Below are positions 1 through 64,000 of a DNA stretch of 64,000 bases, in pieces. The position numbers and the translations under genes are program-made. This DNA is from SAR86 cluster bacterium (lineage in GTDB: Bacteria; Pseudomonadota; Gammaproteobacteria; Magnimaribacterales; D2472). The DNA lies in assembly GCA_023703615.1 (NCBI GenBank), contig CP097971.1, positions 460,315 to 524,314 on the forward strand, given 5' to 3'. Every line of letters begins with the position of its first letter. The stretch's first letter is position 1. The notes under the pieces are model-generated. The model had not been told where the DNA came from. It searched no databases and worked only from the letters and a program-made list of their open reading frames with translations.

Positions 1-1
1 T

Positions 2-70
2 AGTGAAATGTTATTCTTATCTCAAGATCATGGACCGGTGTACAAAGCAGGTTTTAGGTATAAGTTTTAA
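2..70 (+). CDS. C-terminal end of an outer-membrane beta-barrel (probable TonB-dependent receptor), partial
   Basis: The window opens inside a coding frame whose last residues read GPVYKAGFRYKF followed by a TAA stop. Alternating hydrophobic residues ending in a C-terminal phenylalanine are typical of the final beta-strand of an outer-membrane barrel, which the BAM complex recognises. Both complete TonB receptors in this window end in comparable strands (LGFKYSF and SIGIRYNL). Only 22 residues are visible, so the receptor's substrate cannot be judged, and another barrel family is possible. A terminator follows directly. Confidence 0.6.
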   Translation, partial: SEMLFLSQDHGPVYKAGFRYKF

Positions 71-84
71 TCATAAAAAATTAA

Positions 85-117
85 ACAAAAAAAGAGAGCA
101 GATGCTCTCTTTTTTTA
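85..117 (+). terminator. Rho-independent terminator after the barrel gene
   Basis: The stem AAAGAGAGC (91-99) pairs with GCTCTCTTT (104-112) around a four-base loop AGAT and runs into a T-tract. It lies 15-45 bases after the barrel stop codon and before the metalloprotease start at 140. Confidence 0.85.
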
Positions 118-139
118 TATATAATATGTATAAAATCTT

Positions 140-2350
140 ATGAAAAAATTATCTTTATTTGTGTTAACTATTGTTTTGTTATCCTCTTGTGGTGGAGGTG
201 GCGGTGGAGGTTCGTCTTCAGATGCTGGCTCAACCAATAACGGTAACAATTCTGGATCAAACACTGGTTCAGGTGGAGATAGTTCGGGTGGAAGCTCTGA
301 TGGGGGTGGGACCTCAACTGCACCATTTTCAATAACAATTGATTATGGCCCTATTGAAACTCAAGAGGATGTAATTTTTTCAGGTCAGTTTACTGTTGAG
401 CCCTCTCAACAAACAACAATTAATTTCACAACCACTCAGCCTTCACAGGGAGCAATTGTTCTTGGTAATAATGGTAATTTTCAATATAGACCACCGGAAA
501 ACTGGAATGGAAATACAGATTTTGTTTTGACTGCAACTGCGCCTCAACAGGACAATTACAGTAAAAGTGAAACTGTCAATGTTGTTGTATCTGCTGTTAA
601 CGATGCACCAACTTTAACCGCAATAAGCTCTATAGATTATGATAAATCAACAATGATTCTTGATGAGACTTTATCCTTTCTAGTCTCTTATTCCGATGTT
701 GACTCATCTGAAGAGCAGATGACTTTTTCTATGACAGTTGGCAATGAATCATTACCAATAACAAGTCAATTTATTCCTGATACCAGTAATGTTAATTTAT
801 CAGTGGATACATCTTCTTTAATAAATGGTGGATTCAAACAAGCATTGATTACAATTTCTGACGGAATGTTGTCGACTTCATTAAATTTTAGAACCTGGTT
901 TGGAGTTGGTAAGACGCCTATTACAATAGCTCAAGATGACGATCCAGAAGATGGTGTTAATGAAGGCTCTTCCACTCAAGTCACTTATGATAGATATTTC
1001 TTAGTCGGTAGTGAAACTTCTAATGCAAGAACGTTATATTTATTTGTAGCAGATGCAATTCAATCAGAAATTCAATTATCATTATTTAAAAAGAAGTTAC
1101 TAGATTCAATAAATGCAATATATGAATCAGATGCGCAACCTTTTTTTACTGATTATTTTAGTCTTGCCTTTGTTGTTCCTCAGAATATGGATGGATCCTC
1201 CTCCGCTGGAATAAGAACAGATTGTTATGACTGGTCTCCCACAGCGTATTGTATTGGAGATGGTGATATTAATATGTCGGTTTTTGACGACTTTTTACCT
1301 GACAATGATTTAGTCTCAGTCCTAACTGGAACGCCTGGAAGAGGAGTTGCTTTAGGAAAAACTAATATTCAACAGCTTAGAGAGGACGATGAAAATACCT
1401 GGGGAACAGAATTTACGCTTGTTCATGAGTTAGGTCATTCACATGCCTATGCAGGTGATGAATATTTAGAGGAACATGGAAGAGATGTTGCACGTTTTGC
1501 AGATTTAAATATTAATACCACAACTCAAAGTGACCCTAATCAAGTTAAATGGAAGCATTGGATTAGTGACATGAGCTATGTTCCTGGTCTCCAATCAAAA
1601 GTATGCGCGGTATGGGCTAGTAGTGGTGGTTATTATAATGATAGTGATGATCCTTATGATGATGACAATAATGCAGATTCATGTACTTGTACTTATTATA
1701 TTTGGGACGACTTAGTAAATAAAACTTTGCCAGATTGCTTTAAAAGTGTTGGATTATTTCAAGGTACTTATTACTCTTATGATGAAAATGATAATTATGA
1801 TCAATATCATTATAGACCCTATGACTGGTCAATTATGGAATGTTGTTATTTAGAATATGGCAAAGTTAATGCTGAAGGTTTTGCAATAGCCTCTATTGAA
1901 AATCAAGGATTTTTAGATGATACGGTTGAATTAGTTACTGGTGCAGATACCTCAGTTAATACCGGATTTAAAATTACCATTGCTGCTGTTTATGACGATA
2001 CTAAACTTACACTTAAATGGTATGAAGATGGAATTGAAGTACCTGCCTTTGAAAATGACTTAGTTGTAACATTTCAACGTCCTACAGATGGAAGTATAAA
2101 AAAATATACATGGAGAGTTTATGATAATACAGGAATTGTAATTGCTCCTGATGATGTTACAAATATCAATGATTTCTATGAGGGCTTATTTAATACAAAT
2201 TTTTGGTGGAACTCCTGTTCTGATACAGCAGGTGGAACTCCTCAAACAGGTGATTGGACAACTAATCCTGTATATGAAAATGAATGTAGTTATGGTTATG
2301 TAAATGGACCACTTGGCGGAACTTGGGGAATAAATTGGAACGTATATTAA
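140..2350 (+). CDS. Lipid-anchored zinc metalloprotease, M64 (IgA peptidase)-like, with Ig/cadherin-like N-terminal domains
   Basis: The 736-residue product starts with a lipoprotein signal peptide (lipobox LSSC, Cys17) followed by poly-Gly and a Ser/Gly/Asn linker to about residue 60, so it should be tethered to a membrane on a flexible stalk. Two Ig- or cadherin-like modules follow (about 65-155 and 155-260; the linker NDAPT is typical of these repeats). The catalytic domain carries HELGHSHAYAGDEY, with His429, Glu430 and His433 as the HExxH zinc site and DEY at 440-442. That spacing matches peptidase family M64, which I recall from the family. Pairs of cysteines around residues 490-520 suggest disulfides. 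It overlaps the next gene by 16 bases. The substrate is unknown; a role in degrading extracellular protein is inference. Confidence 0.8.
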   Translation: MKKLSLFVLTIVLLSSCGGGGGGGSSSDAGSTNNGNNSGSNTGSGGDSSGGSSDGGGTSTAPFSITIDYGPIETQEDVIFSGQFTVEPSQQTTINFTTTQPSQGAIVLGNNGNFQYRPPENWNGNTDFVLTATAPQQDNYSKSETVNVVVSAVNDAPTLTAISSIDYDKSTMILDETLSFLVSYSDVDSSEEQMTFSMTVGNESLPITSQFIPDTSNVNLSVDTSSLINGGFKQALITISDGMLSTSLNFRTWFGVGKTPITIAQDDDPEDGVNEGSSTQVTYDRYFLVGSETSNARTLYLFVADAIQSEIQLSLFKKKLLDSINAIYESDAQPFFTDYFSLAFVVPQNMDGSSSAGIRTDCYDWSPTAYCIGDGDINMSVFDDFLPDNDLVSVLTGTPGRGVALGKTNIQQLREDDENTWGTEFTLVHELGHSHAYAGDEYLEEHGRDVARFADLNINTTTQSDPNQVKWKHWISDMSYVPGLQSKVCAVWASSGGYYNDSDDPYDDDNNADSCTCTYYIWDDLVNKTLPDCFKSVGLFQGTYYSYDENDNYDQYHYRPYDWSIMECCYLEYGKVNAEGFAIASIENQGFLDDTVELVTGADTSVNTGFKITIAAVYDDTKLTLKWYEDGIEVPAFENDLVVTFQRPTDGSIKKYTWRVYDNTGIVIAPDDVTNINDFYEGLFNTNFWWNSCSDTAGGTPQTGDWTTNPVYENECSYGYVNGPLGGTWGINWNVY

Positions 2351-2832
2351 AATTTAATTTTTTCTTTGTAATATTTGCTTTTTGTATAAATATGCATGCA
2401 GCAAATGTAGATAAAATTATTACTGAAGATTTAGATTTTGAAAAATTACATATTTCTACAAAAACTAAAGTTGCAAAAATATATAAGATTAAGATTAATA
2501 ATTCAACAGCAGCTCTTCAAGATTTCGCATTAAACAAACCTTCTAAACATCATATTAAAAAACATCATTTAATCACAAAAAGAGATACCTACGCTATAAA
2601 AATATTAAATGACAAAGATAAAGAGGTATATATGATTGGAATAGGTAATCCTTTTTTTATTAGAGCTCAACATATTGGATATGAAAATGAACCGGTTTCT
2701 GGAGGCTATAGAGATAATGCAATATTTGATTTTGCTGTCCCTAGTCATATTACTCCCAAGACAATTATTGTTTCCAAAAGAGATTCCTATGAAGACTTTC
2801 AAGAGATTCACAGAATTGATTTAAAAGATTAA
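2335..2832 (+). CDS. Small secreted protein of unknown function, coupled to the M64 metalloprotease
   Basis: About 165 residues. I choose the TTG at 2335, inside the last codons of the protease gene, because GGGGA (2325-2329) sits 5 bases upstream as a ribosome binding site and the frame then opens with a signal peptide (MERILKFNFFFVIFAFCINMHA). A TTG at 2323 is possible but has no such site. The mature part is basic, with a Lys/His-rich stretch (KPSKHHIKKHHLITKRD) and no motif I recognise. The overlap implies translational coupling, so it may be a partner, inhibitor or chaperone of the protease; that is inference. Confidence 0.65.
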   Translation: MERILKFNFFFVIFAFCINMHAANVDKIITEDLDFEKLHISTKTKVAKIYKIKINNSTAALQDFALNKPSKHHIKKHHLITKRDTYAIKILNDKDKEVYMIGIGNPFFIRAQHIGYENEPVSGGYRDNAIFDFAVPSHITPKTIIVSKRDSYEDFQEIHRIDLKD

Positions 2833-2861
2833 TTTTTAAAATAGCTTGAAATTTAATATTC

Positions 2862-2890
2862 TTGAAAGCCTATCTCATTAAAGTTATATT
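2862..2890 (+). promoter_or_regulatory. Sigma-70-type promoter of tRNA-Gly(GCC)
   Basis: TTGAAA (2862-2867) and TATATT (2885-2890) are separated by exactly 17 bases. The predicted start of transcription falls about 4 bases before the tRNA. Confidence 0.7.
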
Positions 2891-2900
2891 ACACAACCTA

Positions 2901-2976
2901 GCGGCACTAGCTCAGTTGGTAGAGCGTCTGCTTGCCAAGCAGAAGGCCGCCGGTTCGAGACCGGCGTGCCGCACCA
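2901..2976 (+). tRNA. tRNA-Gly, anticodon GCC
   Basis: A full cloverleaf is readable. The acceptor strand GCGGCAC pairs with GTGCCGC and the 3' end ACCA is encoded. The anticodon stem TCTGC/GCAGA holds the loop TTGCCAA with anticodon GCC, and the T arm contains GGTTCGAGACC. At 76 bases with its own promoter, it is one of two glycine tRNAs in the window. Confidence 0.97.
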
Positions 2977-3002
2977 TTATTTTCATCTGATAAAATATTT
3001 AA

Positions 3003-4343
3003 ATGAAATTAATTTTAATTACCATATTATTTTTAGTCTTAAGCATTGATTGTTATTCAGACAAATTCAATTCTTTTATAGCAATTAAGACTGATTTGGA
3101 AAATGTTGATAATAAGACTGAAATTGCTATTAAAGATAATATAGATGTTGTTGGATTTGCAACAACAGCTGGATCACTAGCTCTTAAAAATAATTTTCCA
3201 ACCAAAGATGCTTTTATTATTCAAAAACTAAAAAAAAATAATTTTATCATTTATGGTAAAACAAATTTATCAGAATGGGCTAACTTCAGATCTACTAAGT
3301 CAATTAGTGGTTGGTCAAGCATTGGTGGACAAACTTTTAATACGCATGGAAAAAACAATAATCCATGTGGTTCAAGTTCTGGTTCAGCTGTTGCAGTTTC
3401 CTCTGGAATCTTGAATATATCTATTGGCACTGAAACTAACGGATCAATTAGCTGCCCTGCATCTGTTAACGGAATAGTAGGAATGAAACCAACAGTTGGA
3501 CTCGTGAGCAGATCAGGAATAATTCCAATTTCTTATTCTCAAGATACTGCAGGGCCCATGGGAAAAGATGTTAAATCTGTTGCAGAAGTGCTTGAAATTA
3601 TTTCTGGCAGAGACGAAAAAGATTTTTTGACACATAAAATACCCATTTCTTTTAATTTTAATTTCACTAAAGATTTAAATAAAAATTCACTACAAGGAAA
3701 AAGATTTGGCCTTTTAAAATCTGGATATGATGATATTGCGGGTAAAAGATTAATAGACGACCTTATCAAAATTATTGAAAAAGAAGGCGGAATCATTTTT
3801 GAAATAGACGATACAAGAAAATATCCAGGAGAGTATTCATATTTTCTGCTTCTATATGAATTCAAAACTGGTATTGAAAATTATTTAATCAATTCAAATA
3901 GTGAGTATTCTAAACTTAAGGATATTATTGATTTTAACGAAAAAAATAAGGAAAAAGTCATGACCTATTTTGATCAGGATATATTTTATGAGAGTAATAA
4001 AGCATCAAAAAATCCAAATAAATATATTCAATCTATCAAAGAAATTAATCAAATAAACAAACAAACATATAATCTGTTTAATAAATTTAAATTAGATGCA
4101 ATGATAGGTCTTACAAGAAATCCTGCCTGGAAAATAGATTATAAAAATGGTGATGACGGAGCAATGAGTAAACAAAGAAGGTGGGGTAACGGACATTTTG
4201 CAGCAATTGCAGGTTTGCCTCATATAACAGTTCCTTTCAGAAAAATTGATGGCTTGCCTGTAGGCGTAAGTTTTATTGGTTCACTTTGGTCGGACAAAGA
4301 AATTATTGAAATGGCATATAGTTTTGAGCAGGTAATTAAATAA
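3003..4343 (+). CDS. Secreted amidase, amidase-signature family
   Basis: The 446-residue protein begins with a signal peptide (MKLILITILFLVLS), so it probably acts in the periplasm or outside the cell. The Ser-cisSer-Lys triad of the amidase-signature family is visible: Lys44 in AIKDNID, the GSSSG loop at 123-127, and the nucleophile Ser148 in GTETNGSISCPAS. Downstream blocks such as VGMKPTVGLVSRSG and DTAGPMGKDV also fit the family. These enzymes hydrolyse carboxylic amides, but their substrates cannot be predicted from sequence. The next gene starts 3 bases after its stop, suggesting a short operon with the esterase and the monooxygenase. Confidence 0.9.
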   Translation: MKLILITILFLVLSIDCYSDKFNSFIAIKTDLENVDNKTEIAIKDNIDVVGFATTAGSLALKNNFPTKDAFIIQKLKKNNFIIYGKTNLSEWANFRSTKSISGWSSIGGQTFNTHGKNNNPCGSSSGSAVAVSSGILNISIGTETNGSISCPASVNGIVGMKPTVGLVSRSGIIPISYSQDTAGPMGKDVKSVAEVLEIISGRDEKDFLTHKIPISFNFNFTKDLNKNSLQGKRFGLLKSGYDDIAGKRLIDDLIKIIEKEGGIIFEIDDTRKYPGEYSYFLLLYEFKTGIENYLINSNSEYSKLKDIIDFNEKNKEKVMTYFDQDIFYESNKASKNPNKYIQSIKEINQINKQTYNLFNKFKLDAMIGLTRNPAWKIDYKNGDDGAMSKQRRWGNGHFAAIAGLPHITVPFRKIDGLPVGVSFIGSLWSDKEIIEMAYSFEQVIK

Positions 4344-4346
4344 TAA

Positions 4347-5312
4347 ATGCTAAAAAATTTGTTTTTTATATTTTTATTATTTATTGTGTCATCATGTGGT
4401 GGAGGTGGTGGTGATTCGTCCCCCACTAATAATATAAATAACATATTGTCAAATGCCACCACTGAAAGTGGGACTAGCGCACCTATTTCTGGAGAATCCT
4501 GTTCTCTATATCAAACTAATATCCATAGATGTAACCTTATTCATGATGGTATAAATAGATATTATTTTTCTTATGTACCACCTAATTTAGATACTACCAA
4601 AAGCATACCTGTATTATTTGCTCTTCATGGATATGGATCGTATGCATCGAGGCATCTTGATTATACAAATTATATGCCGCTGGCTGATGAAAATAATTTT
4701 ATTGTTATCTATCCTCAGGGTGCTACAACAAGTACCTTATCTACTCATTGGAATATTGGAGGTTGGACATCAAAGAGCACTATAAATGACTTAAATTACA
4801 TAGAAACTATTATTAATTTAGTGAAAGACAAAATTCAAATAGATGAAACAAGGATATACTCTTCTGGAATGTCCAATGGTGGATACATGAGTTATCATTT
4901 AGCATGCAATCTTAGCGATAAATTTGCTGCTGTTGCTTCGGTAACTGGCTCAATGTCTTTTGATACGTTTAATGATTGTAACCCATCACATCCAACAGCT
5001 GTTCTACAAATTCACGGCTTGCTGGATTTTGTTGTTCCGTATAATGGAAATTCAGGATCAAAAAGCATACCTGATGTAGTTGATTATTGGGTAAACTATA
5101 ATTCCTGCAATTTAGAGCCAAATAGAGTTATAAATGACAACTTTATTGTCTTTGATACGTATGAAAATTGTTTAAACAACTTAAATGTAAAGCTAATAGT
5201 TCATCCTGAAATGGGACATGATTGGCCATCGATATATTCTTATGGTGTTAGTGCTTCTATTGAAATATGGAATTTTTTATCAAAATACAATATTCATGGC
5301 CGAATAAATTAG
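4347..5312 (+). CDS. Esterase lipoprotein, PHB depolymerase / feruloyl-esterase-like family
   Basis: The 321-residue product has a lipobox (VSSC, Cys17) followed by five glycines and a Ser/Asn-rich linker. The rest is an alpha/beta hydrolase of the poly-hydroxybutyrate depolymerase-like group. It has an oxyanion-region HGYG, the nucleophile elbow SSGMSNGGY with Ser176, a likely acid residue in HGLLDFVVPY, and the catalytic His in PEMGHDWP. Members cleave polyester or aromatic-ester bonds of extracellular material; which one applies here is unclear. It sits between an amidase and a flavin monooxygenase with gaps of 3 and 7 bases, suggesting co-transcription. Confidence 0.8.
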   Translation: MLKNLFFIFLLFIVSSCGGGGGDSSPTNNINNILSNATTESGTSAPISGESCSLYQTNIHRCNLIHDGINRYYFSYVPPNLDTTKSIPVLFALHGYGSYASRHLDYTNYMPLADENNFIVIYPQGATTSTLSTHWNIGGWTSKSTINDLNYIETIINLVKDKIQIDETRIYSSGMSNGGYMSYHLACNLSDKFAAVASVTGSMSFDTFNDCNPSHPTAVLQIHGLLDFVVPYNGNSGSKSIPDVVDYWVNYNSCNLEPNRVINDNFIVFDTYENCLNNLNVKLIVHPEMGHDWPSIYSYGVSASIEIWNFLSKYNIHGRIN

Positions 5313-5319
5313 AGAAAGC

Positions 5320-6465
5320 ATGAAAAATACCAGGAATAATTTTTCAGATCACATAGCAATAATAGGAGCCGGTATTGCTGGCCTTTGTTTAGGTTGTTTT
5401 TTAAAAAAATCAGGTTTGCCTGTTGTTATTTTTGAAAAATCATCCTCTGTTAGTAATTATGGCGCTGGAATTACAATCTCACCTAATGGTATAAATATTC
5501 TCAAATATCTTGATATTGATAATCAATTTATAAGTAATTCCTTTTCACCTTCACAAACAATAATTAATGATACAAGTAAAGATATTCTAAAAATTTCTTC
5601 GAACGTAATAACATCCTCAAGAAAAACATTATATTCGTCCCTTAAAGATAAATATTTATCATTAGGCGGAGAAATTTCTTTTGATCATGAATTAACCAAT
5701 GTAGATCTCAAACAAACTAAGTTAATTTTTAAAAATTTTAAAGAATATAAATTTGCACACATTGTTGGATGTGATGGTATAAAGTCTGTATGCAGAAAAT
5801 ATCTTCTAAATAAAAATTTTTACCCAACATATAGCGGATATTCAGCATGGAGATCTATCATTCCTGCAAAACAGGAAAATATTCAATTATTTATTGCACC
5901 TAATCAACATATAGTTACCTATCCAATTAATTCAAATGAAGTAAGCTTTGTTGGAATTGTAAAAACACCAAATACATTAGATTCATCATGGAAAAGGAAA
6001 GGAGCATATAGTGAAGTATTAAAAGAATTTTCACCTTTTAAAAATTTACCAAGTTCTATCATTAACAAAAAAAATGATTATTATAAATGGGGTATTTATA
6101 TATCGCCTGATTCAAAGAATTTTTGTTCAAAAAATCTTACTTTACTTGGTGATGCAGCTCACCCAATATTGCCTTTCTTAGGTCAGGGCGCTTGCATGTC
6201 ATTAGAAGATGCTCATATATTTGCACAATTGTTAATTAAAAATATTAAAAACATTAAAAAAGCTCAAAGAGAATACGAAAATATAAGAATTCCAAGAATA
6301 AAAAAAATCCAAGAATTTTCCAAGACACAAGGTTTTTTAAATCACATATCAAATCCAGTTTTTATAAGTATAAGAAACTTTATTATGCGAACTTTTCCTT
6401 CGCTAATTAACTATCGTCTCAGTGATATATGGAGTTACAAGTCTATTTTAGAATCAAAAAATTGA
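5320..6465 (+). CDS. FAD-dependent monooxygenase (aromatic hydroxylase family)
   Basis: The 381-residue flavoprotein has the dinucleotide-binding motif IIGAGIAGLCLG near residues 14-25, the DG motif VGCDGIKSVCR in the middle, and the FAD-ribityl motif GDAAHPILPFLGQGA near the C terminus. This order defines the p-hydroxybenzoate hydroxylase fold seen in salicylate hydroxylases and ubiquinone-pathway hydroxylases. No signal peptide is present, so it is cytoplasmic. Its position 7 bases after the esterase suggests it may oxidise an aromatic released by the neighbouring hydrolases, but a ubiquinone-type or other hydroxylase role is equally possible. Confidence 0.85.
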   Translation: MKNTRNNFSDHIAIIGAGIAGLCLGCFLKKSGLPVVIFEKSSSVSNYGAGITISPNGINILKYLDIDNQFISNSFSPSQTIINDTSKDILKISSNVITSSRKTLYSSLKDKYLSLGGEISFDHELTNVDLKQTKLIFKNFKEYKFAHIVGCDGIKSVCRKYLLNKNFYPTYSGYSAWRSIIPAKQENIQLFIAPNQHIVTYPINSNEVSFVGIVKTPNTLDSSWKRKGAYSEVLKEFSPFKNLPSSIINKKNDYYKWGIYISPDSKNFCSKNLTLLGDAAHPILPFLGQGACMSLEDAHIFAQLLIKNIKNIKKAQREYENIRIPRIKKIQEFSKTQGFLNHISNPVFISIRNFIMRTFPSLINYRLSDIWSYKSILESKN

Positions 6466-6508
6466 TAATTTACTCTAGCGAACATTCTTTAGTTGTTATA
6501 ATTTAAAC

Positions 6509-8707
6509 ATGTCAAGATTAATCTCATCAATTAAAGAATTATTTCTTAATATTTTTAAATCGCCAGCAATGCAAGTCGATGAGGATTTAAAAAACTTTGT
6601 CAATGATGAATTATTAAATGGTTTAGATATTACGTCTGATTTTTTTTGGCAAACGCTTGAGAATCTTATTTATGTTTATGGGCCACTAAATAAAAGTTTA
6701 TTAGAAAAAAGAAAATTATTGCAAGACAAAATAGATGAATGGCACATAAATAATAAAGATAAAAACTTTAACTTTGATAATTATAAAAATTTTTTATATG
6801 AAATTGGTTATATCGTTCCTGAATCTGATGATTTTTCAATATCTACTAAAAATGTTGATCCTGAAATAAGCTCAATTGCTGGTCCTCAATTAGTTGTTCC
6901 TGTAATGAATGCTAGATTTGCTTTAAATGCAGCAAATGCAAGATGGGGAAGCTTGTATGACGCTTTATATGGAACTAATATTATTTCAGAGGAGGACGGA
7001 GCTTCCCGTGTGGGATCCTATAATCCAGCAAGAGGCGAGAAAGTCATTGCTTTTGCAAAAGAGTTTTTAGATAAAACCATCCCTTTAGAATTAGGCTCAT
7101 TTAAAAATGTTACAAAATTTAACTTTAAAGATGGCTTCCTATCAATGATCTTGAATGATGGAAAAAATACAATGCTAAAAGATGCCAAGCAATATCTTGG
7201 TTATTCTAGATATGAAAATGATTCTTTTGGACTTCTATTCAGAAATAATAATTTGCATTTTGAGATTCAGATAGACAAAGCCCATCCTGTTGGTAGATCG
7301 GATGTGGGGGGCATTAAAGATATTTATATGGAATCAGCAGTAACTACTATTCAAGATTGTGAGGATTCGGTTGCAGCAGTTGATGGCAAAGATAAAGTTA
7401 TAGTTTACCGAAATTGGCTTGGCTTAATGAAAGGAGACTTACAAGAAACATTTATTAAGGATGGGCAACAAATGATTAGAAGATTAAATAAGGATAGAAA
7501 GTATATTTCACCTAAAGGCGAAAAATTCTATCTTCCAGGAAGAAGTTTAATGCTTGTAAGAAATGTTGGTCATTTAATGACGAATCCAGCAGTTATTGAT
7601 AAGAAAGGAGAGGAAGTACCAGAGGGGATTCTTGATGCATTATTTACTATTTGTATTGCAAAACATGACTTACTAAATAATGGTAAATTTAACAATTCCC
7701 GTAAGGGAAGTATTTATATTGTTAAACCCAAAATGCATGGTCCTGAAGAAGTAAAATTTTCTTGTGATCTTTTTGAAGCAATTGAAAAGGCATTGGATAT
7801 AGAACCAAATACTGTAAAGATTGGGATTATGGATGAAGAAAGACGCACAACAGTAAATTTAAAAGAATGTATAAAAGTTGCAAAAAACAGAGTTATTTTT
7901 ATTAATACAGGCTTCTTAGACAGAACTGGTGATGAGATACATACTAGTATGGAGGCAGGACCAATGGTAAGAAAACATGATATGAAAAAAGAGCCATGGA
8001 TTAAAGCTTATGAAAACTGGAACGTTGATATTGGTCTAGAATCAGGTTTTAAAGGCAATGCTCAAATTGGAAAAGGGATGTGGCCTATGCCTGATGAAAT
8101 GTTACAAATGTATGAAACAAAAACAATGCATCCAAAAGCTGGTGCAAACTGTGCATGGGTTCCATCACCAACAGCTGCTTCTATTCATGCAATGCATTAT
8201 CATGAAATATTTGTAGAGAAAGAACAAAATAAAATTTTATCTAGAGACAGAGCTGAAATCGATGATATTTTAAACATTCCAATTATTCATGACTTTAATC
8301 TCTCTAAAGATGATATAAATGATGAAATTGAAAACAACTGTCAGGGCATATTGGGATATGTCGTAAGATGGATTGATCAAGGCATTGGTTGTTCAAAAGT
8401 TCCAGATATTAATAATATAGGTTTAATGGAAGATAGAGCAACCTGCAGAATTTCTAGTCAACACATTGCTAACTGGCTTCATCATGGTATTTGTAATAAG
8501 AATGATGTTATAAATGCAATGAAGAAGATGGCGCTTGTAGTTGATGAACAAAATTCAAATGATTCATCATATATCCCAATGTCTCCATCGTTTGATGGAA
8601 TAGCATTTCAAGCTGCATGTGATTTAGCCATTAAAGGCAGATCGCAACCCAGTGGCTATACTGAACCAATACTTCATGAGATGAGATTGAATTTTAAAAT
8701 AAAATAA
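6509..8707 (+). CDS. glcB: Malate synthase G
   Basis: The 732-residue protein is close to the usual length of about 720 for the G isoform. Blocks diagnostic of the family are present: [53 protein letters not shown] with the metal-binding acidic residues, and [19 protein letters not shown]. It condenses glyoxylate with acetyl-CoA to give malate in the glyoxylate shunt or glycolate use. No isocitrate lyase is in the window. A TATAAT (6497-6502) ends only 6 bases before the ATG, and no Shine-Dalgarno sequence is seen, so the mRNA may be leaderless. A DUF1330 gene follows after one base. Confidence 0.97.
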
Positions 8708-8708
8708 A

Positions 8709-8999
8709 ATGGCAAAAGGTTACTGGTTAGTAAGAGGCAATATATTAAATCTTGAAGAATATTCCAAATATATCGATCTTGCTGGGCCAATTATAAAAAA
8801 ATATGATGGAATCTTTTTAGCAAGAGGTGGTCAACAAGAGGAATTTGAAATTACTGGTTACGAAAGGTCGGTTTTAATTGAGTTCAAGTCATATGATGCA
8901 GCATTAAAATGTTATAAATCTGAGGAATATCAAACCGCTCTACAGCATGTCAAAAACTCATCAAAACGGTTAGTTTCTATAGTTGAGGGCATAATTTAA
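8709..8999 (+). CDS. DUF1330 family small protein
   Basis: This 96-residue cytoplasmic protein has the look of the DUF1330 group within the dimeric alpha/beta-barrel (ferredoxin-like) fold: MAKGYWLVRGNI at the start, KKYDGIFLARGGQ in the first third, and ERSVLIEFKSYDAALKCYKS followed by EYQTAL. The biochemical role of this family is not established. It starts one base after the malate synthase stop, so the two are almost certainly co-transcribed and perhaps coupled. Confidence 0.8.
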   Translation: MAKGYWLVRGNILNLEEYSKYIDLAGPIIKKYDGIFLARGGQQEEFEITGYERSVLIEFKSYDAALKCYKSEEYQTALQHVKNSSKRLVSIVEGII

Positions 9000-9037
9000 T
9001 TTTTTTGAAAAAAAAAGTGTTTTTTTAAAAAAAAGTA

Positions 9038-9065
9038 TTGACCATAGAAAAAAAAAGAGTATTAT
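9038..9065 (+). promoter_or_regulatory. Strong sigma-70-type promoter with an A/T-tract upstream element, driving the RNA at 9,072
   Basis: TTGACC (9038-9043) and TATTAT (9060-9065) are spaced by 16 bases. Immediately upstream (9000-9035) is an almost pure run of A and T tracts, resembling the UP elements of strong stable-RNA promoters. The predicted start is near 9072. Confidence 0.7.
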
Positions 9066-9071
9066 TATTAG

Positions 9072-9290
9072 TACCGAACGAAACCGACCAGCAAGCAACT
9101 GCAGACGGGAGCTGGGGAGAATCAGGAGGAAGAGACCGAAGGGCGAAAGCATCACTAAGAGTCGACGATAAAAAAGAGCTTAGTGAACCACCAAGAGGAA
9201 AAGAGAGAATCCTCAAGGAGCTAAAGAGAATCTCACTTTAGACCCCTTCGAAACTCGTTTGAGAAACAGAGCCTAGCTCTGTTTTTTTTT
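9072..9290 (+). ncRNA. Candidate structured non-coding RNA upstream of pyruvate kinase
   Basis: This stretch is far richer in G and purines than its surroundings. It contains nested perfect complements: CCAGC (9088-9092) with GCTGG (9111-9115); CGAAGGG (9137-9143) with CCCTTCG (9244-9250), enclosing three hairpins TCACTAAG/CTTAGTGA (9152-9159 with 9179-9186), GAGGA/TCCTC (9195-9199 with 9210-9214) and CTAAAG/CTTTAG (9221-9226 with 9236-9241). A further CTC-GTTT-GAG hairpin precedes the terminator stem. Together they form a closed multibranch junction of about 220 nt. With a strong promoter and terminator it looks like a free RNA; an attenuating leader for pyk is the alternative. I do not recognise the family, and it lacks the hallmarks of 6S RNA, tmRNA, RNase P and SRP RNA. 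Confidence 0.65.
9262..9290 (+). terminator. Rho-independent terminator of the candidate RNA
   Basis: ACAGAGC (9266-9272) pairs with GCTCTGT (9276-9282) around the loop CTA and is followed by nine T. It separates the RNA gene from pyk. Confidence 0.9.
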
Positions 9291-9338
9291 GCCTATCTTT
9301 TCTATATAATCCTCGTTTAGTATTTAAACAGCAATTTA

Positions 9339-10751
9339 ATGACATTTTCAAGAACAAAAATAATCTGCACGATAGGACCTGCAACAAAAGATTTAAAAAC
9401 ACTAAAAAATTTGTATAACAATGGCATGAATGTTGCGCGCATAAATATGTCACATGCTGATCATAGATCTGCCAAGTCAATTATAGACAGAATACACAAG
9501 ATAAATGCTGACCCTAAATCAAGGTTTGGACCAATTGGTATTTTATTAGATACTCAGGGGCCAGAAATTAGAACTGGTGATACAAATATTACGCAAGATT
9601 TAAAAGTCGGAGATGAAGTAACTTTAACAGTGAGAGATCAAGTTGATGTTGAAACTTCGTCTATCAAAATAAATTATAAAGATCTAATTGAAAGTGTTAA
9701 TCCAGGATCTAAAATTTCTGTAGACAATGGCTTGATAAATTTTAAAGTGCTTAAAAAAGAATCTGAAACTTTGTTATGTAAAGTTTTAGATGGAGGAAAA
9801 TTAGGATCTAAAAGACACGTAAATCTTCCTGGAGTAAGAATTAATCTACCCTCAATCACATCTAAAGACATGGATGACATTAATTTTGGAATTAAAAATA
9901 AAGTAGATTTTATAGCGCTTTCATTTGTAAGGGATAAAGAGGATTTAAAAAAGCTCCAACAAATTTTAGATAAAAAGAAATCGTATGCAAAAATCATAGC
10001 TAAAATTGAAAATCAAGATGGACTTGATAATATTAATGATATATGTAAATTTTCCTGGGGTGTTATGGTTGCGCGAGGAGATTTAGGTATTGAAACTAGC
10101 TTAACGGATTTGCCAAATATACAAAGAAAAATTATGCATGCTTGTGCAAAATGGGGCAGAAGGTCAATAGTTGCAACCCATTTACTTGAATCTATGATTT
10201 CAAATCCTACACCAACCAGAGCAGAGGTTAGTGATATTGCAAACGCTATTTATGAAGGTGCAGATGCAATAATGCTCTCTGGTGAAACTAGTATTGGTAA
10301 ATATCCTAAAGAATGCGTTCAATTTTTGAAATCTATTGCAATAAAAACTGAAAAGTTTCCAACTTTAGGCTATGAAAAAAACTTAATCTCAACTACTGAT
10401 TGGGAACACATTGGTGTCGCGGCAAAAAATTTAGCAGAAGCAACTAATGCAGATGGAATTATAGCAATCACAAGAACTGGAAACACTGCAACATACGTCG
10501 CAAATGCAAAACCTAATGGAATTCCGATATATACATTTACAAATAACCAAGATACTTATAAGAAATTGTCTTTAGTAGGATCCTCTTATTCGTACATGAT
10601 AGGAAGCTTAAAGGATCATGATAAGACGCTGAATAAAGTTATTAAAATTTTAAAAAATAAATACGATAAAAAAACTAAATTAAAATTTATTTTGGCATCG
10701 GGTATTTTTTCTGAGGAACATTCAGAAGCCATACAAATAATTAATATTTAA
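9339..10751 (+). CDS. pyk: Pyruvate kinase
   Basis: The 470-residue enzyme carries the usual pyruvate kinase blocks: IICTIGPATKDLKTL at the start, NMSHAD, LLDTQGPEIRTG, the catalytic-site block IIAKIENQDGLDNI, VMVARGDLGIE, and AIMLSGETSIGKYP. A C-terminal allosteric-type domain runs from about residue 345. It transfers phosphate from phosphoenolpyruvate to ADP at the end of glycolysis. A TATAAT (9305-9310) lies 28 bases before the ATG. It precedes a glucose uptake and phosphorylation unit, so the region as a whole serves sugar catabolism. Confidence 0.97.
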   Translation: MTFSRTKIICTIGPATKDLKTLKNLYNNGMNVARINMSHADHRSAKSIIDRIHKINADPKSRFGPIGILLDTQGPEIRTGDTNITQDLKVGDEVTLTVRDQVDVETSSIKINYKDLIESVNPGSKISVDNGLINFKVLKKESETLLCKVLDGGKLGSKRHVNLPGVRINLPSITSKDMDDINFGIKNKVDFIALSFVRDKEDLKKLQQILDKKKSYAKIIAKIENQDGLDNINDICKFSWGVMVARGDLGIETSLTDLPNIQRKIMHACAKWGRRSIVATHLLESMISNPTPTRAEVSDIANAIYEGADAIMLSGETSIGKYPKECVQFLKSIAIKTEKFPTLGYEKNLISTTDWEHIGVAAKNLAEATNADGIIAITRTGNTATYVANAKPNGIPIYTFTNNQDTYKKLSLVGSSYSYMIGSLKDHDKTLNKVIKILKNKYDKKTKLKFILASGIFSEEHSEAIQIINI

Positions 10752-10824
10752 AAGTTTGTCTAAATAAATTTCTTAATTTTTTTTAGGTAATCGTTGATAC
10801 AATAATCATATATAAAGGGGAAAT

Positions 10825-12402
10825 ATGTTTAATAATTTAGATTGGTTCATTGTGGCACTTTATGCCATTAGTTTAATTTCTCTTGCATATTATGTATCAA
10901 GAAAACCTTCTGGAGAATCTAGGAGTACTGAAGATTATTTCTTGGCTGGCCGTTCTTTACCTTGGTGGGCAATAGGAGCTTCTTTAATAGCAGCAAACAT
11001 ATCAGCTGAACAAATTATTGGAATGTCAGGACAAGGTTTTGTTGTTGGCATGGCAATAGCTGTATGGGAGTTAACGGCGGCAATTGCTCTAATAATTATG
11101 GCTAAATTCTTTCTTCCTATCTATCTAAATAAGCAAATTTACACAATGCCTCAATTTTTAGAACAGAGATTTGATAGCAGAGTAAGCTTAGTTTTATCTT
11201 TTTTTTGGTTAATTGTTTATATATTTATAAATCTTACAAGTGTTTTATGGTTGGGTTCAATGGCAATAAATACCCTTACGGGTCTTGATACTATATACGG
11301 TTTAATAGTCTTAGCTTTATTTTCATTAGCTTATTCATTATCTGGTGGTCTTAAAGCGGTAGCTATGACCGACATAGTTCAAGTTGTTTTGTTAATTTTT
11401 GGAGGTCTAGCTGTTTCATATATTGCATTAAATATTATTTCAGGACCAGAAGCGGGCATAATTAGTGGATTCTCAATTGTATTCAATGAGTTACCTGATA
11501 AATTTGATATGATTTTGTCACCTGATCATCCATCTTATTCAGATCTTCCTGGAATATGGATACTCTTAGGCTTAGGGGTATGGATTGGACACATCTCATA
11601 TTGGGGATTTAGTCAATATATTACACAAAGAGCTTTAGGGGCAAAATCGATTAAAGAAGCACAAAAAGGAGTTATGTTTGCAGCATACTTAAAATTATTA
11701 ATGCCGTTTGTAATTGTATTACCTGGAATATGTGCCGCTTTATTATTTCCAACGCTTTCTGTTCAGAACTCTGATACAGCATATCCGAAAATGATGCTTG
11801 AACTTCTTCCTAATGGTTTATTGGGACTAACATTTGCTGCTTTAATAGCAGCTATTGTTTCCTCATTAGCCTCTATGACAAATAGCATCAGTACTATTTT
11901 TACGATGGATATTTATAGGAAATTCTCAAAAAATTCATCTGACCAATTATTATTAGTTTCTGTTGGAAGATATGCCGTCGTAATTTCTTTATTAATTGCG
12001 GTTTCAATAGCAAAACCTTTATTAGGAAGTTTTGATTCTATATTTCAATTTATTCAAAATTTTACAGGTTTATTTACTCCTGGAATTGTAGTTATTTTTT
12101 TAGTGGCTTTGTTTTGGAAAAAAGCAACTGCATTGTCAGTTCTTGTTGCTGCTATTGGCTCTGTTAGCTTGTCAATTTTGATAAACGTAATTTATCCAGA
12201 TTTACCATTTATACATAGAATGACTATTGTTTTTTGTGCATCAGCGCTTGCATGTTTTCTTACAGCCATTGCGCAAGGTAATAATGATCAAGAAAATGCC
12301 ATTAATTTAAATGATATAAATTTTTCAACTTCAAAATCTTTTAACACTAATGTTTCTGTAATAGTAATAATTTTATTGACAACTTATATTGCTCTTGGTT
12401 AA
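10825..12402 (+). CDS. Sodium/solute symporter (SSS family), probable sugar transporter
   Basis: The 525-residue membrane protein has about 14 hydrophobic segments and typical SSS/SGLT motifs: STEDYFLAGRSLPWWAIGAS in the first cytoplasmic loop, AANISAEQIIGMSGQG in helix 1-2, and SLAYSLSGGLKAVAMTD. It should couple sodium entry to solute uptake at the inner membrane. Glucose or another hexose is the likely substrate because a secreted beta-glucosidase (9 bases downstream) and a glucokinase follow in the same operon. AAGGGGAAAT gives a clear ribosome binding site. Confidence 0.87.
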   Translation: MFNNLDWFIVALYAISLISLAYYVSRKPSGESRSTEDYFLAGRSLPWWAIGASLIAANISAEQIIGMSGQGFVVGMAIAVWELTAAIALIIMAKFFLPIYLNKQIYTMPQFLEQRFDSRVSLVLSFFWLIVYIFINLTSVLWLGSMAINTLTGLDTIYGLIVLALFSLAYSLSGGLKAVAMTDIVQVVLLIFGGLAVSYIALNIISGPEAGIISGFSIVFNELPDKFDMILSPDHPSYSDLPGIWILLGLGVWIGHISYWGFSQYITQRALGAKSIKEAQKGVMFAAYLKLLMPFVIVLPGICAALLFPTLSVQNSDTAYPKMMLELLPNGLLGLTFAALIAAIVSSLASMTNSISTIFTMDIYRKFSKNSSDQLLLVSVGRYAVVISLLIAVSIAKPLLGSFDSIFQFIQNFTGLFTPGIVVIFLVALFWKKATALSVLVAAIGSVSLSILINVIYPDLPFIHRMTIVFCASALACFLTAIAQGNNDQENAINLNDINFSTSKSFNTNVSVIVIILLTTYIALG

Positions 12403-12411
12403 TAACTTAAG

Positions 12412-14895
12412 ATGAAGCGATTTTTAATTTTTTTATTTGCACTCAATATAAGTGCTTCTGACAATTGGTCTCATAAAAATTCATGTTCCATAAATTCTTA
12501 TGATAAAAAACTTATTAAATCATTAGTGAAAAATATGACTCTTGAGCAGAAAGTTGGTCAAATCATAATGCCAGACATTGATGAGGTTACACCAGCTGAA
12601 GCAAAAAAATATCAATTAGGAACTTTCTTAAATGGTGGTGGAAAATTTCCAAATAAGAACAAAAATAGTTCTATAGATGATTGGAAAAATATTAGTAAAG
12701 CTTTTTATGATGCATCCCCTGAAGTAAATGGAATTAAAATTCCAATTTTATGGGGTACTGATGCAGTTCATGGCCATAATAATGTTATTGGAGCAACTAT
12801 TTTTCCCCATAATATAGGATTAGGAGCATCAATGAATCCTGGTCTAGTTAAAGAAATTGGGGAGGCTGTCGCAAAAGAATTACTTTCAACTGGCATATCT
12901 TGGACTTTTGCACCAACTATTGCTGTACCTAGAGATGATCGATGGGGAAGAACATATGAAGGGTACTCAGAAAATCCAAATCTTGTAGCAGAATTAGGAC
13001 AAGCTATGATCCTTGGACTTCAGGGTATTGATGAAAATTATCTTGATAATAATCATGTACTTTCAACTGCTAAACATTTTATTGGTGATGGCGGTACTTC
13101 TGAGGGTATAGATCAAGGCAATACTCAAATTAGTGAAAAAGAGTTAAGGGATGTTCATGGACTTCCATATTATTTTGCAATCGATTCATGTATTCAAGTG
13201 ATCATGGCAAGTTTTAATTCATGGAACGGAAAAAAACTACATGGATATGAATATTTACTAAAAGATGTTTTAAAGAATCAAATGAATTTTGATGGCCTAA
13301 TTGTTGGAGACTGGAATGGCCACGGCCAATTACCAAATTGCACAAATTCCAATTGTGCTCAATCCTTTAATGCAGGTGTTGATATATTCATGGCTCCAGA
13401 TGAATGGAAGGCTTTATATATAAATACATTAAAGCAAGTTAAAAACGGTGAGATATCAAGTGAAAGACTTGATGATGCTATTTATAGAATTTTGAGAGTA
13501 AAAGCAATTCTTGGTTTATTTGATGAAAAAAAACCACATATGTTTCCAAAAAATTTCGTTGGAAACGATGATCACAAAAAATTAGCAAGAAAAGCTGTTC
13601 GGCAATCAATCGTGCTATTAAAAAATAATGATTCTGTGTTACCTCTTAATCCTAAGAAACATTATTTAGTTGTCGGTAAAAGCGCTATAGATATAAAAAA
13701 TCAAATGGGTGGGTGGACTATATCTTGGCAAGGAAGAGATAATTTAAATAATGAATTTCCTGGTACAAAAAATATATTTACTGCAATCAAAACTCATATT
13801 GAAAAAGATGGAGGTACTGTTGAGTACTCTTCAGATGGCTCTTACAAACAAAAACCAGATGCGGCTATTATGGTTTATGGAGAAGAGCCTTATGCCGAAG
13901 GTGATGGCGATTTAAAATCAATTATCTTTAATAATCCTGATACTAATTATTATTCAGTAATGAAAAAAATTTCAAATCAAAATATTGATATTATATCTTT
14001 ATTCATATCTGGTAGACCATTGGTTGTTAACCGTGAACTTAATATTTCGAAAGCTTTTGTAGAGTTATGGTTGCCAGGAAGTGCAGTTGAGGGTATTAGT
14101 GACATTATTTTTAGTACTGAACAAGGAGAGGTAAAGTACGATTTTCATGGAAAATTACCATATTCATGGCCTCGTAATTCTGCGCAAACTAGCATAAATA
14201 TGGATGATGAAGATTATGATCCTTTATTTGCCTATGGTTATGGTCTTTCATACAAGGATACCGTAAATCTACCCAATTATGCTGAAGAAAAGCCATTCAT
14301 TCAATTAGATAAAATAATGTTTTTTGCTGGCTCTGCATTACCACCTAACAACGAATTTATAATCGAAGACAAAAAATATTCAAAAGTTAACGCAGATTTT
14401 TATAAGAGCCCTAATAGTAAAGTATTACTTCAAAAAATTGATTATCAAAAACAAGACGATGCAAAAAATATTAAATTTTATTCAACAAGCAACATAAACG
14501 AGTGGGGGATCGAAAATCAATATTTATATGATCTTTCATATACCTCAAATGCAATATTCGAATTAGTCTTTAGAAAGAATAAATTTGAATCAAAAGATAA
14601 CAAAGTATTCATTTCTTTTAAATGTACTAAAAATGACTATGATATTCATGTAACTGGTAACGATAAGTGTTCTGCAACTTTTGATATTACTGATATTCTT
14701 AAAGAATCAAAAAATAAAGATTGGAAAACTCTTAAAATTCCATTTAAATGTCTTACAGAAAAAGACTTTGATCTTTCATCGATTAGCTCGGTCTTTTCTA
14801 TAAAAACCAGTGCTAGTTTAGATATAGATATTCATTCTTTAAAAATGATAAATATGTACGAAAATGAAAAGAATATTAAATGTGATTCACTGTGA
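12412..14895 (+). CDS. Secreted glycoside hydrolase family 3 beta-glucosidase
   Basis: The 827-residue enzyme starts with a signal peptide (MKRFLIFLFALNISAS) and has the two-domain GH3 core. The nucleophile Asp300 is in FDGLIVGDWNGHG, the substrate-binding KHFIGDGGT is present, and the probable acid/base Glu is in YGEEPYAEGDGD of domain 2. The layout with an extra C-terminal domain (from about residue 640) resembles marine exo-beta-glucosidases of the ExoP type. It releases glucose from the ends of beta-1,3- or beta-1,4-glucans such as laminarin or cello-oligosaccharides, in the periplasm or outside. Its TGA overlaps the GTG of the glucokinase, so the two are translationally coupled. Confidence 0.92.
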   Translation: MKRFLIFLFALNISASDNWSHKNSCSINSYDKKLIKSLVKNMTLEQKVGQIIMPDIDEVTPAEAKKYQLGTFLNGGGKFPNKNKNSSIDDWKNISKAFYDASPEVNGIKIPILWGTDAVHGHNNVIGATIFPHNIGLGASMNPGLVKEIGEAVAKELLSTGISWTFAPTIAVPRDDRWGRTYEGYSENPNLVAELGQAMILGLQGIDENYLDNNHVLSTAKHFIGDGGTSEGIDQGNTQISEKELRDVHGLPYYFAIDSCIQVIMASFNSWNGKKLHGYEYLLKDVLKNQMNFDGLIVGDWNGHGQLPNCTNSNCAQSFNAGVDIFMAPDEWKALYINTLKQVKNGEISSERLDDAIYRILRVKAILGLFDEKKPHMFPKNFVGNDDHKKLARKAVRQSIVLLKNNDSVLPLNPKKHYLVVGKSAIDIKNQMGGWTISWQGRDNLNNEFPGTKNIFTAIKTHIEKDGGTVEYSSDGSYKQKPDAAIMVYGEEPYAEGDGDLKSIIFNNPDTNYYSVMKKISNQNIDIISLFISGRPLVVNRELNISKAFVELWLPGSAVEGISDIIFSTEQGEVKYDFHGKLPYSWPRNSAQTSINMDDEDYDPLFAYGYGLSYKDTVNLPNYAEEKPFIQLDKIMFFAGSALPPNNEFIIEDKKYSKVNADFYKSPNSKVLLQKIDYQKQDDAKNIKFYSTSNINEWGIENQYLYDLSYTSNAIFELVFRKNKFESKDNKVFISFKCTKNDYDIHVTGNDKCSATFDITDILKESKNKDWKTLKIPFKCLTEKDFDLSSISSVFSIKTSASLDIDIHSLKMINMYENEKNIKCDSL

Positions 14896-15803
14896 ATAAA
14901 ATTCTGTTAATTGACATTGGTGGAACAAATATAAGATATGCATATGCCAATCCTGGTGATAGTGTGATCGAGGATTCCCAGAAAACATCTTTAAAAAAAA
15001 TGCTTGAATTTGATTTATTTTTTGAAGGATTATTAAAAAATAATACTATTAAAAATGTAGTTCTATCTGTTGCAGGGCCAAAAATAGATGAATCAATAAC
15101 AATGACAAATAGAAATTTTAAAATTAGTGCAGCACATCTTAAAGAAACCTATTCATTAGATACCTGTTATCTTTTAAATGATTGGGAAGCAATTGGTTAC
15201 AGTTTTGCGTCAATAAATCTAAATGAGATTGAATTCATAAAAGAAGGTATGCCATTTAATGGAAATTCTCTTTTTATTGGCCCTGGTACTGGTCTTGGAG
15301 CAGCTCTTGTTATTGATGAACAATATGTAATACCTTCTGAAATTGGCCATATTTCAGGATTTAATAAACAATTGTCTGAGAATTATAAGTTAGAAAATTT
15401 TGAGGAAGATCTTTGTCTTGAAGATTTTATCTCAGGCTCTGCCATTGGCGATATTTACTCTAAATTAATCAAAGCTAAAACAACTCCGGAAGAGGTTGTA
15501 AATCTATCTATTAAAAATGACAAAACTGCAAATCAGGTCATAGAAGGATTTACAATTTCCTTAGGTCAAATTTTGTCTGATCTAGCGTTAGGATATCTAA
15601 CAGGTAAAGGTATTTATATAGCTGGAGGTCTTATGAGAGATTTACAAAATATTATAGATAAAGATTTGTTTATTCAAAGTTTTTATTCTAATAAAAAAAA
15701 TATTCATAAAGATATGCTTAAAAGAATATCAATTGGAGTAATAAAAAAACACCACACACCACTTTTTGGTAACTTAAATTTTTTTAATTTGAAAGAAAGT
15801 TAA
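14892..15803 (+). CDS. glk: Glucokinase
   Basis: The 303-residue cytoplasmic enzyme has the Glk-family phosphate-binding motif LLIDIGGTNIRYAYA at the N terminus, the sugar-binding LNDWEAIGY, GPGTGLGAALVID, and the EIGH site. It phosphorylates glucose with ATP. Translation starts at GTG, which shares the bases GTGA with the stop codon of the beta-glucosidase. With the upstream symporter this makes a compact pathway: hydrolysis outside, sodium-coupled uptake, then phosphorylation. Confidence 0.93.
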   Translation: MNKILLIDIGGTNIRYAYANPGDSVIEDSQKTSLKKMLEFDLFFEGLLKNNTIKNVVLSVAGPKIDESITMTNRNFKISAAHLKETYSLDTCYLLNDWEAIGYSFASINLNEIEFIKEGMPFNGNSLFIGPGTGLGAALVIDEQYVIPSEIGHISGFNKQLSENYKLENFEEDLCLEDFISGSAIGDIYSKLIKAKTTPEEVVNLSIKNDKTANQVIEGFTISLGQILSDLALGYLTGKGIYIAGGLMRDLQNIIDKDLFIQSFYSNKKNIHKDMLKRISIGVIKKHHTPLFGNLNFFNLKES

Positions 15804-15852
15804 GAATAAATTGATATCTTTTTTATAAGAAATTTGTATAATTGCTTGCACA

Positions 15853-16047
15853 ATGGCTGATAAAAAACAAACCAAGGTATATTTAATACCAGAAAACGAA
15901 ACTAGGGATAGTCATACTTATCATTACACTGCTATCAAAACTAGAAAGTTTACGCTTGAAAACAAAAAGATGCGTTTAAAAAAGTTCAATCCTGTCAAGC
16001 GTATTCACGAATGGTTTGTTGAAGCAAAGCTCCCGCCTCATAACTAA
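15853..16047 (+). CDS. rpmG: Divergent large-subunit ribosomal protein bL33
   Basis: The 64-residue basic protein ends in RLKKFNPVKRIHEWFVEAKL, which matches the C-terminal core of bL33 (LKKFDPV..H..YKEAK in E. coli, from memory). HYTAIKTRK corresponds to the HFYTTTKNKR segment. It has no zinc-binding cysteines (the C-minus form), is about 9 residues longer than usual, and is not preceded by rpmB, its common partner. TATAAT at 15837-15842 lies 10 bases before the ATG, implying a very short leader. Its stop overlaps by 4 bases the stop of the convergent gene. Confidence 0.7.
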   Translation: MADKKQTKVYLIPENETRDSHTYHYTAIKTRKFTLENKKMRLKKFNPVKRIHEWFVEAKLPPHN

Positions 16048-17150
16048 GTTTCCTCCATTCTTATAATTGTCGATGAAATATCTTCTCTGAAGTTTTCTTC
16101 GTCTATTCCAGTGCATCTTGATTGAAGAATATCTGGAATATCTAATTCCTTTAAAGTAATGAATTTATCATTAATTTTTCTTCCAAATACTAAAAAATTT
16201 GCATCATAATCAACAAAATTTTGAAAATTCTTTTCCATATCTTTTTCAGAAGAGTAGTAGTTTAGATCAAAAATTCTAAGTAATGTATCAACACCAACTA
16301 CAAAAATACAATTAGGGAAAATTTTAGCTTTTTCTGAAAATTTGCCTTTATTGGTAATAACTAAACTCTCATTTTCTTGAAATTGATTGATAGTATTTTT
16401 TAGCTCATAAAAACTAAGAGGTGGCTTATCTTCGTTATTAATACATATTTCATATGATAGATCTTTACCTAATCTTTTTTCAGCTAGCTCTTTAATCTTA
16501 ATGTGACCTTCATGCAGAGGATTAAACGAACCTGAGAATATTATTTTAGGATCTTTATTACCTATAAAAACAGTTTTTATTTTTTCATTGTATAGTTTTA
16601 TCCAAGCATCTTCTGCCTTGATAGTTACAATATCAACAACTTCATTATGCTCAGGAGTTTCATATTTAACGTTGCAAGCATAAGCAATTAGGTACAAAGC
16701 GTATTCAGAGATCAATTCTTCTTCTTCTTCTCGAGACCTCTTATTTTTTTCAAGAACACAGCTTATACATTTAGTATAACTATTTGTCTGAATAACTATA
16801 AAAAATTTATGCTCGCCTATTTTTTTGTAAGATGTTGCCAAACTCGCAACTATACTTAGACCAATTAAATGCTTATTTTTTGTTTCTTCTTTTAGTATAG
16901 ATGACTTTCTATATGCTTTAGACGCAATATTAAGTGCTGTAGGTAAAGAACAATATTTTTCAGGAGAGGCTTTCAAAAAAATATCAATGGATTTTCTTGA
17001 ATAAGGTACATACGATTCAAGAATTGTATTACTGGCACCAGAAATACTTAACAAGTCTGCTATAAAATTAGCCCCACCTCCAGTTGCAACAATAGAGGCT
17101 TTAAACTTTGATTCATGAATTTTACGAATTGTATTTTTTTTATTGCTCAT
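16044..17150 (-). CDS. CinA-like domain fused to a nucleotidyltransferase (cytidylyltransferase-like) domain
   Basis: The 368-residue cytoplasmic protein has two parts. Residues 12-165 resemble the C-terminal CinA (NMN deamidase-like) domain: SIVATGGGANFIADLLSI followed by ESYVPYSRKSI parallels its ATAESCTGG...VVAYS pattern, but the usual SCTGG is GGGAN. Residues 200-368 form an HxGH-type nucleotidyltransferase with GSFNPLHEGH at 207-216, as in NMN adenylyltransferases. A joint role in pyridine-nucleotide salvage is attractive but inferred. A similar architecture exists, as I recall, in some bacterial and plant proteins annotated as nucleotidylyl transferases. Transcribed alone, convergent with rpmG. 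Confidence 0.72.
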   Translation of the reverse strand: MSNKKNTIRKIHESKFKASIVATGGGANFIADLLSISGASNTILESYVPYSRKSIDIFLKASPEKYCSLPTALNIASKAYRKSSILKEETKNKHLIGLSIVASLATSYKKIGEHKFFIVIQTNSYTKCISCVLEKNKRSREEEEELISEYALYLIAYACNVKYETPEHNEVVDIVTIKAEDAWIKLYNEKIKTVFIGNKDPKIIFSGSFNPLHEGHIKIKELAEKRLGKDLSYEICINNEDKPPLSFYELKNTINQFQENESLVITNKGKFSEKAKIFPNCIFVVGVDTLLRIFDLNYYSSEKDMEKNFQNFVDYDANFLVFGRKINDKFITLKELDIPDILQSRCTGIDEENFREDISSTIIRMEET

Positions 17151-17212
17151 TAAAACGTAAGAATTTTTTATATTTTAACCTAAGTATCATTGATCATTGG
17201 TAGAATTAACAA

Positions 17213-18046
17213 ATGAAAATGAAATTCATTTTAACATTAGGTCTACTTTTTTCGCTTGAATCATTTTCATCGAATCATCAAGTTACTTTTGCATTTTGGA
17301 ACAAACCAGATGTTAATCTTTATTATTCTCTTCCTGCAGAAATAGATAAGACGACTAAAGTGCTTTTTATTATTCATGGTGGAAGCAGAAATGCTGAAGA
17401 GTACCTAGAAGCTTGGAAGAAATATGCAATTGATAAAAACATAATTCTTGTTGCTCCAGAATTTACGAAAGAAGATTATAAATTTTATTATATTCTTGAA
17501 AGAGCATCTGATACTGGAAAAATAAATAAAAATACTGATGATTATTTAGATCAATCAATTGATATTTTTTTTAGTTTCATAAAATCAAAATATGATCTTA
17601 GTGTTGATAAATACAAAATTTATGGTCATTCAGGTGGAGGTATGTTTGTCCAAAGGATTCTATTATTTAATAACTCTGACAGAGTCTCAGAGGCAGTAAT
17701 TGCTAATCCAACATGGTATACATCAATTACTAACAATAAATTTCCTTATGGAATTAAAAATTCTAATTTATCTAGTGAGCATATTAAAAGATATTTTTCA
17801 AAAAAGGTTTATCTTTTAATTGGCGAACAAGATCGTGGTTTTTCAAACACAAAAATTAAAGGCATTCTTAATCAAGGAGACAACAGATTCGAAAGGGCTA
17901 ATAATTTTATGAACAACTTAATATCTATTTCTGATCAATTTGATATTCCATTAAGATGGACGTTTAAAGTTGTTCAAGGGGTAGGCCATCAAAATAAAAA
18001 AATGGTTATAGAAGCATCTAAAATATTATTAAGCGATGTTAATTAA
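17213..18046 (+). CDS. Secreted alpha/beta hydrolase
   Basis: The 277-residue protein has a signal peptide (MKMKFILTLGLLFSLESFS). A serine-hydrolase fold is indicated by IIHGGSRNAEEY (oxyanion region), YGHSGGGMF with nucleophile Ser140, and a catalytic His259 in GVGHQNK. The acid residue is probably in LIGEQDRGFS. It belongs loosely to the dienelactone hydrolase / esterase group; substrate unknown. It is convergent with the photolyase-related gene and overlaps it by 4 bases. Confidence 0.75.
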   Translation: MKMKFILTLGLLFSLESFSSNHQVTFAFWNKPDVNLYYSLPAEIDKTTKVLFIIHGGSRNAEEYLEAWKKYAIDKNIILVAPEFTKEDYKFYYILERASDTGKINKNTDDYLDQSIDIFFSFIKSKYDLSVDKYKIYGHSGGGMFVQRILLFNNSDRVSEAVIANPTWYTSITNNKFPYGIKNSNLSSEHIKRYFSKKVYLLIGEQDRGFSNTKIKGILNQGDNRFERANNFMNNLISISDQFDIPLRWTFKVVQGVGHQNKKMVIEASKILLSDVN

Positions 18047-19539
18047 TGAGTATTGTTTTTAATAAAATTCTCTGCTTTTTCAAAAATCATTTTTTTTCTT
18101 TCTCTATCAATTTTTTCTAAAGCTCGAGTCATTAACGATAACCTTGGATTAGTTTCAAAAAATTTAATGTTATTGTTAATAAATCTCCAATATAAACCAT
18201 CAACTATGTCACACCATTCTCCTCTAGAATAATTTGACATTCTTAAAAGATAACTTGAGCCACAAATATATGGTTTTGTAGAAAAGATTCCACCATCAGC
18301 AAAAGATCCCATACCATAAACATTTGGTACCATTACCCAGTCATAAGCATCAATATACATTTCCATGAACCATTTATACATATTATCTGGATGAACTCCC
18401 ACTAAATTCATTATATTTGCTATAACCATTAATCTATTGATGTGATGAGTGTAGCCAAAATTTACTGATTCTTTAATTGCGTCGTCTAATGGTGGAATCC
18501 CTGTATTTCCTTCATACCAACTATCATTTAATTTTAGTTTATGTTCCCAAAAATTATAGTTTTTATATTGGGGCATATTATCCCAATAAACTCCCTTAAT
18601 AAATTCTCTCCAACCTAATATTTGTCTGATAAAACCTTCTACGGAATTGATTGGTATTTTTCCTTTTGATTCATCATATTTTTTTATAGCAGATTCAATA
18701 CATTGCATTGGATCTAATAATCCAGAATTTAAATAGGGAGACAGCAAGGAATGAAATAAAAAAGAATCATCTTTGCTAATTGCATCTTGAAATGATCCAT
18801 AATTTTCTAAGAATCTATCTAAAAAATCTTCTAAGAGAGTTTCAGCTTCGTCATGGGTCGTTACCCAATGAAAGTTTTCAAGATCACCAATAGAAGAGGG
18901 GAAGCATTCTTGAACATCCACCATAACATCAATTGTTATTTTATTCGGCTTAAATTTTTTTCTTGAAGGAATAGCAACTTTAATTTTTTTTGCACCTTGT
19001 CTATTATCTTTATCATAATTCCAAATTCCACTTATTGGCTTATTAGATTCATCCATAAATACGTTATATTTCTTTCTCAGCCATCTATAATAAAATTCCT
19101 GAACTGTAGTTTTTTTATCTTTTGACCATTCAATAAAATCATCATCATTTGATATAAACTTTTTGTCTTCAAGCATTTCAATTTTTATATTGTTTGATTG
19201 TGAAAAAAACAGCAAATCTTTATAAGTTTTAAAATCTGTTGGTTTATTTACATACAAAGATGAAAAATTATTTTCTATTTGAATTTGTTTTAAACAAGAT
19301 AAAAAGGTTGTGTTGTTTCCCCTAGAAATTTTTACGTGAATTAATTTTTTATGGTTTATCGATTTTATTAAGTTTCTAAAAGAAGAAATTAAAAATACAA
19401 GCTTATGCTTGTGTTGCGATATCTCATAAAAATTATCTAAAGGTTCGTAAAATAAAAGAGTATCACTAGCATCAAACTCTTGAAGTAGTGGATTTTCTTT
19501 AGATAATTGATCTGGAAATATTACTTTTAAAGCACTCAT
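18043..19539 (-). CDS. Photolyase-related protein (PhrB/FeS-BCP-like) lacking the iron-sulfur cysteines
   Basis: The 498-residue protein has the layout of the bacterial deoxyribodipyrimidine photolyase-related family: an N-terminal alpha/beta domain beginning LKVIFPDQLSKENP, and a C-terminal FAD-binding helical domain with GYTHHINRLMVIANIMNL (362-379) and PNVYGMGSFADGG (405-417). Members studied repair (6-4) photoproducts and hold a 4Fe-4S cluster on four cysteines. Here the first ligand position (MxCL) is PPLDDA, about residue 351, and the YCxxC...ACPF loop is shortened to YSRGEWCDIVDGLYW (437-451). None of the four ligands is kept in place. It may repair DNA without the cluster or act as a light sensor. 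Confidence 0.85.
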   Translation of the reverse strand: MSALKVIFPDQLSKENPLLQEFDASDTLLFYEPLDNFYEISQHKHKLVFLISSFRNLIKSINHKKLIHVKISRGNNTTFLSCLKQIQIENNFSSLYVNKPTDFKTYKDLLFFSQSNNIKIEMLEDKKFISNDDDFIEWSKDKKTTVQEFYYRWLRKKYNVFMDESNKPISGIWNYDKDNRQGAKKIKVAIPSRKKFKPNKITIDVMVDVQECFPSSIGDLENFHWVTTHDEAETLLEDFLDRFLENYGSFQDAISKDDSFLFHSLLSPYLNSGLLDPMQCIESAIKKYDESKGKIPINSVEGFIRQILGWREFIKGVYWDNMPQYKNYNFWEHKLKLNDSWYEGNTGIPPLDDAIKESVNFGYTHHINRLMVIANIMNLVGVHPDNMYKWFMEMYIDAYDWVMVPNVYGMGSFADGGIFSTKPYICGSSYLLRMSNYSRGEWCDIVDGLYWRFINNNIKFFETNPRLSLMTRALEKIDRERKKMIFEKAENFIKNNTH

Positions 19540-19583
19540 AGCGAAATAATATCATGATAAAAAGGCAACTTATCTTCGTTTTT

Positions 19584-20558
19584 TTATAAACTTATTTTTT
19601 TTTCTATTTGTTTTTGACCATTAATATCTTTGATACTCAAATTAACTTCTCTTGTTAATGAGTTAATTTCAATTAATCCATAGTTTTCTTTGTTATATGT
19701 ACTACCTAGCAAAAGTGGATCAGTTTCAAAACTATATTTACTTAAAGGTATTGGCTTATTTAATGACGATGAAGTTATTTCAAATATATTATCCTTCTGA
19801 TAAATTCCAGCTTTATGTCTATCTCCGGATAACACAATTATTTGATCTTTTTTTTGTGTAAGCATATTTATTAATTTAGTTTTTTCTTTTGGAAATAAGC
19901 TCCATTTTTCAAATCTATGATTTTCGGCAAGAACCTGTATAGAAGATAAAATTATAGTTAAATCTGCTTCCTTCTCTAATTCATTTGCTAACCAATTCCA
20001 TTGATCATTACCTAAAATTGAAGATGTATCATCATCACTCGTCCTATAAAAAAACTTTGAGCCCTTTAAGTCTGATCTAAAAAATCTTGTATCTAATCCA
20101 ATGATATTAATAGTTAAACCACTAATTTTAATATTATCTTGAAAATATATTCCATCTCTCTGCCATCTTTCATCATATTTAGGTATTTTCCAAAATTCTA
20201 AAAAAAATTCTTGTGAAGTTTGTTTAAATTGAAAGCTTTCACCACCATCATTATCTCCATAATCGTGATCATCCCAGATAGCATAAATATTCTTACTATA
20301 AATCCAGCTTGGAATTTTTTCAGATTGTTTTTTATAGGCTTTTTTTAAGTTCGAGATAATATTTTTATCTTCAACAGGATATATATTATCTCCTAAAAAA
20401 ATAAATGAATCTATTTCATCTTTCTCAATTGATCTAAAAATATCTTGATCTGCATCTTGATCAAGACATGATCCAAAAGCTATTACGTAATCATTTGAAT
20501 ACAACGGTGATATAGAGATGGCAATAAAAAAAATAATTTTAAAGGTATATAATTTCAT
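19584..20558 (-). CDS. phoD: Secreted alkaline phosphatase D-like metallophosphatase (PhoD family)
   Basis: The 324-residue protein has a signal peptide (MKLYTFKIIFFIAISISPLYS) and the PhoD metal-site blocks in order: IAFGSCLDQDAD, FIFLGDNIYP, YAIWDDHDYGDNDGG and IVLSGDRHKAGIY. These enzymes hydrolyse phosphomonoesters and diesters using calcium and iron, generally to obtain phosphate. It lacks the long N-terminal domain of Bacillus PhoD and is of the short kind. It is divergent from a lipoprotein gene with only 29 bases between start codons, and I see no clear Pho-box repeat there. Assignment to phosphorus acquisition is by family. Confidence 0.88.
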   Translation of the reverse strand: MKLYTFKIIFFIAISISPLYSNDYVIAFGSCLDQDADQDIFRSIEKDEIDSFIFLGDNIYPVEDKNIISNLKKAYKKQSEKIPSWIYSKNIYAIWDDHDYGDNDGGESFQFKQTSQEFFLEFWKIPKYDERWQRDGIYFQDNIKISGLTINIIGLDTRFFRSDLKGSKFFYRTSDDDTSSILGNDQWNWLANELEKEADLTIILSSIQVLAENHRFEKWSLFPKEKTKLINMLTQKKDQIIVLSGDRHKAGIYQKDNIFEITSSSLNKPIPLSKYSFETDPLLLGSTYNKENYGLIEINSLTREVNLSIKDINGQKQIEKKISL

Positions 20559-20587
20559 AATTCATTGTATCTTCAGAAATATTAGAA

Positions 20588-21322
20588 ATGATAAAAAGTA
20601 TAAAATATTTAATCTTAATCTCAATAATTGTCTCTTGTGATAGAAATAACAATGAACCAGAATCTTTAACGTCATTGTTGAGACCTAATTTTGAATTTTC
20701 ACAAGATTTATTTGATTGTAATTTAAATGAGAATATCTCATCGTTAAGACTAGAAACGTTTTTTTCCAATTTTTTGACTAATACTGATTTTAATTCTCAA
20801 AGTATAGATTTAAAGATATTATTTCCTATAAATTCTGACGAGATTAATAATTTTATTTTAATGTTTTCATCTGATAAAAAAGCTGTGGATGTAGCTAATT
20901 TTATTAGTTCACTTCAATCTTCAAATTTTAATAATCTTGCATATTGCAAATATGCTATTAATCAAAACGATGGAATAAATGCAGTCAGTAATTTGGATTT
21001 TGATGATTATGATTCATTAATTGTTGAGATTTTGAAATGTTCATATGCAGAAGGATATAATTTTGGATCATTTAAGATTTCTCTGGAGAGATTTTTTTCA
21101 GAAATCAGGAATCTAAAAATAAAATACTCAGCTCAATTGGTAGAGGATACATTCAATAAATCAAATTTTATATGGATTAATTATTTTGCAGATGAAAATT
21201 ATAAAGACAATATAAGTCAAGTTTGGACAGAGTCGATGTTGTCTTTAGATATTCAAAAAGAATTTCAAGCCAATGCTTTATGTTTTGAATCAAGATCTTA
21301 TAAAGCATTTACATTGATATAA
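20588..21322 (+). CDS. Lipoprotein of unknown function, member A of a three-gene internally duplicated family
   Basis: The 244-residue product has a lipobox (IVSC, Cys17). Its two halves look alike: LFDCNLNENISSLRLETFFS in the first is echoed by LKCSYAEGYNFGSFKISLER in the second. The C-terminal pattern (an aromatic-rich strand NFIWINYFAD, then a Trp-rich helix and a late Cys) recurs in the proteins at 21429 and 22322. I therefore treat the three as paralogues. No known domain is recognised; two tandem ferredoxin-like or dimeric-barrel units are a guess from the alternating strand/helix pattern. Confidence 0.6.
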   Translation: MIKSIKYLILISIIVSCDRNNNEPESLTSLLRPNFEFSQDLFDCNLNENISSLRLETFFSNFLTNTDFNSQSIDLKILFPINSDEINNFILMFSSDKKAVDVANFISSLQSSNFNNLAYCKYAINQNDGINAVSNLDFDDYDSLIVEILKCSYAEGYNFGSFKISLERFFSEIRNLKIKYSAQLVEDTFNKSNFIWINYFADENYKDNISQVWTESMLSLDIQKEFQANALCFESRSYKAFTLI

Positions 21323-21428
21323 AAATTATTTTTTCTAGCAATAGCTATTTTTTATAATTAACTTATATACTTTTAATTAAATTTTAATATGTTATGTTAA
21401 TTTTTTTACAAATCTAATAGGAGATAAT

Positions 21429-22181
21429 ATGTCAAAATTAAAAATAAGCTTTTTGCTGCTTATGGTTGTAGGAATTCAAGCTCAAGATGAGGTTGAATAC
21501 AAATATGAACCTGAGGGCAATTCAGCTGAATACTATATTGGTACTTATAACAAAGGTAAAGACTTCAGTGATATGGTTGATTGGTATAGTAAATTTGATT
21601 CATGGACAAAAACACAAGCTAGTACCTATGATGAAATGAGTGTAGGCTTGCTCACACCATATTTTCATAGTGATATGAATAGCGTTGATGTTATATGGGT
21701 TAATAATTGGTCTACACCTACAAAACAGTTTGAAGGACTTGATGCTTGGATGAAAGGCGGTGGAAAACTTTTAGAAACTCTTCCGGCTACAAATTCACAA
21801 CAAATAAATGCTTATCAGTGGGTTATTTCTGAAAATAGCGCTTCAAAAGTTGGAGATATGTTTACAGCAACATACTCAGATTGCATGTTGGATGAAGGAT
21901 ATAACTTAAGACAGGTTTATGACTTATATATGGATTTTGCAAAATACGCTCAATCTCAAGGTGATACTATTGGGAGAAAATTTATTGTTCCTTCGTCAGG
22001 CTACACTGGAGATGCAGATTTTGTAAGATTATTATCATCATCTCCAATATCTGCAGCAGGTGTTAATCAAGAAATATACCTGGATAAAATTAATGGCTCA
22101 GAAGCTGATGTAAATTTGACTGGCTTTTCATGTTCAGATCCTCGAACTTACATGGGGGTTATAATGAGAATGCCTAAGTAG
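21429..22181 (+). CDS. Secreted protein of unknown function, member B of the duplicated family
   Basis: The 250-residue protein has a cleavable signal peptide (MSKLKISFLLLMVVGIQAQ). The first half contains SVDVIWVNNWSTPTKQFEGL and the second half DCMLDEGYNLRQVYDLYMD, ending FSCSDPRTYMGVIMRMPK. The same order (strand with VIW/FVW-LxxW, then a Cys-x4-GY/GH helix, then a late Cys and VIR-like end) is present in the lipoprotein at 22322. An AGGAGA ribosome site precedes the ATG and a strong terminator follows, so it is probably well expressed on its own. Function unknown. Confidence 0.7.
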   Translation: MSKLKISFLLLMVVGIQAQDEVEYKYEPEGNSAEYYIGTYNKGKDFSDMVDWYSKFDSWTKTQASTYDEMSVGLLTPYFHSDMNSVDVIWVNNWSTPTKQFEGLDAWMKGGGKLLETLPATNSQQINAYQWVISENSASKVGDMFTATYSDCMLDEGYNLRQVYDLYMDFAKYAQSQGDTIGRKFIVPSSGYTGDADFVRLLSSSPISAAGVNQEIYLDKINGSEADVNLTGFSCSDPRTYMGVIMRMPK

Positions 22182-22189
22182 TTCTTATA

Positions 22190-22225
22190 ATTATAAAAAA
22201 AGGGAGCTTATTGCTCCCTTTTTTA
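22190..22225 (+). terminator. Rho-independent terminator
   Basis: AAAAAAGGGAGC pairs with GCTCCCTTTTTT around the loop TTATT, just after the secreted-protein gene. The symmetry of the A and T flanks would allow it to work in both directions. Confidence 0.92.
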
Positions 22226-22244
22226 TTATAATCCTACAACTTTA

Positions 22245-22320
22245 GCGGGTGTGGTGTTAACGGCTAGCACAATAGCCTTCCAAGCTATTGGTACGGGTTC
22301 GAATCCCGTCACCCGCTCCA
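22245..22320 (+). tRNA. tRNA-Gly, anticodon TCC
   Basis: The acceptor strand GCGGGTG pairs with CACCCGC, followed by TCCA. The anticodon stem ATAGC/GCTAT holds the loop CTTCCAA with anticodon TCC, and the T arm has GGGTTCGAATCCC. At 76 bases it complements the GCC glycine tRNA at 2901. A TATAAT (22227-22232) lies 12 bases upstream, with no good -35 since that position falls in the preceding terminator. Confidence 0.97.
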
Positions 22321-22321
22321 A

Positions 22322-23050
22322 TTAACTTCTTATAACAGTTCCGGCAAAATCTACATACTGACAGGAAAACATTTCTTCAGACATGGAAGTTAATGATTCA
22401 TTTTGAAGATATATGTTATATGCTTTATCTTTATCTTCTAGGCTTGCCCATAAATCTAACCATACAAAATCTGGTTTTGCTTCAGGTTCAAATTGAGGTT
22501 CTAAAAGAACATTCCAATAGCTATCAGTAAAATATACAGACCTGATAGAGTCACTAAATTCTTCAAGAGAAGATTCAGAATGACCTTCATTATAATTACA
22601 AAAATTAAATCTATTCGTAAAACTACCAGAGGTATTTTGAACTTTTGGCATGTAGTTAGGTTTTATTTGAAATAAGTATGCATTTTCACCATCAAAATCC
22701 ATTATTCCAGAGATATTTTTTCTCCAGTCAGCATCATAATTTGCCATCCAATCTGACCAACATGCATCTCTTGAATCTTTTGAAGGCCAGAGCAAAACCC
22801 AAATAAAATCATAATCAGGACTTGCTTCTAGTGGAGTAAGGATATTTGCACCATCCATGTCACATCCTGAGGAAGTGATAATTGAATTCCAGTCACTAAT
22901 TAGCTTAGCAAGATTATCAGAAGAAAAATCTGGACCAGCTGTATGCCAAACGTATTCAACAAAAGAACTTGTAGATGATTCGGATTCAGAGTTTTGTGAG
23001 CATCCTTGGATTATAAATATAGTAAGTAAAGATAATAGTATTTTTTTCAT
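22322..23050 (-). CDS. Lipoprotein of unknown function, member C of the duplicated family
   Basis: The 242-residue protein has a lipobox (IQGC, Cys17) and a Ser/Glu linker. The internal repeat is clearest here: YDFIWVLLWPSKDSRDACW in the first half matches PDFVWLDLWASLEDKDKAY in the second. The second half also holds FCNYNEGHSESSLEEF and ends FSCQYVDFAGTVIRS, like its neighbours at 20588 and 21429. Its stop codon lies 2 bases beyond the end of tRNA-Gly(TCC) on the opposite strand. No known family recognised. Confidence 0.7.
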   Translation of the reverse strand: MKKILLSLLTIFIIQGCSQNSESESSTSSFVEYVWHTAGPDFSSDNLAKLISDWNSIITSSGCDMDGANILTPLEASPDYDFIWVLLWPSKDSRDACWSDWMANYDADWRKNISGIMDFDGENAYLFQIKPNYMPKVQNTSGSFTNRFNFCNYNEGHSESSLEEFSDSIRSVYFTDSYWNVLLEPQFEPEAKPDFVWLDLWASLEDKDKAYNIYLQNESLTSMSEEMFSCQYVDFAGTVIRS

Positions 23051-23112
23051 TTTTTAAAAAAGTTATTTAATACTGATAATTTATATCATTTTCTATAGGC
23101 TTCCAAGCATTT

Positions 23113-23146
23113 AATAAAAAAAAGCAGAACAAGTCTGCTTTTTTAT
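23113..23146 (-). terminator. Rho-independent terminator after the ggt-gspO unit
   Basis: GCAGA (23124-23128) and TCTGC (23134-23138), loop ACAAG, are flanked by A and T tracts on both sides. On the minus strand it lies about 65 bases after the prepilin peptidase stop and ends in a T-tract. Confidence 0.8.
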
Positions 23147-23209
23147 TGACCTGGGGATTAACTTAAGAGGGATTAGTTGCAGGTCCTTACTATATATGAC
23201 AGTAGAATT

Positions 23210-24010
23210 TTAAAAAAGTTCAATAATATTAAAAAATGTATAAGTTAAAAATCCAAAAATTAAACATGAGCCAAGTGGCATTTGTTTTGAAAACATTTTT
23301 GGCTTAGAAACATATAAAAACAAACTTGAAATTGTTCCAATTAACAAAATAGGTGCTAAAGAAAGAATACCTGATATAGACCCAATACCAGCAAAAAGTA
23401 CAAAGTCACCTCCACCAATTCCATCTTTACCTTTTATTTTTTTAAAGCAAAAATTTATTATCCATAGTGATAAATAACCTAATACTGCTCCATAAAAATA
23501 TGAGTGAGATATAAATTGTAATTCAATAAATACCTCTTCAAATGTATTAAAAATACCATTGGAGGTCAAACCTAGAATTAACAATAAAATATTGATATTA
23601 AAAGGTAGATAAAAGAACTTAAAATCTAATATAAAAAGTATATAAAAACAAAAAAAAATTAAATATGAAAATAAAAAAATTAAAGATAAGCCAAAATAAA
23701 AATAGAGAGCTAATCCAATTAATAAGTGAATTAATTCGTTTATTAGATAGAAAGAACTAATTTTATTATTACAAAATTTACATTTACCTTTTTGAAGCAT
23801 AAACCCGAATATTGGTATAAGGAAATAAAAAGGAATAGTTTTCTTGCAAAAAACGCAATGAGATCTTGGTGTAAATAAATTAATTTTTTTATTTGATTCC
23901 ATCAAAGGCAATCTATGAATTAATACAGACGAAAAACTACCAATAGATAAAAAAATTAAAGATATAAAAAAAACGGTCACACTTATTTTTTTTTTGTTAT
24001 CCAGAAACAA
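23210..24010 (-). CDS. gspO: Prepilin peptidase (type 4 leader peptidase)
   Basis: The 266-residue inner-membrane protein has about 7-8 hydrophobic segments. It shows the A24 family signature: GSFSSVLIHRLP at the N terminus, a zinc-type CxxC...CxxC loop (HCVFCKK and CKFCNN), and the catalytic aspartates in LDFKFFYLPFNI and GIGGGDFVLFAGIGS. It cleaves and usually N-methylates the prepilins GspG-K, encoded 9 kb downstream. The start is TTG at 24010, overlapping a 29-codon reading frame that itself overlaps the end of ggt. Confidence 0.9.
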   Translation of the reverse strand: MFLDNKKKISVTVFFISLIFLSIGSFSSVLIHRLPLMESNKKINLFTPRSHCVFCKKTIPFYFLIPIFGFMLQKGKCKFCNNKISSFYLINELIHLLIGLALYFYFGLSLIFLFSYLIFFCFYILFILDFKFFYLPFNINILLLILGLTSNGIFNTFEEVFIELQFISHSYFYGAVLGYLSLWIINFCFKKIKGKDGIGGGDFVLFAGIGSISGILSLAPILLIGTISSLFLYVSKPKMFSKQMPLGSCLIFGFLTYTFFNIIELF

Positions 24011-24072
24011 AAAAACAATAGAGATAAAGCAGGTATAGCATAGGCTAAAATAATCATAAGTTTATCTATCAT
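23983..24072 (-). CDS. Possible 29-residue single-pass membrane peptide between ggt and gspO
   Basis: On the minus strand an ATG at 24072 overlaps the last codons of the gamma-glutamyltransferase gene and opens 29 codons ending at TAA (23985-23983), inside the start of gspO. The product begins MIDKLMIILAYAIPALSLLF and ends FWITKKK: one transmembrane segment with a positive tail. The tight tiling of three frames suggests translational coupling. There is no strong ribosome site and no homologue I can name, so it may simply be a re-initiation relay or chance. Confidence 0.35.
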   Translation of the reverse strand: MIDKLMIILAYAIPALSLLFFCFWITKKK

Positions 24073-25843
24073 ATATGTTTCCTGATGCTAATGAATCTGG
24101 TCTTCGATAATCTCCATAACCATAAAAAATATTATTTTCATACATTATAGTCTGGATATTTGTCACCGGAGGCATAGATTTTATTCTATATTTATAACTC
24201 AATAATTCATTTATTGTTCCACTCTTAAGTTTATGAGATTCATCTATATCATCTAACTTAAATGCATGCTCAATTTCTAAAATATCAGGTTGCCACTGAT
24301 GATGAACTCTCGTAGCAGATGTTGCCTCTTCAAGGTTCATTCCAAAATCAACAATATTTAAAATAGACTGCAGAACTGCTGAAATAATTCTCGATCCACC
24401 TGGAGAACCTGTAGTAAAAAAAAGAGAATCGTTTTTTAGTACTATTGTTGGCGTCATTGAACTTAACGGTCTTTTATTTGGTGCTATTTCATTAGCTTCA
24501 GATCCTAATAAGCCATATATATTTGGAACACCAGGTGCAGAAGAGAAATCATCCATTTCATTATTCATTAAAATACCTGTTCCTTTTATAACAACACCAG
24601 ATCCAAAACTTGAATTTAAAGTTGTGGTTGAAGAAACTACATTAAGATTTTTATCAACGACTGAAAAATGTGTTGTTTCAAAACTTTCATTTTTAGCAAA
24701 CATACCAGGAAAAATATCCTCTGATTTTAAGGACGAACCTAAAGATATTTTTTGATTTATTCGTTTCGCATAACTATCACTCGTTAGCATTTCAATTGGA
24801 ACATCATAAAAATCCGAGTCACCAAGATATTTTGATCTATCTGCGTATGCAAACTTCATAACTTCAGCAAGAAGATTTATATATTTTGAAGAATTATGGC
24901 CTAGTTCATTAAGATTACTCTGTTTCAAAACATTTAGCATTTGAATAACATGAACACCCCCGGAGGATGGTGGGCCCATGGTAAAAATCTCTACGTCTCT
25001 GTACTTTTGCTTTAGTGGTTCTCTCCATATAGGAGAATAATTTTTTAAATCATCCATAGAAATTATTCCACCATTAGCTTTCATATCCATTGATATCTTT
25101 TTAGCTATGGAACCTCTATAAAAGGCATCCTTGCCTTCATTTGCAATTAGTTTTAAAGTTTGTGCTAGATCTTTTTGAATTAATAAATTATTTTCAAATT
25201 TTGGATAAAATGATTGAAAGATGACTTTAGATGACTCAAACTCAGAAAGCTTTTTGTTATTTCGAAGTAACATTTCTGCCATGTAAGGAGAAATTCTAAA
25301 TCCATTTTCAGCGAGTTTAATAGCAGGCTGGATTAAGTCATTCCATGGCATCGAACCAAATTTTTTATGGACTTCCCATAAACCTGCAACAGTTCCAGGA
25401 ACACCACTTGCTAGGTATCCTCTTGTTGCTTTTTTTCTATCATATAAACCATCTTTTTGAAGATACATATCTCTTGATGCTTTTGATGGTGCTTTTTCTC
25501 TATAATCAAGTGAATAACTTTTGCTATTCTGAGAATCATACAACACCATAAATCCACCTCCGCCAATATTACCAGCTCGAGGCAAAACAACAGCTAAGGC
25601 AAAGCTAACAGCAACAGATGCGTCATAAGCATTACCACCAAGATTTAATATTTCCTCACCTACTTCAGTTGCTAAGTAATGCTGAGTAGAAACCATTCCA
25701 TTTTTACCTTTAGCGATTTGCTTTTGTGCCGGCTCATAGCTTTTACCAATTTCAATTGTCGTAATGGGTTGTATATCTTGTGATATTAGTACAGTAGAAT
25801 TAAGTAGAAATACTAAAAGTGCTATATTTTTTTTAAATGCCAT
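24062..25843 (-). CDS. ggt: Gamma-glutamyltransferase (gamma-glutamyltranspeptidase)
   Basis: The 593-residue proenzyme has a signal peptide (MAFKKNIALLVFLLNSTVLIS) and therefore works in the periplasm. It has the large-subunit block SVAVSFALAVVLPRAGNIGG. The autocleavage site precedes the nucleophile Thr390 in ETTHFSVVDKN, which becomes the N terminus of the small subunit. The small subunit keeps MNNEMDDFSS and the GSPGGSRI binding loop. It hydrolyses glutathione and other gamma-glutamyl compounds, which would return glutamate, cysteine and glycine. It is the first gene of a unit with gspO. Confidence 0.95.
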   Translation of the reverse strand: MAFKKNIALLVFLLNSTVLISQDIQPITTIEIGKSYEPAQKQIAKGKNGMVSTQHYLATEVGEEILNLGGNAYDASVAVSFALAVVLPRAGNIGGGGFMVLYDSQNSKSYSLDYREKAPSKASRDMYLQKDGLYDRKKATRGYLASGVPGTVAGLWEVHKKFGSMPWNDLIQPAIKLAENGFRISPYMAEMLLRNNKKLSEFESSKVIFQSFYPKFENNLLIQKDLAQTLKLIANEGKDAFYRGSIAKKISMDMKANGGIISMDDLKNYSPIWREPLKQKYRDVEIFTMGPPSSGGVHVIQMLNVLKQSNLNELGHNSSKYINLLAEVMKFAYADRSKYLGDSDFYDVPIEMLTSDSYAKRINQKISLGSSLKSEDIFPGMFAKNESFETTHFSVVDKNLNVVSSTTTLNSSFGSGVVIKGTGILMNNEMDDFSSAPGVPNIYGLLGSEANEIAPNKRPLSSMTPTIVLKNDSLFFTTGSPGGSRIISAVLQSILNIVDFGMNLEEATSATRVHHQWQPDILEIEHAFKLDDIDESHKLKSGTINELLSYKYRIKSMPPVTNIQTIMYENNIFYGYGDYRRPDSLASGNIYDR

Positions 25844-25935
25844 TTTGTAATTAATTTTAAGGCCATTAACTTAATGCAATAGACTATAATAAGTATTCTA
25901 ATAGAAAATTTTCCAAAAAAAATATTTAACTAACT

Positions 25936-27606
25936 ATGAATGATTTATATAAAAAAATACTCAGTGAAAAAACTGCCAAGGGAGAAATGTTTGAGACAAA
26001 AAAAATGGTCAATTCAAAGGGTATTGAATATACCGAATATGTAAATTTTCCTGACAGTTTAAAAGGGTACTTTGAGTTTGGTCTTATGCATGCAGATAAA
26101 GATTGGCTTGTATACGAAAACGAAAGATACACATTTAAAGAGGTATTTAATAAGGCAGCCCAAGTAGCCAATGCATTATCTGCAACAGGTATTAAAAAAG
26201 GCGACAAAGTTGCAATATGCATGCAAAACAATCCTGAATATATTTTTGCTTATATGGGAATTGTTGGCATGGGTGCAGTTTGTGTTCCACTAAATTCATG
26301 GTGGGTCCCAACAGAGGTCATTTATGGTTTAGAACATTCGGACGCTAAATTGGTTTTTGGTGATTCAAAACGATTACAGGGACTTCAATCAGTCAAAAGC
26401 GTAAAAAAAATAATAACTAGTTACACACCAGATAAAAACTTTCAGTCATTTAAAGAATTTATTGACAATCACTCATCTTCTTGGCCAGATGTAAGCATTG
26501 ATAGAAATGATGATGCAACAATTTACTACACATCTGGATCAACAGGAAAACCAAAAGGCGTATTGAGTTCTCATAAAGCAGTAATTGCAACTATGTTCAG
26601 CTGGGCGTGTTATTCATCAATTTTTAGTGAAATATCAAGTATGAGCGAAACCAATACTAGTCCTTTACTGAGTGAGGATCTAGCAATTTTACTTTGTATC
26701 CCACTTTTTCATGTTACTGGAAGCCATGCAGGTCTATTTATGTCAATTTTGGTTGGAAGAAAAATCGTTATGATGAAAAAATGGGATGCTGAAGATGCTC
26801 TGCAATTAATAGATCAAGAAAAAATAAGTGATGTAACTGGGGTTCCTACTCAAACATGGGAATTATTAAATCATCCTAATAGAAACAAATACAACTTATC
26901 GTCATTAAAAACTCTAGGTGCTGGTGGGGCGCCAAGACCACCAGAACATGTAAAACTATTAGATGAAGGCTTTGAAGCCAAACCTGGCATTGGTTATGGA
27001 TTATCGGAAACAAATGCTTTAGGCACTTTATGCAATGGAGAAGAGTATATTAACAATCCTTCCTCAGCAGGACGAGTTGTTCCTCCTTTAACTGAAATTA
27101 AAATAATTGATGAAAAATGGAATACCTTACCAGAAGGTAATATTGGAGAAGTAGCTATTAAGTCACTTGGCAATATGACTTGTTATTGGAAAAATCCTGA
27201 AGCTACATCTGAATGTATGAATGATGATGGGTGGATTAAAACCGGAGACCTTGGCAAATTTGATGGTCCTTTATTGTATATTGTTGACAGAGTTAAAGAC
27301 ATGGTTATAAGGGGTGGCGAAAATATTGCTTGTCCTGAAGTTGAAGCTGCAATTTATGAACATCCAGATGTCCTTGAAAATTGTGTATTTGGTATCCCTG
27401 ATGAAAGACTAGGTGAAATACCATACGCTGTGGTCGTTTTAAGAGATGATTCTAGCTTAACTAAAGATGGCATTATTAGTTTTCTTCAAACAAGATTAGC
27501 TGCTTTTAAAATTCCAAATGAAATTACTTTAACTAAAGAAAAATTACCTAAGCTAGCATCAGGTAAATTTGACAAAGTTTCACTGAGAAAGAATTATCAA
27601 CGGTAA
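25936..27606 (+). CDS. Acyl-CoA synthetase (AMP-forming, fatty-acid CoA ligase type)
   Basis: The 556-residue cytoplasmic enzyme has all core motifs of the AMP-binding superfamily: the ATP-binding YYTSGSTGKPKGVLSSHKA, GIGYGLSETNALG, WIKTGDLGKFDG, and the C-terminal RVKDMVIRGGENI hinge with a late lysine in KLASGKFDK. It activates a carboxylic acid to the acyl-adenylate and then the CoA thioester. The specificity (medium- or long-chain fatty acid, or another acid) is not readable here. It stands alone, 88 bases before the secretion operon. A separate decayed fragment of a related ligase lies at 38803. Confidence 0.92.
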   Translation: MNDLYKKILSEKTAKGEMFETKKMVNSKGIEYTEYVNFPDSLKGYFEFGLMHADKDWLVYENERYTFKEVFNKAAQVANALSATGIKKGDKVAICMQNNPEYIFAYMGIVGMGAVCVPLNSWWVPTEVIYGLEHSDAKLVFGDSKRLQGLQSVKSVKKIITSYTPDKNFQSFKEFIDNHSSSWPDVSIDRNDDATIYYTSGSTGKPKGVLSSHKAVIATMFSWACYSSIFSEISSMSETNTSPLLSEDLAILLCIPLFHVTGSHAGLFMSILVGRKIVMMKKWDAEDALQLIDQEKISDVTGVPTQTWELLNHPNRNKYNLSSLKTLGAGGAPRPPEHVKLLDEGFEAKPGIGYGLSETNALGTLCNGEEYINNPSSAGRVVPPLTEIKIIDEKWNTLPEGNIGEVAIKSLGNMTCYWKNPEATSECMNDDGWIKTGDLGKFDGPLLYIVDRVKDMVIRGGENIACPEVEAAIYEHPDVLENCVFGIPDERLGEIPYAVVVLRDDSSLTKDGIISFLQTRLAAFKIPNEITLTKEKLPKLASGKFDKVSLRKNYQR

Positions 27607-27694
27607 TCATTTTCTAAATGTTGAAAAAGTATTAAGCCAACATATAATTCATGAAAAATATTTAAAATAAGCTAAACTATTAGCTCAATTTTTT

Positions 27695-28108
27695 ATGATA
27701 AATTTTAATTATATAAAATACACACTGTTAGGGCTTTTAATAGTTCCAGCTATACTTTTAAGTGTTTTACTTTTTTTTACATCAATAAATTCTCCTAAAA
27801 TTGAAGTTTTCGATTTTCCTGAAGCAGGAGAGGTAATAAATAACACAAATATAGTTACCGAAACTCCAAGAAATGTTGAAAATGTGTTGGAAGCCTCTAA
27901 TTTCGAGTATAAATTAATTGGTTATAGGATTGGTGAAACTGATTCATCTGTTATAGTAAAAAAAGGTAATAAAGAGTTTGTTGTTTTTATTGGAGAGGAT
28001 TTAGAAGGTCTTTATACATTAATTGATGTAAATCAAAAGGAAATTGTGTTTCGAAATGAGGATAAATTATATAAAATTACCAACCTTGTTGGAAAAAGTA
28101 AAAAATGA
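27695..28108 (+). CDS. gspC: Type II secretion system protein GspC, short form
   Basis: The 137-residue protein has one N-terminal transmembrane segment (about residues 9-28) and a periplasmic homology-region domain (about 60-135) with the pattern YRIGETDSSVIVKKGNKEF. In the family this links the inner-membrane platform to the secretin. It is about half the usual length (roughly 270), lacking the C-terminal PDZ or coiled-coil domain. The identification rests on position before gspD and on the fold pattern. Its stop overlaps the gspD start by 4 bases. Confidence 0.75.
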   Translation: MINFNYIKYTLLGLLIVPAILLSVLLFFTSINSPKIEVFDFPEAGEVINNTNIVTETPRNVENVLEASNFEYKLIGYRIGETDSSVIVKKGNKEFVVFIGEDLEGLYTLIDVNQKEIVFRNEDKLYKITNLVGKSKK

Positions 28109-29952
28109 ATAAATATCTAATAACTTTAATTTTTGGGTTGTTGCTCGTAATACCAAATATTCAATCCCAAGAAAGCTTTATACTTAATTACGAAGATGTT
28201 GATATTAAGAAAGTTACCCAGGACATAGCGCAGTTTGCAAAAAAAACCATAATTTTAGATCCCAGAGTTAAAGGGAAGATCACTATTTACTCTAATGCAC
28301 AATTAAATAGAAATCAGGTATGGGATGTATATCTTAGAACAATACAAGTTAATGGCTTTAGTGCCATTACAGATAGTGGTTTTGTTAGAATTGTTCCTGA
28401 AAATGAAGCCACTAGAGATAATAATAAGTCAGCTTTAAGTGGTGATTACGAAACGGCTGTAATTCCTTTAAAAAATAGATCAACCGAAGAAATACTACCT
28501 ATGATAAAACCAATTACTGGGAGACAGTCTCATTTATCGAGCATACCTTCTATAAATTCAATTTTATTGGTTGATAAGGTGAGTAATGTTTCAAGAATTA
28601 AAGATTTACTGGTAGATCTTGATAAAAATAATACTGCAAAAATTTCTATCTTTAAATTAGAAAATTTGTCTTCAATTGAGGCGGTTAGGATATTAGATAA
28701 ACTCAAGGCTCAAAATAATCCAACTATAAATAAATTTGTTGCAATTCCATTTACTCCATCGAATTCTGTAATTATTTCTGCTAATGAATTGATTACAAAT
28801 AATATATCTTCAACATTAAAATCGCTAGACGCAGATATAACATTGAATGATTCTCTTGACGTTATCTACTTAAAATATGCCCAAGCTGAGGATATTTCAT
28901 CAATATTGAACTCAGTATCAGGAACTTTTGTATCAGATACCGAAGGTAAAAAAACAGTTATAACTCATCATGAAAAAACTAACTCTATAATAATTTCGTC
29001 TGCTGAAGAAAATATTAACTCTATAAGAAATATTGTAAATAAATTAGATATAAGAAGAGCTCAAGTACTCGTAGAGGCAATTGTTGTAGATCTTTCCGAG
29101 ACAGCTGCAAAACGGTTAGGTGTTGAGTCTGTTTATACTGGTGATGATACCGAGAGTATACCAATTGGAATAACAAGATTTTCTGGTTCTGGACCTGATT
29201 TGCTTGCAATTACTGGTGCTGCAGCAGACGAGCAAGATGTAACTCTAACTACAACTGCAATTTCATCTCTTTTGAATACTCAAGGTCTAGTTGCTGGTTT
29301 TGGAGATTTAACAAATGGTAAAGATAATTTTGTTGGTATTCTAAATGCAATAGCAGACGATACAAATTCAAATATTTTATCTACACCATCTATTCTTGCA
29401 ATGGACAATGAACCTGCAAGACTTTTTATAGGACAAGAAATACCAATTACGACTGGCGAAAGTTTGGGTACAAATAATTCAAACCCCTTTAGAACAACAT
29501 CACGTCAAGAAGTGGGAATTGAACTTGAAATTACTCCTCAAATTAATGAAGGAAGTTCAGTGATATTAAATATAAAACAAGGCGTTTCAGGTGTTGCAGG
29601 GGTGGCTGCAAGTGGACTAGACCTTGTAACAAACAAAAGAGAAATAGAAACAACTGTTCTTGTTGATAATAATCAAATAATTGTTCTTGGTGGTTTAATA
29701 GATGAAGATAGTCAGGAAGTAATTTCAAAGGTCCCAATTTTGGGTTCAATACCATTATTAGGTAGATTATTCCAATCTTCCTCCACGACTAATCAAAAAA
29801 AGAATTTAATGGTTTTTTTAAAACCAACTATATTGATTGATTCGGAATCATCTCAAGATATTTCGACTGAAAAATATAATTATATTAAAGCCCAGCGATT
29901 AATTAATGATAGCTCTCGCGAAATAATTGATTTATCAAATCCAGATAATTAA
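28105..29952 (+). CDS. gspD: Type II secretion system secretin GspD
   Basis: The 615-residue protein has a signal peptide (MNKYLITLIFGLLLVIPNIQS). The N0 domain starts FILNYEDVDIKKVTQDIAQF, N1-N3 repeats follow with AIPLKNRSTEEILPM and IYLKYAQAEDISSIL, and the secretin domain contains VEAIVVDLSE, VGIELEITPQIN and VPILGSIPLLGRLF. It forms the outer-membrane channel of the secreton. It is slightly shorter than the usual 650-700, with little after the secretin core, so a pilotin-binding S-domain appears absent or minimal. No pilotin gene is seen nearby. Confidence 0.95.
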   Translation: MNKYLITLIFGLLLVIPNIQSQESFILNYEDVDIKKVTQDIAQFAKKTIILDPRVKGKITIYSNAQLNRNQVWDVYLRTIQVNGFSAITDSGFVRIVPENEATRDNNKSALSGDYETAVIPLKNRSTEEILPMIKPITGRQSHLSSIPSINSILLVDKVSNVSRIKDLLVDLDKNNTAKISIFKLENLSSIEAVRILDKLKAQNNPTINKFVAIPFTPSNSVIISANELITNNISSTLKSLDADITLNDSLDVIYLKYAQAEDISSILNSVSGTFVSDTEGKKTVITHHEKTNSIIISSAEENINSIRNIVNKLDIRRAQVLVEAIVVDLSETAAKRLGVESVYTGDDTESIPIGITRFSGSGPDLLAITGAAADEQDVTLTTTAISSLLNTQGLVAGFGDLTNGKDNFVGILNAIADDTNSNILSTPSILAMDNEPARLFIGQEIPITTGESLGTNNSNPFRTTSRQEVGIELEITPQINEGSSVILNIKQGVSGVAGVAASGLDLVTNKREIETTVLVDNNQIIVLGGLIDEDSQEVISKVPILGSIPLLGRLFQSSSTTNQKKNLMVFLKPTILIDSESSQDISTEKYNYIKAQRLINDSSREIIDLSNPDN

Positions 29953-29958
29953 CTTACC

Positions 29959-31458
29959 ATGGAAGAAGTTTCTGAATTAAATAATACATTAAAGTCACTA
30001 CCCTATGATTTTGTAAGAGAAAACGAAATTATCATTGTGAATGAAGATGGTAATTATAAAGTTATAACTCCAAAAAACATAAGTCTGCCTCTGTATCATG
30101 AAATAAAAAGGTATTTAATTAATCCATTTAATATTGAGATATGCTCACCTGACGAATTTAATGAACTATTAACATCTACTTTTAGTAATGATAGTTCAAA
30201 TTCTGACATCTCAGAAGAATTATCAGATGAATTTGATCTTGAATCCTTTGCTGGCAGCATATCTGCAACTGAAGATCTCTTGAGTGGAAATAATGACACC
30301 CCAATCATTAAATTAATTAATGGAATAATAAGTCAGGCAATAAAAAAAAGAGCATCTGACATTCACTTCGAGCCATATGAATCAGAAATTGTAGTTAGGT
30401 TTCGTATAGATGGAATACTTAAAGAAGTGCTTAAACAAGATAGTAAGATAGCTTCAGTATTAATTTCTAGAATAAAAATAATATCAGGACTTGATATATC
30501 TGAAAGAAGATTACCTCAAGATGGAAGAGTTTCATTATCTTTAGGAGACAAAAATGTAGATGTTAGAGTATCTACCTTACCATCATCATATGGAGAGAGA
30601 ATTGTTTTAAGGTTATTAGATAAGCAATCTGCGCAGATAAATATCCAAGATCTTGGATTGCCTGATGTTATTTTAAAAAACTATAAATCATCGCTTAAAA
30701 ATTCTGAAGGAATAATATTGTTTACAGGACCTACGGGCTCTGGAAAGACCACAACTTTATATGCTGGATTAAGATACTTAAGCGATTCCTCACAAAACAT
30801 TCTTACAGTAGAGGATCCGATTGAATATACTTTAAATGGAATTGGTCAAACTCAAGTAAATTCAAAGACAGGCTATACTTTTGCAAAAGGATTAAGAGCA
30901 ATTTTGAGACAAGATCCTGACGTGGTAATGGTTGGAGAGATGAGAGATGTTGAGACTGCTCAAATTGGTATTCAAGCAAGCTTAACTGGACATCTTGTTT
31001 TATCAACAGTTCATACAAATAGCGCTATCGCTGCAATAACAAGACTGCGTGATATGGGCATTGAATCTTTTCTTTTGGCATCATCTTTAAGAACAATAAT
31101 TTCTCAAAGGCTAGTTAGAAGAATTTGTACAAACTGTAGGACAGAAGTTACGCCATCTTCTGAGGCTATTAAACTGTTAAATTTAGATCCTAAACAAAAA
31201 ACATATACTTCACTTGGATGTGAGTCCTGTTCTCATACAGGATATCAAGGAAGAATAGCAATCGCAGAGTGTATTCAAATAGATAAAAAAATAAAAGATA
31301 TGATCCATGAAAATGCATCAGAAAATGAAATATCTGATTATGTTTTTAAAGACAATCCATCAATTGATGATGCTTCAAAAAATCTTGTTGTAAATGGAAT
31401 TACATCATGCGAGGAACTTATAAGAATAAATAATTTAAAAGAAGATGCCGACATATAA
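29959..31458 (+). CDS. gspE: Type II secretion system ATPase GspE
   Basis: The 499-residue cytoplasmic ATPase carries Walker A GPTGSGKTTT (from residue 257), the Asp box LTVEDPIEY, Walker B RQDPDVVMVGEMRD, the His box LTGHLVLSTVHTN, and a CxxC...CxxC zinc module (CTNCRTE and CESCSHTG). It powers pseudopilus assembly on the GspF/L/M platform. Its end overlaps gspF by 14 bases, and gspD ends 6 bases before it. Confidence 0.97.
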   Translation: MEEVSELNNTLKSLPYDFVRENEIIIVNEDGNYKVITPKNISLPLYHEIKRYLINPFNIEICSPDEFNELLTSTFSNDSSNSDISEELSDEFDLESFAGSISATEDLLSGNNDTPIIKLINGIISQAIKKRASDIHFEPYESEIVVRFRIDGILKEVLKQDSKIASVLISRIKIISGLDISERRLPQDGRVSLSLGDKNVDVRVSTLPSSYGERIVLRLLDKQSAQINIQDLGLPDVILKNYKSSLKNSEGIILFTGPTGSGKTTTLYAGLRYLSDSSQNILTVEDPIEYTLNGIGQTQVNSKTGYTFAKGLRAILRQDPDVVMVGEMRDVETAQIGIQASLTGHLVLSTVHTNSAIAAITRLRDMGIESFLLASSLRTIISQRLVRRICTNCRTEVTPSSEAIKLLNLDPKQKTYTSLGCESCSHTGYQGRIAIAECIQIDKKIKDMIHENASENEISDYVFKDNPSIDDASKNLVVNGITSCEELIRINNLKEDADI

Positions 31459-32641
31459 CTATACAGCGCTTGATAACGATGGAAAAAAAAAGAAAGGGAT
31501 ATTAAGCGCAACATCAGAAAGAGAGGCCAGAAAGCTAGTCAAGGGTTTAAATTTAACACCTCTTAATATCTTTGAACCTACAAATTTTTTTAATAAATCA
31601 ACTAAAATAAAATCAAAAGATATCGTTATAATGACGCGTCAATTGGCAACATTATTAGAAGCAAGTACGCCCATTATTGATGCGATTAAAATTACTGCAG
31701 ATCAGATAAATAATAAAAAACTTGCTACTATTATGTATTCACTTCGTGAAGATATAATTCAGGGAAAAAGACTAGGGCAATGTATGTCAAAATATCCATT
31801 AGTTTTTTCAGATACATATATTTCCCTTGTCTCAGCTGGCGATGCATCTGGCAACTTAGATATTATCTTTAATAATCTTGCAGATTATCTAGAAGAGTCT
31901 GCAAAAATTAAACAAAAAGTTTTCTCTGCATTAACATATCCAATTGTATTAATCGGATTTTCTATTGTTGTGATTATTTCTTTATTAGTCTTTGTTTTGC
32001 CACAGGTTGTAGGTCAATTTGTTAAAGCTGGCGCTGAACTACCTTTAATAACAAAAATATTACTATCTCTATCAAATAACATTTTTTTTATAGTAATTGG
32101 ATTACTAATAATAATATTTGTAGCTACTTTTGCTTACAAAAAATATGTATCAAATATGAAAAACCTATTGAAAGTGCATAAGTTTTTAGTAGAAATCCCA
32201 GTTGCTGGTAAGTTTTTTTTAATATCTGAACTTGAGAGATTTTCTAGCACAATGTCTTTATTATTAGAATCTGGAACAAATTTAGATAAAGCTCTAGGCG
32301 AGGCATCAAAAATATTTTCTAATAAATATTTATCTTCATTAATCATAAATGCAAAAAATGATGTTGTAGAAGGTAAAGATTTTATTTTTTCGTTAAAGAG
32401 CACAAATATATTTCCTGATATTTTTATACAACTTGTATCGAGTGGTTATAAATCAGGTAATCTAATAAAAATGTTTGATAAAGTATCTAATTTTTTTAAA
32501 AATGAAATCGATTCAAAAAGGTCGATATTCCTGTCATTATTAGAACCAGTTGTTATTATTTTTATGGGTGGATTTATTATGTTAATAGTTCTAGCTATAC
32601 TAATACCAATAATGCAAATGAATACTTTAGCCTTAGGATAA
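31445..32641 (+). CDS. gspF: Type II secretion system platform protein GspF
   Basis: The 398-residue inner-membrane protein has the two repeated GspF domains (about 65-190 and 265-390). Motifs include MTRQLATLLEAS, YISLVSAGDASGNLD and its second-repeat partner FIQLVSSGYKSGNLIKMF. It has three transmembrane segments (around 168-190, 215-240 and 370-395). It is the core platform that converts ATPase motion into pseudopilin insertion. Confidence 0.96.
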   Translation: MPTYNYTALDNDGKKKKGILSATSEREARKLVKGLNLTPLNIFEPTNFFNKSTKIKSKDIVIMTRQLATLLEASTPIIDAIKITADQINNKKLATIMYSLREDIIQGKRLGQCMSKYPLVFSDTYISLVSAGDASGNLDIIFNNLADYLEESAKIKQKVFSALTYPIVLIGFSIVVIISLLVFVLPQVVGQFVKAGAELPLITKILLSLSNNIFFIVIGLLIIIFVATFAYKKYVSNMKNLLKVHKFLVEIPVAGKFFLISELERFSSTMSLLLESGTNLDKALGEASKIFSNKYLSSLIINAKNDVVEGKDFIFSLKSTNIFPDIFIQLVSSGYKSGNLIKMFDKVSNFFKNEIDSKRSIFLSLLEPVVIIFMGGFIMLIVLAILIPIMQMNTLALG

Positions 32642-32643
32642 AA

Positions 32644-33081
32644 ATGAATAGAACTAAAAATAAAGGTTTTACGTTAATTGAACTCATGGCTGTTTTAGTT
32701 ATATTGGGAATTTTAGCCACCATTGTTGTTGTAAATGTATCACCAGTTTTTCAAAGAGCTAATCTTGAAAAAATTAAAGCTGATATGGCTCAGACATCTA
32801 AAGCTCTAGAATTGTATAAATTTAACGAATTAACATATCCTTCCACCTCCCAAGGCTTAGATGCTCTTGTTATGCCTCATAATGAATTAAATAATCCTTT
32901 TTTATACCCTGAGGGTGGTTACATATCATCCATTCCAAGTGATCCGTGGGGTAGAGAATATATTTATGAATATCCTCCAAGGCGTTCATTAAAGTTTGAT
33001 TTATATACACTAGGAGCAGATGGTCAAGAAGGAGGTACTGGTGAGAATTCAGACATTGGCAATTGGATGCAAGAAAACTAA
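32644..33081 (+). CDS. gspG: Major pseudopilin GspG
   Basis: The 145-residue prepilin has a short leader ending KNKG before FTLIELMAVLVILGILATI, so the prepilin peptidase would cut after Gly with Phe at +1 and Glu at +5. The C-terminal region has the GspG hallmarks SQGLDALV, DPWGREYIYEYP and a calcium-site-like LYTLGADGQEGGTGE. It is the main subunit of the pseudopilus. It begins 2 bases after gspF. Confidence 0.96.
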   Translation: MNRTKNKGFTLIELMAVLVILGILATIVVVNVSPVFQRANLEKIKADMAQTSKALELYKFNELTYPSTSQGLDALVMPHNELNNPFLYPEGGYISSIPSDPWGREYIYEYPPRRSLKFDLYTLGADGQEGGTGENSDIGNWMQEN

Positions 33082-33562
33082 AAATGGCTTTACTTTATTA
33101 GAGCTACTTGTAGTTTTAATGATAATAGGAATATCAACAACTCTAATAGTAATAAATTCAGACCTATCAAGTACTTTCATAAAAAAAAATTCGACCTACG
33201 AAAGAACATTTAATTATCTTAGTGAAGAAAGCATATTGACCGGTAAGATTATTGGTTGGTATATAAATGAAAATGATGAGTGGTCAAATTATATTAACTT
33301 TGATGGCACAAGTGACAATAAAAGCAGAATCACAAAAATGCCAAGTACCAATACAATTAGCACAAACTATAAAAAAACATTTAAATATTTTGATGGTATA
33401 GAAATCGATATTAGCAAAGATTCAGGACAAATACCTTTGATAATTTTTTATCCTTCAGGAGAGAATTCTGGTGGCATTTTAAAAATATTTAAAAGTGAAT
33501 TAATTGAAGAAATAATAATTAAAAAAAATGGAACAATTGAAACAAGAATCTCAGAATACTAA
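33041..33562 (+). CDS. gspH: Minor pseudopilin GspH
   Basis: I place the start at GTG 33041 because AAGGAGGT (33029-33036) lies 4 bases before it. An upstream in-frame ATG at 33020 lacks a ribosome site. The 173-residue product has a leader ending KKTKNG before FTLLELLVVLMIIGISTTLI, the type IV pilin N-terminal helix with Glu at +5. The globular part is poorly conserved, so the assignment to GspH rests mainly on gene order between gspG and gspI. It overlaps gspG by 41 bases. Confidence 0.85.
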   Translation: MRIQTLAIGCKKTKNGFTLLELLVVLMIIGISTTLIVINSDLSSTFIKKNSTYERTFNYLSEESILTGKIIGWYINENDEWSNYINFDGTSDNKSRITKMPSTNTISTNYKKTFKYFDGIEIDISKDSGQIPLIIFYPSGENSGGILKIFKSELIEEIIIKKNGTIETRISEY

Positions 33563-33911
33563 AGGTTTTAGTCTAATAGAAATTGTTGTAGCTCTAGTAA
33601 TATTGAGTACTTCAATTATTGTTATATACCAAGTAATTTTATCCACTAGTATTTCTGTATACAGTATAGAAGATAAATATCTTGCTAAAGAAGTTACCAA
33701 CAATAGGGTGGCCCTTATGAATACCTTAGAGAAACCACTAAGACCTCAAACAAGGGATGGAAAAATGATTATGGGTGGGAAGGAATGGATATGGGAAGAA
33801 GAATATATTCTTAGCGCTTCTAAAGAATTTTTAGAATTTACGATTATGGTAAAAAGAGAAGATTCAGAAAGTTACGCTTACAAGTTTTCAGGATATATAG
33901 TGAATGAATAA
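33528..33911 (+). CDS. gspI: Minor pseudopilin GspI
   Basis: The 127-residue prepilin has a leader ending NTKG before FSLIEIVVALVILSTSIIVI. Small size, the motif TNNRVALMNTL and the position before gspJ fit GspI, which nucleates the minor pseudopilin tip with GspJ and GspK. It overlaps gspH by 35 bases. Confidence 0.87.
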   Translation: MEQLKQESQNTKGFSLIEIVVALVILSTSIIVIYQVILSTSISVYSIEDKYLAKEVTNNRVALMNTLEKPLRPQTRDGKMIMGGKEWIWEEEYILSASKEFLEFTIMVKREDSESYAYKFSGYIVNE

Positions 33912-34497
33912 AGGTTTTACAATTATTGAAGTTTTAGTGTCATTGGTAATTTTGGCAGCTATCGCTGTCATATCATCAAATATTTTACAATCAGCAATTG
34001 ATACAGAACAAAAATCTACGAGCCAACTTAATAGCATAAAAGAGTTAAATTTAGCATCCTCAATTTTAAGAAGAGATATTAGACAAATTATAAATGTTCC
34101 CTCAAGAGATTTTTTTGGAGAATCTGAAAACGGAACATTTATATCCAATAATAATTCCAATAAATTTAGTTTTAATACTAGGATCAGTTCTTTATCTAAT
34201 GAAATATCTCCGATTAAAAAAGTAGATTATGTTTATGAAGACAATATGCTCATAAGAAGACAATTTTATTCATCAAATCCTTATAATGCTGATGATTTCA
34301 ATGAGTATGTTTTGCTTAAAGATATTTCTGAGATGGAAATGAGTTTTTTGTATGGCAATAGATGGTACCGATTGTGGCCAATTGATGTAATTTCTAGTAG
34401 AAAAATTCCAAAATTAATAAGATTAGAATTTAAAATAAGTGGTAAAGAATATTCTTGGTTAATTGAACCAAACATAACATATGCATTTCAAGGATAA
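33904..34497 (+). CDS. gspJ: Minor pseudopilin GspJ
   Basis: The 197-residue prepilin starts MNKG then FTIIEVLVSLVILAAIAVIS, with Glu at +5. It contains the GspJ-type stretch SILRRDIRQI and a central Val-Asp-Tyr strand followed by IRRQFYSSNPY. It forms the tip complex with GspI and GspK. It overlaps gspI by 8 bases and gspK by 17. Confidence 0.88.
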   Translation: MNKGFTIIEVLVSLVILAAIAVISSNILQSAIDTEQKSTSQLNSIKELNLASSILRRDIRQIINVPSRDFFGESENGTFISNNNSNKFSFNTRISSLSNEISPIKKVDYVYEDNMLIRRQFYSSNPYNADDFNEYVLLKDISEMEMSFLYGNRWYRLWPIDVISSRKIPKLIRLEFKISGKEYSWLIEPNITYAFQG

Positions 34498-35443
34498 AGG
34501 TATAATCTTAATATCATGTTTGCTAATAGTAATGCTATTATCATCAGTTGCAGCCTTAATGGGCAACAACTTGCTGATCTCATTAAAAAGAGCGGCATAT
34601 CTAGAATTTCAAACTAGTTCATTAAATTTATTTAGAAATATAGAATCAATAGCTTTAAAAAGAATTAAAACCGAACTCAATTTCAATAAAGTTTTATTGA
34701 GTAAGCAAAACACATTATTTAGAGAAAAAATATTCTTTGAAAATGATCTTGGATTAGTTGATGCAGAAATTAAAGATTTTTCTAATTGTTTTAATATAAA
34801 TTCCCTAGTAACCAAAACAACTAAAGACTTTGTTCCAAACAAGAATTCTGTAAATGCTCTAAAAAGATATCTTTTTTTGATGGAAGTCGACAACAATGTA
34901 ATCGAAGAGATTATAGATCAAGTAATTGATTGGATTGATACTAATTCAAATCCACGTGCGTTTGGTCGGGAGGACTATTATTATACAGGGCCGTTAAATA
35001 ATCCAAAAGAATATACGTCCAGACGAATTTTTTACTCAATCGATGAAATAAAAATGCTACCCGCATTAAAAAATGTAGATTGGAGTATTTTTAGTAATTT
35101 TTGTGCACTCCCATATTATAAAAGTTTAAAAATTAATATTAATACTCTTGAGCCAGAAGACACCTTTCTTTTGAGCTCAATCATGCCAAACATTGCATTA
35201 AGCGAAGCTGAATATATTATTTCGTCAATTCCCGACGAGGGTATTAGGAGTCTTGAGGAGTTAAGTCAATTATTTCCAGATAAGAATTTTTCAGATCCGC
35301 TAGGTGAGATTTCTTTTTTCTCCAATATATTTAATTTAGAAACTAAAGTTACTTATAAAGATTACACATCTTTATCGAATAGTATAATTTTTTATAATAA
35401 AAATAATGGGTATATAATCTCACGAATCTATGATGGTATTTAA
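34481..35443 (+). CDS. gspK: Minor pseudopilin GspK
   Basis: The 320-residue prepilin has leader MHFKDKG followed by IILISCLLIVMLLSSVAALM. As in GspK generally, the +5 glutamate is absent (Ser here), which suits a tip protein. The large globular domain contains the family stretch VIDWIDTNSNPRAFGREDYY and a helix-hairpin-helix-like section ININTLEPEDTFLLSSIMP. It caps the pseudopilus. Confidence 0.92.
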   Translation: MHFKDKGIILISCLLIVMLLSSVAALMGNNLLISLKRAAYLEFQTSSLNLFRNIESIALKRIKTELNFNKVLLSKQNTLFREKIFFENDLGLVDAEIKDFSNCFNINSLVTKTTKDFVPNKNSVNALKRYLFLMEVDNNVIEEIIDQVIDWIDTNSNPRAFGREDYYYTGPLNNPKEYTSRRIFYSIDEIKMLPALKNVDWSIFSNFCALPYYKSLKININTLEPEDTFLLSSIMPNIALSEAEYIISSIPDEGIRSLEELSQLFPDKNFSDPLGEISFFSNIFNLETKVTYKDYTSLSNSIIFYNKNNGYIISRIYDGI

Positions 35444-36592
35444 ATGAAAACTATATTAATAAACCAATTGAGTGATTCTTTTGATAAATTTTTAATAGTT
35501 ACTCAAAATAATGGTGATATTAAAAAAAATACAGTCTCAGATGTATCAAGCTTATATGAACAGAAAGATATTGAAAAAATTTTTTATTCAATACCGTCCA
35601 ATTATATTACTGCCTATCCTTTTAACTTTAATGAAAAAATTTCAAAACAAATAAATATTGCTAATTTTGTTACCGAAATCGATTCTTTTGTTATAGAAGA
35701 CATTTCTAATTGTGAATTTTTATTCTTCAACTCTATTGGCTTTGTTATTGATAAATCTATTTTAAATAAAATTAATAATCTTTTATCTAAGTTTTCATCA
35801 GATATTCAGTTATTACCTGAATTTTTCTTATCTCCTTATCAAGGAAAAGATGCAATCATTGAATTTGAAGAAAAATATATCTTCACTTTTGCAGATGGAA
35901 CGGGGTCGGCTGCTGATGAAAAGTCCTTAGATCAATATTTAGATATAATACTAAACAATAATCCAGGTTTTAATCCTCTTATATGTTCTGATAAGAAACT
36001 TTTGAAAAATAGATTTGAATCTGAGAACTTAAAATCTTTATATAACATAGAAAATTTTTTTAAGTTCAACTCATCTTCCTTGCCTAATTTTTTTAAATTA
36101 CAACTATCATTTGAACTTGTAAAAGAGAAGTTAAACTTTACCAAAAATCAACTAATAGTTGCCACTTTATCTCTTCTTATTACACTATCAATACCTAGCG
36201 CTATTATTGCTATTAGTAATAACTATGCCAAAACTTATAATGAAGAAACTTTCAATATTTTTAAATCTTTGGACAAAAATGTTAAACGCGTAGTTAATCC
36301 TAAAGGACAAATTGATGAGCTCATCGGCAATATAAATACAAAACCTGTTGGTGAATATGAAATTCCTAATTTGAATATTATTGACAGATTGGGATCTCAA
36401 TTTATAGATGAAATTGAAATAAACATAATAGAATCAAATGCAAAAATACAAATTAACGCTATGGCATATCTACAATTTGAAGCATTAAAAAATACATCTC
36501 CAAGATTGGGTATTTTTATTTTAGAAGATAATACAACGATTCAAAATAATAAAGTTTCTGGTTCTATTAAAGTGAGTTTTTCAAATGATTGA
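35444..36592 (+). CDS. gspL: Type II secretion system protein GspL
   Basis: The 382-residue protein has a cytoplasmic actin-like N-terminal half that would bind GspE, one transmembrane segment around residues 230-260, and a periplasmic ferredoxin-like C-terminal domain ending SGSIKVSFSND. Sequence conservation is low, as is usual in this family. Position directly after gspK (stop and start adjacent) and before gspM supports the call. Confidence 0.85.
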   Translation: MKTILINQLSDSFDKFLIVTQNNGDIKKNTVSDVSSLYEQKDIEKIFYSIPSNYITAYPFNFNEKISKQINIANFVTEIDSFVIEDISNCEFLFFNSIGFVIDKSILNKINNLLSKFSSDIQLLPEFFLSPYQGKDAIIEFEEKYIFTFADGTGSAADEKSLDQYLDIILNNNPGFNPLICSDKKLLKNRFESENLKSLYNIENFFKFNSSSLPNFFKLQLSFELVKEKLNFTKNQLIVATLSLLITLSIPSAIIAISNNYAKTYNEETFNIFKSLDKNVKRVVNPKGQIDELIGNINTKPVGEYEIPNLNIIDRLGSQFIDEIEINIIESNAKIQINAMAYLQFEALKNTSPRLGIFILEDNTTIQNNKVSGSIKVSFSND

Positions 36593-37037
36593 TTTTATAA
36601 ATAATCTTAATAGTAGAGAAAAAAAATTATTACTTGCAGTTTCAGCATTAATATTTTTTATTATATTTTGGATGATTATTAGTAACTTGTTTGGTGAATT
36701 TAAAATTTCAAAACAGAATCTTAATAAATCTAAAAGCGACTATGAGTATGTTTATAAAAAAGCAAATATGTTGAAAAAAACTTATCTAAGCAATAACCTT
36801 GAACTAGATCTATTTTTACAAAGTTTAAATAAGGATGCTGAAATATTTGATATTAAAAACCTTGCAATAAAAGAAATAGAGAATGGGTTAAGTTTGCAGT
36901 TTCAGGCCGAAAATAGAAATAGGGCAATTGAGTATGTAGTCTTTGTTACAAATAATAATTACCTCCAACCTTCAAAATTAAATATTAAAAAGGGCAATGA
37001 TATTTATAATGTCGTTTTTGAAATAATTCAGTCCTGA
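36585..37037 (+). CDS. gspM: Type II secretion system protein GspM
   Basis: The 150-residue protein starts MIDFINNLNSREKKLLLAV, the usual cytoplasmic start of GspM, followed by a transmembrane segment (about 16-32) and a small periplasmic ferredoxin-like domain. It stabilises GspL. It is the last gene of the operon; no gspN is present. It overlaps the end of the convergent ppx gene by 10 bases. Confidence 0.87.
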   Translation: MIDFINNLNSREKKLLLAVSALIFFIIFWMIISNLFGEFKISKQNLNKSKSDYEYVYKKANMLKKTYLSNNLELDLFLQSLNKDAEIFDIKNLAIKEIENGLSLQFQAENRNRAIEYVVFVTNNNYLQPSKLNIKKGNDIYNVVFEIIQS

Positions 37038-37888
37038 TAAATAGTTATTTTCTTCGAGTAAAGTTCATGAAAAGTTTTTACTGCAATTGAATCAGACACT
37101 CCCCATTTTGTTGCTCTAATTTTCTTAATACCTAATTTATTTACAATTAATTTATAGATTTCAAGAGCATAATCTATTACATCTGCTCTATCCATTGCAA
37201 AATTATATAAATCTATCTTTTCTTGAAAATCTTTTAACTTTAACTGATTAAGGTTTTCGATAAATTGTTTAGATGACATCTTTTTTGTGTTATTAATATT
37301 TAAAAATGTTCTTATATTTCCACCTAAGCCCATTAAAGTTGTTATATTTTTTTGATTCACTAGCCATTTTGATAATCGATCCCATTCTTCTTTTGTATCA
37401 CTTCTGGTCATATTTCTTACTGCACCAAGTTGGAAAGATTGGATAATATGTTTTTTGTTTTGGAAAATATATAACTCAGTGCTCCCACCTCCAACATCAA
37501 CGTAAATTCTATTTTTACTATCTTGCGCCCTTGGATGAAAGCGTATTAATTTTGCTTCTTCAAGGCCAGATATAATTCTTATTGGATGATTAATTTTATT
37601 CTCAACATACCTTCTTGCTTTTTCTGAATTTTCAGAATCTCTAAATGCACTCGTTGCAACAATTTCATACATTTTTATATCATTTTTTTCAAATTCTTTC
37701 TGATAGTTCAAAAGAGCATTAACTAGTTCTTCAAGAATAGTCTCTGAGAGATGCCCATCTTTGAATACATCTGATCCTAATCTAATCGGGGTTCTAACTC
37801 CGTCAATAAATTCTATGGAAGTTGGACTTGTATTAAAAATTTTAGATTTAATCGCATTGGTGCCTATATCAATTGAAGCAATTTTCAT
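37028..37888 (-). CDS. ppx: Exopolyphosphatase, Ppx/GppA family
   Basis: The 286-residue cytoplasmic protein has the actin-like ASKHA fold of Ppx/GppA: IASIDIGTNAIKSKIF at the start, VATSAFRDSEN, VDVGGGSTELYIF and LMGLGGNIRTF. It contains only the two catalytic domains, without the C-terminal HD-like domain of E. coli Ppx. It degrades polyphosphate or acts on pppGpp. Its start overlaps the stop of ppk2 by 4 bases, so synthesis and breakdown of polyphosphate are encoded as one unit, and a decayed copy of the pair lies at 48093-48353. Confidence 0.9.
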   Translation of the reverse strand: MKIASIDIGTNAIKSKIFNTSPTSIEFIDGVRTPIRLGSDVFKDGHLSETILEELVNALLNYQKEFEKNDIKMYEIVATSAFRDSENSEKARRYVENKINHPIRIISGLEEAKLIRFHPRAQDSKNRIYVDVGGGSTELYIFQNKKHIIQSFQLGAVRNMTRSDTKEEWDRLSKWLVNQKNITTLMGLGGNIRTFLNINNTKKMSSKQFIENLNQLKLKDFQEKIDLYNFAMDRADVIDYALEIYKLIVNKLGIKKIRATKWGVSDSIAVKTFHELYSKKITIYQD

Positions 37889-38724
37889 GAATCATCACTA
37901 TATTTACTTATAACCATGAATTGGTCATATGAAAGATTATCAAATCTTATACCTTCTAAATTTGTAGAATAATTATTGAGCGATTTTGACCATTTTGTTG
38001 GTTTAAGTATTTTTTTGCCTTCATAATCTGTTTTAATCAACAGATATCTGAGTGATGTTAATCTAGCTATCATTTTGTTATTTGAGTTGATAGAGACCCA
38101 AGGATTATTTTCAGTACCCGTCTTATCAAACATTTGTTCTTTGTAAAGCGTGAATGCATTCCATTTAGTAATAATCTTTTCATCATTTTTTGAGAGTTTC
38201 CAGTATTTTAGTTCCGAGTTCTTTCTTGCCTTCATTCTTATTTCTTGTTGATTTTTTGATAAAGAAAAATAAAATTTTGTTAATTCAACACCATTCTTCA
38301 ATTGTTTCTCTTCCCAATTATTAACCTTTTTCATAAATGATCTATATTGATGTTCATTACAATAACCCATTATTGGTTCTGTAATTGCGCGTGTATACCA
38401 AGAACGATCCAGGAATGAAATTTCACCTTTTTCAGGCAACGCTTTTTCCCATCTTTGGAACCAATGAGAAGATTCCCATTTGGTTGGAATACCAAGCTGA
38501 ACATAGTTAAAATGCTGTGGTCTTAAATATTCAGAAAAAAATCTAATTGCAGTGCTCTTACCAGCTGTATCTCTCCCTTCAAAAATAATACATATCTTCC
38601 TATTATTTTTAATAACATCTTCTTGTAGCTTCAACAATTCAATTCTTAATCTTCTTTTTTCACGATCATAGGCTTTAGCATCTAACCTTTTGTATTCACT
38701 TTGGTCCAAAGAGATAAGAGTCAT
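37885..38724 (-). CDS. ppk2: Polyphosphate kinase 2 (PPK2 family)
   Basis: The 279-residue enzyme has Walker A EGRDTAGKS (residues 49-57), followed by the PPK2 pattern PKW/TKWESSHWFQRWEKALP, and the Walker B/lid block FLDRSWYTRA with EPIMGYC. The single-domain length is typical of class I PPK2, which transfers phosphate between polyphosphate and nucleoside diphosphates. It leads the ppk2-ppx unit, divergent from phoB. Confidence 0.93.
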   Translation of the reverse strand: MTLISLDQSEYKRLDAKAYDREKRRLRIELLKLQEDVIKNNRKICIIFEGRDTAGKSTAIRFFSEYLRPQHFNYVQLGIPTKWESSHWFQRWEKALPEKGEISFLDRSWYTRAITEPIMGYCNEHQYRSFMKKVNNWEEKQLKNGVELTKFYFSLSKNQQEIRMKARKNSELKYWKLSKNDEKIITKWNAFTLYKEQMFDKTGTENNPWVSINSNNKMIARLTSLRYLLIKTDYEGKKILKPTKWSKSLNNYSTNLEGIRFDNLSYDQFMVISKYSDDS

Positions 38725-38802
38725 AATTTAATATTTAATAATTGGTAAAGCATATATTTTACTACTCTATAACAAAATATTACTATAAAGTCTCAATTAA
38801 AT

Positions 38803-38880
38803 ATGAAAGGGTACTGGAGAAATGAATCTGCAACTAAAGATATAATAAATGATTAGAGTAGATTCAATTCTGGTGATCTA
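38803..38880 (+). pseudogene. Small remnant of an AMP-forming acyl-CoA ligase
   Basis: In one frame this stretch reads MKGYWRNESATKDIIND, a stop codon, then SRFNSGDLK. That matches the conserved ligase region seen in the intact gene at 25936 (CYWKNPEATSECMNDDGW then KTGDLG) at the right spacing. The rest of the gene is gone. It sits alone in the 269-base gap between ppk2 and phoB; the remainder of that gap is A/T-rich, with two copies of ATATTTACTT (38910-38919 and 38927-38936). Confidence 0.5.
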
Positions 38881-38993
38881 AAAAATCTGATAAACCAACA
38901 CTTAGAAAAATATTTACTTATAATAAATATTTACTTTCAAAAAGATAAAAAAAGAGTGAAAATATATATATATTTTAATTTTAATTTTTTTAT

Positions 38994-39689
38994 ATGAGCA
39001 ATCACATTCTTGTTATAGAAGATGAGCCAGACATTCTTAAAAACCTTGAATATAATTTAAGCCGTGAGGGATTTAAAGTATCTTCTGCGTCTTCTTTGTC
39101 TGATGCCGAAAAAAAATTACAGAATAATAATGATTTCTCTTTATTACTTTTAGATTTAATGTTGCCTGATGGATCTGGTTTAGATTTATGTAAAAAAATA
39201 AAAGGAAATCCTAAAACAGAATCAATCCCAATTATCATATTAACTGCAAAAGATGATGAGGTTGATAGGGTTGTTGGCTTTGAACTAGGTGCTGATGATT
39301 ATGTAACTAAGCCTTTTAGTGTAAGAGAATTAATTCTAAGAGTTAAAGCAGTTCTAAAACGTGGCAGTAAAAAAAGTGACGTGGTTGAAGTGGAAAGACA
39401 ATTCGGCGAATTAAAAATTGATGTTGAATCTCACGAAGTTGAAGTTAATAATGATCAAATAGATTTAACAGCTTTAGAGTTTAGATTGTTGAGACAACTT
39501 GTTGATAGAAGAGGAAGAGTTCAATCTAGAGATCAGTTGCTTAGTGACGTTTGGGGTTACAGCTCTGAAGTTACAACAAGGACTGTTGATACTCACATAA
39601 AAAGATTAAGAGAGAAGCTTGGCTCAATGGGTAAATATGTTCAAACAATTAGAGGCGTCGGCTATAAATTTTCAAGATCACCGGACTAG
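38994..39689 (+). CDS. phoB: Phosphate regulon response regulator PhoB
   Basis: The 231-residue protein has a receiver domain with phospho-acceptor Asp54 in LLLLDLMLPDGSG, a switch threonine in ILTAKDDE, and Lys in YVTKPFSVREL. The OmpR/PhoB winged-helix C-terminal domain contains LTALEFRLLRQLVDRRGRVQ and VDTHIKRLREKLG. Genes nearby for phosphate transport, phytase and polyphosphate support PhoB among OmpR-family regulators. The kinase gene follows after 4 bases. No Shine-Dalgarno sequence is visible upstream. Confidence 0.9.
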   Translation: MSNHILVIEDEPDILKNLEYNLSREGFKVSSASSLSDAEKKLQNNNDFSLLLLDLMLPDGSGLDLCKKIKGNPKTESIPIIILTAKDDEVDRVVGFELGADDYVTKPFSVRELILRVKAVLKRGSKKSDVVEVERQFGELKIDVESHEVEVNNDQIDLTALEFRLLRQLVDRRGRVQSRDQLLSDVWGYSSEVTTRTVDTHIKRLREKLGSMGKYVQTIRGVGYKFSRSPD

Positions 39690-39693
39690 ATAA

Positions 39694-41463
39694 ATGGGAA
39701 TAGGATCCCGATTATTTTTAATTATCTTTATATCCCTAGGATTAGGTATTTTTGTTTCATATATTATTGCCGAAAGAGATATCACTGATACATTCCAAAA
39801 GCACATTATTAATGAGTTACAAAATCAGGCCTCGCTTCTTGTAGAAGTTGTTGATGAAGTTGATTCTATTGGGGATCTTAATGAAGCTGACTCTTTAGCT
39901 GACAGATTGGGAAGTGCATCAAATTCTAGAGTAACACTGATATTATCTGATGGAAATGTAATTGGTGACTCAGACGTTGACACTCAAAATATTAATGACA
40001 TGGATAATCATGCTAATAGACCTGAGGTTCAAGACGCTTTTTTAAAAGGAAGAGGCTGGTCAATTCGTTATAGCGATACCGTAAAACAACAGCAGATGTA
40101 TTACGCTATTTTGGATAATAATAACGTGAGTCCAAATGTTATTAGAATAGCAGTTCCCTATGTGAATGTTAATTCTGTAATAGGAAGTTTAAATCTTTCT
40201 ATAATTTTAATTGCTTTAGTTGCTTTTATTGTTACATCAATAGCATCTGGTATAGCCGCAAACTATGCCTATAGAAGTATTGCAGATTTAGCTTATGCAA
40301 CTTCAAAAATTGCAGATGGTGATGGAAAGGCAAAAAAGAAAGATTTAAAAGCACTTCCTACTGAGAGGACTGATGAATTTGGCAACGTTGCCCAAAGTGT
40401 TTCACAAATCTCAGAAGAGCTTAAATCTAAAATAAATTTAATCGCCAAACAAAGAGACCAGTTTGGCTCAGTCTTAGATGATTTAGGAGAGGGTATTATA
40501 GTTGCTGATATAGATGGCAAAATCACATATGAAAATGAACAAGTGTCATTGATATTAAATAAAAATGAATCAGTTGGAAAAAAAATTACTGACCTTAATA
40601 TCAAATCACTTAATTATTTATTTAAAAGGGCAAAAAAGAAAAAAAGAGCCGATATTGAATTTGAAATCGAGCTAAAGGATAGGAGTACTAGGTGGGTCCT
40701 TGCAACAATAAATCAATCTAAAACTACAAAAGAATTTATTTTGGTTGTTCACGATATTACTCAACTTAGAAGATTTAGCTCTATGAGAAGAGATTTTATA
40801 TCAAATGTGTCTCATGAATTAAGAACGCCTGTAAGTGTTATCATGGCAAATTCTGAAACTCTCGTCGATGGAGCTCTTGAAGACAAAAAACAGGCAAAAG
40901 TCTTTGCAAAAGCTATTTTGCATAACTCTGAAAGACTTAGCGATATGGTATCTTCTTTACTTGATTTATCTAGAATTGATTATGGAGAGCTAAAATTTAA
41001 TATTGAAGAACTTCTCATAAACGAACATATTGATAAAGCTATAAATTCTCTTAAAAATCTTGGTAAAAGAAAAAATATATCTATCAAGTGCTCTTGTTCT
41101 AAAGGAAAAATAGTTTTAGCAGATAAAAATGCTCTTGAAAGAATCTTAAACAACTTAATTGAAAATGCGTTTAAGTATTCTGAATCTGAATCAACAATTC
41201 ATGTCTCTACAAAAAAAATTAAAGATCATTTAGAAATAAGTGTAAAAGATAGCGGAAGAGGTATTCCTGAACAAGAGCATGATTTTATATTTGATAGGTT
41301 TTATAGAACAGCTGAAGCCAGAGCAATTGAGGAAAAAGGAAGTGGTCTCGGTCTTGCTATTGTAAAAAATCTTGTAAATAATTTAAATGGTGAGGTTGGT
41401 ATAAGAAATGTAAAACCTCAGGGGTCAAACTTTTGGTTTACCTTACCTTTGACAACTTCATAA
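39694..41463 (+). CDS. phoR: Phosphate regulon sensor histidine kinase PhoR
   Basis: The 589-residue kinase has an N-terminal transmembrane segment (about 6-25), a periplasmic sensor region, a second segment (about 165-190), a HAMP linker, a PAS domain (about 250-350), the dimerisation box FISNVSHELRTPVSVI with His374, and the ATPase boxes NLIENAFKYSESES, DSGRGIP and GSGLGLAIVKNL. Unlike E. coli PhoR, which lacks a large periplasmic domain, this one has about 140 periplasmic residues, a layout closer to Bacillus PhoR. It should control PhoB. Its stop abuts the direct repeats at 41465. Confidence 0.9.
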   Translation: MGIGSRLFLIIFISLGLGIFVSYIIAERDITDTFQKHIINELQNQASLLVEVVDEVDSIGDLNEADSLADRLGSASNSRVTLILSDGNVIGDSDVDTQNINDMDNHANRPEVQDAFLKGRGWSIRYSDTVKQQQMYYAILDNNNVSPNVIRIAVPYVNVNSVIGSLNLSIILIALVAFIVTSIASGIAANYAYRSIADLAYATSKIADGDGKAKKKDLKALPTERTDEFGNVAQSVSQISEELKSKINLIAKQRDQFGSVLDDLGEGIIVADIDGKITYENEQVSLILNKNESVGKKITDLNIKSLNYLFKRAKKKKRADIEFEIELKDRSTRWVLATINQSKTTKEFILVVHDITQLRRFSSMRRDFISNVSHELRTPVSVIMANSETLVDGALEDKKQAKVFAKAILHNSERLSDMVSSLLDLSRIDYGELKFNIEELLINEHIDKAINSLKNLGKRKNISIKCSCSKGKIVLADKNALERILNNLIENAFKYSESESTIHVSTKKIKDHLEISVKDSGRGIPEQEHDFIFDRFYRTAEARAIEEKGSGLGLAIVKNLVNNLNGEVGIRNVKPQGSNFWFTLPLTTS

Positions 41464-41464
41464 C

Positions 41465-41500
41465 TTTGTAACAAACTTGAAATATTTTGTAACAAACTTG
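41465..41500 (+). promoter_or_regulatory. Direct-repeat operator, probable Pho box
   Basis: Two perfect copies of TTTGTAACAAACTTG (41465-41479 and 41486-41500) lie 21 bases apart, immediately after phoR and about 80 bases before the lipoprotein start. Two-turn spacing on one DNA face and the unit TGTAACA, which also occurs at 50217-50234, suggest PhoB binding. Confidence 0.55.
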
Positions 41501-41582
41501 TTTGTTTAATTTACATTAAGTTCAATCTACAGTAACCCAAATAGATTTAAATATAAACATGAAATCCTGGGAGGGACTTATT

Positions 41583-44573
41583 ATGTTTTTTAATTCTTTC
41601 AAAAAAACTACTTTAATTTTATCAACATTTATACTCGTATCTTGTGGAGGTGGCGGAGATACGTCTATTGCTTCACCTGGAGAGTTAGGTTCATTAAGTG
41701 ATCCAACAGGTGGAACTTCTGGAACAGGAGGTGTAGGTAGCACTGTGCTTACAGGCTCATGTCCCGAATCATCTTTTATTTCAAATGGTACACCTGTAGC
41801 AGGTAATACCGTTTGTGCAATTACAGGTCCTATAACAGGAGAGCTAACACTAACAAATGATGTAATGTACAGAATGCTCAATAAAGTTGATGTTGGTATA
41901 GATATGGGTGGTGATGGCACTAAATCTGGTGGTGCATCTGGAACATTAACTATTCCAGCTGGCGTTGTAATAATGGGTAGAACATCAAACGATTATTTAG
42001 TTGTTAATAGAGGATCAAAAATTATTGCTAACGGTACACGTTCAAATCCGATTAGATTTACCCACAATTCTGCTATAGAAGGAACAGTTGGTCAAAATGA
42101 AAGAGGTTTATGGGGTGGTATTGTAATTCTTGGAAAAGCTCCAATTAACAAGTGTTCAAATGTTCTTAGAGGAACAGCTGGTTGCGAAAGAGTTGTAGAA
42201 GGCTCAAATGCGCTAATGGGTGGAGCAACTTCTGATGACAATTCTGGGAAGTTAAATTTTGTTAGAGTTGAATATGCTGGATATGAGATTTTTCCAGGTA
42301 ATGAGCTTAATGGTATAACTTTTGGTGGTGTAGGTTCAGGAACTGAAGTTGATTATATTCAAGTACATAACAATCAAGATGATTGTGTTGAGTTCTTTGG
42401 CGGTACAGTTAATGCTAAGCATTTAATCTGTACAGGTGCTGGTGATGATAACCTAGATATTGACTGGGGTTACCAAGGTAAAATGCAATTTGTTGTTGTC
42501 AAGCAATCAAGTAATGTAGGTGATCATATTGTTGAATCAGATAATACTAATTCAGATTCTTCTGTTGGTTATTTAACAGAACCAAGGTCAAGACCAATGG
42601 TAGCTAACTTTACGTTTATTTCTCAAGGAATTGATGAGCCATTAAAATATAAAGAAGGTGTTTCTGGTGTATATATTAACGGTATTGTAGTTAATCTGAA
42701 TTCGGCAAACTTAGTCGAGGCAACAAATCAAGAAACTATTCAAGATGGCGCTCTGACTCCTAAACTACAGCATCATAGTGTCTTTATGGATTCTGCTGGT
42801 GACACATCTCCATTTAAATATTCAGAACCTCCACTTAAAGATGGAACCGAAGTTGCCGCTACAGCTACAGCTGCAGAAGTAGAAGCATCTTTAACATCTA
42901 GAGCTACTGATCTTGTGCTAGGTACAAATACTTTAGTATCTGGAATGTTTTTAGGTGATGCAGAGTCAGCTGTTGTTTCTGCTTTTAATGGGTCAAAAAC
43001 TCCTGGAATGTGTGAGGTAGGTGTTCACACAAAAGGTACAGCTACAACATTGTGTCCAAGTGTAGATGGTCCTGATGATAAGGGTAACTATGCTTATGCA
43101 GTCGATACATGGTTTTCTGCTACAGATTATATAGGTGCATTTTCACCAGGTTCTGATACTGAGAACAGCTGGGCATCTGGCTGGACTATAGGTGTATTTG
43201 AAGCGCCTGAATGTCCTGAAGGTACCCTTGAATCAGAAGTAATGTTAGGTAAAAAAGTATGTAGTTTATCTGGAGCAGTTACATCAAACTTAACTCTTGT
43301 AGCTGGAAACTACTATAAATTAGATGGAAAAGTTGCAGTTGGAAAAGATATGGGTGCAGACGGAACAGCATCTGGTGGTGTTAGTGCTACATTAACGATA
43401 GAGCCAGGTGTAACAGTTTTTGGTGAGTCAGGAAACGACTATTTAGTTGTTATGAGAGGCTCAGATATCCACGCTGTTGGAACTTCTTCAGCTCCAATTA
43501 TTATGACTGGTCGTCAAGATATTCTTGGCGAAGCAGATATAATTAATACAAGAGGTTTATGGGGCGGATTGGTAATTTTAGGCCAATCACCTATAAACAA
43601 ATGTTCTTTCTCAACCGCAGGTTCAGCAACTTCAGCTGGTACAAGAGTTAGTCCTTGTGAAAAAGAAGTTGAAGGTTCAGCTGGTGATATTATGGGTGGT
43701 GAAAGTCCAAATGACAGCAGTGGATCACTAAAATATGTCAGGGTTCAATATGCTGGATATGAAGTATTTCCAGGAAATGAGCTTAATGGAATTACCTTTG
43801 GTGGAGTTGGTAACGGCACACTAGTTGATTACATCCAAGTCCATAATAACCAAGATGACTGTGTTGAGTTCTTTGGTGGCACAGTTGACGTGAAACGTTT
43901 AATTTGTACAGGTGCCGGAGACGATAATCTAGATATTGACTGGGGTTATCAAGGCAGATTACAGTACGTTTTAGTTCAACAAACTGACGGAGTTGGTGAT
44001 CACATAGTTGAATCTGATAACACTAATGCTGATAAAGCAGTCGGATACTTAACAGAACCTAGATCTAACCCTATTGTTTCAAACTTCACATTCTTAAGTA
44101 GTGGTAAAGATGATGTCTTCAAATTAAAAGAAGGTGTTTCTGGTCAATACTATAATGGTGTGGCTGTTGTAAAAGACGGATCTACAAATTGTATTGAAAC
44201 CACTTATGCTGAAACTGCTGACGACGGTGCAGTTACTCCGCATTTTTCCATGAACTCTGTTGCAATGCAGTGTAATGGTTTTGTTAAAACTGATGCATCT
44301 GAAGGTGGAGCTACTGTAGCTGAAATTGAAGCTATTGTGAGAGAAGGCACTAACAACTTATACGGTGCAAATTCTGGAGGTGGTTCTTATACAAATACAC
44401 TCAGTGGTCCGGTAAATGGCTCAGCAGAAACTGCTGCCACTGTTACTGCGATTCCTGATATTTACAATGCAGATACTTTCTTTGACACTACTGATTATAT
44501 TGGTGCTGTCAAAAATTCTACAGATAATTGGTATAAAAACTGGACAATTTCTGGAACTATAGACGTCCAATAA
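41583..44573 (+). CDS. Large lipoprotein with two tandem beta-helix-like repeats, paired with a TonB receptor
   Basis: I start at ATG 41583 (996 residues) because GGGAGGG (41569-41575) sits 7 bases upstream. This gives a standard lipoprotein signal with lipobox LVSC and poly-Gly. The protein is two homologous halves of nearly 500 residues: SNDYLVVNRGSKI/SGNDYLVVMRGSDI, VEYAGYEVF-type strands, and an identical NELNGITFGGVG and QVHNNQDDCVEFFGGTV in each. Repeated short strands and Gly/Asp turns suggest parallel beta-helices. It is likely surface-exposed. The TonB receptor 39 bases downstream and the operator upstream point to phosphorus-linked capture, but the ligand is unknown. Confidence 0.75.
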   Translation: MFFNSFKKTTLILSTFILVSCGGGGDTSIASPGELGSLSDPTGGTSGTGGVGSTVLTGSCPESSFISNGTPVAGNTVCAITGPITGELTLTNDVMYRMLNKVDVGIDMGGDGTKSGGASGTLTIPAGVVIMGRTSNDYLVVNRGSKIIANGTRSNPIRFTHNSAIEGTVGQNERGLWGGIVILGKAPINKCSNVLRGTAGCERVVEGSNALMGGATSDDNSGKLNFVRVEYAGYEIFPGNELNGITFGGVGSGTEVDYIQVHNNQDDCVEFFGGTVNAKHLICTGAGDDNLDIDWGYQGKMQFVVVKQSSNVGDHIVESDNTNSDSSVGYLTEPRSRPMVANFTFISQGIDEPLKYKEGVSGVYINGIVVNLNSANLVEATNQETIQDGALTPKLQHHSVFMDSAGDTSPFKYSEPPLKDGTEVAATATAAEVEASLTSRATDLVLGTNTLVSGMFLGDAESAVVSAFNGSKTPGMCEVGVHTKGTATTLCPSVDGPDDKGNYAYAVDTWFSATDYIGAFSPGSDTENSWASGWTIGVFEAPECPEGTLESEVMLGKKVCSLSGAVTSNLTLVAGNYYKLDGKVAVGKDMGADGTASGGVSATLTIEPGVTVFGESGNDYLVVMRGSDIHAVGTSSAPIIMTGRQDILGEADIINTRGLWGGLVILGQSPINKCSFSTAGSATSAGTRVSPCEKEVEGSAGDIMGGESPNDSSGSLKYVRVQYAGYEVFPGNELNGITFGGVGNGTLVDYIQVHNNQDDCVEFFGGTVDVKRLICTGAGDDNLDIDWGYQGRLQYVLVQQTDGVGDHIVESDNTNADKAVGYLTEPRSNPIVSNFTFLSSGKDDVFKLKEGVSGQYYNGVAVVKDGSTNCIETTYAETADDGAVTPHFSMNSVAMQCNGFVKTDASEGGATVAEIEAIVREGTNNLYGANSGGGSYTNTLSGPVNGSAETAATVTAIPDIYNADTFFDTTDYIGAVKNSTDNWYKNWTISGTIDVQ

Positions 44574-44612
44574 ATAAGAGTGATAACAATTAAATTTTTA
44601 TTGGAGAAACAA

Positions 44613-47246
44613 ATGATAGTAACAATAGAGCAACTTAATAAAGCAAAATATAAAGTTGCTATTAGTTTATTACTAATAGCACCTTTTATGATTGGTCAAG
44701 AAATTGAGGAAGTTGTAGTAAGTGGTTCTTTTATTCCTGATGAAAAAAGAGATACATCTGAAATATCAGCAATCTTAGATTCATCTGAAATAGAAAGAAC
44801 TGGTGATGACAACATAGCGGTTGCTTTAACACGACTTACAGGTTTAAGTTTGGTTAGAGGCAAGTACGTATATGTTAGAGGTCTTGGTGAGAGATATTCT
44901 GCTGCAACTTTAAATGGTTCAGGTCTTCCAAGCCCAGAACCCCTTAAAAGAGTAGTTCCCTTAGATTTGTTTCCAACCCAGATTATTGAATCATCAATTG
45001 TTCAAAAGACCTACTCGGCAGATATGCCAGGAGAATTTGGAGGCGGTATCATAGAGATTAATACTAAAGCTGTTCCTTCAGAGAGAATTTTAGATTTTTC
45101 ATTTTCTTCAGGATACAATTCTGAAACATCTTTATCGGATGGTCTTTTATACGATGGTGGTAGTGATGATGATCTTGGATATGATGATGGTACAAGAGAT
45201 TTTCCGTCATTTATTCAAAGAGCAATTAATGCTAATCAAAAGCTCGATAGGTCGAATTTCCAAACTTATGAACTTGCAAATGCAGGTCGAGAGTTTGTTA
45301 ATTCAGAACTTTGGGTTATTCAAGAAGGTGATGTGCCATTAGATAACTCAATAAGCTTCACCTATGGAGATGAGCTAGATATAGGCATTGATGAAATTCT
45401 CGATAATGATTCTGCAACTATCGGTGTTCTTCTTACAGCTGGCATAAAAAGCTCTTGGGAAACTCAAGAGGGAATCAGACAAACTGGTGATATTCAAGGT
45501 CAAGGAGATGGTACTTCCATAGTTATACGAGCTAATGATAAGACATTTAAATCAACCTCAAATAATGTAACTTCATATCTTATGGCTGTTGCAGGCATTG
45601 AAACAGATACAGCAGAACTTAAGTATACGGGCATGTATATTCATAAAGGTACAAAAGAGGCAAGAACTCTTCAAGGCTATGATAGCTCTGATGCAGGGAA
45701 TGTAAGAGAAGATTTCACTGAGTTTTTTGAAAGAGAGCTTACAAATCACCAACTTAACTATAATTATCTTTTTCAAAATAATATGGAGCTTGACATAAGA
45801 CTTGCTGATGGCGAAGCCTCAAGATATGCACCATATGAAAGAGTTGTCTTCTACGAAGATACTGATGATAGAGGTTACTACCAATATGATGTAAATACTG
45901 GCAGAAATCAAACACAGTTTAGTTACGTAGATGATACCAATGAGAATTTTGGTATGGATTTAACATTCCCACTTCAATTTGGTGAGCAGGAAGTGACTGT
46001 AAAGACAGGATTTGATCAAACAAATAATTATCGTGATGCACAGGTCAGAAGTTATAGATTTTTAGCTGAGGGTGGACCAATACCAACCGATGGATTAGAC
46101 AACAGAATTGATTATATATTTGAAGATAATAATTTTGATCCATCTAGATTAATTGTAATTGAAAATACTGCAGCTTCATCGCCAGCAGGCTACCAGGGTG
46201 ATTTAGAAATATCCTCTATGTATATCACCTTAGATGCTTATTTAAATGAAAACTTTAGATTGGCAGCTGGTATAAGAAATGAAGATGGTGAGCAAATGGT
46301 AAATACTTATGATGTATTCCAAATGGTTGACAACAATATAGAGAAAGTCATTGATGAAGATTACACTTTACCTTCGTTCACATTAACTTACTTACCTGAC
46401 TTTGATGAAAACCTTCAAATTAGACTTGGTCTTTCCCAAACTATTGCGAGGCCAACATTTAGAGAGCTATCTCCAACATTATTTATAGATGTTGATACTG
46501 ATAGGGTTATATCAGGTTCCCTATATTTAGAAAACTCTGAAATTGATAATATTGATTTAAGAGTTGAGTATTATTGGGGATTTAATCAGTTCTTAACAGC
46601 AGGCTTATTCTTTAAAGATATTTCAAAACCAATTGAAGAAGTTGTAAATGAATCTGGTGACTTAATTATTACTTCTTATCAAAACGTACCTTCAGCTGAA
46701 GTGACTGGTTTTGAAATTGAGTATGAAAGAATTTATGAAGATCTACTCCCTGATTCAAAATGGGGCAGCACAAAGGAATTTATTTTCAAAATGAATTTTA
46801 CTGCTACTGATTCTGAAGTAATTTACAGTGATACAGATACTTATATAAATACACAAGGAAGTGAAATTAATGCTGCCAGCTTGTTTGCAAATGGAAGAGA
46901 TACAAGACTTCAGGGTCAATCTGAAGAAATTGCGAACCTTCAACTTGGGTGGGACGATTTACAAAATGCCACTCAAGGAACACTTATAGTTAATTATGTA
47001 AGCGATAGAGTTAGAGCAAGAGGTATTGATGTTCTTCCAGATATATATGAGGAGCCTCCACTTTTGGTTGATTTTGTTTATTCCAAAACAATATCATATG
47101 CGAGCAATGATTCTGATCTTAAGATATCACTTGAGTTAAGAAATATTCTTGATGAAGAATATTATGCTGCTATGGCAGATACTGTAATATATGATCAATA
47201 CAATCTTGGCACTTCAGTATCACTGGGCTTTAAATATAGTTTTTAA
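44613..47246 (+). CDS. TonB-dependent outer-membrane receptor
   Basis: I start at ATG 44613 (877 residues), where TTGGAG (44601-44606) gives a ribosome site; an upstream GTG at 44580 lacks one. A signal sequence precedes a TonB-box-like EEVVVSGSF. The plug domain contains ALTRLTGLSLVRGKYVYVRG, LNGSGLPSPEP and MPGEFGGGIIEINTKAVP. A 22-strand-type barrel follows, ending LGFKYSF. It imports a ligand across the outer membrane using TonB energy. Pairing with the duplicated lipoprotein resembles receptor/surface-lipoprotein couples. Co-regulation with phosphate genes is inferred from position and the upstream operator. Confidence 0.92.
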   Translation: MIVTIEQLNKAKYKVAISLLLIAPFMIGQEIEEVVVSGSFIPDEKRDTSEISAILDSSEIERTGDDNIAVALTRLTGLSLVRGKYVYVRGLGERYSAATLNGSGLPSPEPLKRVVPLDLFPTQIIESSIVQKTYSADMPGEFGGGIIEINTKAVPSERILDFSFSSGYNSETSLSDGLLYDGGSDDDLGYDDGTRDFPSFIQRAINANQKLDRSNFQTYELANAGREFVNSELWVIQEGDVPLDNSISFTYGDELDIGIDEILDNDSATIGVLLTAGIKSSWETQEGIRQTGDIQGQGDGTSIVIRANDKTFKSTSNNVTSYLMAVAGIETDTAELKYTGMYIHKGTKEARTLQGYDSSDAGNVREDFTEFFERELTNHQLNYNYLFQNNMELDIRLADGEASRYAPYERVVFYEDTDDRGYYQYDVNTGRNQTQFSYVDDTNENFGMDLTFPLQFGEQEVTVKTGFDQTNNYRDAQVRSYRFLAEGGPIPTDGLDNRIDYIFEDNNFDPSRLIVIENTAASSPAGYQGDLEISSMYITLDAYLNENFRLAAGIRNEDGEQMVNTYDVFQMVDNNIEKVIDEDYTLPSFTLTYLPDFDENLQIRLGLSQTIARPTFRELSPTLFIDVDTDRVISGSLYLENSEIDNIDLRVEYYWGFNQFLTAGLFFKDISKPIEEVVNESGDLIITSYQNVPSAEVTGFEIEYERIYEDLLPDSKWGSTKEFIFKMNFTATDSEVIYSDTDTYINTQGSEINAASLFANGRDTRLQGQSEEIANLQLGWDDLQNATQGTLIVNYVSDRVRARGIDVLPDIYEEPPLLVDFVYSKTISYASNDSDLKISLELRNILDEEYYAAMADTVIYDQYNLGTSVSLGFKYSF

Positions 47247-47262
47247 TTTATTTTTTTTTACA

Positions 47263-47289
47263 AAATGAGCTACACTAGGTAGCTCATTT
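47263..47289. terminator. Perfect 11-bp hairpin after the TonB receptor
   Basis: AAATGAGCTAC (47263-47273) pairs with GTAGCTCATTT (47279-47289), loop ACTAG. There is no T-tract on the 3' side, so it may stop transcription weakly or only protect the 3' end of the message. The 178 bases that follow, up to 47467, hold no intact gene. Confidence 0.45.
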
Positions 47290-47467
47290 GTATGTTACGG
47301 ATTTTATAAAAAGTAATTGTTGAAGAAGAGAATTCTCTGATAGTTTTTTTGGAACAAATAATTTAAAAGAATCAATTTCAATTTCAGACGAAATAGCTTT
47401 TAGATTGGGAAGGGAGCTGAGCAAAATATCTTATTCAAATAACGAAAACTCTATAACGAAACTTTTT

Positions 47468-48106
47468 TTAATAAGTCTTGAAGAAATATCTATAAATTAA
47501 GAAAGCCAAAATGCCTCCAAATATTTGTGCAATACAAAAATAAAGTACGTTTTCTGGATTTATGCCAGCAAAGCTATTTGAAAACATTCTTCCAATCGTT
47601 CCTGCAGGATTTGCAAAAGAAGTTGAGGATGTGAACCAATATGCAGCTCCTATATAAGATGCAACGACTAATGCTATTTTTGCTTTGTTCGATATCAGTA
47701 TAAAAAATACCAATCCAAAACTAGCAATAATTTCAGATAGAAAAATATTTGATCCAAATCTATTTTTTTCAGAAAATTCAATAATATTCATGTCAAACAT
47801 AATATTAGCAATCATAACTCCAGTAATTGCTCCAAATGTTTGAAGCAAAGAAAAAATACAGAATATTTTCAAAGAAATCTCTTTATTTAAAAAAAGAACA
47901 AATGAAACAACAGGATTAAATTGATTACTAAAGGACTCAAACGCAGTAATTAAAAAATATAGTGCAAAAAAAGTGACAATCGCATTTATGAGTAAAATAA
48001 TAGAATTATCATTACTTAAGTTTTCTGCCATTATTCCAGATCCAACTACGGCGCAGAATAAAAATGCAGTACCTAAAAATTCTGATATGTATTTACTTAT
48101 CTTCAT
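47468..48106 (-). CDS. Aquaporin / MIP family channel
   Basis: I start at the ATG at 48106 (212 residues, MKISKYISEFLGTAFLF), since the upstream extension belongs to the neighbouring pseudogene. Six transmembrane segments are visible, with the two half-helix boxes as NPVVSF (first) and ANPAGTIGRMF (second); the first departs from NPA. SEFLGTAFLF with a GSG turn is a typical MIP start. Family members conduct water, glycerol or neutral arsenite. Proximity to the PiT transporter makes arsenite release possible (arsenate enters through PiT), but nothing else supports it. Confidence 0.8.
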   Translation of the reverse strand: MKISKYISEFLGTAFLFCAVVGSGIMAENLSNDNSIILLINAIVTFFALYFLITAFESFSNQFNPVVSFVLFLNKEISLKIFCIFSLLQTFGAITGVMIANIMFDMNIIEFSEKNRFGSNIFLSEIIASFGLVFFILISNKAKIALVVASYIGAAYWFTSSTSFANPAGTIGRMFSNSFAGINPENVLYFCIAQIFGGILAFLIYRYFFKTY

Positions 48107-48353
48107 AAATTGATATCTTTGCTGAGTAAATTTCATGAAAAGTTTTTACAGCAATAGAATCTTAAACCCCCCATTTAGTTTGTTGAATAGTCTTAATATC
48201 TAGTTGCTTAATTATTTTTTCATAAATTCGCATAGCAAACCCAATAACATCTGTACGATCTGTCGCAAATCTATACTTTTCAATCTTTTCTAGATCAAAA
48301 GATTTAGGAGCAAGTTTTTTATACTCAGTTTGATCTAAATTTATAATTTTCAT
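48093..48353 (-). pseudogene. Decayed ppk2-ppx copy fused by an internal deletion
   Basis: The first 23 codons (MKIINLDQTEYKKLAPKSF) match the start of PPK2 at 37885-38724 (MTLISLDQSEYKRLDAKAY). After EK the frame continues with TDRTDVIGFAMRIY and IQQTKWGV, matching the Ppx C-terminal part (MDRADVIDYALEIY, IRATKWGV). A stop then replaces the serine codon found in ppx, after which DSIAVKTFHEIYS continues in frame to a second stop at 48093. A second ppk2-ppx pair has thus lost most of both genes. DNA similarity to the intact ppx end is high by eye (over 80%). The tail overlaps the aquaporin start. Confidence 0.85.
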
Positions 48354-48439
48354 TTTTTTTGAAACTAGATGTTGCCTAATAGTTTTATATTGTTAACACA
48401 AATGATAACATTTGAAGCGTAAAATAGTCATTCATAAAT

Positions 48440-49687
48440 ATGGAAACTTTGTTCTTAAGTCCTCTAACTATAATAATTATAGCATCTATAGTTGGCTTCT
48501 TTATGGCATATGGTATAGGTGCAAATGATGTTGCAAATGCCATGGGAACTTCAGTAGGAAGCAAGGCAATTACATTAAGACAGGCAATTATTATTGCTGC
48601 AATATTTGAATTTCTTGGTGCATATTTCGGAGGTGGTGAAGTTACCTCAACAATAAGAAAAGGAATTGTTGATCCAACAATTTATGAGGATGCAAATAAA
48701 TTTATTATTGGAATGTTGTCGGCATTATTAGCAGCAGGAACATGGTTAATTGTAGCCTCAAGAAGAGGTTGGCCTGTTTCCACAACTCATTCAATTGTTG
48801 GTGCAATAATTGGTTTTGTTTCAATTTCAAAAGGAATAAGTTATGTATCTTGGGGAACAGTAGGTGGGATAGCTTCAAGTTGGGTAACATCACCTATAAT
48901 TGCAGCATTACTGGCCTTTTTAATTTATTTAAGTGCGAAAAAGTCTATCTTAGATAATTCTAATCCAGGTAAAAGAGCTATAAATATAATTCCTGTATAT
49001 AGTTTTTATGTTGCTTTTATTATTTCATTAGTTATCGCAAGAAAAGGACTGAAGAATACAGGACTTGAATTAGTTGAGTCAGATATATATATATTTAGTT
49101 CAATTTTTGGAATTCTTGCAGCTGCTGTTACTTCAATTACTTTAAGACGAAATTTTACAAAAATTAAAAAAGATGGGGTTGAATCTGCGTTTGCAATTTT
49201 AATGGTTGTCTCTGCATGTGCAATGGCTTTTGCACATGGTTCAAATGATGTTGCTAATGCAATTGGACCTCTTGCTGCAATCGTATCCACTGTAAATTCA
49301 AATGGTATTATAGATACTTCGTCACCAGTTCAAGCTTGGATTCTTTTTTTAGGGGCAATAGGAATTGTTTTTGGTTTAAGCATTCTCGGAAAAAATGTTA
49401 TAAAAACTGTAGGCGAAAAAATTACTACATTAAAGCCTAGTCTTGGTTTTTCAGCTGAACTTGCCACAGCTACTACAGTAGTTGTTGCTTCATATGTTGG
49501 ATTCCCAATTTCAACAACTCACACATTAGTTGGAGGGGTTATTGGAGTTGGATTGGCAAGAGGAGCACAACATTTAAATACTAAGGCAATAATAAGAATT
49601 ATTACTTCCTGGTTAGTTACAATTCCAATTGGAGCTTTTTTAACAATCTTATATTGGGTCATTCTTAGAATAATATTTGGCGTTTGA
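48440..49687 (+). CDS. pit: Inorganic phosphate transporter, PiT family
   Basis: The 415-residue inner-membrane protein has about ten transmembrane segments and the duplicated PiT signature: GANDVANAMGTSVGSKA near the N terminus and AHGSNDVANAIGPLAA in the second half, plus SRRGWPVSTTHSIVG and VGFPISTTHTLVGG. It couples phosphate-metal uptake to the proton gradient and is usually a low-affinity system. Imperfect repeats around GATAACATTTG lie 30-50 bases upstream and may be regulatory. Confidence 0.95.
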   Translation: METLFLSPLTIIIIASIVGFFMAYGIGANDVANAMGTSVGSKAITLRQAIIIAAIFEFLGAYFGGGEVTSTIRKGIVDPTIYEDANKFIIGMLSALLAAGTWLIVASRRGWPVSTTHSIVGAIIGFVSISKGISYVSWGTVGGIASSWVTSPIIAALLAFLIYLSAKKSILDNSNPGKRAINIIPVYSFYVAFIISLVIARKGLKNTGLELVESDIYIFSSIFGILAAAVTSITLRRNFTKIKKDGVESAFAILMVVSACAMAFAHGSNDVANAIGPLAAIVSTVNSNGIIDTSSPVQAWILFLGAIGIVFGLSILGKNVIKTVGEKITTLKPSLGFSAELATATTVVVASYVGFPISTTHTLVGGVIGVGLARGAQHLNTKAIIRIITSWLVTIPIGAFLTILYWVILRIIFGV

Positions 49688-49699
49688 TATTTAAATAAA

Positions 49700-49731
49700 A
49701 AACCCAGAAATTATTTCTGGGTTTAGAAATT
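49700..49731 (-). terminator. Terminator between convergent pit and the small secreted-protein gene
   Basis: AAACCCAGAAA (49700-49710) pairs with TTTCTGGGTTT (49714-49724), with a 3-base loop. Read on the minus strand the stem is followed by a T-tract, so it mainly serves the minus-strand gene, though it may act both ways. Confidence 0.88.
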
Positions 49732-49743
49732 ATTTGTTTAATT

Positions 49744-50172
49744 TTAATTCATTACCAATACTTTATTTCTAAATAAAGAATCGCATTGTCCTGCATATAG
49801 CCTTGCAAGCTTAAGTTTATTATTATTATTTAGATAGTTCACTTTTAAATCACAAGTTAATACTTTGTTAATTAATCCTGAATTATGGTGTTGAAGATAA
49901 TCACTATAAAGTCCATATAAAACTACATCATGATGGTTTGATGGTACGTCGTCGCTAATTACAATGTATCCTCCATCTTTCGATGTGTAGCATCCAATAG
50001 AATCTCTAGGGCATATCTCAGAAACTTGATCTTTATTATAAATAACATCTATATAAGACGATTCTAATTGAAGATCATTCTTAACATCATTAAATATATT
50101 TTCATCAGACTGAATATAATTAAAACTAAATATAATCATCGAAAATAATGATAATTTGATTATTTTTTTCAT
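49744..50172 (-). CDS. Small secreted protein of unknown function, probable Pho-regulon member
   Basis: I start at the ATG at 50172 (142 residues, MKKIIKLSLFSMIIFSFNYIQS), giving a clean signal peptide with GGGAGA a few bases upstream. The mature protein has four cysteines (EICPRDSIGCYTS, LTCDLKV, AGQCDSLF) likely paired in the periplasm, and a His-rich stretch SNHHDVVLYGLYSDYLQHHN that could bind metal. The HxxxLYGLYSDYxxHH pattern is faintly like a metalloprotease helix without its glutamate. I do not recognise the family. The 11-bp repeat array upstream suggests phosphate control. Confidence 0.65.
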   Translation of the reverse strand: MKKIIKLSLFSMIIFSFNYIQSDENIFNDVKNDLQLESSYIDVIYNKDQVSEICPRDSIGCYTSKDGGYIVISDDVPSNHHDVVLYGLYSDYLQHHNSGLINKVLTCDLKVNYLNNNNKLKLARLYAGQCDSLFRNKVLVMN

Positions 50173-50185
50173 AAATTCTCCCATA

Positions 50186-50251
50186 TGTGTCAATTATGTG
50201 ACATATATGAACTTATTGTTACATAAATGTGACATTAATGTCAAATTTGAT
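50186..50251 (-). promoter_or_regulatory. Array of six 11-bp units, probable Pho boxes
   Basis: From 50186 the plus strand can be cut into consecutive 11-mers: TGTGTCAATTA, TGTGACATATA, TGAACTTATTG, TTACATAAATG, TGACATTAATG, TCAAATTTGAT. The 11-bp period with TGTCA/TGTAACA cores fits PhoB half-sites. It lies 14-79 bases upstream of the secreted-protein start. The next 126 bases up to the TetR gene hold nothing I can name. Confidence 0.6.
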
Positions 50252-50377
50252 CTATGGTAGAATTTAATAAAACTAATGTTGAATAGCCCCACAATTCTTA
50301 ATGCAGGCCTGAATTAGTTATCAGAGCTTATTAAAAATAGTGATCTGGGCTTTTATAATTATATTGATAGTTGAATA

Positions 50378-50971
50378 TTACTTAGCAGTCCAGCTAGTCA
50401 TATATGCAATGACAGCTCTAGATGCTTCAATTTTACCAATATCATTTAATTTACCATTTTCTTTAGTGTTTAATGAAAATATTGAAAGAATAATTTGAGC
50501 TACAACTCTGCAAACACCTTGTTTATTAAAGACATTCTCAAGGCTTATAGATTGTTCATAAGTTTCTTGAATCACATTACCTAATTTATGAATAGAATTT
50601 GAGTCTATTGGAGGGTTTACAGTATTACCTAGAATTATTTTTTGTGCGATTAAGGAAGAATTAAAATATTCATACATATTATAAACAATATAATTACTAA
50701 CTTTCACAAGATTTAAGGCATTAGAGTTATTTAAGGCATTCTTAGAAAAGCTTTCTAAACATTCATCAATACATTTTGAAATTATTAACTTTTTAAGGAA
50801 ATCTACAGTTGGTATAAATTTATAAGTTGAAGTTCTTTTTAAACCGGATATTTGTGCAACTTTTGCTAGAGTTAAATCATCAATTTCGCCTTCTTCAATA
50901 ATGTTGATTGCAGCATCAAGAATTTTACTAATTCTCTCTTTACTTCTGTTTTGCTTTGCTAGGGTATCCAC
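50378..50971 (-). CDS. TetR-family transcriptional regulator
   Basis: The 197-residue protein has the TetR N-terminal helix-turn-helix: SKERISKILDAAINIIEEG, then DDLTLAKVAQISGLKRTSTY with recognition helix to KFIP. The C-terminal ligand domain is divergent, so no effector can be proposed. It starts at GTG 50971. A near-palindrome sits 9 bases upstream, between it and the divergent TonB receptor gene, so it probably represses itself and that receptor. Confidence 0.87.
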   Translation of the reverse strand: MDTLAKQNRSKERISKILDAAINIIEEGEIDDLTLAKVAQISGLKRTSTYKFIPTVDFLKKLIISKCIDECLESFSKNALNNSNALNLVKVSNYIVYNMYEYFNSSLIAQKIILGNTVNPPIDSNSIHKLGNVIQETYEQSISLENVFNKQGVCRVVAQIILSIFSLNTKENGKLNDIGKIEASRAVIAYMTSWTAK

Positions 50972-50979
50972 TATATTAT

Positions 50980-50997
50980 TATGGACAAATGTCTATA
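50980..50997. promoter_or_regulatory. Inverted-repeat operator, likely TetR site
   Basis: TATGGACA (50980-50987), AA, TGTCTATA (50990-50997) is an 18-bp near-perfect palindrome with one mismatched pair. Its place directly before the regulator start and in the shared divergent promoter is typical of TetR autoregulation. Confidence 0.6.
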
Positions 50998-51023
50998 AAT
51001 GTAAATATAAAATAACTTAAAAA

Positions 51024-51045
51024 GTTCACATAATTTTCACAAATT
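51024..51045 (+). promoter_or_regulatory. Two 11-bp direct repeats, probable Pho box of the TonB receptor
   Basis: GTTCACATAAT and TTTCACAAATT are adjacent 11-mers sharing TTCACA. Read in the direction of the gene, TCACATAATT is also present in the array before the 49744 gene in the same relative orientation. It lies about 57 bases before the receptor ATG. Confidence 0.55.
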
Positions 51046-51102
51046 AATGTTATTTCTGTTGCACTTTAAATTTAAAATGTGCACATTCACCTAGGAGATC
51101 TT

Positions 51103-53628
51103 ATGAAAAAATACATATTCCCATTGTTTCTATCACTATCTTTATTTTCTCAAGAGTCAGAAAATGAACCACTTGAAGAGGTTGTAGTAATTGGTACAAA
51201 GGCCAGTATTATTTCTGCAATTGAAAAACAAAGACAATCAAATTTAATTGTTTCAGTTGTTGATTCTGATGCTTTAGGTGACTTTCCTGATACAACTGCA
51301 GCAGAAGCTATTAGAAGACTATCTGGTATTTCAGTTGAAAACGATCAAGGTGAAGGCAGGTATGTAAATATAAGAGGTATATCCGGAGATCTTAATGCAA
51401 TTGCAGTTAACGGTGCTCTTGTACCAGCACCTGAAGGAGGAAGAACTGTAATGCTCGACGGTCTGCCAACTGAATTGTTAGATTCAATAGATGTATATAA
51501 GACTTTAACAGCAGATAAAGATGCTGACTCAATTGGTGGAAGAATTGAGTTTAATACCAAAAGAGCTACTTCAATTGACGGAACACTTCTAAAATTTAAA
51601 GCAGATACCTCTTACAATGAGCAAACTAAAAATTCTGATAACCCAAAAATGGCTTTTACCTACGGTTCAATGATTAATGAAAATGTTGGACATGTTCTTG
51701 GTGTTACATACGCTAGTAAGCAGATTGTTACCTACAACAACGAAACCGGTTTTCCAGCATGGGATACTGACGACGGCAATATCTTTCTTGATGATGATTG
51801 GGAGATGAGATTTTATGATTTAACAAGAGAAAGAACAGGTATTACATATGATATCGACATGATTATAGATGACGATACATCAATTTATGCAAATTTTTTA
51901 TATAACAAATATGATGATGATGAATTAAGGAATAAAGAAGAATTTGGCTCTCTTAGAACTGGTAACGTATATGCAGGCTCAAGCGAGATTAATAGAGTTA
52001 GAAGAGATGCTGAAGTTAGAAAAAGAATAGAAACACGTGAGATTAAAACCGCTATATTGGGCGGTGAGACATTGATTAATGGTTGGTTAGCAGAGGTGCA
52101 ATTTAGCCACTCTTATGCTGAAGAAAATGATACAGATAATGTTGATGTAACTTTTAGAAGTGATAGGATTGATACCGATGATTGCGGAGGTCCCTGTGGC
52201 TCATTCTTTTATCAAGACCCTCAAAAAGTTGGTCTGTCTCTCTCATCATATGCTCAAGGTGTGCTTTATGCTGATTTAAATGTTGACGCATGGGAAGAAG
52301 ATTGGAGTCTAATAAAAGATACTGAAACAGCATTTAGTATAGATATGACAAAAGATGGATTTACATTTATGGATGTTCCAACAACAGTAAAGTATGGTTT
52401 TAAATATAGATCTAGAGAGAAAAAAGGTGATAGCAATGCAATAGAAGTTGATGATGATGATGTGCAAGCTTTACTTCAATCTGAATTTGGACCCTACACA
52501 CGATCTTGGCCATTCGCTGGACAACAGTACGGCCCCCATGCTGATGAAAATCTTTTATATGCAAGAAAGGGTCAATACACTGGCGGTCCTGATTATGATA
52601 ACTTTGAAGAAGACTTTACAACAAATGAAGATATCACTGCATTATATTTAATGGGTACAATGGAATTTGATAAGGCACTTGTTATAGCAGGTATTAGAGT
52701 TGAAGATACCGATTTCGATACTCTTGGATATAATGATGGTGATGTAAATGATGTGTTAACAGCATCAAAGAGTTACACATTTGTCTCGCCAAGTTTAAAT
52801 GTTAAATATTTCTTAGATGATCAAACTATCATTAGAGGCGCAATATGGAGAGGATTATCCAGACCAGGCTTTGGTAAAGCAAATTTAATAGCAGATATAA
52901 CTGAAAGAGATGATGGTAATTATCGAGGTGAGATGGGTAATCCAGATCTTGACCCGTATGAAGCAACTAATTTTGATTTATCAATTGAATATTACGGTGA
53001 TGACTCATTTGCATCAGTTGGATATTTTAAGAAAGATATTGAAAATGCAATCTATCCACTTGCAGTCGCTAATACAACTGTAAATGGCTTGTTTTTTGAT
53101 GAATTATTAACTTTTGTAAATTCAGATGACTCTGAAGTTGATGGTTTTGAATTAAATATATTTCAAGAGCTAAATATGCTGCCTGATCCTTTTGATGGTT
53201 TGTTTATTTCGATGAACTTTACTATTACTGATGGAACGTCATCATTAGATGTAGATAATGGTACTGTAACATTTCCATTTAGGAAATTATCAGAAGATGT
53301 TTCAAATATCTCTATAGGTTATGATAAAAGTAAATTTGATGTAAGGTTATCATATGTTTCAAGATCGCCATATTTAGATTACCTTGCAGATGATGATAGC
53401 GAAACTATCCAAGAGGATTTAGATAATAATAATATTAGGTATACCGATGATCACACTCAAATTGATTTTAATCTTAAATACAAGATTAATGACAATGTAA
53501 GTGTTAAATTTGATATCAATAACATAACTGATGAACCAGAGTTCTATTATTGGGGAACTCAAAACAGATTATCTCAATATGATGAGTATGGAACTACCTA
53601 TTCAATTGGCATAAGATATAACCTATAA
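51103..53628 (+). CDS. TonB-dependent receptor, associated with phytase
   Basis: I start at ATG 51103 (841 residues) because AGGAGA lies just upstream. The signal peptide is MKKYIFPLFLSLSLFS. A TonB-box-like EEVVVIGT leads into the plug, with PDTTAAEAIRRLSGISVEND, RYVNIRGISGDLN and a MLDGLPTELLDSIDV strand. The barrel ends SIGIRYNL. The plug resembles the Xanthomonas/Caulobacter receptor type that imports non-siderophore substrates. With a phytase directly downstream and a Pho-box-like repeat upstream, uptake of inositol phosphates or other organophosphates is a reasonable inference. Confidence 0.92.
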   Translation: MKKYIFPLFLSLSLFSQESENEPLEEVVVIGTKASIISAIEKQRQSNLIVSVVDSDALGDFPDTTAAEAIRRLSGISVENDQGEGRYVNIRGISGDLNAIAVNGALVPAPEGGRTVMLDGLPTELLDSIDVYKTLTADKDADSIGGRIEFNTKRATSIDGTLLKFKADTSYNEQTKNSDNPKMAFTYGSMINENVGHVLGVTYASKQIVTYNNETGFPAWDTDDGNIFLDDDWEMRFYDLTRERTGITYDIDMIIDDDTSIYANFLYNKYDDDELRNKEEFGSLRTGNVYAGSSEINRVRRDAEVRKRIETREIKTAILGGETLINGWLAEVQFSHSYAEENDTDNVDVTFRSDRIDTDDCGGPCGSFFYQDPQKVGLSLSSYAQGVLYADLNVDAWEEDWSLIKDTETAFSIDMTKDGFTFMDVPTTVKYGFKYRSREKKGDSNAIEVDDDDVQALLQSEFGPYTRSWPFAGQQYGPHADENLLYARKGQYTGGPDYDNFEEDFTTNEDITALYLMGTMEFDKALVIAGIRVEDTDFDTLGYNDGDVNDVLTASKSYTFVSPSLNVKYFLDDQTIIRGAIWRGLSRPGFGKANLIADITERDDGNYRGEMGNPDLDPYEATNFDLSIEYYGDDSFASVGYFKKDIENAIYPLAVANTTVNGLFFDELLTFVNSDDSEVDGFELNIFQELNMLPDPFDGLFISMNFTITDGTSSLDVDNGTVTFPFRKLSEDVSNISIGYDKSKFDVRLSYVSRSPYLDYLADDDSETIQEDLDNNNIRYTDDHTQIDFNLKYKINDNVSVKFDINNITDEPEFYYWGTQNRLSQYDEYGTTYSIGIRYNL

Positions 53629-53644
53629 TTCACCTGAATTTAAA

Positions 53645-53677
53645 TAATAAGGCAAGTTAAATACTTGCCTTATTTTT
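53645..53677 (+). terminator. Terminator between the TonB receptor and phytase genes
   Basis: AATAAGGCAAG pairs with CTTGCCTTATT around TTAAATA, followed by a T-tract. It ends about 8 bases before the phytase start codon, leaving no room for a separate promoter. Confidence 0.88.
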
Positions 53678-53684
53678 TCAAGAA

Positions 53685-54770
53685 ATGAAATACTTATTAA
53701 CAACATTATTTATATATTCGTTATCTGCAATATCTGATCCTATAGATAAGATTATTCATATAGTACCTGCGATAGATGAGACTCCTCAAGTAATCTCAAA
53801 AGGTGATGCTGCAGATGATCCTGCTATATGGCTAAATAAATTAAATCCAAATAGATCTCTAGTATTTGGAACAGATAAGAGAAGCGGTATATATACATAT
53901 AACTTAAAGGCCGAAAAAATAGGCTACACAGAAATTGGAGATATCAATAATATTGATGTTAGAACAATGAATGTTACTGATGATGATAATAAAGACATAG
54001 GTAGTTATTCATTTATCTTTGCATCAAATAGAACTACAAACACACTTGATATTTGGGTATATAAAGACACTAATATTGATAAGGCCATAAAGGATAATAA
54101 TTTTAAAATTTCAAAAGAGCCTTATATAAATGCTAAAGCAAACATGGTAGTTTATGGAGTTTGTGCAGGTATTGATTCGAGATTTGGATTGATAGCATTT
54201 CTAACAGAAGATGAGGGATCAAAGGTACAGATGTGGAATTACGGTCCTTTTGGAATGACTCTTTTAACAACATTTGATAACGAAAATGCAACTCAATCTG
54301 AGGGATGTGTTTACGATGATGAAAACAGAACTCTTTTCATATCTGAAGAACAAGATAGGGGTGTTTTAAGAGCCTATAAAATAAATAACGAATTAGATTT
54401 TTCAAATCCAGTTATTATTGATAATAGATCTGGAAATATAGATGGTGATCCTGAAGGAGTAACGGTTTATAAGTCGTCTGAAAAAGATGGATATCTTATT
54501 CTTTCATCTCAAGGTGATAGTTCTTTTAATATTTATAATCGACAAGAGCCATACAACTATTTAGGCAGTTTCAAAGTTGGGAGTAATAAAGATATTGATA
54601 ATGTTAATGATACTGATGGTATTGACGTTATTAATTTTAATTTTGGTAGTAAATATCCTATGGGTTTATTTGTTGTCCAAGACGGAACAAATGATGGTAA
54701 AAATAAGGTTAAGAGACAGAATTTTAAATACGTTTCTTTTGCTGATGTTCTAGAAAAATTAGATCTTTAG
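53685..54770 (+). CDS. Beta-propeller 3-phytase
   Basis: The 361-residue enzyme has a signal peptide (MKYLLTTLFIYSLSAIS) and beta-propeller phytase blocks: DAADDPAIWLNKLNPNRSLV, VFGTDKRSGIYTYNL, SEGCVYDDENRTLFISEEQ, GDPEGVTVY, and DTDGIDVINFNFG. Acidic residues in these blocks bind the calcium ions that hold phytate. It releases phosphate from inositol hexakisphosphate outside the cytoplasm. As the terminator lies just upstream, its expression would depend on readthrough from the receptor gene. Confidence 0.93.
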   Translation: MKYLLTTLFIYSLSAISDPIDKIIHIVPAIDETPQVISKGDAADDPAIWLNKLNPNRSLVFGTDKRSGIYTYNLKAEKIGYTEIGDINNIDVRTMNVTDDDNKDIGSYSFIFASNRTTNTLDIWVYKDTNIDKAIKDNNFKISKEPYINAKANMVVYGVCAGIDSRFGLIAFLTEDEGSKVQMWNYGPFGMTLLTTFDNENATQSEGCVYDDENRTLFISEEQDRGVLRAYKINNELDFSNPVIIDNRSGNIDGDPEGVTVYKSSEKDGYLILSSQGDSSFNIYNRQEPYNYLGSFKVGSNKDIDNVNDTDGIDVINFNFGSKYPMGLFVVQDGTNDGKNKVKRQNFKYVSFADVLEKLDL

Positions 54771-55880
54771 TTTCTTTATAAATTCTATAATATCCTTAGA
54801 AAGTGATTCAGGTTGCTCTAAGGCTGCAAAATGTCCGCCTTTGTGAGAATTCCATTGAACTACATTATAGATTTTTTCAGCCCATGCTCTTGGAGGTGCA
54901 ATAAAGTCTCTTTCAAAAACTGCACCTGCCATAGGTTGCTTTATGTTCTCAAAAGAAAAACCTAAGTCTCCATTTTCTTTATACAATCTTGTTGATGAAG
55001 TTATTGATTCACTAAACCAATATAAAGATACTATTCCTAGAACTTCATCGTTTGAAACAACTAATTTGTTCTCTTCACCATCAAACCAACCATAAAACTT
55101 CTCTACAATCCAAGCAGCCAGTCCAACTGGAGAGTCATTTAAACCATAACCAAGTGTTTGTGGCTTTGTTTTTTGTATCTCATAGTATCCAACTCCTTGT
55201 TCTTTATATTTTTCATAATTTGCCATTAATTTTTGTTCTTCTTGTGAGGTATTTTCTAATGGGTCTTTATCAGCAGGTGGCCAAGCAATAATCATATTAA
55301 GATGAATGCCAATACAATGATCTGGATAAAGTTCAGCCATCCATTTACTTACAGTAGCTCCCCAGTCACCACCTTGAACAATATATTTTTTATATCCTAG
55401 AGCCATAATTAGCTCATGTTGCAAAATAGCAATCTGTTTGGAATCCATACCAACTTCTTTTGGTTTGTCAGAAAATCCAAATCCTGGAAGAGCAGGGCAA
55501 ATAATATCAATTGGTACCTCTGAGTTTTTTTGCAAAACTGGTATTATTTTTAAAAATTCCTGAACGCTTCCTGGCCATCCATGAGTCATGACTAATGGAA
55601 TCGCGTTATGTTTGTCTGATTTAGAATGCAGGAAATGAAGCTTAAGGCCGGAGTGTGTTGTATATCTATAGCTACCAATGTCATTAATCTTCTTTTCATG
55701 CTCTCGCCAATTAAATTCATTTCGCCAATACTTTGTTAATTCTTTTAAGAAATTTAGATCTGTGCCATGAGACCATTTATTATTAATCTCATCAGGCCAT
55801 CTGGTTAGATCAATTTTCTTATGCAAAAGATCAATTTCCTTTTCTGGAATATTGACGATAAATTTTTCGATGTTTTCCAT
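54759..55880 (-). CDS. Epoxide hydrolase (N-terminal EHN domain plus alpha/beta hydrolase)
   Basis: The 373-residue cytoplasmic enzyme has the epoxide hydrolase N-terminal region (about 1-110: IDLTRWPDEI, LKELTKYWRNEFNWREHE, THSGLKLHFLHSKS). The core has oxyanion motif THGWPGSVQEF, nucleophile Asp in VQGGDWGATVSKW, and His in KGGHFAALEQPE. These enzymes open epoxides to diols; microsomal-type and juvenile-hormone-type homologues share this layout. It is convergent with the phytase gene, overlapping by 12 bases. Confidence 0.92.
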   Translation of the reverse strand: MENIEKFIVNIPEKEIDLLHKKIDLTRWPDEINNKWSHGTDLNFLKELTKYWRNEFNWREHEKKINDIGSYRYTTHSGLKLHFLHSKSDKHNAIPLVMTHGWPGSVQEFLKIIPVLQKNSEVPIDIICPALPGFGFSDKPKEVGMDSKQIAILQHELIMALGYKKYIVQGGDWGATVSKWMAELYPDHCIGIHLNMIIAWPPADKDPLENTSQEEQKLMANYEKYKEQGVGYYEIQKTKPQTLGYGLNDSPVGLAAWIVEKFYGWFDGEENKLVVSNDEVLGIVSLYWFSESITSSTRLYKENGDLGFSFENIKQPMAGAVFERDFIAPPRAWAEKIYNVVQWNSHKGGHFAALEQPESLSKDIIEFIKKLKI

Positions 55881-55954
55881 AGTATTTTATTTAGTTTAAT
55901 TTATATCATTAGTTAAATATTTTGAAGTAAAATATCTTTTTTTTAAAAAATTTT

Positions 55955-56458
55955 ATGATTGAAAATATAGAATCATTTTTAAGTACAAATTCTGAACTTG
56001 CATGGATTGCAATTTTTGTATTTGCTTTCTTAGAGTCATTTATTCTTTCTGGGGTGGTTGTTTCAAGTGCAATACTTTTTTCTGTTTGCATAATTACCTA
56101 CAACACCGAACTCTTGTCTTTGTTCACAATTGTTCCAGTTGCCATTCTTGGTGCACATTCAGGAGACTTATGCGGTTTCTTCTTTGGAAAAACTGTTGGA
56201 CCAAGTCTTTTAGCAACTAAGTTTTTTGTAAAAAGAAAGAAAATAATAGCTAAGGCGCAAAACTTTTTAGATAAAATGGGTCCATACACAGTTATTTTTG
56301 GCAGATTTGTACCAGCAGTTAGACCGATAGTGCCTTTTTTACTTGGTATTTCAGATTTAAAAGCTGTAAGATTCTATATTGCTGATCTCATAGCCTGCAT
56401 AGCTTGGGGAATAGCACTAGCTTTTTTAGTTACTGGTGTAGGATCACTTTTTGGATAA
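55955..56458 (+). CDS. DedA family membrane protein
   Basis: The 167-residue inner-membrane protein shows the DedA/SNARE-associated domain features: an N-terminal ESFILSG re-entrant region, GAHSGDLCGFFFGKTVG, FLDKMGPYTVIFGRFVPAVRP and PFLLGISDLKAVRF. DedA proteins act as lipid (undecaprenyl-phosphate or phospholipid) flippases in well-studied cases. It is slightly shorter than the usual 200 residues. It leads a small operon with a 62-residue membrane protein and a HIT protein (gaps of 6 and 3 bases). Confidence 0.87.
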   Translation: MIENIESFLSTNSELAWIAIFVFAFLESFILSGVVVSSAILFSVCIITYNTELLSLFTIVPVAILGAHSGDLCGFFFGKTVGPSLLATKFFVKRKKIIAKAQNFLDKMGPYTVIFGRFVPAVRPIVPFLLGISDLKAVRFYIADLIACIAWGIALAFLVTGVGSLFG

Positions 56459-56464
56459 AAGATT

Positions 56465-56653
56465 ATGTTAACAATATTTATATTAGTAGTAAGTTCAATA
56501 GCAGTACTCTATTTGTTATTTCAATTAATAAAGGCTAAACGTCAAGGAAAGCTACTACAAACCTTAAGAGACTTAATGATTATAATATTAGCAATTTTAA
56601 TGACTGCAGCTATTTTTTATATTGGGTTTCGATTCTTTAGAGCATTTTTATAA
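56465..56653 (+). CDS. Small membrane protein of unknown function
   Basis: This 62-residue protein has two hydrophobic segments (about 1-20 and 38-58) separated by a basic loop KAKRQGKLLQTLRD. No family recognised. Its placement between dedA and the HIT gene, with gaps of 6 and 3 bases, makes it a genuine operon member. Confidence 0.6.
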   Translation: MLTIFILVVSSIAVLYLLFQLIKAKRQGKLLQTLRDLMIIILAILMTAAIFYIGFRFFRAFL

Positions 56654-56656
56654 AGA

Positions 56657-56998
56657 ATGTCTAAAACTCTTTTTGAAAAAATTATAGATAAAGAAATTCC
56701 CGCTGATATTTTGTTTGAAGATGAAGTTTCTATTGTAATAAAAGATATTCAACCCCAGGCTCCAACACATTTATTAATAATTCCAAAAAAACCAATTCCT
56801 AAATTATCTGACGGTACTGACGAAGATAAAGAAATATTTGGACATTTAATGCTTTTAGCAGGAAAAATTGCAAAAGACTTAGATCTTGATGATACCTTTA
56901 GACTAGTAGTTAATAATGGTGCTAAGGCAGGACAGAGTGTTTTCCATTTACATTTACATCTTCTTTCTGGAAGACCACTTAGTTGGCCACCAGGCTAA
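56657..56998 (+). CDS. hinT: HIT family nucleotide hydrolase (HinT-like)
   Basis: The 113-residue cytoplasmic protein ends with the histidine triad VFHLHLHLLSGRPLSWPPG and has the typical start LFEKIIDKEIPADILFEDE. HinT-type enzymes hydrolyse purine nucleotide phosphoramidates, a general housekeeping role. Its stop codon overlaps the end of a small reading frame on the opposite strand. Confidence 0.93.
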   Translation: MSKTLFEKIIDKEIPADILFEDEVSIVIKDIQPQAPTHLLIIPKKPIPKLSDGTDEDKEIFGHLMLLAGKIAKDLDLDDTFRLVVNNGAKAGQSVFHLHLHLLSGRPLSWPPG

Positions 56999-57093
56999 AA
57001 GTATAAATAAGCAGCTAGGCCTAAAATAAATACTGTAACTCCAATAATTATTACAAATATAAAACCTTGCTTTAATGCTGTTGAATCATCCAT
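56995..57093 (-). CDS. 32-residue single-pass membrane protein
   Basis: An ATG at 57093 with GGGAGA about 8 bases upstream opens 32 codons ending in TAG (56995-56997). The sequence starts MDDSTALKQGFIFVIIIGV and ends AAYLYF: a short polar start and one long transmembrane helix. The good ribosome site and compact placement support a real gene. Function unknown; the length and layout are like small accessory subunits of membrane complexes. Confidence 0.55.
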   Translation of the reverse strand: MDDSTALKQGFIFVIIIGVTVFILGLAAYLYF

Positions 57094-57190
57094 ATAAAAA
57101 TTCTCCCTGTTAAAAATATATCAAAAAATAATTCCTTTACAAGTAAATATTTAATATAAAATAAAACTATCTAACTTTATAAACAAACAA

Positions 57191-58453
57191 TTGGAAATTA
57201 CTGAAACTAAAACTTTTACAAAAAAAGTTAAATCTTGGATTTGTTATGATATGGGAAATTCTGCATATGCAACTACTGTCATTGCTGCATTTTTTCCAAT
57301 ATTTTATATAGAATACTGGGCATCAAGTATTAGCAAGGTAGATGCTTCGATTTACTTAAATTGGACATTGGTCATAACTAACATAGCAATTCTTATTACG
57401 GCTCCAATTCTAGGTGCAGTCTCTGACATTAATAAATCAACAAAAAATATACTAGTATTTTTTACTTTAACTTCTATTTTTTTTACTTCATTATTATTTT
57501 TTTTAGATTCAGGTCTTTGGATCTTCGCTCTTATTTTTTATGGATTAGCTAATTATTCATTTTCTGCTAGCCAAATCCCTTATGACAAAATGCTTACTCA
57601 AGTCACAACACCTAATAAATACTCAATAGTTTCTAATCAAGGCTATGCTTGGGGCTATCTTGGAGGAGGGACTCTATTTTTAATTAATGCACTAATGAGT
57701 TTATACCCAAACTTTTTTGGCCTTGAGAGCCAAGCTCAAGCTATAAAAGTTTCCTTCTTAATGGTCGGAGTCTGGTGGTTTGTTTTTTTACTGCCTTTAA
57801 TTTTTAACTATAACGAAAAAAAAATAGTAACTAAACAGACAACGCTAGTAGCTAATACTTTTAAAAATTTAGTCAAAACATTTAAATCTATTTATCAGTA
57901 TAAGAACGCTTTTATTTTTTTAATTGCATTTTTTCTTTTTATTGATGGTGCTCATACAGTTATATATCTAGCATCAACATTTGCTTTAAATCTTGGACTA
58001 GAATCTAGTGCGATTATACAAGGATTAATTCTTGTTCAGTTCGTGGCATTTCCTGCCACCTTGCTATGGGGTTACGTAGCAGATAAGTATGGAGATAAAT
58101 TAGTCTTAGGTTTAACTATTATTGTTTATATATTAATTCTTTTTTATAGCTCTTTATTAACAAAGTCTTACGAATTTTATATTATTGCTGCATCAGTTGG
58201 ATGTGTTCAAGGCGGCATTCAAGGAAGTTCAAGAGGCCTATTTGGAAAACTTATACCCAAAGAAAAATCAGGTGAATTTTTTGGACTATTTAATGTGTTT
58301 GGTAAGGCTGGCGCAATAATAGGGCCATTGTTAGTTGGGTCAATGCTTGTATTAACAAGCAATATAAGAATTGCGTTGCTGCCTATAATTTTATTATTCA
58401 TATTAGGCGGAATTATGTTATTTTTTGTAAAGGAAACAAATGAAGATTTTTAG
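57191..58453 (+). CDS. MFS transporter, UMF1-like
   Basis: The 420-residue protein has about 12 transmembrane segments and begins with the UMF1/Atg22-like signature VKSWICYDMGNSAYATTVIAAFFPIFY region (residues 12-38). It also shows LGAVSDINKSTKNILVF and a second-half loop QGGIQGSSRGLFGKLIP. No ATG fits the family N terminus, so TTG 57191 is taken as the start. The substrate is unknown, since UMF1-type carriers are poorly characterised. It overlaps the next small gene by 14 bases. Confidence 0.82.
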   Translation: MEITETKTFTKKVKSWICYDMGNSAYATTVIAAFFPIFYIEYWASSISKVDASIYLNWTLVITNIAILITAPILGAVSDINKSTKNILVFFTLTSIFFTSLLFFLDSGLWIFALIFYGLANYSFSASQIPYDKMLTQVTTPNKYSIVSNQGYAWGYLGGGTLFLINALMSLYPNFFGLESQAQAIKVSFLMVGVWWFVFLLPLIFNYNEKKIVTKQTTLVANTFKNLVKTFKSIYQYKNAFIFLIAFFLFIDGAHTVIYLASTFALNLGLESSAIIQGLILVQFVAFPATLLWGYVADKYGDKLVLGLTIIVYILILFYSSLLTKSYEFYIIAASVGCVQGGIQGSSRGLFGKLIPKEKSGEFFGLFNVFGKAGAIIGPLLVGSMLVLTSNIRIALLPIILLFILGGIMLFFVKETNEDF

Positions 58454-58628
58454 CAAAGAGTCTATTATTTTTTATAGTATTCTTGGAGCAATAACAGCCT
58501 TTGTAATCGCTCCTTTGATAAGAAGTTATTTAGATTATTCAACAACAACAGAATTAATAATTACTACTGCAATCATTATTCCTATGTATATTATTGCTAA
58601 ACGTTTATTACAAAGATTTATAAAATAG
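58440..58628 (+). CDS. Small two-helix membrane protein
   Basis: The 62-residue protein has two hydrophobic segments (about 9-25 and 38-54) and a basic end AKRLLQRFIK. It starts inside the last codons of the MFS gene, suggesting coupling. No family recognised. Confidence 0.6.
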   Translation: MKIFSKESIIFYSILGAITAFVIAPLIRSYLDYSTTTELIITTAIIIPMYIIAKRLLQRFIK

Positions 58629-58665
58629 AGTACGAAAATATACCTATTTTCTATATTTATATTTT

Positions 58666-58693
58666 TTGACTTTTACTACATTTTTTGGATAAT
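58666..58693 (+). promoter_or_regulatory. Sigma-70-type promoter of the riboswitch-peptide unit
   Basis: TTGACT (58666-58671) and GATAAT (58688-58693) are separated by 16 bases. Transcription would start near 58700, exactly where the aptamer begins. Confidence 0.65.
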
Positions 58694-58700
58694 AGTAATC

Positions 58701-58845
58701 AAACGTTCATCTTATTTTTATAATAAGACGGAAGTAGGAAGATAGGAAAACCTCTTTCTTTTTCAAAGAAAGGCAAGCAAGTACCGCTTAGGTTTAATTA
58801 TCATAGGCGGGAACGAGACCGAATATCTGCCGAAGGAACGCGTTG
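58701..58845 (+). promoter_or_regulatory. Glutamine-riboswitch-like RNA (glnA / Downstream-peptide class)
   Basis: The conserved blocks of the glutamine-binding RNAs appear in order: CGTTCATC (58704-58711), GACGGAAGTAGG (58727-58738) and CCGAAGGAACGCG (58830-58842). P1 pairs CGTTC (58704-58708) with GAACG (58836-58840). P2 is TCTTATT/AATAAGA (58710-58716 with 58722-58728). P3 pairs GG.AGATA (58737-58744) with TATCT.CC (58824-58831). The long insertion inside P3, with two sub-hairpins, matches the Downstream-peptide variant rather than the compact glnA variant, as I recall both. It controls a short peptide 62 bases further on. Identification is by remembered consensus. Confidence 0.85.
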
Positions 58846-58906
58846 AGAAGGGTGTACACCTATATGGTGTATGTACGAAATCGATACGAAAACTGGAGGA
58901 AACGAT

Positions 58907-59071
58907 ATGACTACTCATTACAGAGGCATCAAAGTAACTCCTGAAAGTGTTAAAGAAAAAATTACTAAAGTTTTTTCTGGCATTTACAGAGGTAACAAAA
59001 ATGTTGCAGTAGAAGAAAAGTCAACTCAATCACGTGAAGGAATTTACCGTGGTAACAAATGGGTTGCTTAA
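58907..59071 (+). CDS. 54-residue YRG-motif peptide under the glutamine-riboswitch-like leader
   Basis: The start is ATG 58907, with GGAGG (58895-58899) seven bases upstream; a longer in-frame GTG start would lie within the leader hairpin. The peptide holds three YRG motifs: HYRGIKV (4-10), IYRGNKNVA (26-34) and IYRGNKWVA (46-54). The last two are near-perfect repeats about 20 residues apart, with a charged helix-prone stretch between the first two (PESVKEKITKVF). Short peptides with a YRG motif are encoded downstream of this RNA class in marine cyanobacteria (from memory, related to DUF4278). A role in nitrogen signalling, perhaps binding an enzyme as glutamine-synthetase inactivating factors do, is inference. 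Confidence 0.8.
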   Translation: MTTHYRGIKVTPESVKEKITKVFSGIYRGNKNVAVEEKSTQSREGIYRGNKWVA

Positions 59072-59082
59072 TTTTCTTATAG

Positions 59083-59115
59083 AAAAAAAAGAGGAGGCGA
59101 AAGCCTCCTTTTTAT
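59083..59115. terminator. Bidirectional terminator between the YRG peptide and GDPD genes
   Basis: AGGAGGC (59092-59098) pairs with GCCTCCT (59103-59109) around GAAA, with an A-tract before and a T-tract after, so both converging genes can use it. Confidence 0.93.
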
Positions 59116-59840
59116 TTTAATAGATTTAATAACTTTTTTGGCTCATCAGTTATAACACCATCAACATTATATCTTTGAAGTTTTTTAAATGTATCAGCGT
59201 CATTAATTGTCCAAACTATTATCTTTAAACCCCTTGAATGAACAAAATCTACAAACCTTTTCGTAACAACTTTTATTCCATAATAATAAATAGGTACTTG
59301 TAAACATTCTCCCGGTATATCTTTGTTATATAAATTAAAACTAGCCAGAAGCATTTTCATAACTTCAAGAGGACCCATTGATAAACATATATCAGGATTA
59401 TTCTCTCTAATTTTTTTTAACCTGGCGCTATTAAAACTCGCAACACATACTCTATTTTGTGAATTTGTTTTTTTAATAATTTCAATTGCAGGTGAAGCAA
59501 CTTCATTTGTTTTAACGTCAATTTGAAAATAAGTTTCAGGGAAACTTAAAAGAACTTTTTCTAGTCTAGGTATTTCATACTTATCAAACAATTTCAGCTC
59601 ATCTATTTCTGAACTATGCAGTGAGTAAAACCTTCTGTCATCTTTCAACAATCTTTTTAGATCATCATCGTGAAATATATAAGGTATCCCATCCGATGAA
59701 AGCTGAACGTCTGTCTCAATGTATTTACAACCCACTTCTATAGAGTATTGAAATGATTTAATTGTATTTTCATATGACTCAATTGAACCACCTCTATGAG
59801 ATAAAATTTGAAGACCAGAGTAATCTAAATATGCGTTCAT
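59112..59840 (-). CDS. Glycerophosphodiester phosphodiesterase
   Basis: The 242-residue protein has the GDPD signature LSHRGGSIESYENTI near residue 14, VGCKYIETDVQLSSDGIPY and IFHDDDLKRL with the metal-binding acidic residues. The late block IVWTINDADTFKKLQ ends in GVITDEPKKLL. No signal peptide is seen, so it is a cytoplasmic UgpQ-like enzyme cleaving glycerophosphodiesters to glycerol-3-phosphate and an alcohol. It contributes to phospholipid turnover or phosphorus recovery. Confidence 0.92.
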   Translation of the reverse strand: MNAYLDYSGLQILSHRGGSIESYENTIKSFQYSIEVGCKYIETDVQLSSDGIPYIFHDDDLKRLLKDDRRFYSLHSSEIDELKLFDKYEIPRLEKVLLSFPETYFQIDVKTNEVASPAIEIIKKTNSQNRVCVASFNSARLKKIRENNPDICLSMGPLEVMKMLLASFNLYNKDIPGECLQVPIYYYGIKVVTKRFVDFVHSRGLKIIVWTINDADTFKKLQRYNVDGVITDEPKKLLNLLK

Positions 59841-59900
59841 ATAGGTTAATTGTAAACGCTAATGAGTTAAAATATAAATTCTAAAATTTTTTTTATTTTA

Positions 59901-61016
59901 ATGAATAAATTTGATTCTATAAGACCATATAAGGATGAAGAGGTTAATAAAGTAATCCTTGAGTTATGCAATAACAAAAACGTAATTAAAGCAGCTATTG
60001 CATCAAGCAAATATAGTTTCATTAAGAAGATTCCATTTTCAAAATTATTAATGAGTATTTTCTTAAAAAATAGATTTAAGAATATTCAATCAATAGTAGA
60101 GTATCAAAATATATTTAAAAACCTTGTAAAAAAAATAATCAAAAATTCAATTAAAAATTTTGATGTAACTGGTATTGATAATTTAGATAATTCCAATGCT
60201 TATCTTTTTATATCAAATCATAGAGACATTACATTAGACTCAGCTTTATTAAATTTTCAACTTCACAAAAACAATCTAAAAACTACCAATAATGCTGTTG
60301 GGAATAATCTTTTAACTGAAAAGTGGGCGTCGGATTTAATGAGATTAAATAAAAGTTTCATTATAGATAGAAGTGACAAGTTTAAAAAGGATATATATAA
60401 AAGCTTAAAATTAGCTTCAGAATTCATTTATGACTGCATAACTTCCAAAAATGAATCTATATGGATTGCTCAAAAGCAAGGTAGATCAAAAGATGGAGTA
60501 GACTATACTGATCCATCAGTACTAAAAATGATTCATCTGAATTCAAGAAAAAAAACTGAAGTAAGTGAATATTTTAATAATTTAAAGCTTGTACCAGTAT
60601 CAGTTTCATATGAAAAAGATCCTAATGATATTTTAAAAGCAAAAGAATTGTATTTAAGATCTGTAAATACAGATTATGTTAAAGAAAAAAATGAAGACTT
60701 AAAAAGTATCTTCGTTGGCATCTCAGGCCATAAGGGAAATGTTCACATCGAAGTTGGAGAGCCTATGCTTTTCAGTAACAAAGAAGACTATGACGAAATT
60801 GCGAAGATAACAACTAAAAAAATTAAATCTATGTATAAAATTCATGCAACAAATATTGCTGCGTGTATTCTTCAAGGCATCGAAATTCCAATTCAACACG
60901 GATTTACTAATGATGAAATAGACGAATCAATGCAATGGCTTAAAGAAAGGTTGCATGATATACCAGAAGATATGCAACCATTTCTTTTGAATCAATATAG
61001 TAATCCAGTTTTATAA
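59901..61016 (+). CDS. Glycerolipid acyltransferase (PlsC-like domain)
   Basis: The 371-residue protein has an acyltransferase core with LFISNHRDITLDSALLNF. His107 and Asp113 replace the usual HX4D spacing with HRDITLD, a form I recall in a distinct bacterial subgroup. It also has NNLLTEKWASDLM, SFIIDRSD and the substrate-site block IWIAQKQGRSKDG. It probably acylates glycerol-3-phosphate or a lysophospholipid. It is separated from amtB by a convergent overlap of 6 bases. Confidence 0.8.
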   Translation: MNKFDSIRPYKDEEVNKVILELCNNKNVIKAAIASSKYSFIKKIPFSKLLMSIFLKNRFKNIQSIVEYQNIFKNLVKKIIKNSIKNFDVTGIDNLDNSNAYLFISNHRDITLDSALLNFQLHKNNLKTTNNAVGNNLLTEKWASDLMRLNKSFIIDRSDKFKKDIYKSLKLASEFIYDCITSKNESIWIAQKQGRSKDGVDYTDPSVLKMIHLNSRKKTEVSEYFNNLKLVPVSVSYEKDPNDILKAKELYLRSVNTDYVKEKNEDLKSIFVGISGHKGNVHIEVGEPMLFSNKEDYDEIAKITTKKIKSMYKIHATNIAACILQGIEIPIQHGFTNDEIDESMQWLKERLHDIPEDMQPFLLNQYSNPVL

Positions 61017-62294
61017 GCTATAGCCTTGTTCATTGTGTTCATTAATATCAAGGCCTTCATTTTCTTCATCCAAGGAAACTCTAATAGGAACAAAATACGA
61101 TAAAACTTTTAATATTCCATAACTCATTACCGCAGTCCAAAGGCCAATAACTACAATCCCAATAATTTGTATTCTTAATTGATCCATAAGACCATCATCT
61201 GAAATTCCTGCTGCACCAGATCCTAAAAAGCCATCAGGATTTCCTACAAAACATAATGCTAAAACACCTAAAATCCCTCCAACCCCATGAACTGGAAAAA
61301 CATCTAAGGAGTCATCAATTTTAAAATATGCCTTCACTAATTGTGTTGCATAAAAACATATGGATCCTGCCAATAGACCTATTAATAATGCACCAGCTGG
61401 ACCAACTGTACCTGATGCTGGAGTGATAGTTGCTAAGCCTGCAACCATACCAGTACAAATTCCAACTAAAGTTGATTTACCTGATTTAAACCACTCAATA
61501 GCCATCCATGTGAGAGCACCAACTGCAGCACTAATATGCGTAACAAGCATAGCCATACCTGCTGAAGAATCAGCTGCGACAGCGCTACCACCGTTAAATC
61601 CAAACCAACCAACCCAAAGCATGGATGCTCCTATCATGACCATTGTTCTATTATGTGGAGGCATCGGCGCAGATGGAAATCCATTTCTTCTTCCTAGAAA
61701 AATTGCAGCGACTAATGCTCCAATCCCACATGTTGCATGAACAACCAAACCTCCTGCAAAATCGATAACTCCAATAGAGCCCAAATAGCCACCACCCCAA
61801 ACCATATGACACGCTGGTAAATAAACTAGGGTAAACCAAGCTACAGAAAATATGCACATTGCTGAAAATTTCATTCTTTCAGCAAAAGCACCTACAACTA
61901 GTGCAGGAGTAATTATTGCAAAAGTCATTTGAAAAGTAATAAATACGGTTTCTGGCAACGTTCCACTCATAGCATTTCTGCCAATTCCATTTAAAAAAAG
62001 AGCACTTAAATCTCCAATAATCATCCCGTTCCCTTTAAAAGCTAGGGAGTATCCGTAAACTACCCAACAAACCGATATAAGGCATGCAATAGTAAAACAT
62101 TGCATTAGTACAGATAAAACATTTTTCGATCTAACCAATCCTCCATAAAATAGAGCTAACCCAGGCAAAGTCATAAATAAAACAAGTGCTGTTGATGTAA
62201 GTATCCATGCGGTATCACCAGAATTAGATTCGCTAGCCAATGACAATTGTGAAAAAAAACTTAAATACAAAACTAGAAAAAATTTATGTTTCAT
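61011..62294 (-). CDS. amtB: Ammonium transporter, AmtB type
   Basis: The 427-residue inner-membrane protein has a cleavable signal peptide (MKHKFFLVLYLSFFSQLSLAS), as AmtB proteins of gammaproteobacteria do, and eleven transmembrane segments. The twin-histidine pore is visible in FAGGLVVHATCGIGAL and VFPVHGVGGILGVLA. The family motifs GDTAWILTSTALVLFMTLPG and FYGGLVRSKNVLS begin the mature part. It moves ammonium into the cell and is gated by PII proteins. AAGGGGATCACG precedes the ATG. It lies about 215 bases after a second amt gene. Confidence 0.95.
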   Translation of the reverse strand: MKHKFFLVLYLSFFSQLSLASESNSGDTAWILTSTALVLFMTLPGLALFYGGLVRSKNVLSVLMQCFTIACLISVCWVVYGYSLAFKGNGMIIGDLSALFLNGIGRNAMSGTLPETVFITFQMTFAIITPALVVGAFAERMKFSAMCIFSVAWFTLVYLPACHMVWGGGYLGSIGVIDFAGGLVVHATCGIGALVAAIFLGRRNGFPSAPMPPHNRTMVMIGASMLWVGWFGFNGGSAVAADSSAGMAMLVTHISAAVGALTWMAIEWFKSGKSTLVGICTGMVAGLATITPASGTVGPAGALLIGLLAGSICFYATQLVKAYFKIDDSLDVFPVHGVGGILGVLALCFVGNPDGFLGSGAAGISDDGLMDQLRIQIIGIVVIGLWTAVMSYGILKVLSYFVPIRVSLDEENEGLDINEHNEQGYSL

Positions 62295-62413
62295 CGTGAT
62301 CCCCTTAAATTTAGATATGATAAATATATATAAGAATTTAATAATTGAACTATATATAAAAAAAATACTAAAAAAAAGTATTTAAGTTAAATAAAAAAAA
62401 TAAAGATCTTAGA

Positions 62414-62452
62414 AAGGTGAAAAGAGTTATTGTTTGGGCAATAACTCTTTTC
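62414..62452 (-). terminator. 13-bp hairpin between the two amt genes
   Basis: AAAAGAGTTATTG (62420-62432) pairs perfectly with CAATAACTCTTTT (62439-62451) around TTTGGG. It has no T-tract after it on the minus strand. It could be a second terminator or an RNA-stability element. Confidence 0.5.
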
Positions 62453-62463
62453 TATTTAGTTAA

Positions 62464-62508
62464 TTTAAAAGGCAGCTAGTTAGGGGGGAGGATAAGCTGC
62501 CTTAATAA
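62464..62508 (-). terminator. Terminator after the second amt gene
   Basis: On the minus strand AAGGCAGCT (62503-62495) pairs with AGCTGCCTT (62477-62469), 7-34 bases after the stop. The 17-base loop holds a CCTCCCCCC run. A short T-run follows. Downstream (62300-62400) is only A/T-rich DNA with an AAATACT/AGTATTT hairpin ahead of amtB. Confidence 0.7.
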
Positions 62509-62509
62509 A

Positions 62510-63757
62510 TTATTTAAATTCTGGATATGATTCAACTCCTATCTCTGAAGCATCAAGACCCATGTCTTGCTCTTCATCAGTTGCTCTAATTGGCATAACC
62601 ATATTGATTACAAATATAGTTATTAAACTTGCAACATAAGTGAATCCACCGATTGCAACTACTCCAGCAAACTGCATACCAAAGCTAGCATCTGATGTTA
62701 AAGGTACAACCATAACACCAAAAATACCAACAATTCCGTGAGCAGAAATAGCACCAACTGGATCATCAATTTTAAGTGTCTTGTCTAGGAATAAAATTGA
62801 AAAATAAACAATGACTCCACCAACAGCACCAATTAGCACAGCAGTACCACCACTTGGAGCACTTGGACCTGCAGTAATTGCAACTAGTCCTGCTATAGCA
62901 CCATTAATAGCCATGGTTACATCCATTTTTCCTGTTAAAAAGAGACTAGTAAATAATGCAGCAACAACTCCACCTGCAGCAGCCATATTTGTATTTAAGA
63001 ATACTTGACTGACAGCAATAGCACTCGCTTCATCACTAACTATTAATTCTGAACCACCATTAAATCCAAACCATCCTAACCATAATATCCATGCACCAAG
63101 AGCTGCCATTGGAATATTTGATCCTGGCATAGCATTTGATGTGCCGTCGAAGTTATACTTACCTTTTCTAGCTCCTAGAACGGTAACAACTGCTAAAGCT
63201 GCAGCAGCACCACATAAATGCACTGTTCCTGAACCTGCGTAGTCTGAATAGCCACCTTGGCTTAAGAAACCACCACCCCAGTTCCAATAACCTTGGATAG
63301 GATAGATAAAGCCTGTAAGCACAATGGCAAATATAAAGAATGGTAATAATTTCATTCTTCCAGCAACTGCACCTGATACGATAGACATTGCTGTAGCAAC
63401 AAAGACTACTTGGAAAAAGAAGTCAGCTTGTTGTGAATAATCCATACCATACGGCATTCCAATTTCTTCGTTAGGTAACGATGTTGACAGGCTCCATGAT
63501 GTACCAATCGCAGGTAAATAACTCTCTAAAGCACCTCCAAATGCTCCACCACCTGGATACATAAGCATGAATCCACATGTTAAATACATGATACATGCTA
63601 TTGAATATAGTCCTAAGTTCTTAGTAACTATCTCTGAGACATCTTTCTTTTGAACAAGTCCTGCTTCTAGCATGGTAAAACCAGCTGCCATCCACATAAC
63701 AAGTGCTCCAGCCATAATGGCGTAGAAAGTGTCTAATGCAAATTTTACTTCTTCCAT
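62510..63757 (-). CDS. amt: Ammonium transporter, second type (no cleavable signal)
   Basis: The 415-residue protein has eleven transmembrane segments and starts directly with MEEVKFALDTFYAIMAGALV, without the signal peptide of its neighbour. The pore histidines are in GTVHLCGAAAALAV and AHGIVGIFGVMVV. GFTMLEAGLVQKKDV matches the cyanobacterial/marine Amt branch. The strong ribosome site AAAGGAG and the 22-base gap to the PII gene show it is co-transcribed as a PII-amt pair. It differs enough from the 61011 protein that the two are separate lineages, not a recent duplication. Confidence 0.94.
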   Translation of the reverse strand: MEEVKFALDTFYAIMAGALVMWMAAGFTMLEAGLVQKKDVSEIVTKNLGLYSIACIMYLTCGFMLMYPGGGAFGGALESYLPAIGTSWSLSTSLPNEEIGMPYGMDYSQQADFFFQVVFVATAMSIVSGAVAGRMKLLPFFIFAIVLTGFIYPIQGYWNWGGGFLSQGGYSDYAGSGTVHLCGAAAALAVVTVLGARKGKYNFDGTSNAMPGSNIPMAALGAWILWLGWFGFNGGSELIVSDEASAIAVSQVFLNTNMAAAGGVVAALFTSLFLTGKMDVTMAINGAIAGLVAITAGPSAPSGGTAVLIGAVGGVIVYFSILFLDKTLKIDDPVGAISAHGIVGIFGVMVVPLTSDASFGMQFAGVVAIGGFTYVASLITIFVINMVMPIRATDEEQDMGLDASEIGVESYPEFK

Positions 63758-63779
63758 AATTAAATACTCCTTTATAAAT

Positions 63780-64000
<221 letters not shown>

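Follow-up and report, generated by a model that had tools for sequence, protein, structure and literature searches.

A putative type 1 glutamine riboswitch variant with a conserved domain nested in its P3 loop precedes YRG peptides in SAR86 bacteria and marine phages

The closest described relatives of the RNA reported here are the glutamine riboswitches. The glnA and Downstream-peptide aptamers bind glutamine and were regarded in 2018 as confined to cyanobacteria, where riboswitches of both glutamine types, 1 and 2, regulate DUF4278 genes and where PMM1846 has been proposed to be IF-like (PMC6316151). In the gifB-IF17 system of Synechocystis, a type 1 aptamer precedes the gene of a DUF4278-containing protein, and both this riboswitch and that of a Prochlorococcus DUF4278 gene activate expression with glutamine; no P3 insert is mentioned in that report (PMC6316151). 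Another parallel, drawn from description rather than sequence comparison, is sP36 of Methanosarcina mazei, a 61-aa archaeal protein that bridges AmtB1 and GlnK1 and is linked to Amt control in organisms that lack glnD (PMC10714827). It differs from the system presented below in its bridging action and in that no glutamine riboswitch has been described for it.

The window analyzed here is a 64-kb stretch of a SAR86 genome assembled as a single 1.23-Mb contig. At 58666-59115 it contains a promoter, a glutamine aptamer, a YRG peptide gene and a terminator, a unit that had been predicted from the sequence and that Rfam searches, open reading frames and promoter and terminator scans confirmed. We favor, with a probability of about 0.6, the reading that the unit is a nested variant of the type 1 glutamine riboswitch that is turned ON by glutamine, is tuned by its insert and governs a ~54-aa inhibitor of ammonium assimilation. 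The sequences themselves show the architecture and covariation of the leader, the YRG peptide behind every nested copy, the constant motif spacing in those peptides, linkage to amt and PII genes and co-occurrence with GlnD loss; glutamine binding and ON polarity are inferred from characterized homologs, and how the RNA switches, what its insert does and what the peptide acts on are inferred as well. SAR86 bacteria, which are abundant in the ocean and uncultured, commonly carry RNAs of the glutamine riboswitch type, one form of which appears to hold a new embedded domain.

Architecture of the nested leader

The module opens with a sigma-70-like promoter (TTGACT-16 nt-GATAAT, 58666-58693, + strand) that matches the consensus at 10 of 12 positions and whose expected transcription start, about 7 nt further on, is the first base of the aptamer. 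The promoter scan by itself was not above chance (2 found versus 3.1 expected); the scan that located the intrinsic terminator at 59088-59113 (+) was (2 versus 0.2).

A complete nested aptamer occupies 58703-58842 (+), as judged from pattern matching, Rfam searches of relatives, covariation and our model R1. P1 pairs CGUUC (58704-58708) with GAACG (58836-58840), P2 pairs 58710-58716 with 58722-58728, and the core motifs are GGAAGTA at 58730-58736 and GAAGGAACGC at 58832-58841 (all +). The expected glutamine-riboswitch match was obtained, yet the window copy barely clears the RF01739 cut-off of 35, with 35.3 bits, since the model puts the 3' half of the aptamer in the wrong place: the alignment covers 58702-58777 (+), with two P1 positions mispaired, and the consensus 3' block GCCGAAGGAACGC lies intact at 58829-58841, downstream of the 3' half that Rfam selects. 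With the true block further downstream, P1 becomes CGUUC/GAACG and the loop of P3 contains an insert of ~85 nt. We rejected the plain RF01739 reading, with its 3' half at 58760-58777, in view of this perfect 3' block and of five nested relatives that align to RF01739 through P1, P2, P3 and a skipped loop of 54 to 87 nt, at 38.9 to 49.1 bits.

Among 53 aligned and 92 parsed sequences, P1 (CGUUC/GAACG), the core CGGAAGUA and the 3' core GAAGGAACGC are invariant or nearly so; P1, having no variation at all, therefore contributes no covariation support. The conserved blocks and P1-P3 pairings that the original prediction had read are present, but P3 is not the plain, short hairpin of the class: a second domain, large and conserved and with stems P4 and P5, occupies its loop. 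Since the core is intact and P3 is not simple, the RNA is to be placed as a variant of the type 1 class rather than a standard member. Most likely, the window RNA is a type 1 glutamine riboswitch variant in which a conserved three-way-junction domain takes the place of the P3 loop, with glutamine binding expected from its characterized homologs. It shares with glnA RNAs (RF01739) the P1/P2/P3 junction, the core blocks, a location in leaders of genes that are nitrogen-related or encode DUF4278 and the occurrence of tandem copies in relatives, and differs from them in the conserved ~55- to 90-nt domain in the P3 loop. Glutamine-II RNAs (RF01704) likewise precede small DUF4278-type peptides, but the suggested match to that family did not materialize: the alignment is confined to 30 nt of the 5' side, and its score of 18.1 bits falls short of the cut-off of 33.

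The inserted domain spans 58739-58828 (+). It comprises an extended P3 (58739-58743/58825-58828), the junction GGAAAACC (58745-58752), the P4 stem-loop (58753-58775), the junction AGCAAGTA (58776-58783), the P5 stem-loop (58784-58810) and the junction GAACGAGACCGA (58811-58822), all on the + strand. The consensus of the 92 distinct nested sequences that we parsed reads GGAAGUA-P3-(G/U)GAAAACC-P4-AGCNAGUA-P5-GAACGAGACCGA-P3'-GAAGGAACGC, and the insert forms a three-way junction with ~27 near-invariant loop bases. Its junction bases hardly change, and its stems are free to vary, with compensation; in an alignment anchored on the motifs alone, the first P5 pair is CG in 61 sequences, GC in 21, AU in 7, GU in 2 and unpaired in 1. 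A MAFFT alignment of 53 sequences gave strong covariation, with 97.2% paired cells versus 76.2% in shuffled controls, two-sided changes in 233 cells versus 77.8 and a covariation score of 0.537 versus 0.173 when shuffled and at most 0.128 when slid. RNAalifold recovered P1, P2, P4 and P5 unaided.

The window insert gave no Rfam match to E = 10 beyond chance-level scores, and five nested relatives gave no further family to E = 0.05; with no family matched, we discarded a known RNA class as its identity. Neither 2.9 million viral contigs nor 84,980 species genomes, scanned by pattern, yielded the insert outside a glutamine aptamer. A mobile freestanding RNA was likewise set aside, as the genome contigs yielded 39 aptamer-embedded cases and four aptamer-less chance hits. 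The three-way topology and the AGUA-stem-GAA strings look alike by eye in the insert and in the glutamine aptamer, and a decayed second glutamine aptamer is a weak idea that might be drawn from this; no second RF01739 match lies within the insert. The literature searched, which takes in a minority of subscription journals, contains no description of it, and it may have been mentioned before. We regard the insert as a candidate new RNA domain, conserved and lodged within the aptamer.

Occurrence, peptide and genomic setting

Model R1 was built from the nested alignment, with the window copy (116.3 bits) in its training set, and in SAR86 it splits nested (101 to 121 bits) from plain aptamers (at most 43 bits) without overlap. 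It located the nested RNA in 42 of 203 SAR86-order genomes, one copy per genome: 3 of 107 in the window's own family (f1), 33 of 40 in f2, 6 of 35 in f3 and 0 of 21 in f4. Within f1, genomes G062 (where the module lies on a 19,945-bp contig) and G055 also carry the nested form. A spread of 369 gammaproteobacterial genomes searched with R1 added none outside the SAR86 order. A pattern of inner plus outer blocks matched in 90 viral contigs, and the insert-only pattern matched in 110 viral contigs and 43 genome contigs, the latter being 37 of SAR86 type, one Halieaceae metagenome-assembled genome (MAG), one "Flavobacteriales" MAG contig that shares its leader exactly with viral contigs and the four chance hits. 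Two nested leaders compared by blastn with a phage collection found no match there.

The host chromosome is gammaproteobacterial, as had been thought, but the module does not stand alone in it: it recurs throughout the order as counted above, in many marine phages and in the Halieaceae MAG, and in the relatives the nested RNA lies beside YRG peptides with the frame present. Transfer and shared descent had both been offered as its origin. The distribution fits long-standing vertical inheritance in SAR86 together with exchange with phages, and fits a lone acquisition less well.

Upstream of the viral copies, a T4-type late box, TATAAATA, stands within 30 nt of the aptamer in 26 of 57 distinct regions, where ~0.0036 per region would be expected (an enrichment of ~100 times background); SAR86 upstream regions have none. 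The closeness of the box suggests that transcription begins near the aptamer in viral contigs too. Phage glutamine riboswitches reportedly came to notice after 2018. Two such phages were considered as carriers of the nested type and rejected: Melnitz, a marine phage, has a glnA-type aptamer, but a plain one, and S-CREM1 has a glnA-type aptamer with a small YRG protein downstream, but with a different P3 insertion that lacks the conserved insert motifs. The S-CREM1 insertion (OP535465; L293 733-831) contains GGAACG-GAT-CGTTCATTCGC, resembles a rearranged second glutamine aptamer and is annotated only as glnA. Viral contig L092 carries a permuted two-piece tmRNA and a nested riboswitch/YRG peptide ~3.3 kb apart (1848-2164, 5432-5534).

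In the window, the Shine-Dalgarno sequence GGAGG (58895-58899, +) is followed by the predicted 54-residue, triple-YRG, DUF4278-like peptide (58907-59071, +), recognized from its reading frame, Pfam comparison and codon variation in relatives. A YRG peptide follows the nested leader in all 110 distinct cases, with three YRG motifs in 93 and two in 17; plain viral leaders, among the matches listed, precede a peptide with any YRG in 20 of 107 cases and one with three in 3. Across 107 distinct peptides (mean pI 10.0), the motifs are 19 to 25 residues apart in 186 of 186 intervals, while the linkers vary. YRG itself is invariant and its Y, R and G codons vary synonymously, which argues that the peptide is under selection. 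Against DUF4278 (PF14105) the window peptide scores 21.8, below the cut-off of 25.3, and peptides of close relatives pass it (38.4 in G055, 27.9 in G030 and 26.9 in G029); a Pfam search of the window peptide found this similarity and no second domain. We found no solved structure of a YRG peptide, and an AlphaFold2 model with three short hairpins and YRG at each turn is of low confidence (pLDDT 69, pTM 0.23) and too weak to rely on. Because YRG peptides also follow plain single aptamers in phages and plain tandem aptamers in SAR86, the peptide does not require the insert; no insert was observed that lacked the peptide. If RNA and gene descended together as a single cassette, the 110/110 coupling could arise without a functional link.

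The two amt genes and the PII gene expected about 2 to 5 kb away were borne out by Pfam: one ammonium transporter (Amt) is encoded at 61011-62294 (-; PF00909, 1.2e-116), a second at 62510-63757 (-; PF00909, 3.6e-90) and a PII protein (GlnK/GlnB; PF00543, 3e-14; T-loop YRGSEY) at 63780-64000 (-), where the gene is cut by the window end. This is the only amt pair of the source genome. A gene for an MFS protein is also nearby, and genes for a GDPD and an acyltransferase sit between the module and amt. Elsewhere in this SAR86-type chromosome, at window positions 9078-9266, lies an IMES-1 RNA (187.9 bits; gathering threshold 81), of a kind that is plentiful in the sea and has no assigned function.

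An Amt gene falls within a stretch of at most 8 kb in 23 of 37 SAR86-type nested loci. In f2, the nested RNA lies ~80 nt behind glnK-amt on the same strand in one genus, is convergent with amt in another and is ~2 kb off, beyond trmJ-suhB-like genes, in a third; glnK and amt converge with it in the Halieaceae MAG. No Amt gene was present in such stretches of up to 8 kb in genus g11 and family f3. The GlnD domain (PF08335) was matched in 0/40 f2, 0/21 f4 and 0/10 f1 genus g3 genomes, all of these groups being rich in glutamine RNAs, and in 86/107 f1 and 31/35 f3 genomes overall. Nested RNA and GlnD absence are strongly associated (Fisher, 1.5e-8) by a statistic that ignores phylogeny, and GlnD and the nested RNA coexist in some members, including the source genome. 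The PII T-loop apexes are YRGSEY in the source genome and YRGTEY and YRGASY in f2. Although f2 has no GlnD match, those of its PII proteins that were examined retain the tyrosine of the T-loop.

The proposed switch and competing readings

In the mechanism that we propose, the transcript would start at the aptamer, and glutamine would stabilize the P1/P2/P3 junction. P1 would then stack on a neighboring helix, P6, and leave the Shine-Dalgarno sequence free, so that translation would be ON at high glutamine. Glutamine binding and this polarity are probable by analogy with the characterized gifB and Prochlorococcus riboswitches, which activate. P6 is a short helix around a hairpin in the leader 3' of the aptamer (58842-58894, +); its pairs in the window, C58841-G58888, G58842-C58887 and U58843-A58886, would be stacked on P1 and end just before the Shine-Dalgarno sequence. 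It is often present in relatives (GUU/AAC, UAU/AUUA, AAUAGG/CCUAUU and others) and looks compensatory between groups by eye, a permutation test being only suggestive (79/2000). The predicted ligand-free fold of the window leader favors the absence of P1 (-52.1 versus -48.2 kcal/mol), and in it the P1 5' strand pairs with GAACG of the insert with a probability of 0.67; in relatives this pairing varies and is often weak. A ligand-free fold without P1 is compatible with an ON switch but does not prove one. Another helix in the window fold, which would join the P3 3' strand to the start region and cover the start codon, was dismissed because its own pairs were no better than permuted ones.

The insert would tune this switch, whether it binds a protein or a second ligand or competes for P1, the 5' strand of which its invariant GAACG can pair with. 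A tentative reading makes it a structural module, a tertiary scaffold or a P1 decoy, that replaces the second aptamer of a tandem and sharpens the glutamine response. The two plain tandem aptamers before the same peptide in SAR86 relatives (L006-L009) suit this, as do the identity of the GAACG with the P1 3' strand and its predicted pairing in the window; the weakness of that pairing in many relatives speaks against a decoy, and a scaffold has no obvious need for so many invariant bases. Those ~27 bases, gathered in three junctions (GAAAACC, AGCNAGUA and GAACGAGACCGA) between freely varying stems, are the pattern of a ligand pocket and, with no Rfam family matching the insert, might mark a second small-molecule aptamer, which would make the leader a two-input gate for glutamine and another metabolite. 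We consider this doubtful, as the insert, unlike typical aptamers, stayed within glutamine aptamers across all the viral contigs and species genomes scanned, and as tertiary folding alone could account for the same conservation; if the insert does sense a second signal, the leader would be a natural nested two-input RNA gate. It is unlikely that the insert is instead a binding site through which the basic YRG peptide represses its own mRNA, adding autogenous feedback to glutamine induction. The constant presence of the peptide downstream of the insert, when plain aptamers serve many other genes, and the arginine-containing, basic composition of peptides with an invariant YRG would accord with such feedback, but YRG peptides behind plain aptamers in phages and SAR86 do without the insert, and co-inheritance of RNA and gene as a cassette gives the same pattern.

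The peptide, in the favored reading, would be a small inhibitor in ammonium assimilation. That it acts as a glutamine synthetase-inactivating factor like IF7 or IF17, and not as a regulator of ammonium transport, seems questionable to us. IF17 has DUF4278 as its N-terminal part, and DUF4278 genes under glutamine riboswitches are a cyanobacterial precedent for this, but that part is dispensable for glutamine synthetase inhibition (PMC6316151). SAR86 glutamine synthetase is itself preceded by plain glutamine aptamers (L011). IF17 combines its DUF4278 part with an IF7-like inhibitory C terminus, whereas the window peptide, at 54 aa, has only the DUF4278 similarity and no second domain, and the SAR86 genes adjoin amt-glnK.

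A bolder proposal, which we rate as improbable, is that the peptide is a glutamine-induced Amt plug, in which three tethered T-loop apexes would cap the pores of the Amt trimer and replace GlnD-controlled GlnK in streamlined SAR86, marine phages would use it to reset host ammonium uptake and the leader would act as a two-input nested gate. PII proteins have YRGxEY at the T-loop apex, and the R of YRG is Arg47 of E. coli GlnK. In E. coli, three T-loop tips enter the AmtB pore exits, where Arg47 blocks conduction, but GlnK with Arg47Ala still bound AmtB in vitro (PMC4274968). Three evenly spaced YRG motifs, adjacency to amt, the likely induction by glutamine and occurrence in lineages without GlnD would all agree with a T-loop mimic. 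Against it, PII has E two positions after YRG and the peptides mostly K, their pI of ~10 makes them basic and a three-residue match is weak evidence; it is for these reasons, together with the Arg47Ala binding, that we rate the idea low. Were the peptide to restrain ammonium uptake, this would explain the coupling of glutamine to transport in GlnD-less SAR86 and the cassettes in phages. Through the constant spacing of 19 to 25 residues between YRG motifs, and through linkage to amt, the DUF4278 peptides, long without an explanation, become directly testable.

Plain glutamine aptamers in SAR86 and phages

Plain glutamine aptamers are common in SAR86, including tandem and triple arrays, and the genes that follow them encode glutamine synthetase (L011), a Xan_ur permease, outer-membrane proteins and several tiny proteins. 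In two SAR86 genera they precede the same YRG peptide as the nested form, as tandem pairs in L006-L009. Other pairs stand before a TonB-receptor-like frame, glutamine synthetase or a Xan_ur permease, and three plain aptamers in a row precede a predicted outer-membrane protein in L064 (G009:C2) and L066 (G002:C7). The source genome has a second glutamine RNA, plain and scoring 64.8 bits (L001, G000:C1:340025-340078), which precedes a circularly permuted ATP-grasp gene with a divergent gene for a proteasome-like protein beside it; L020 is arranged alike. In phages, the plain riboswitches (L333-L452) precede, among the matches listed, many families of proteins of 26 to 65 aa, mostly nameless, which would amount to a large set of glutamine-controlled phage micro-proteins.
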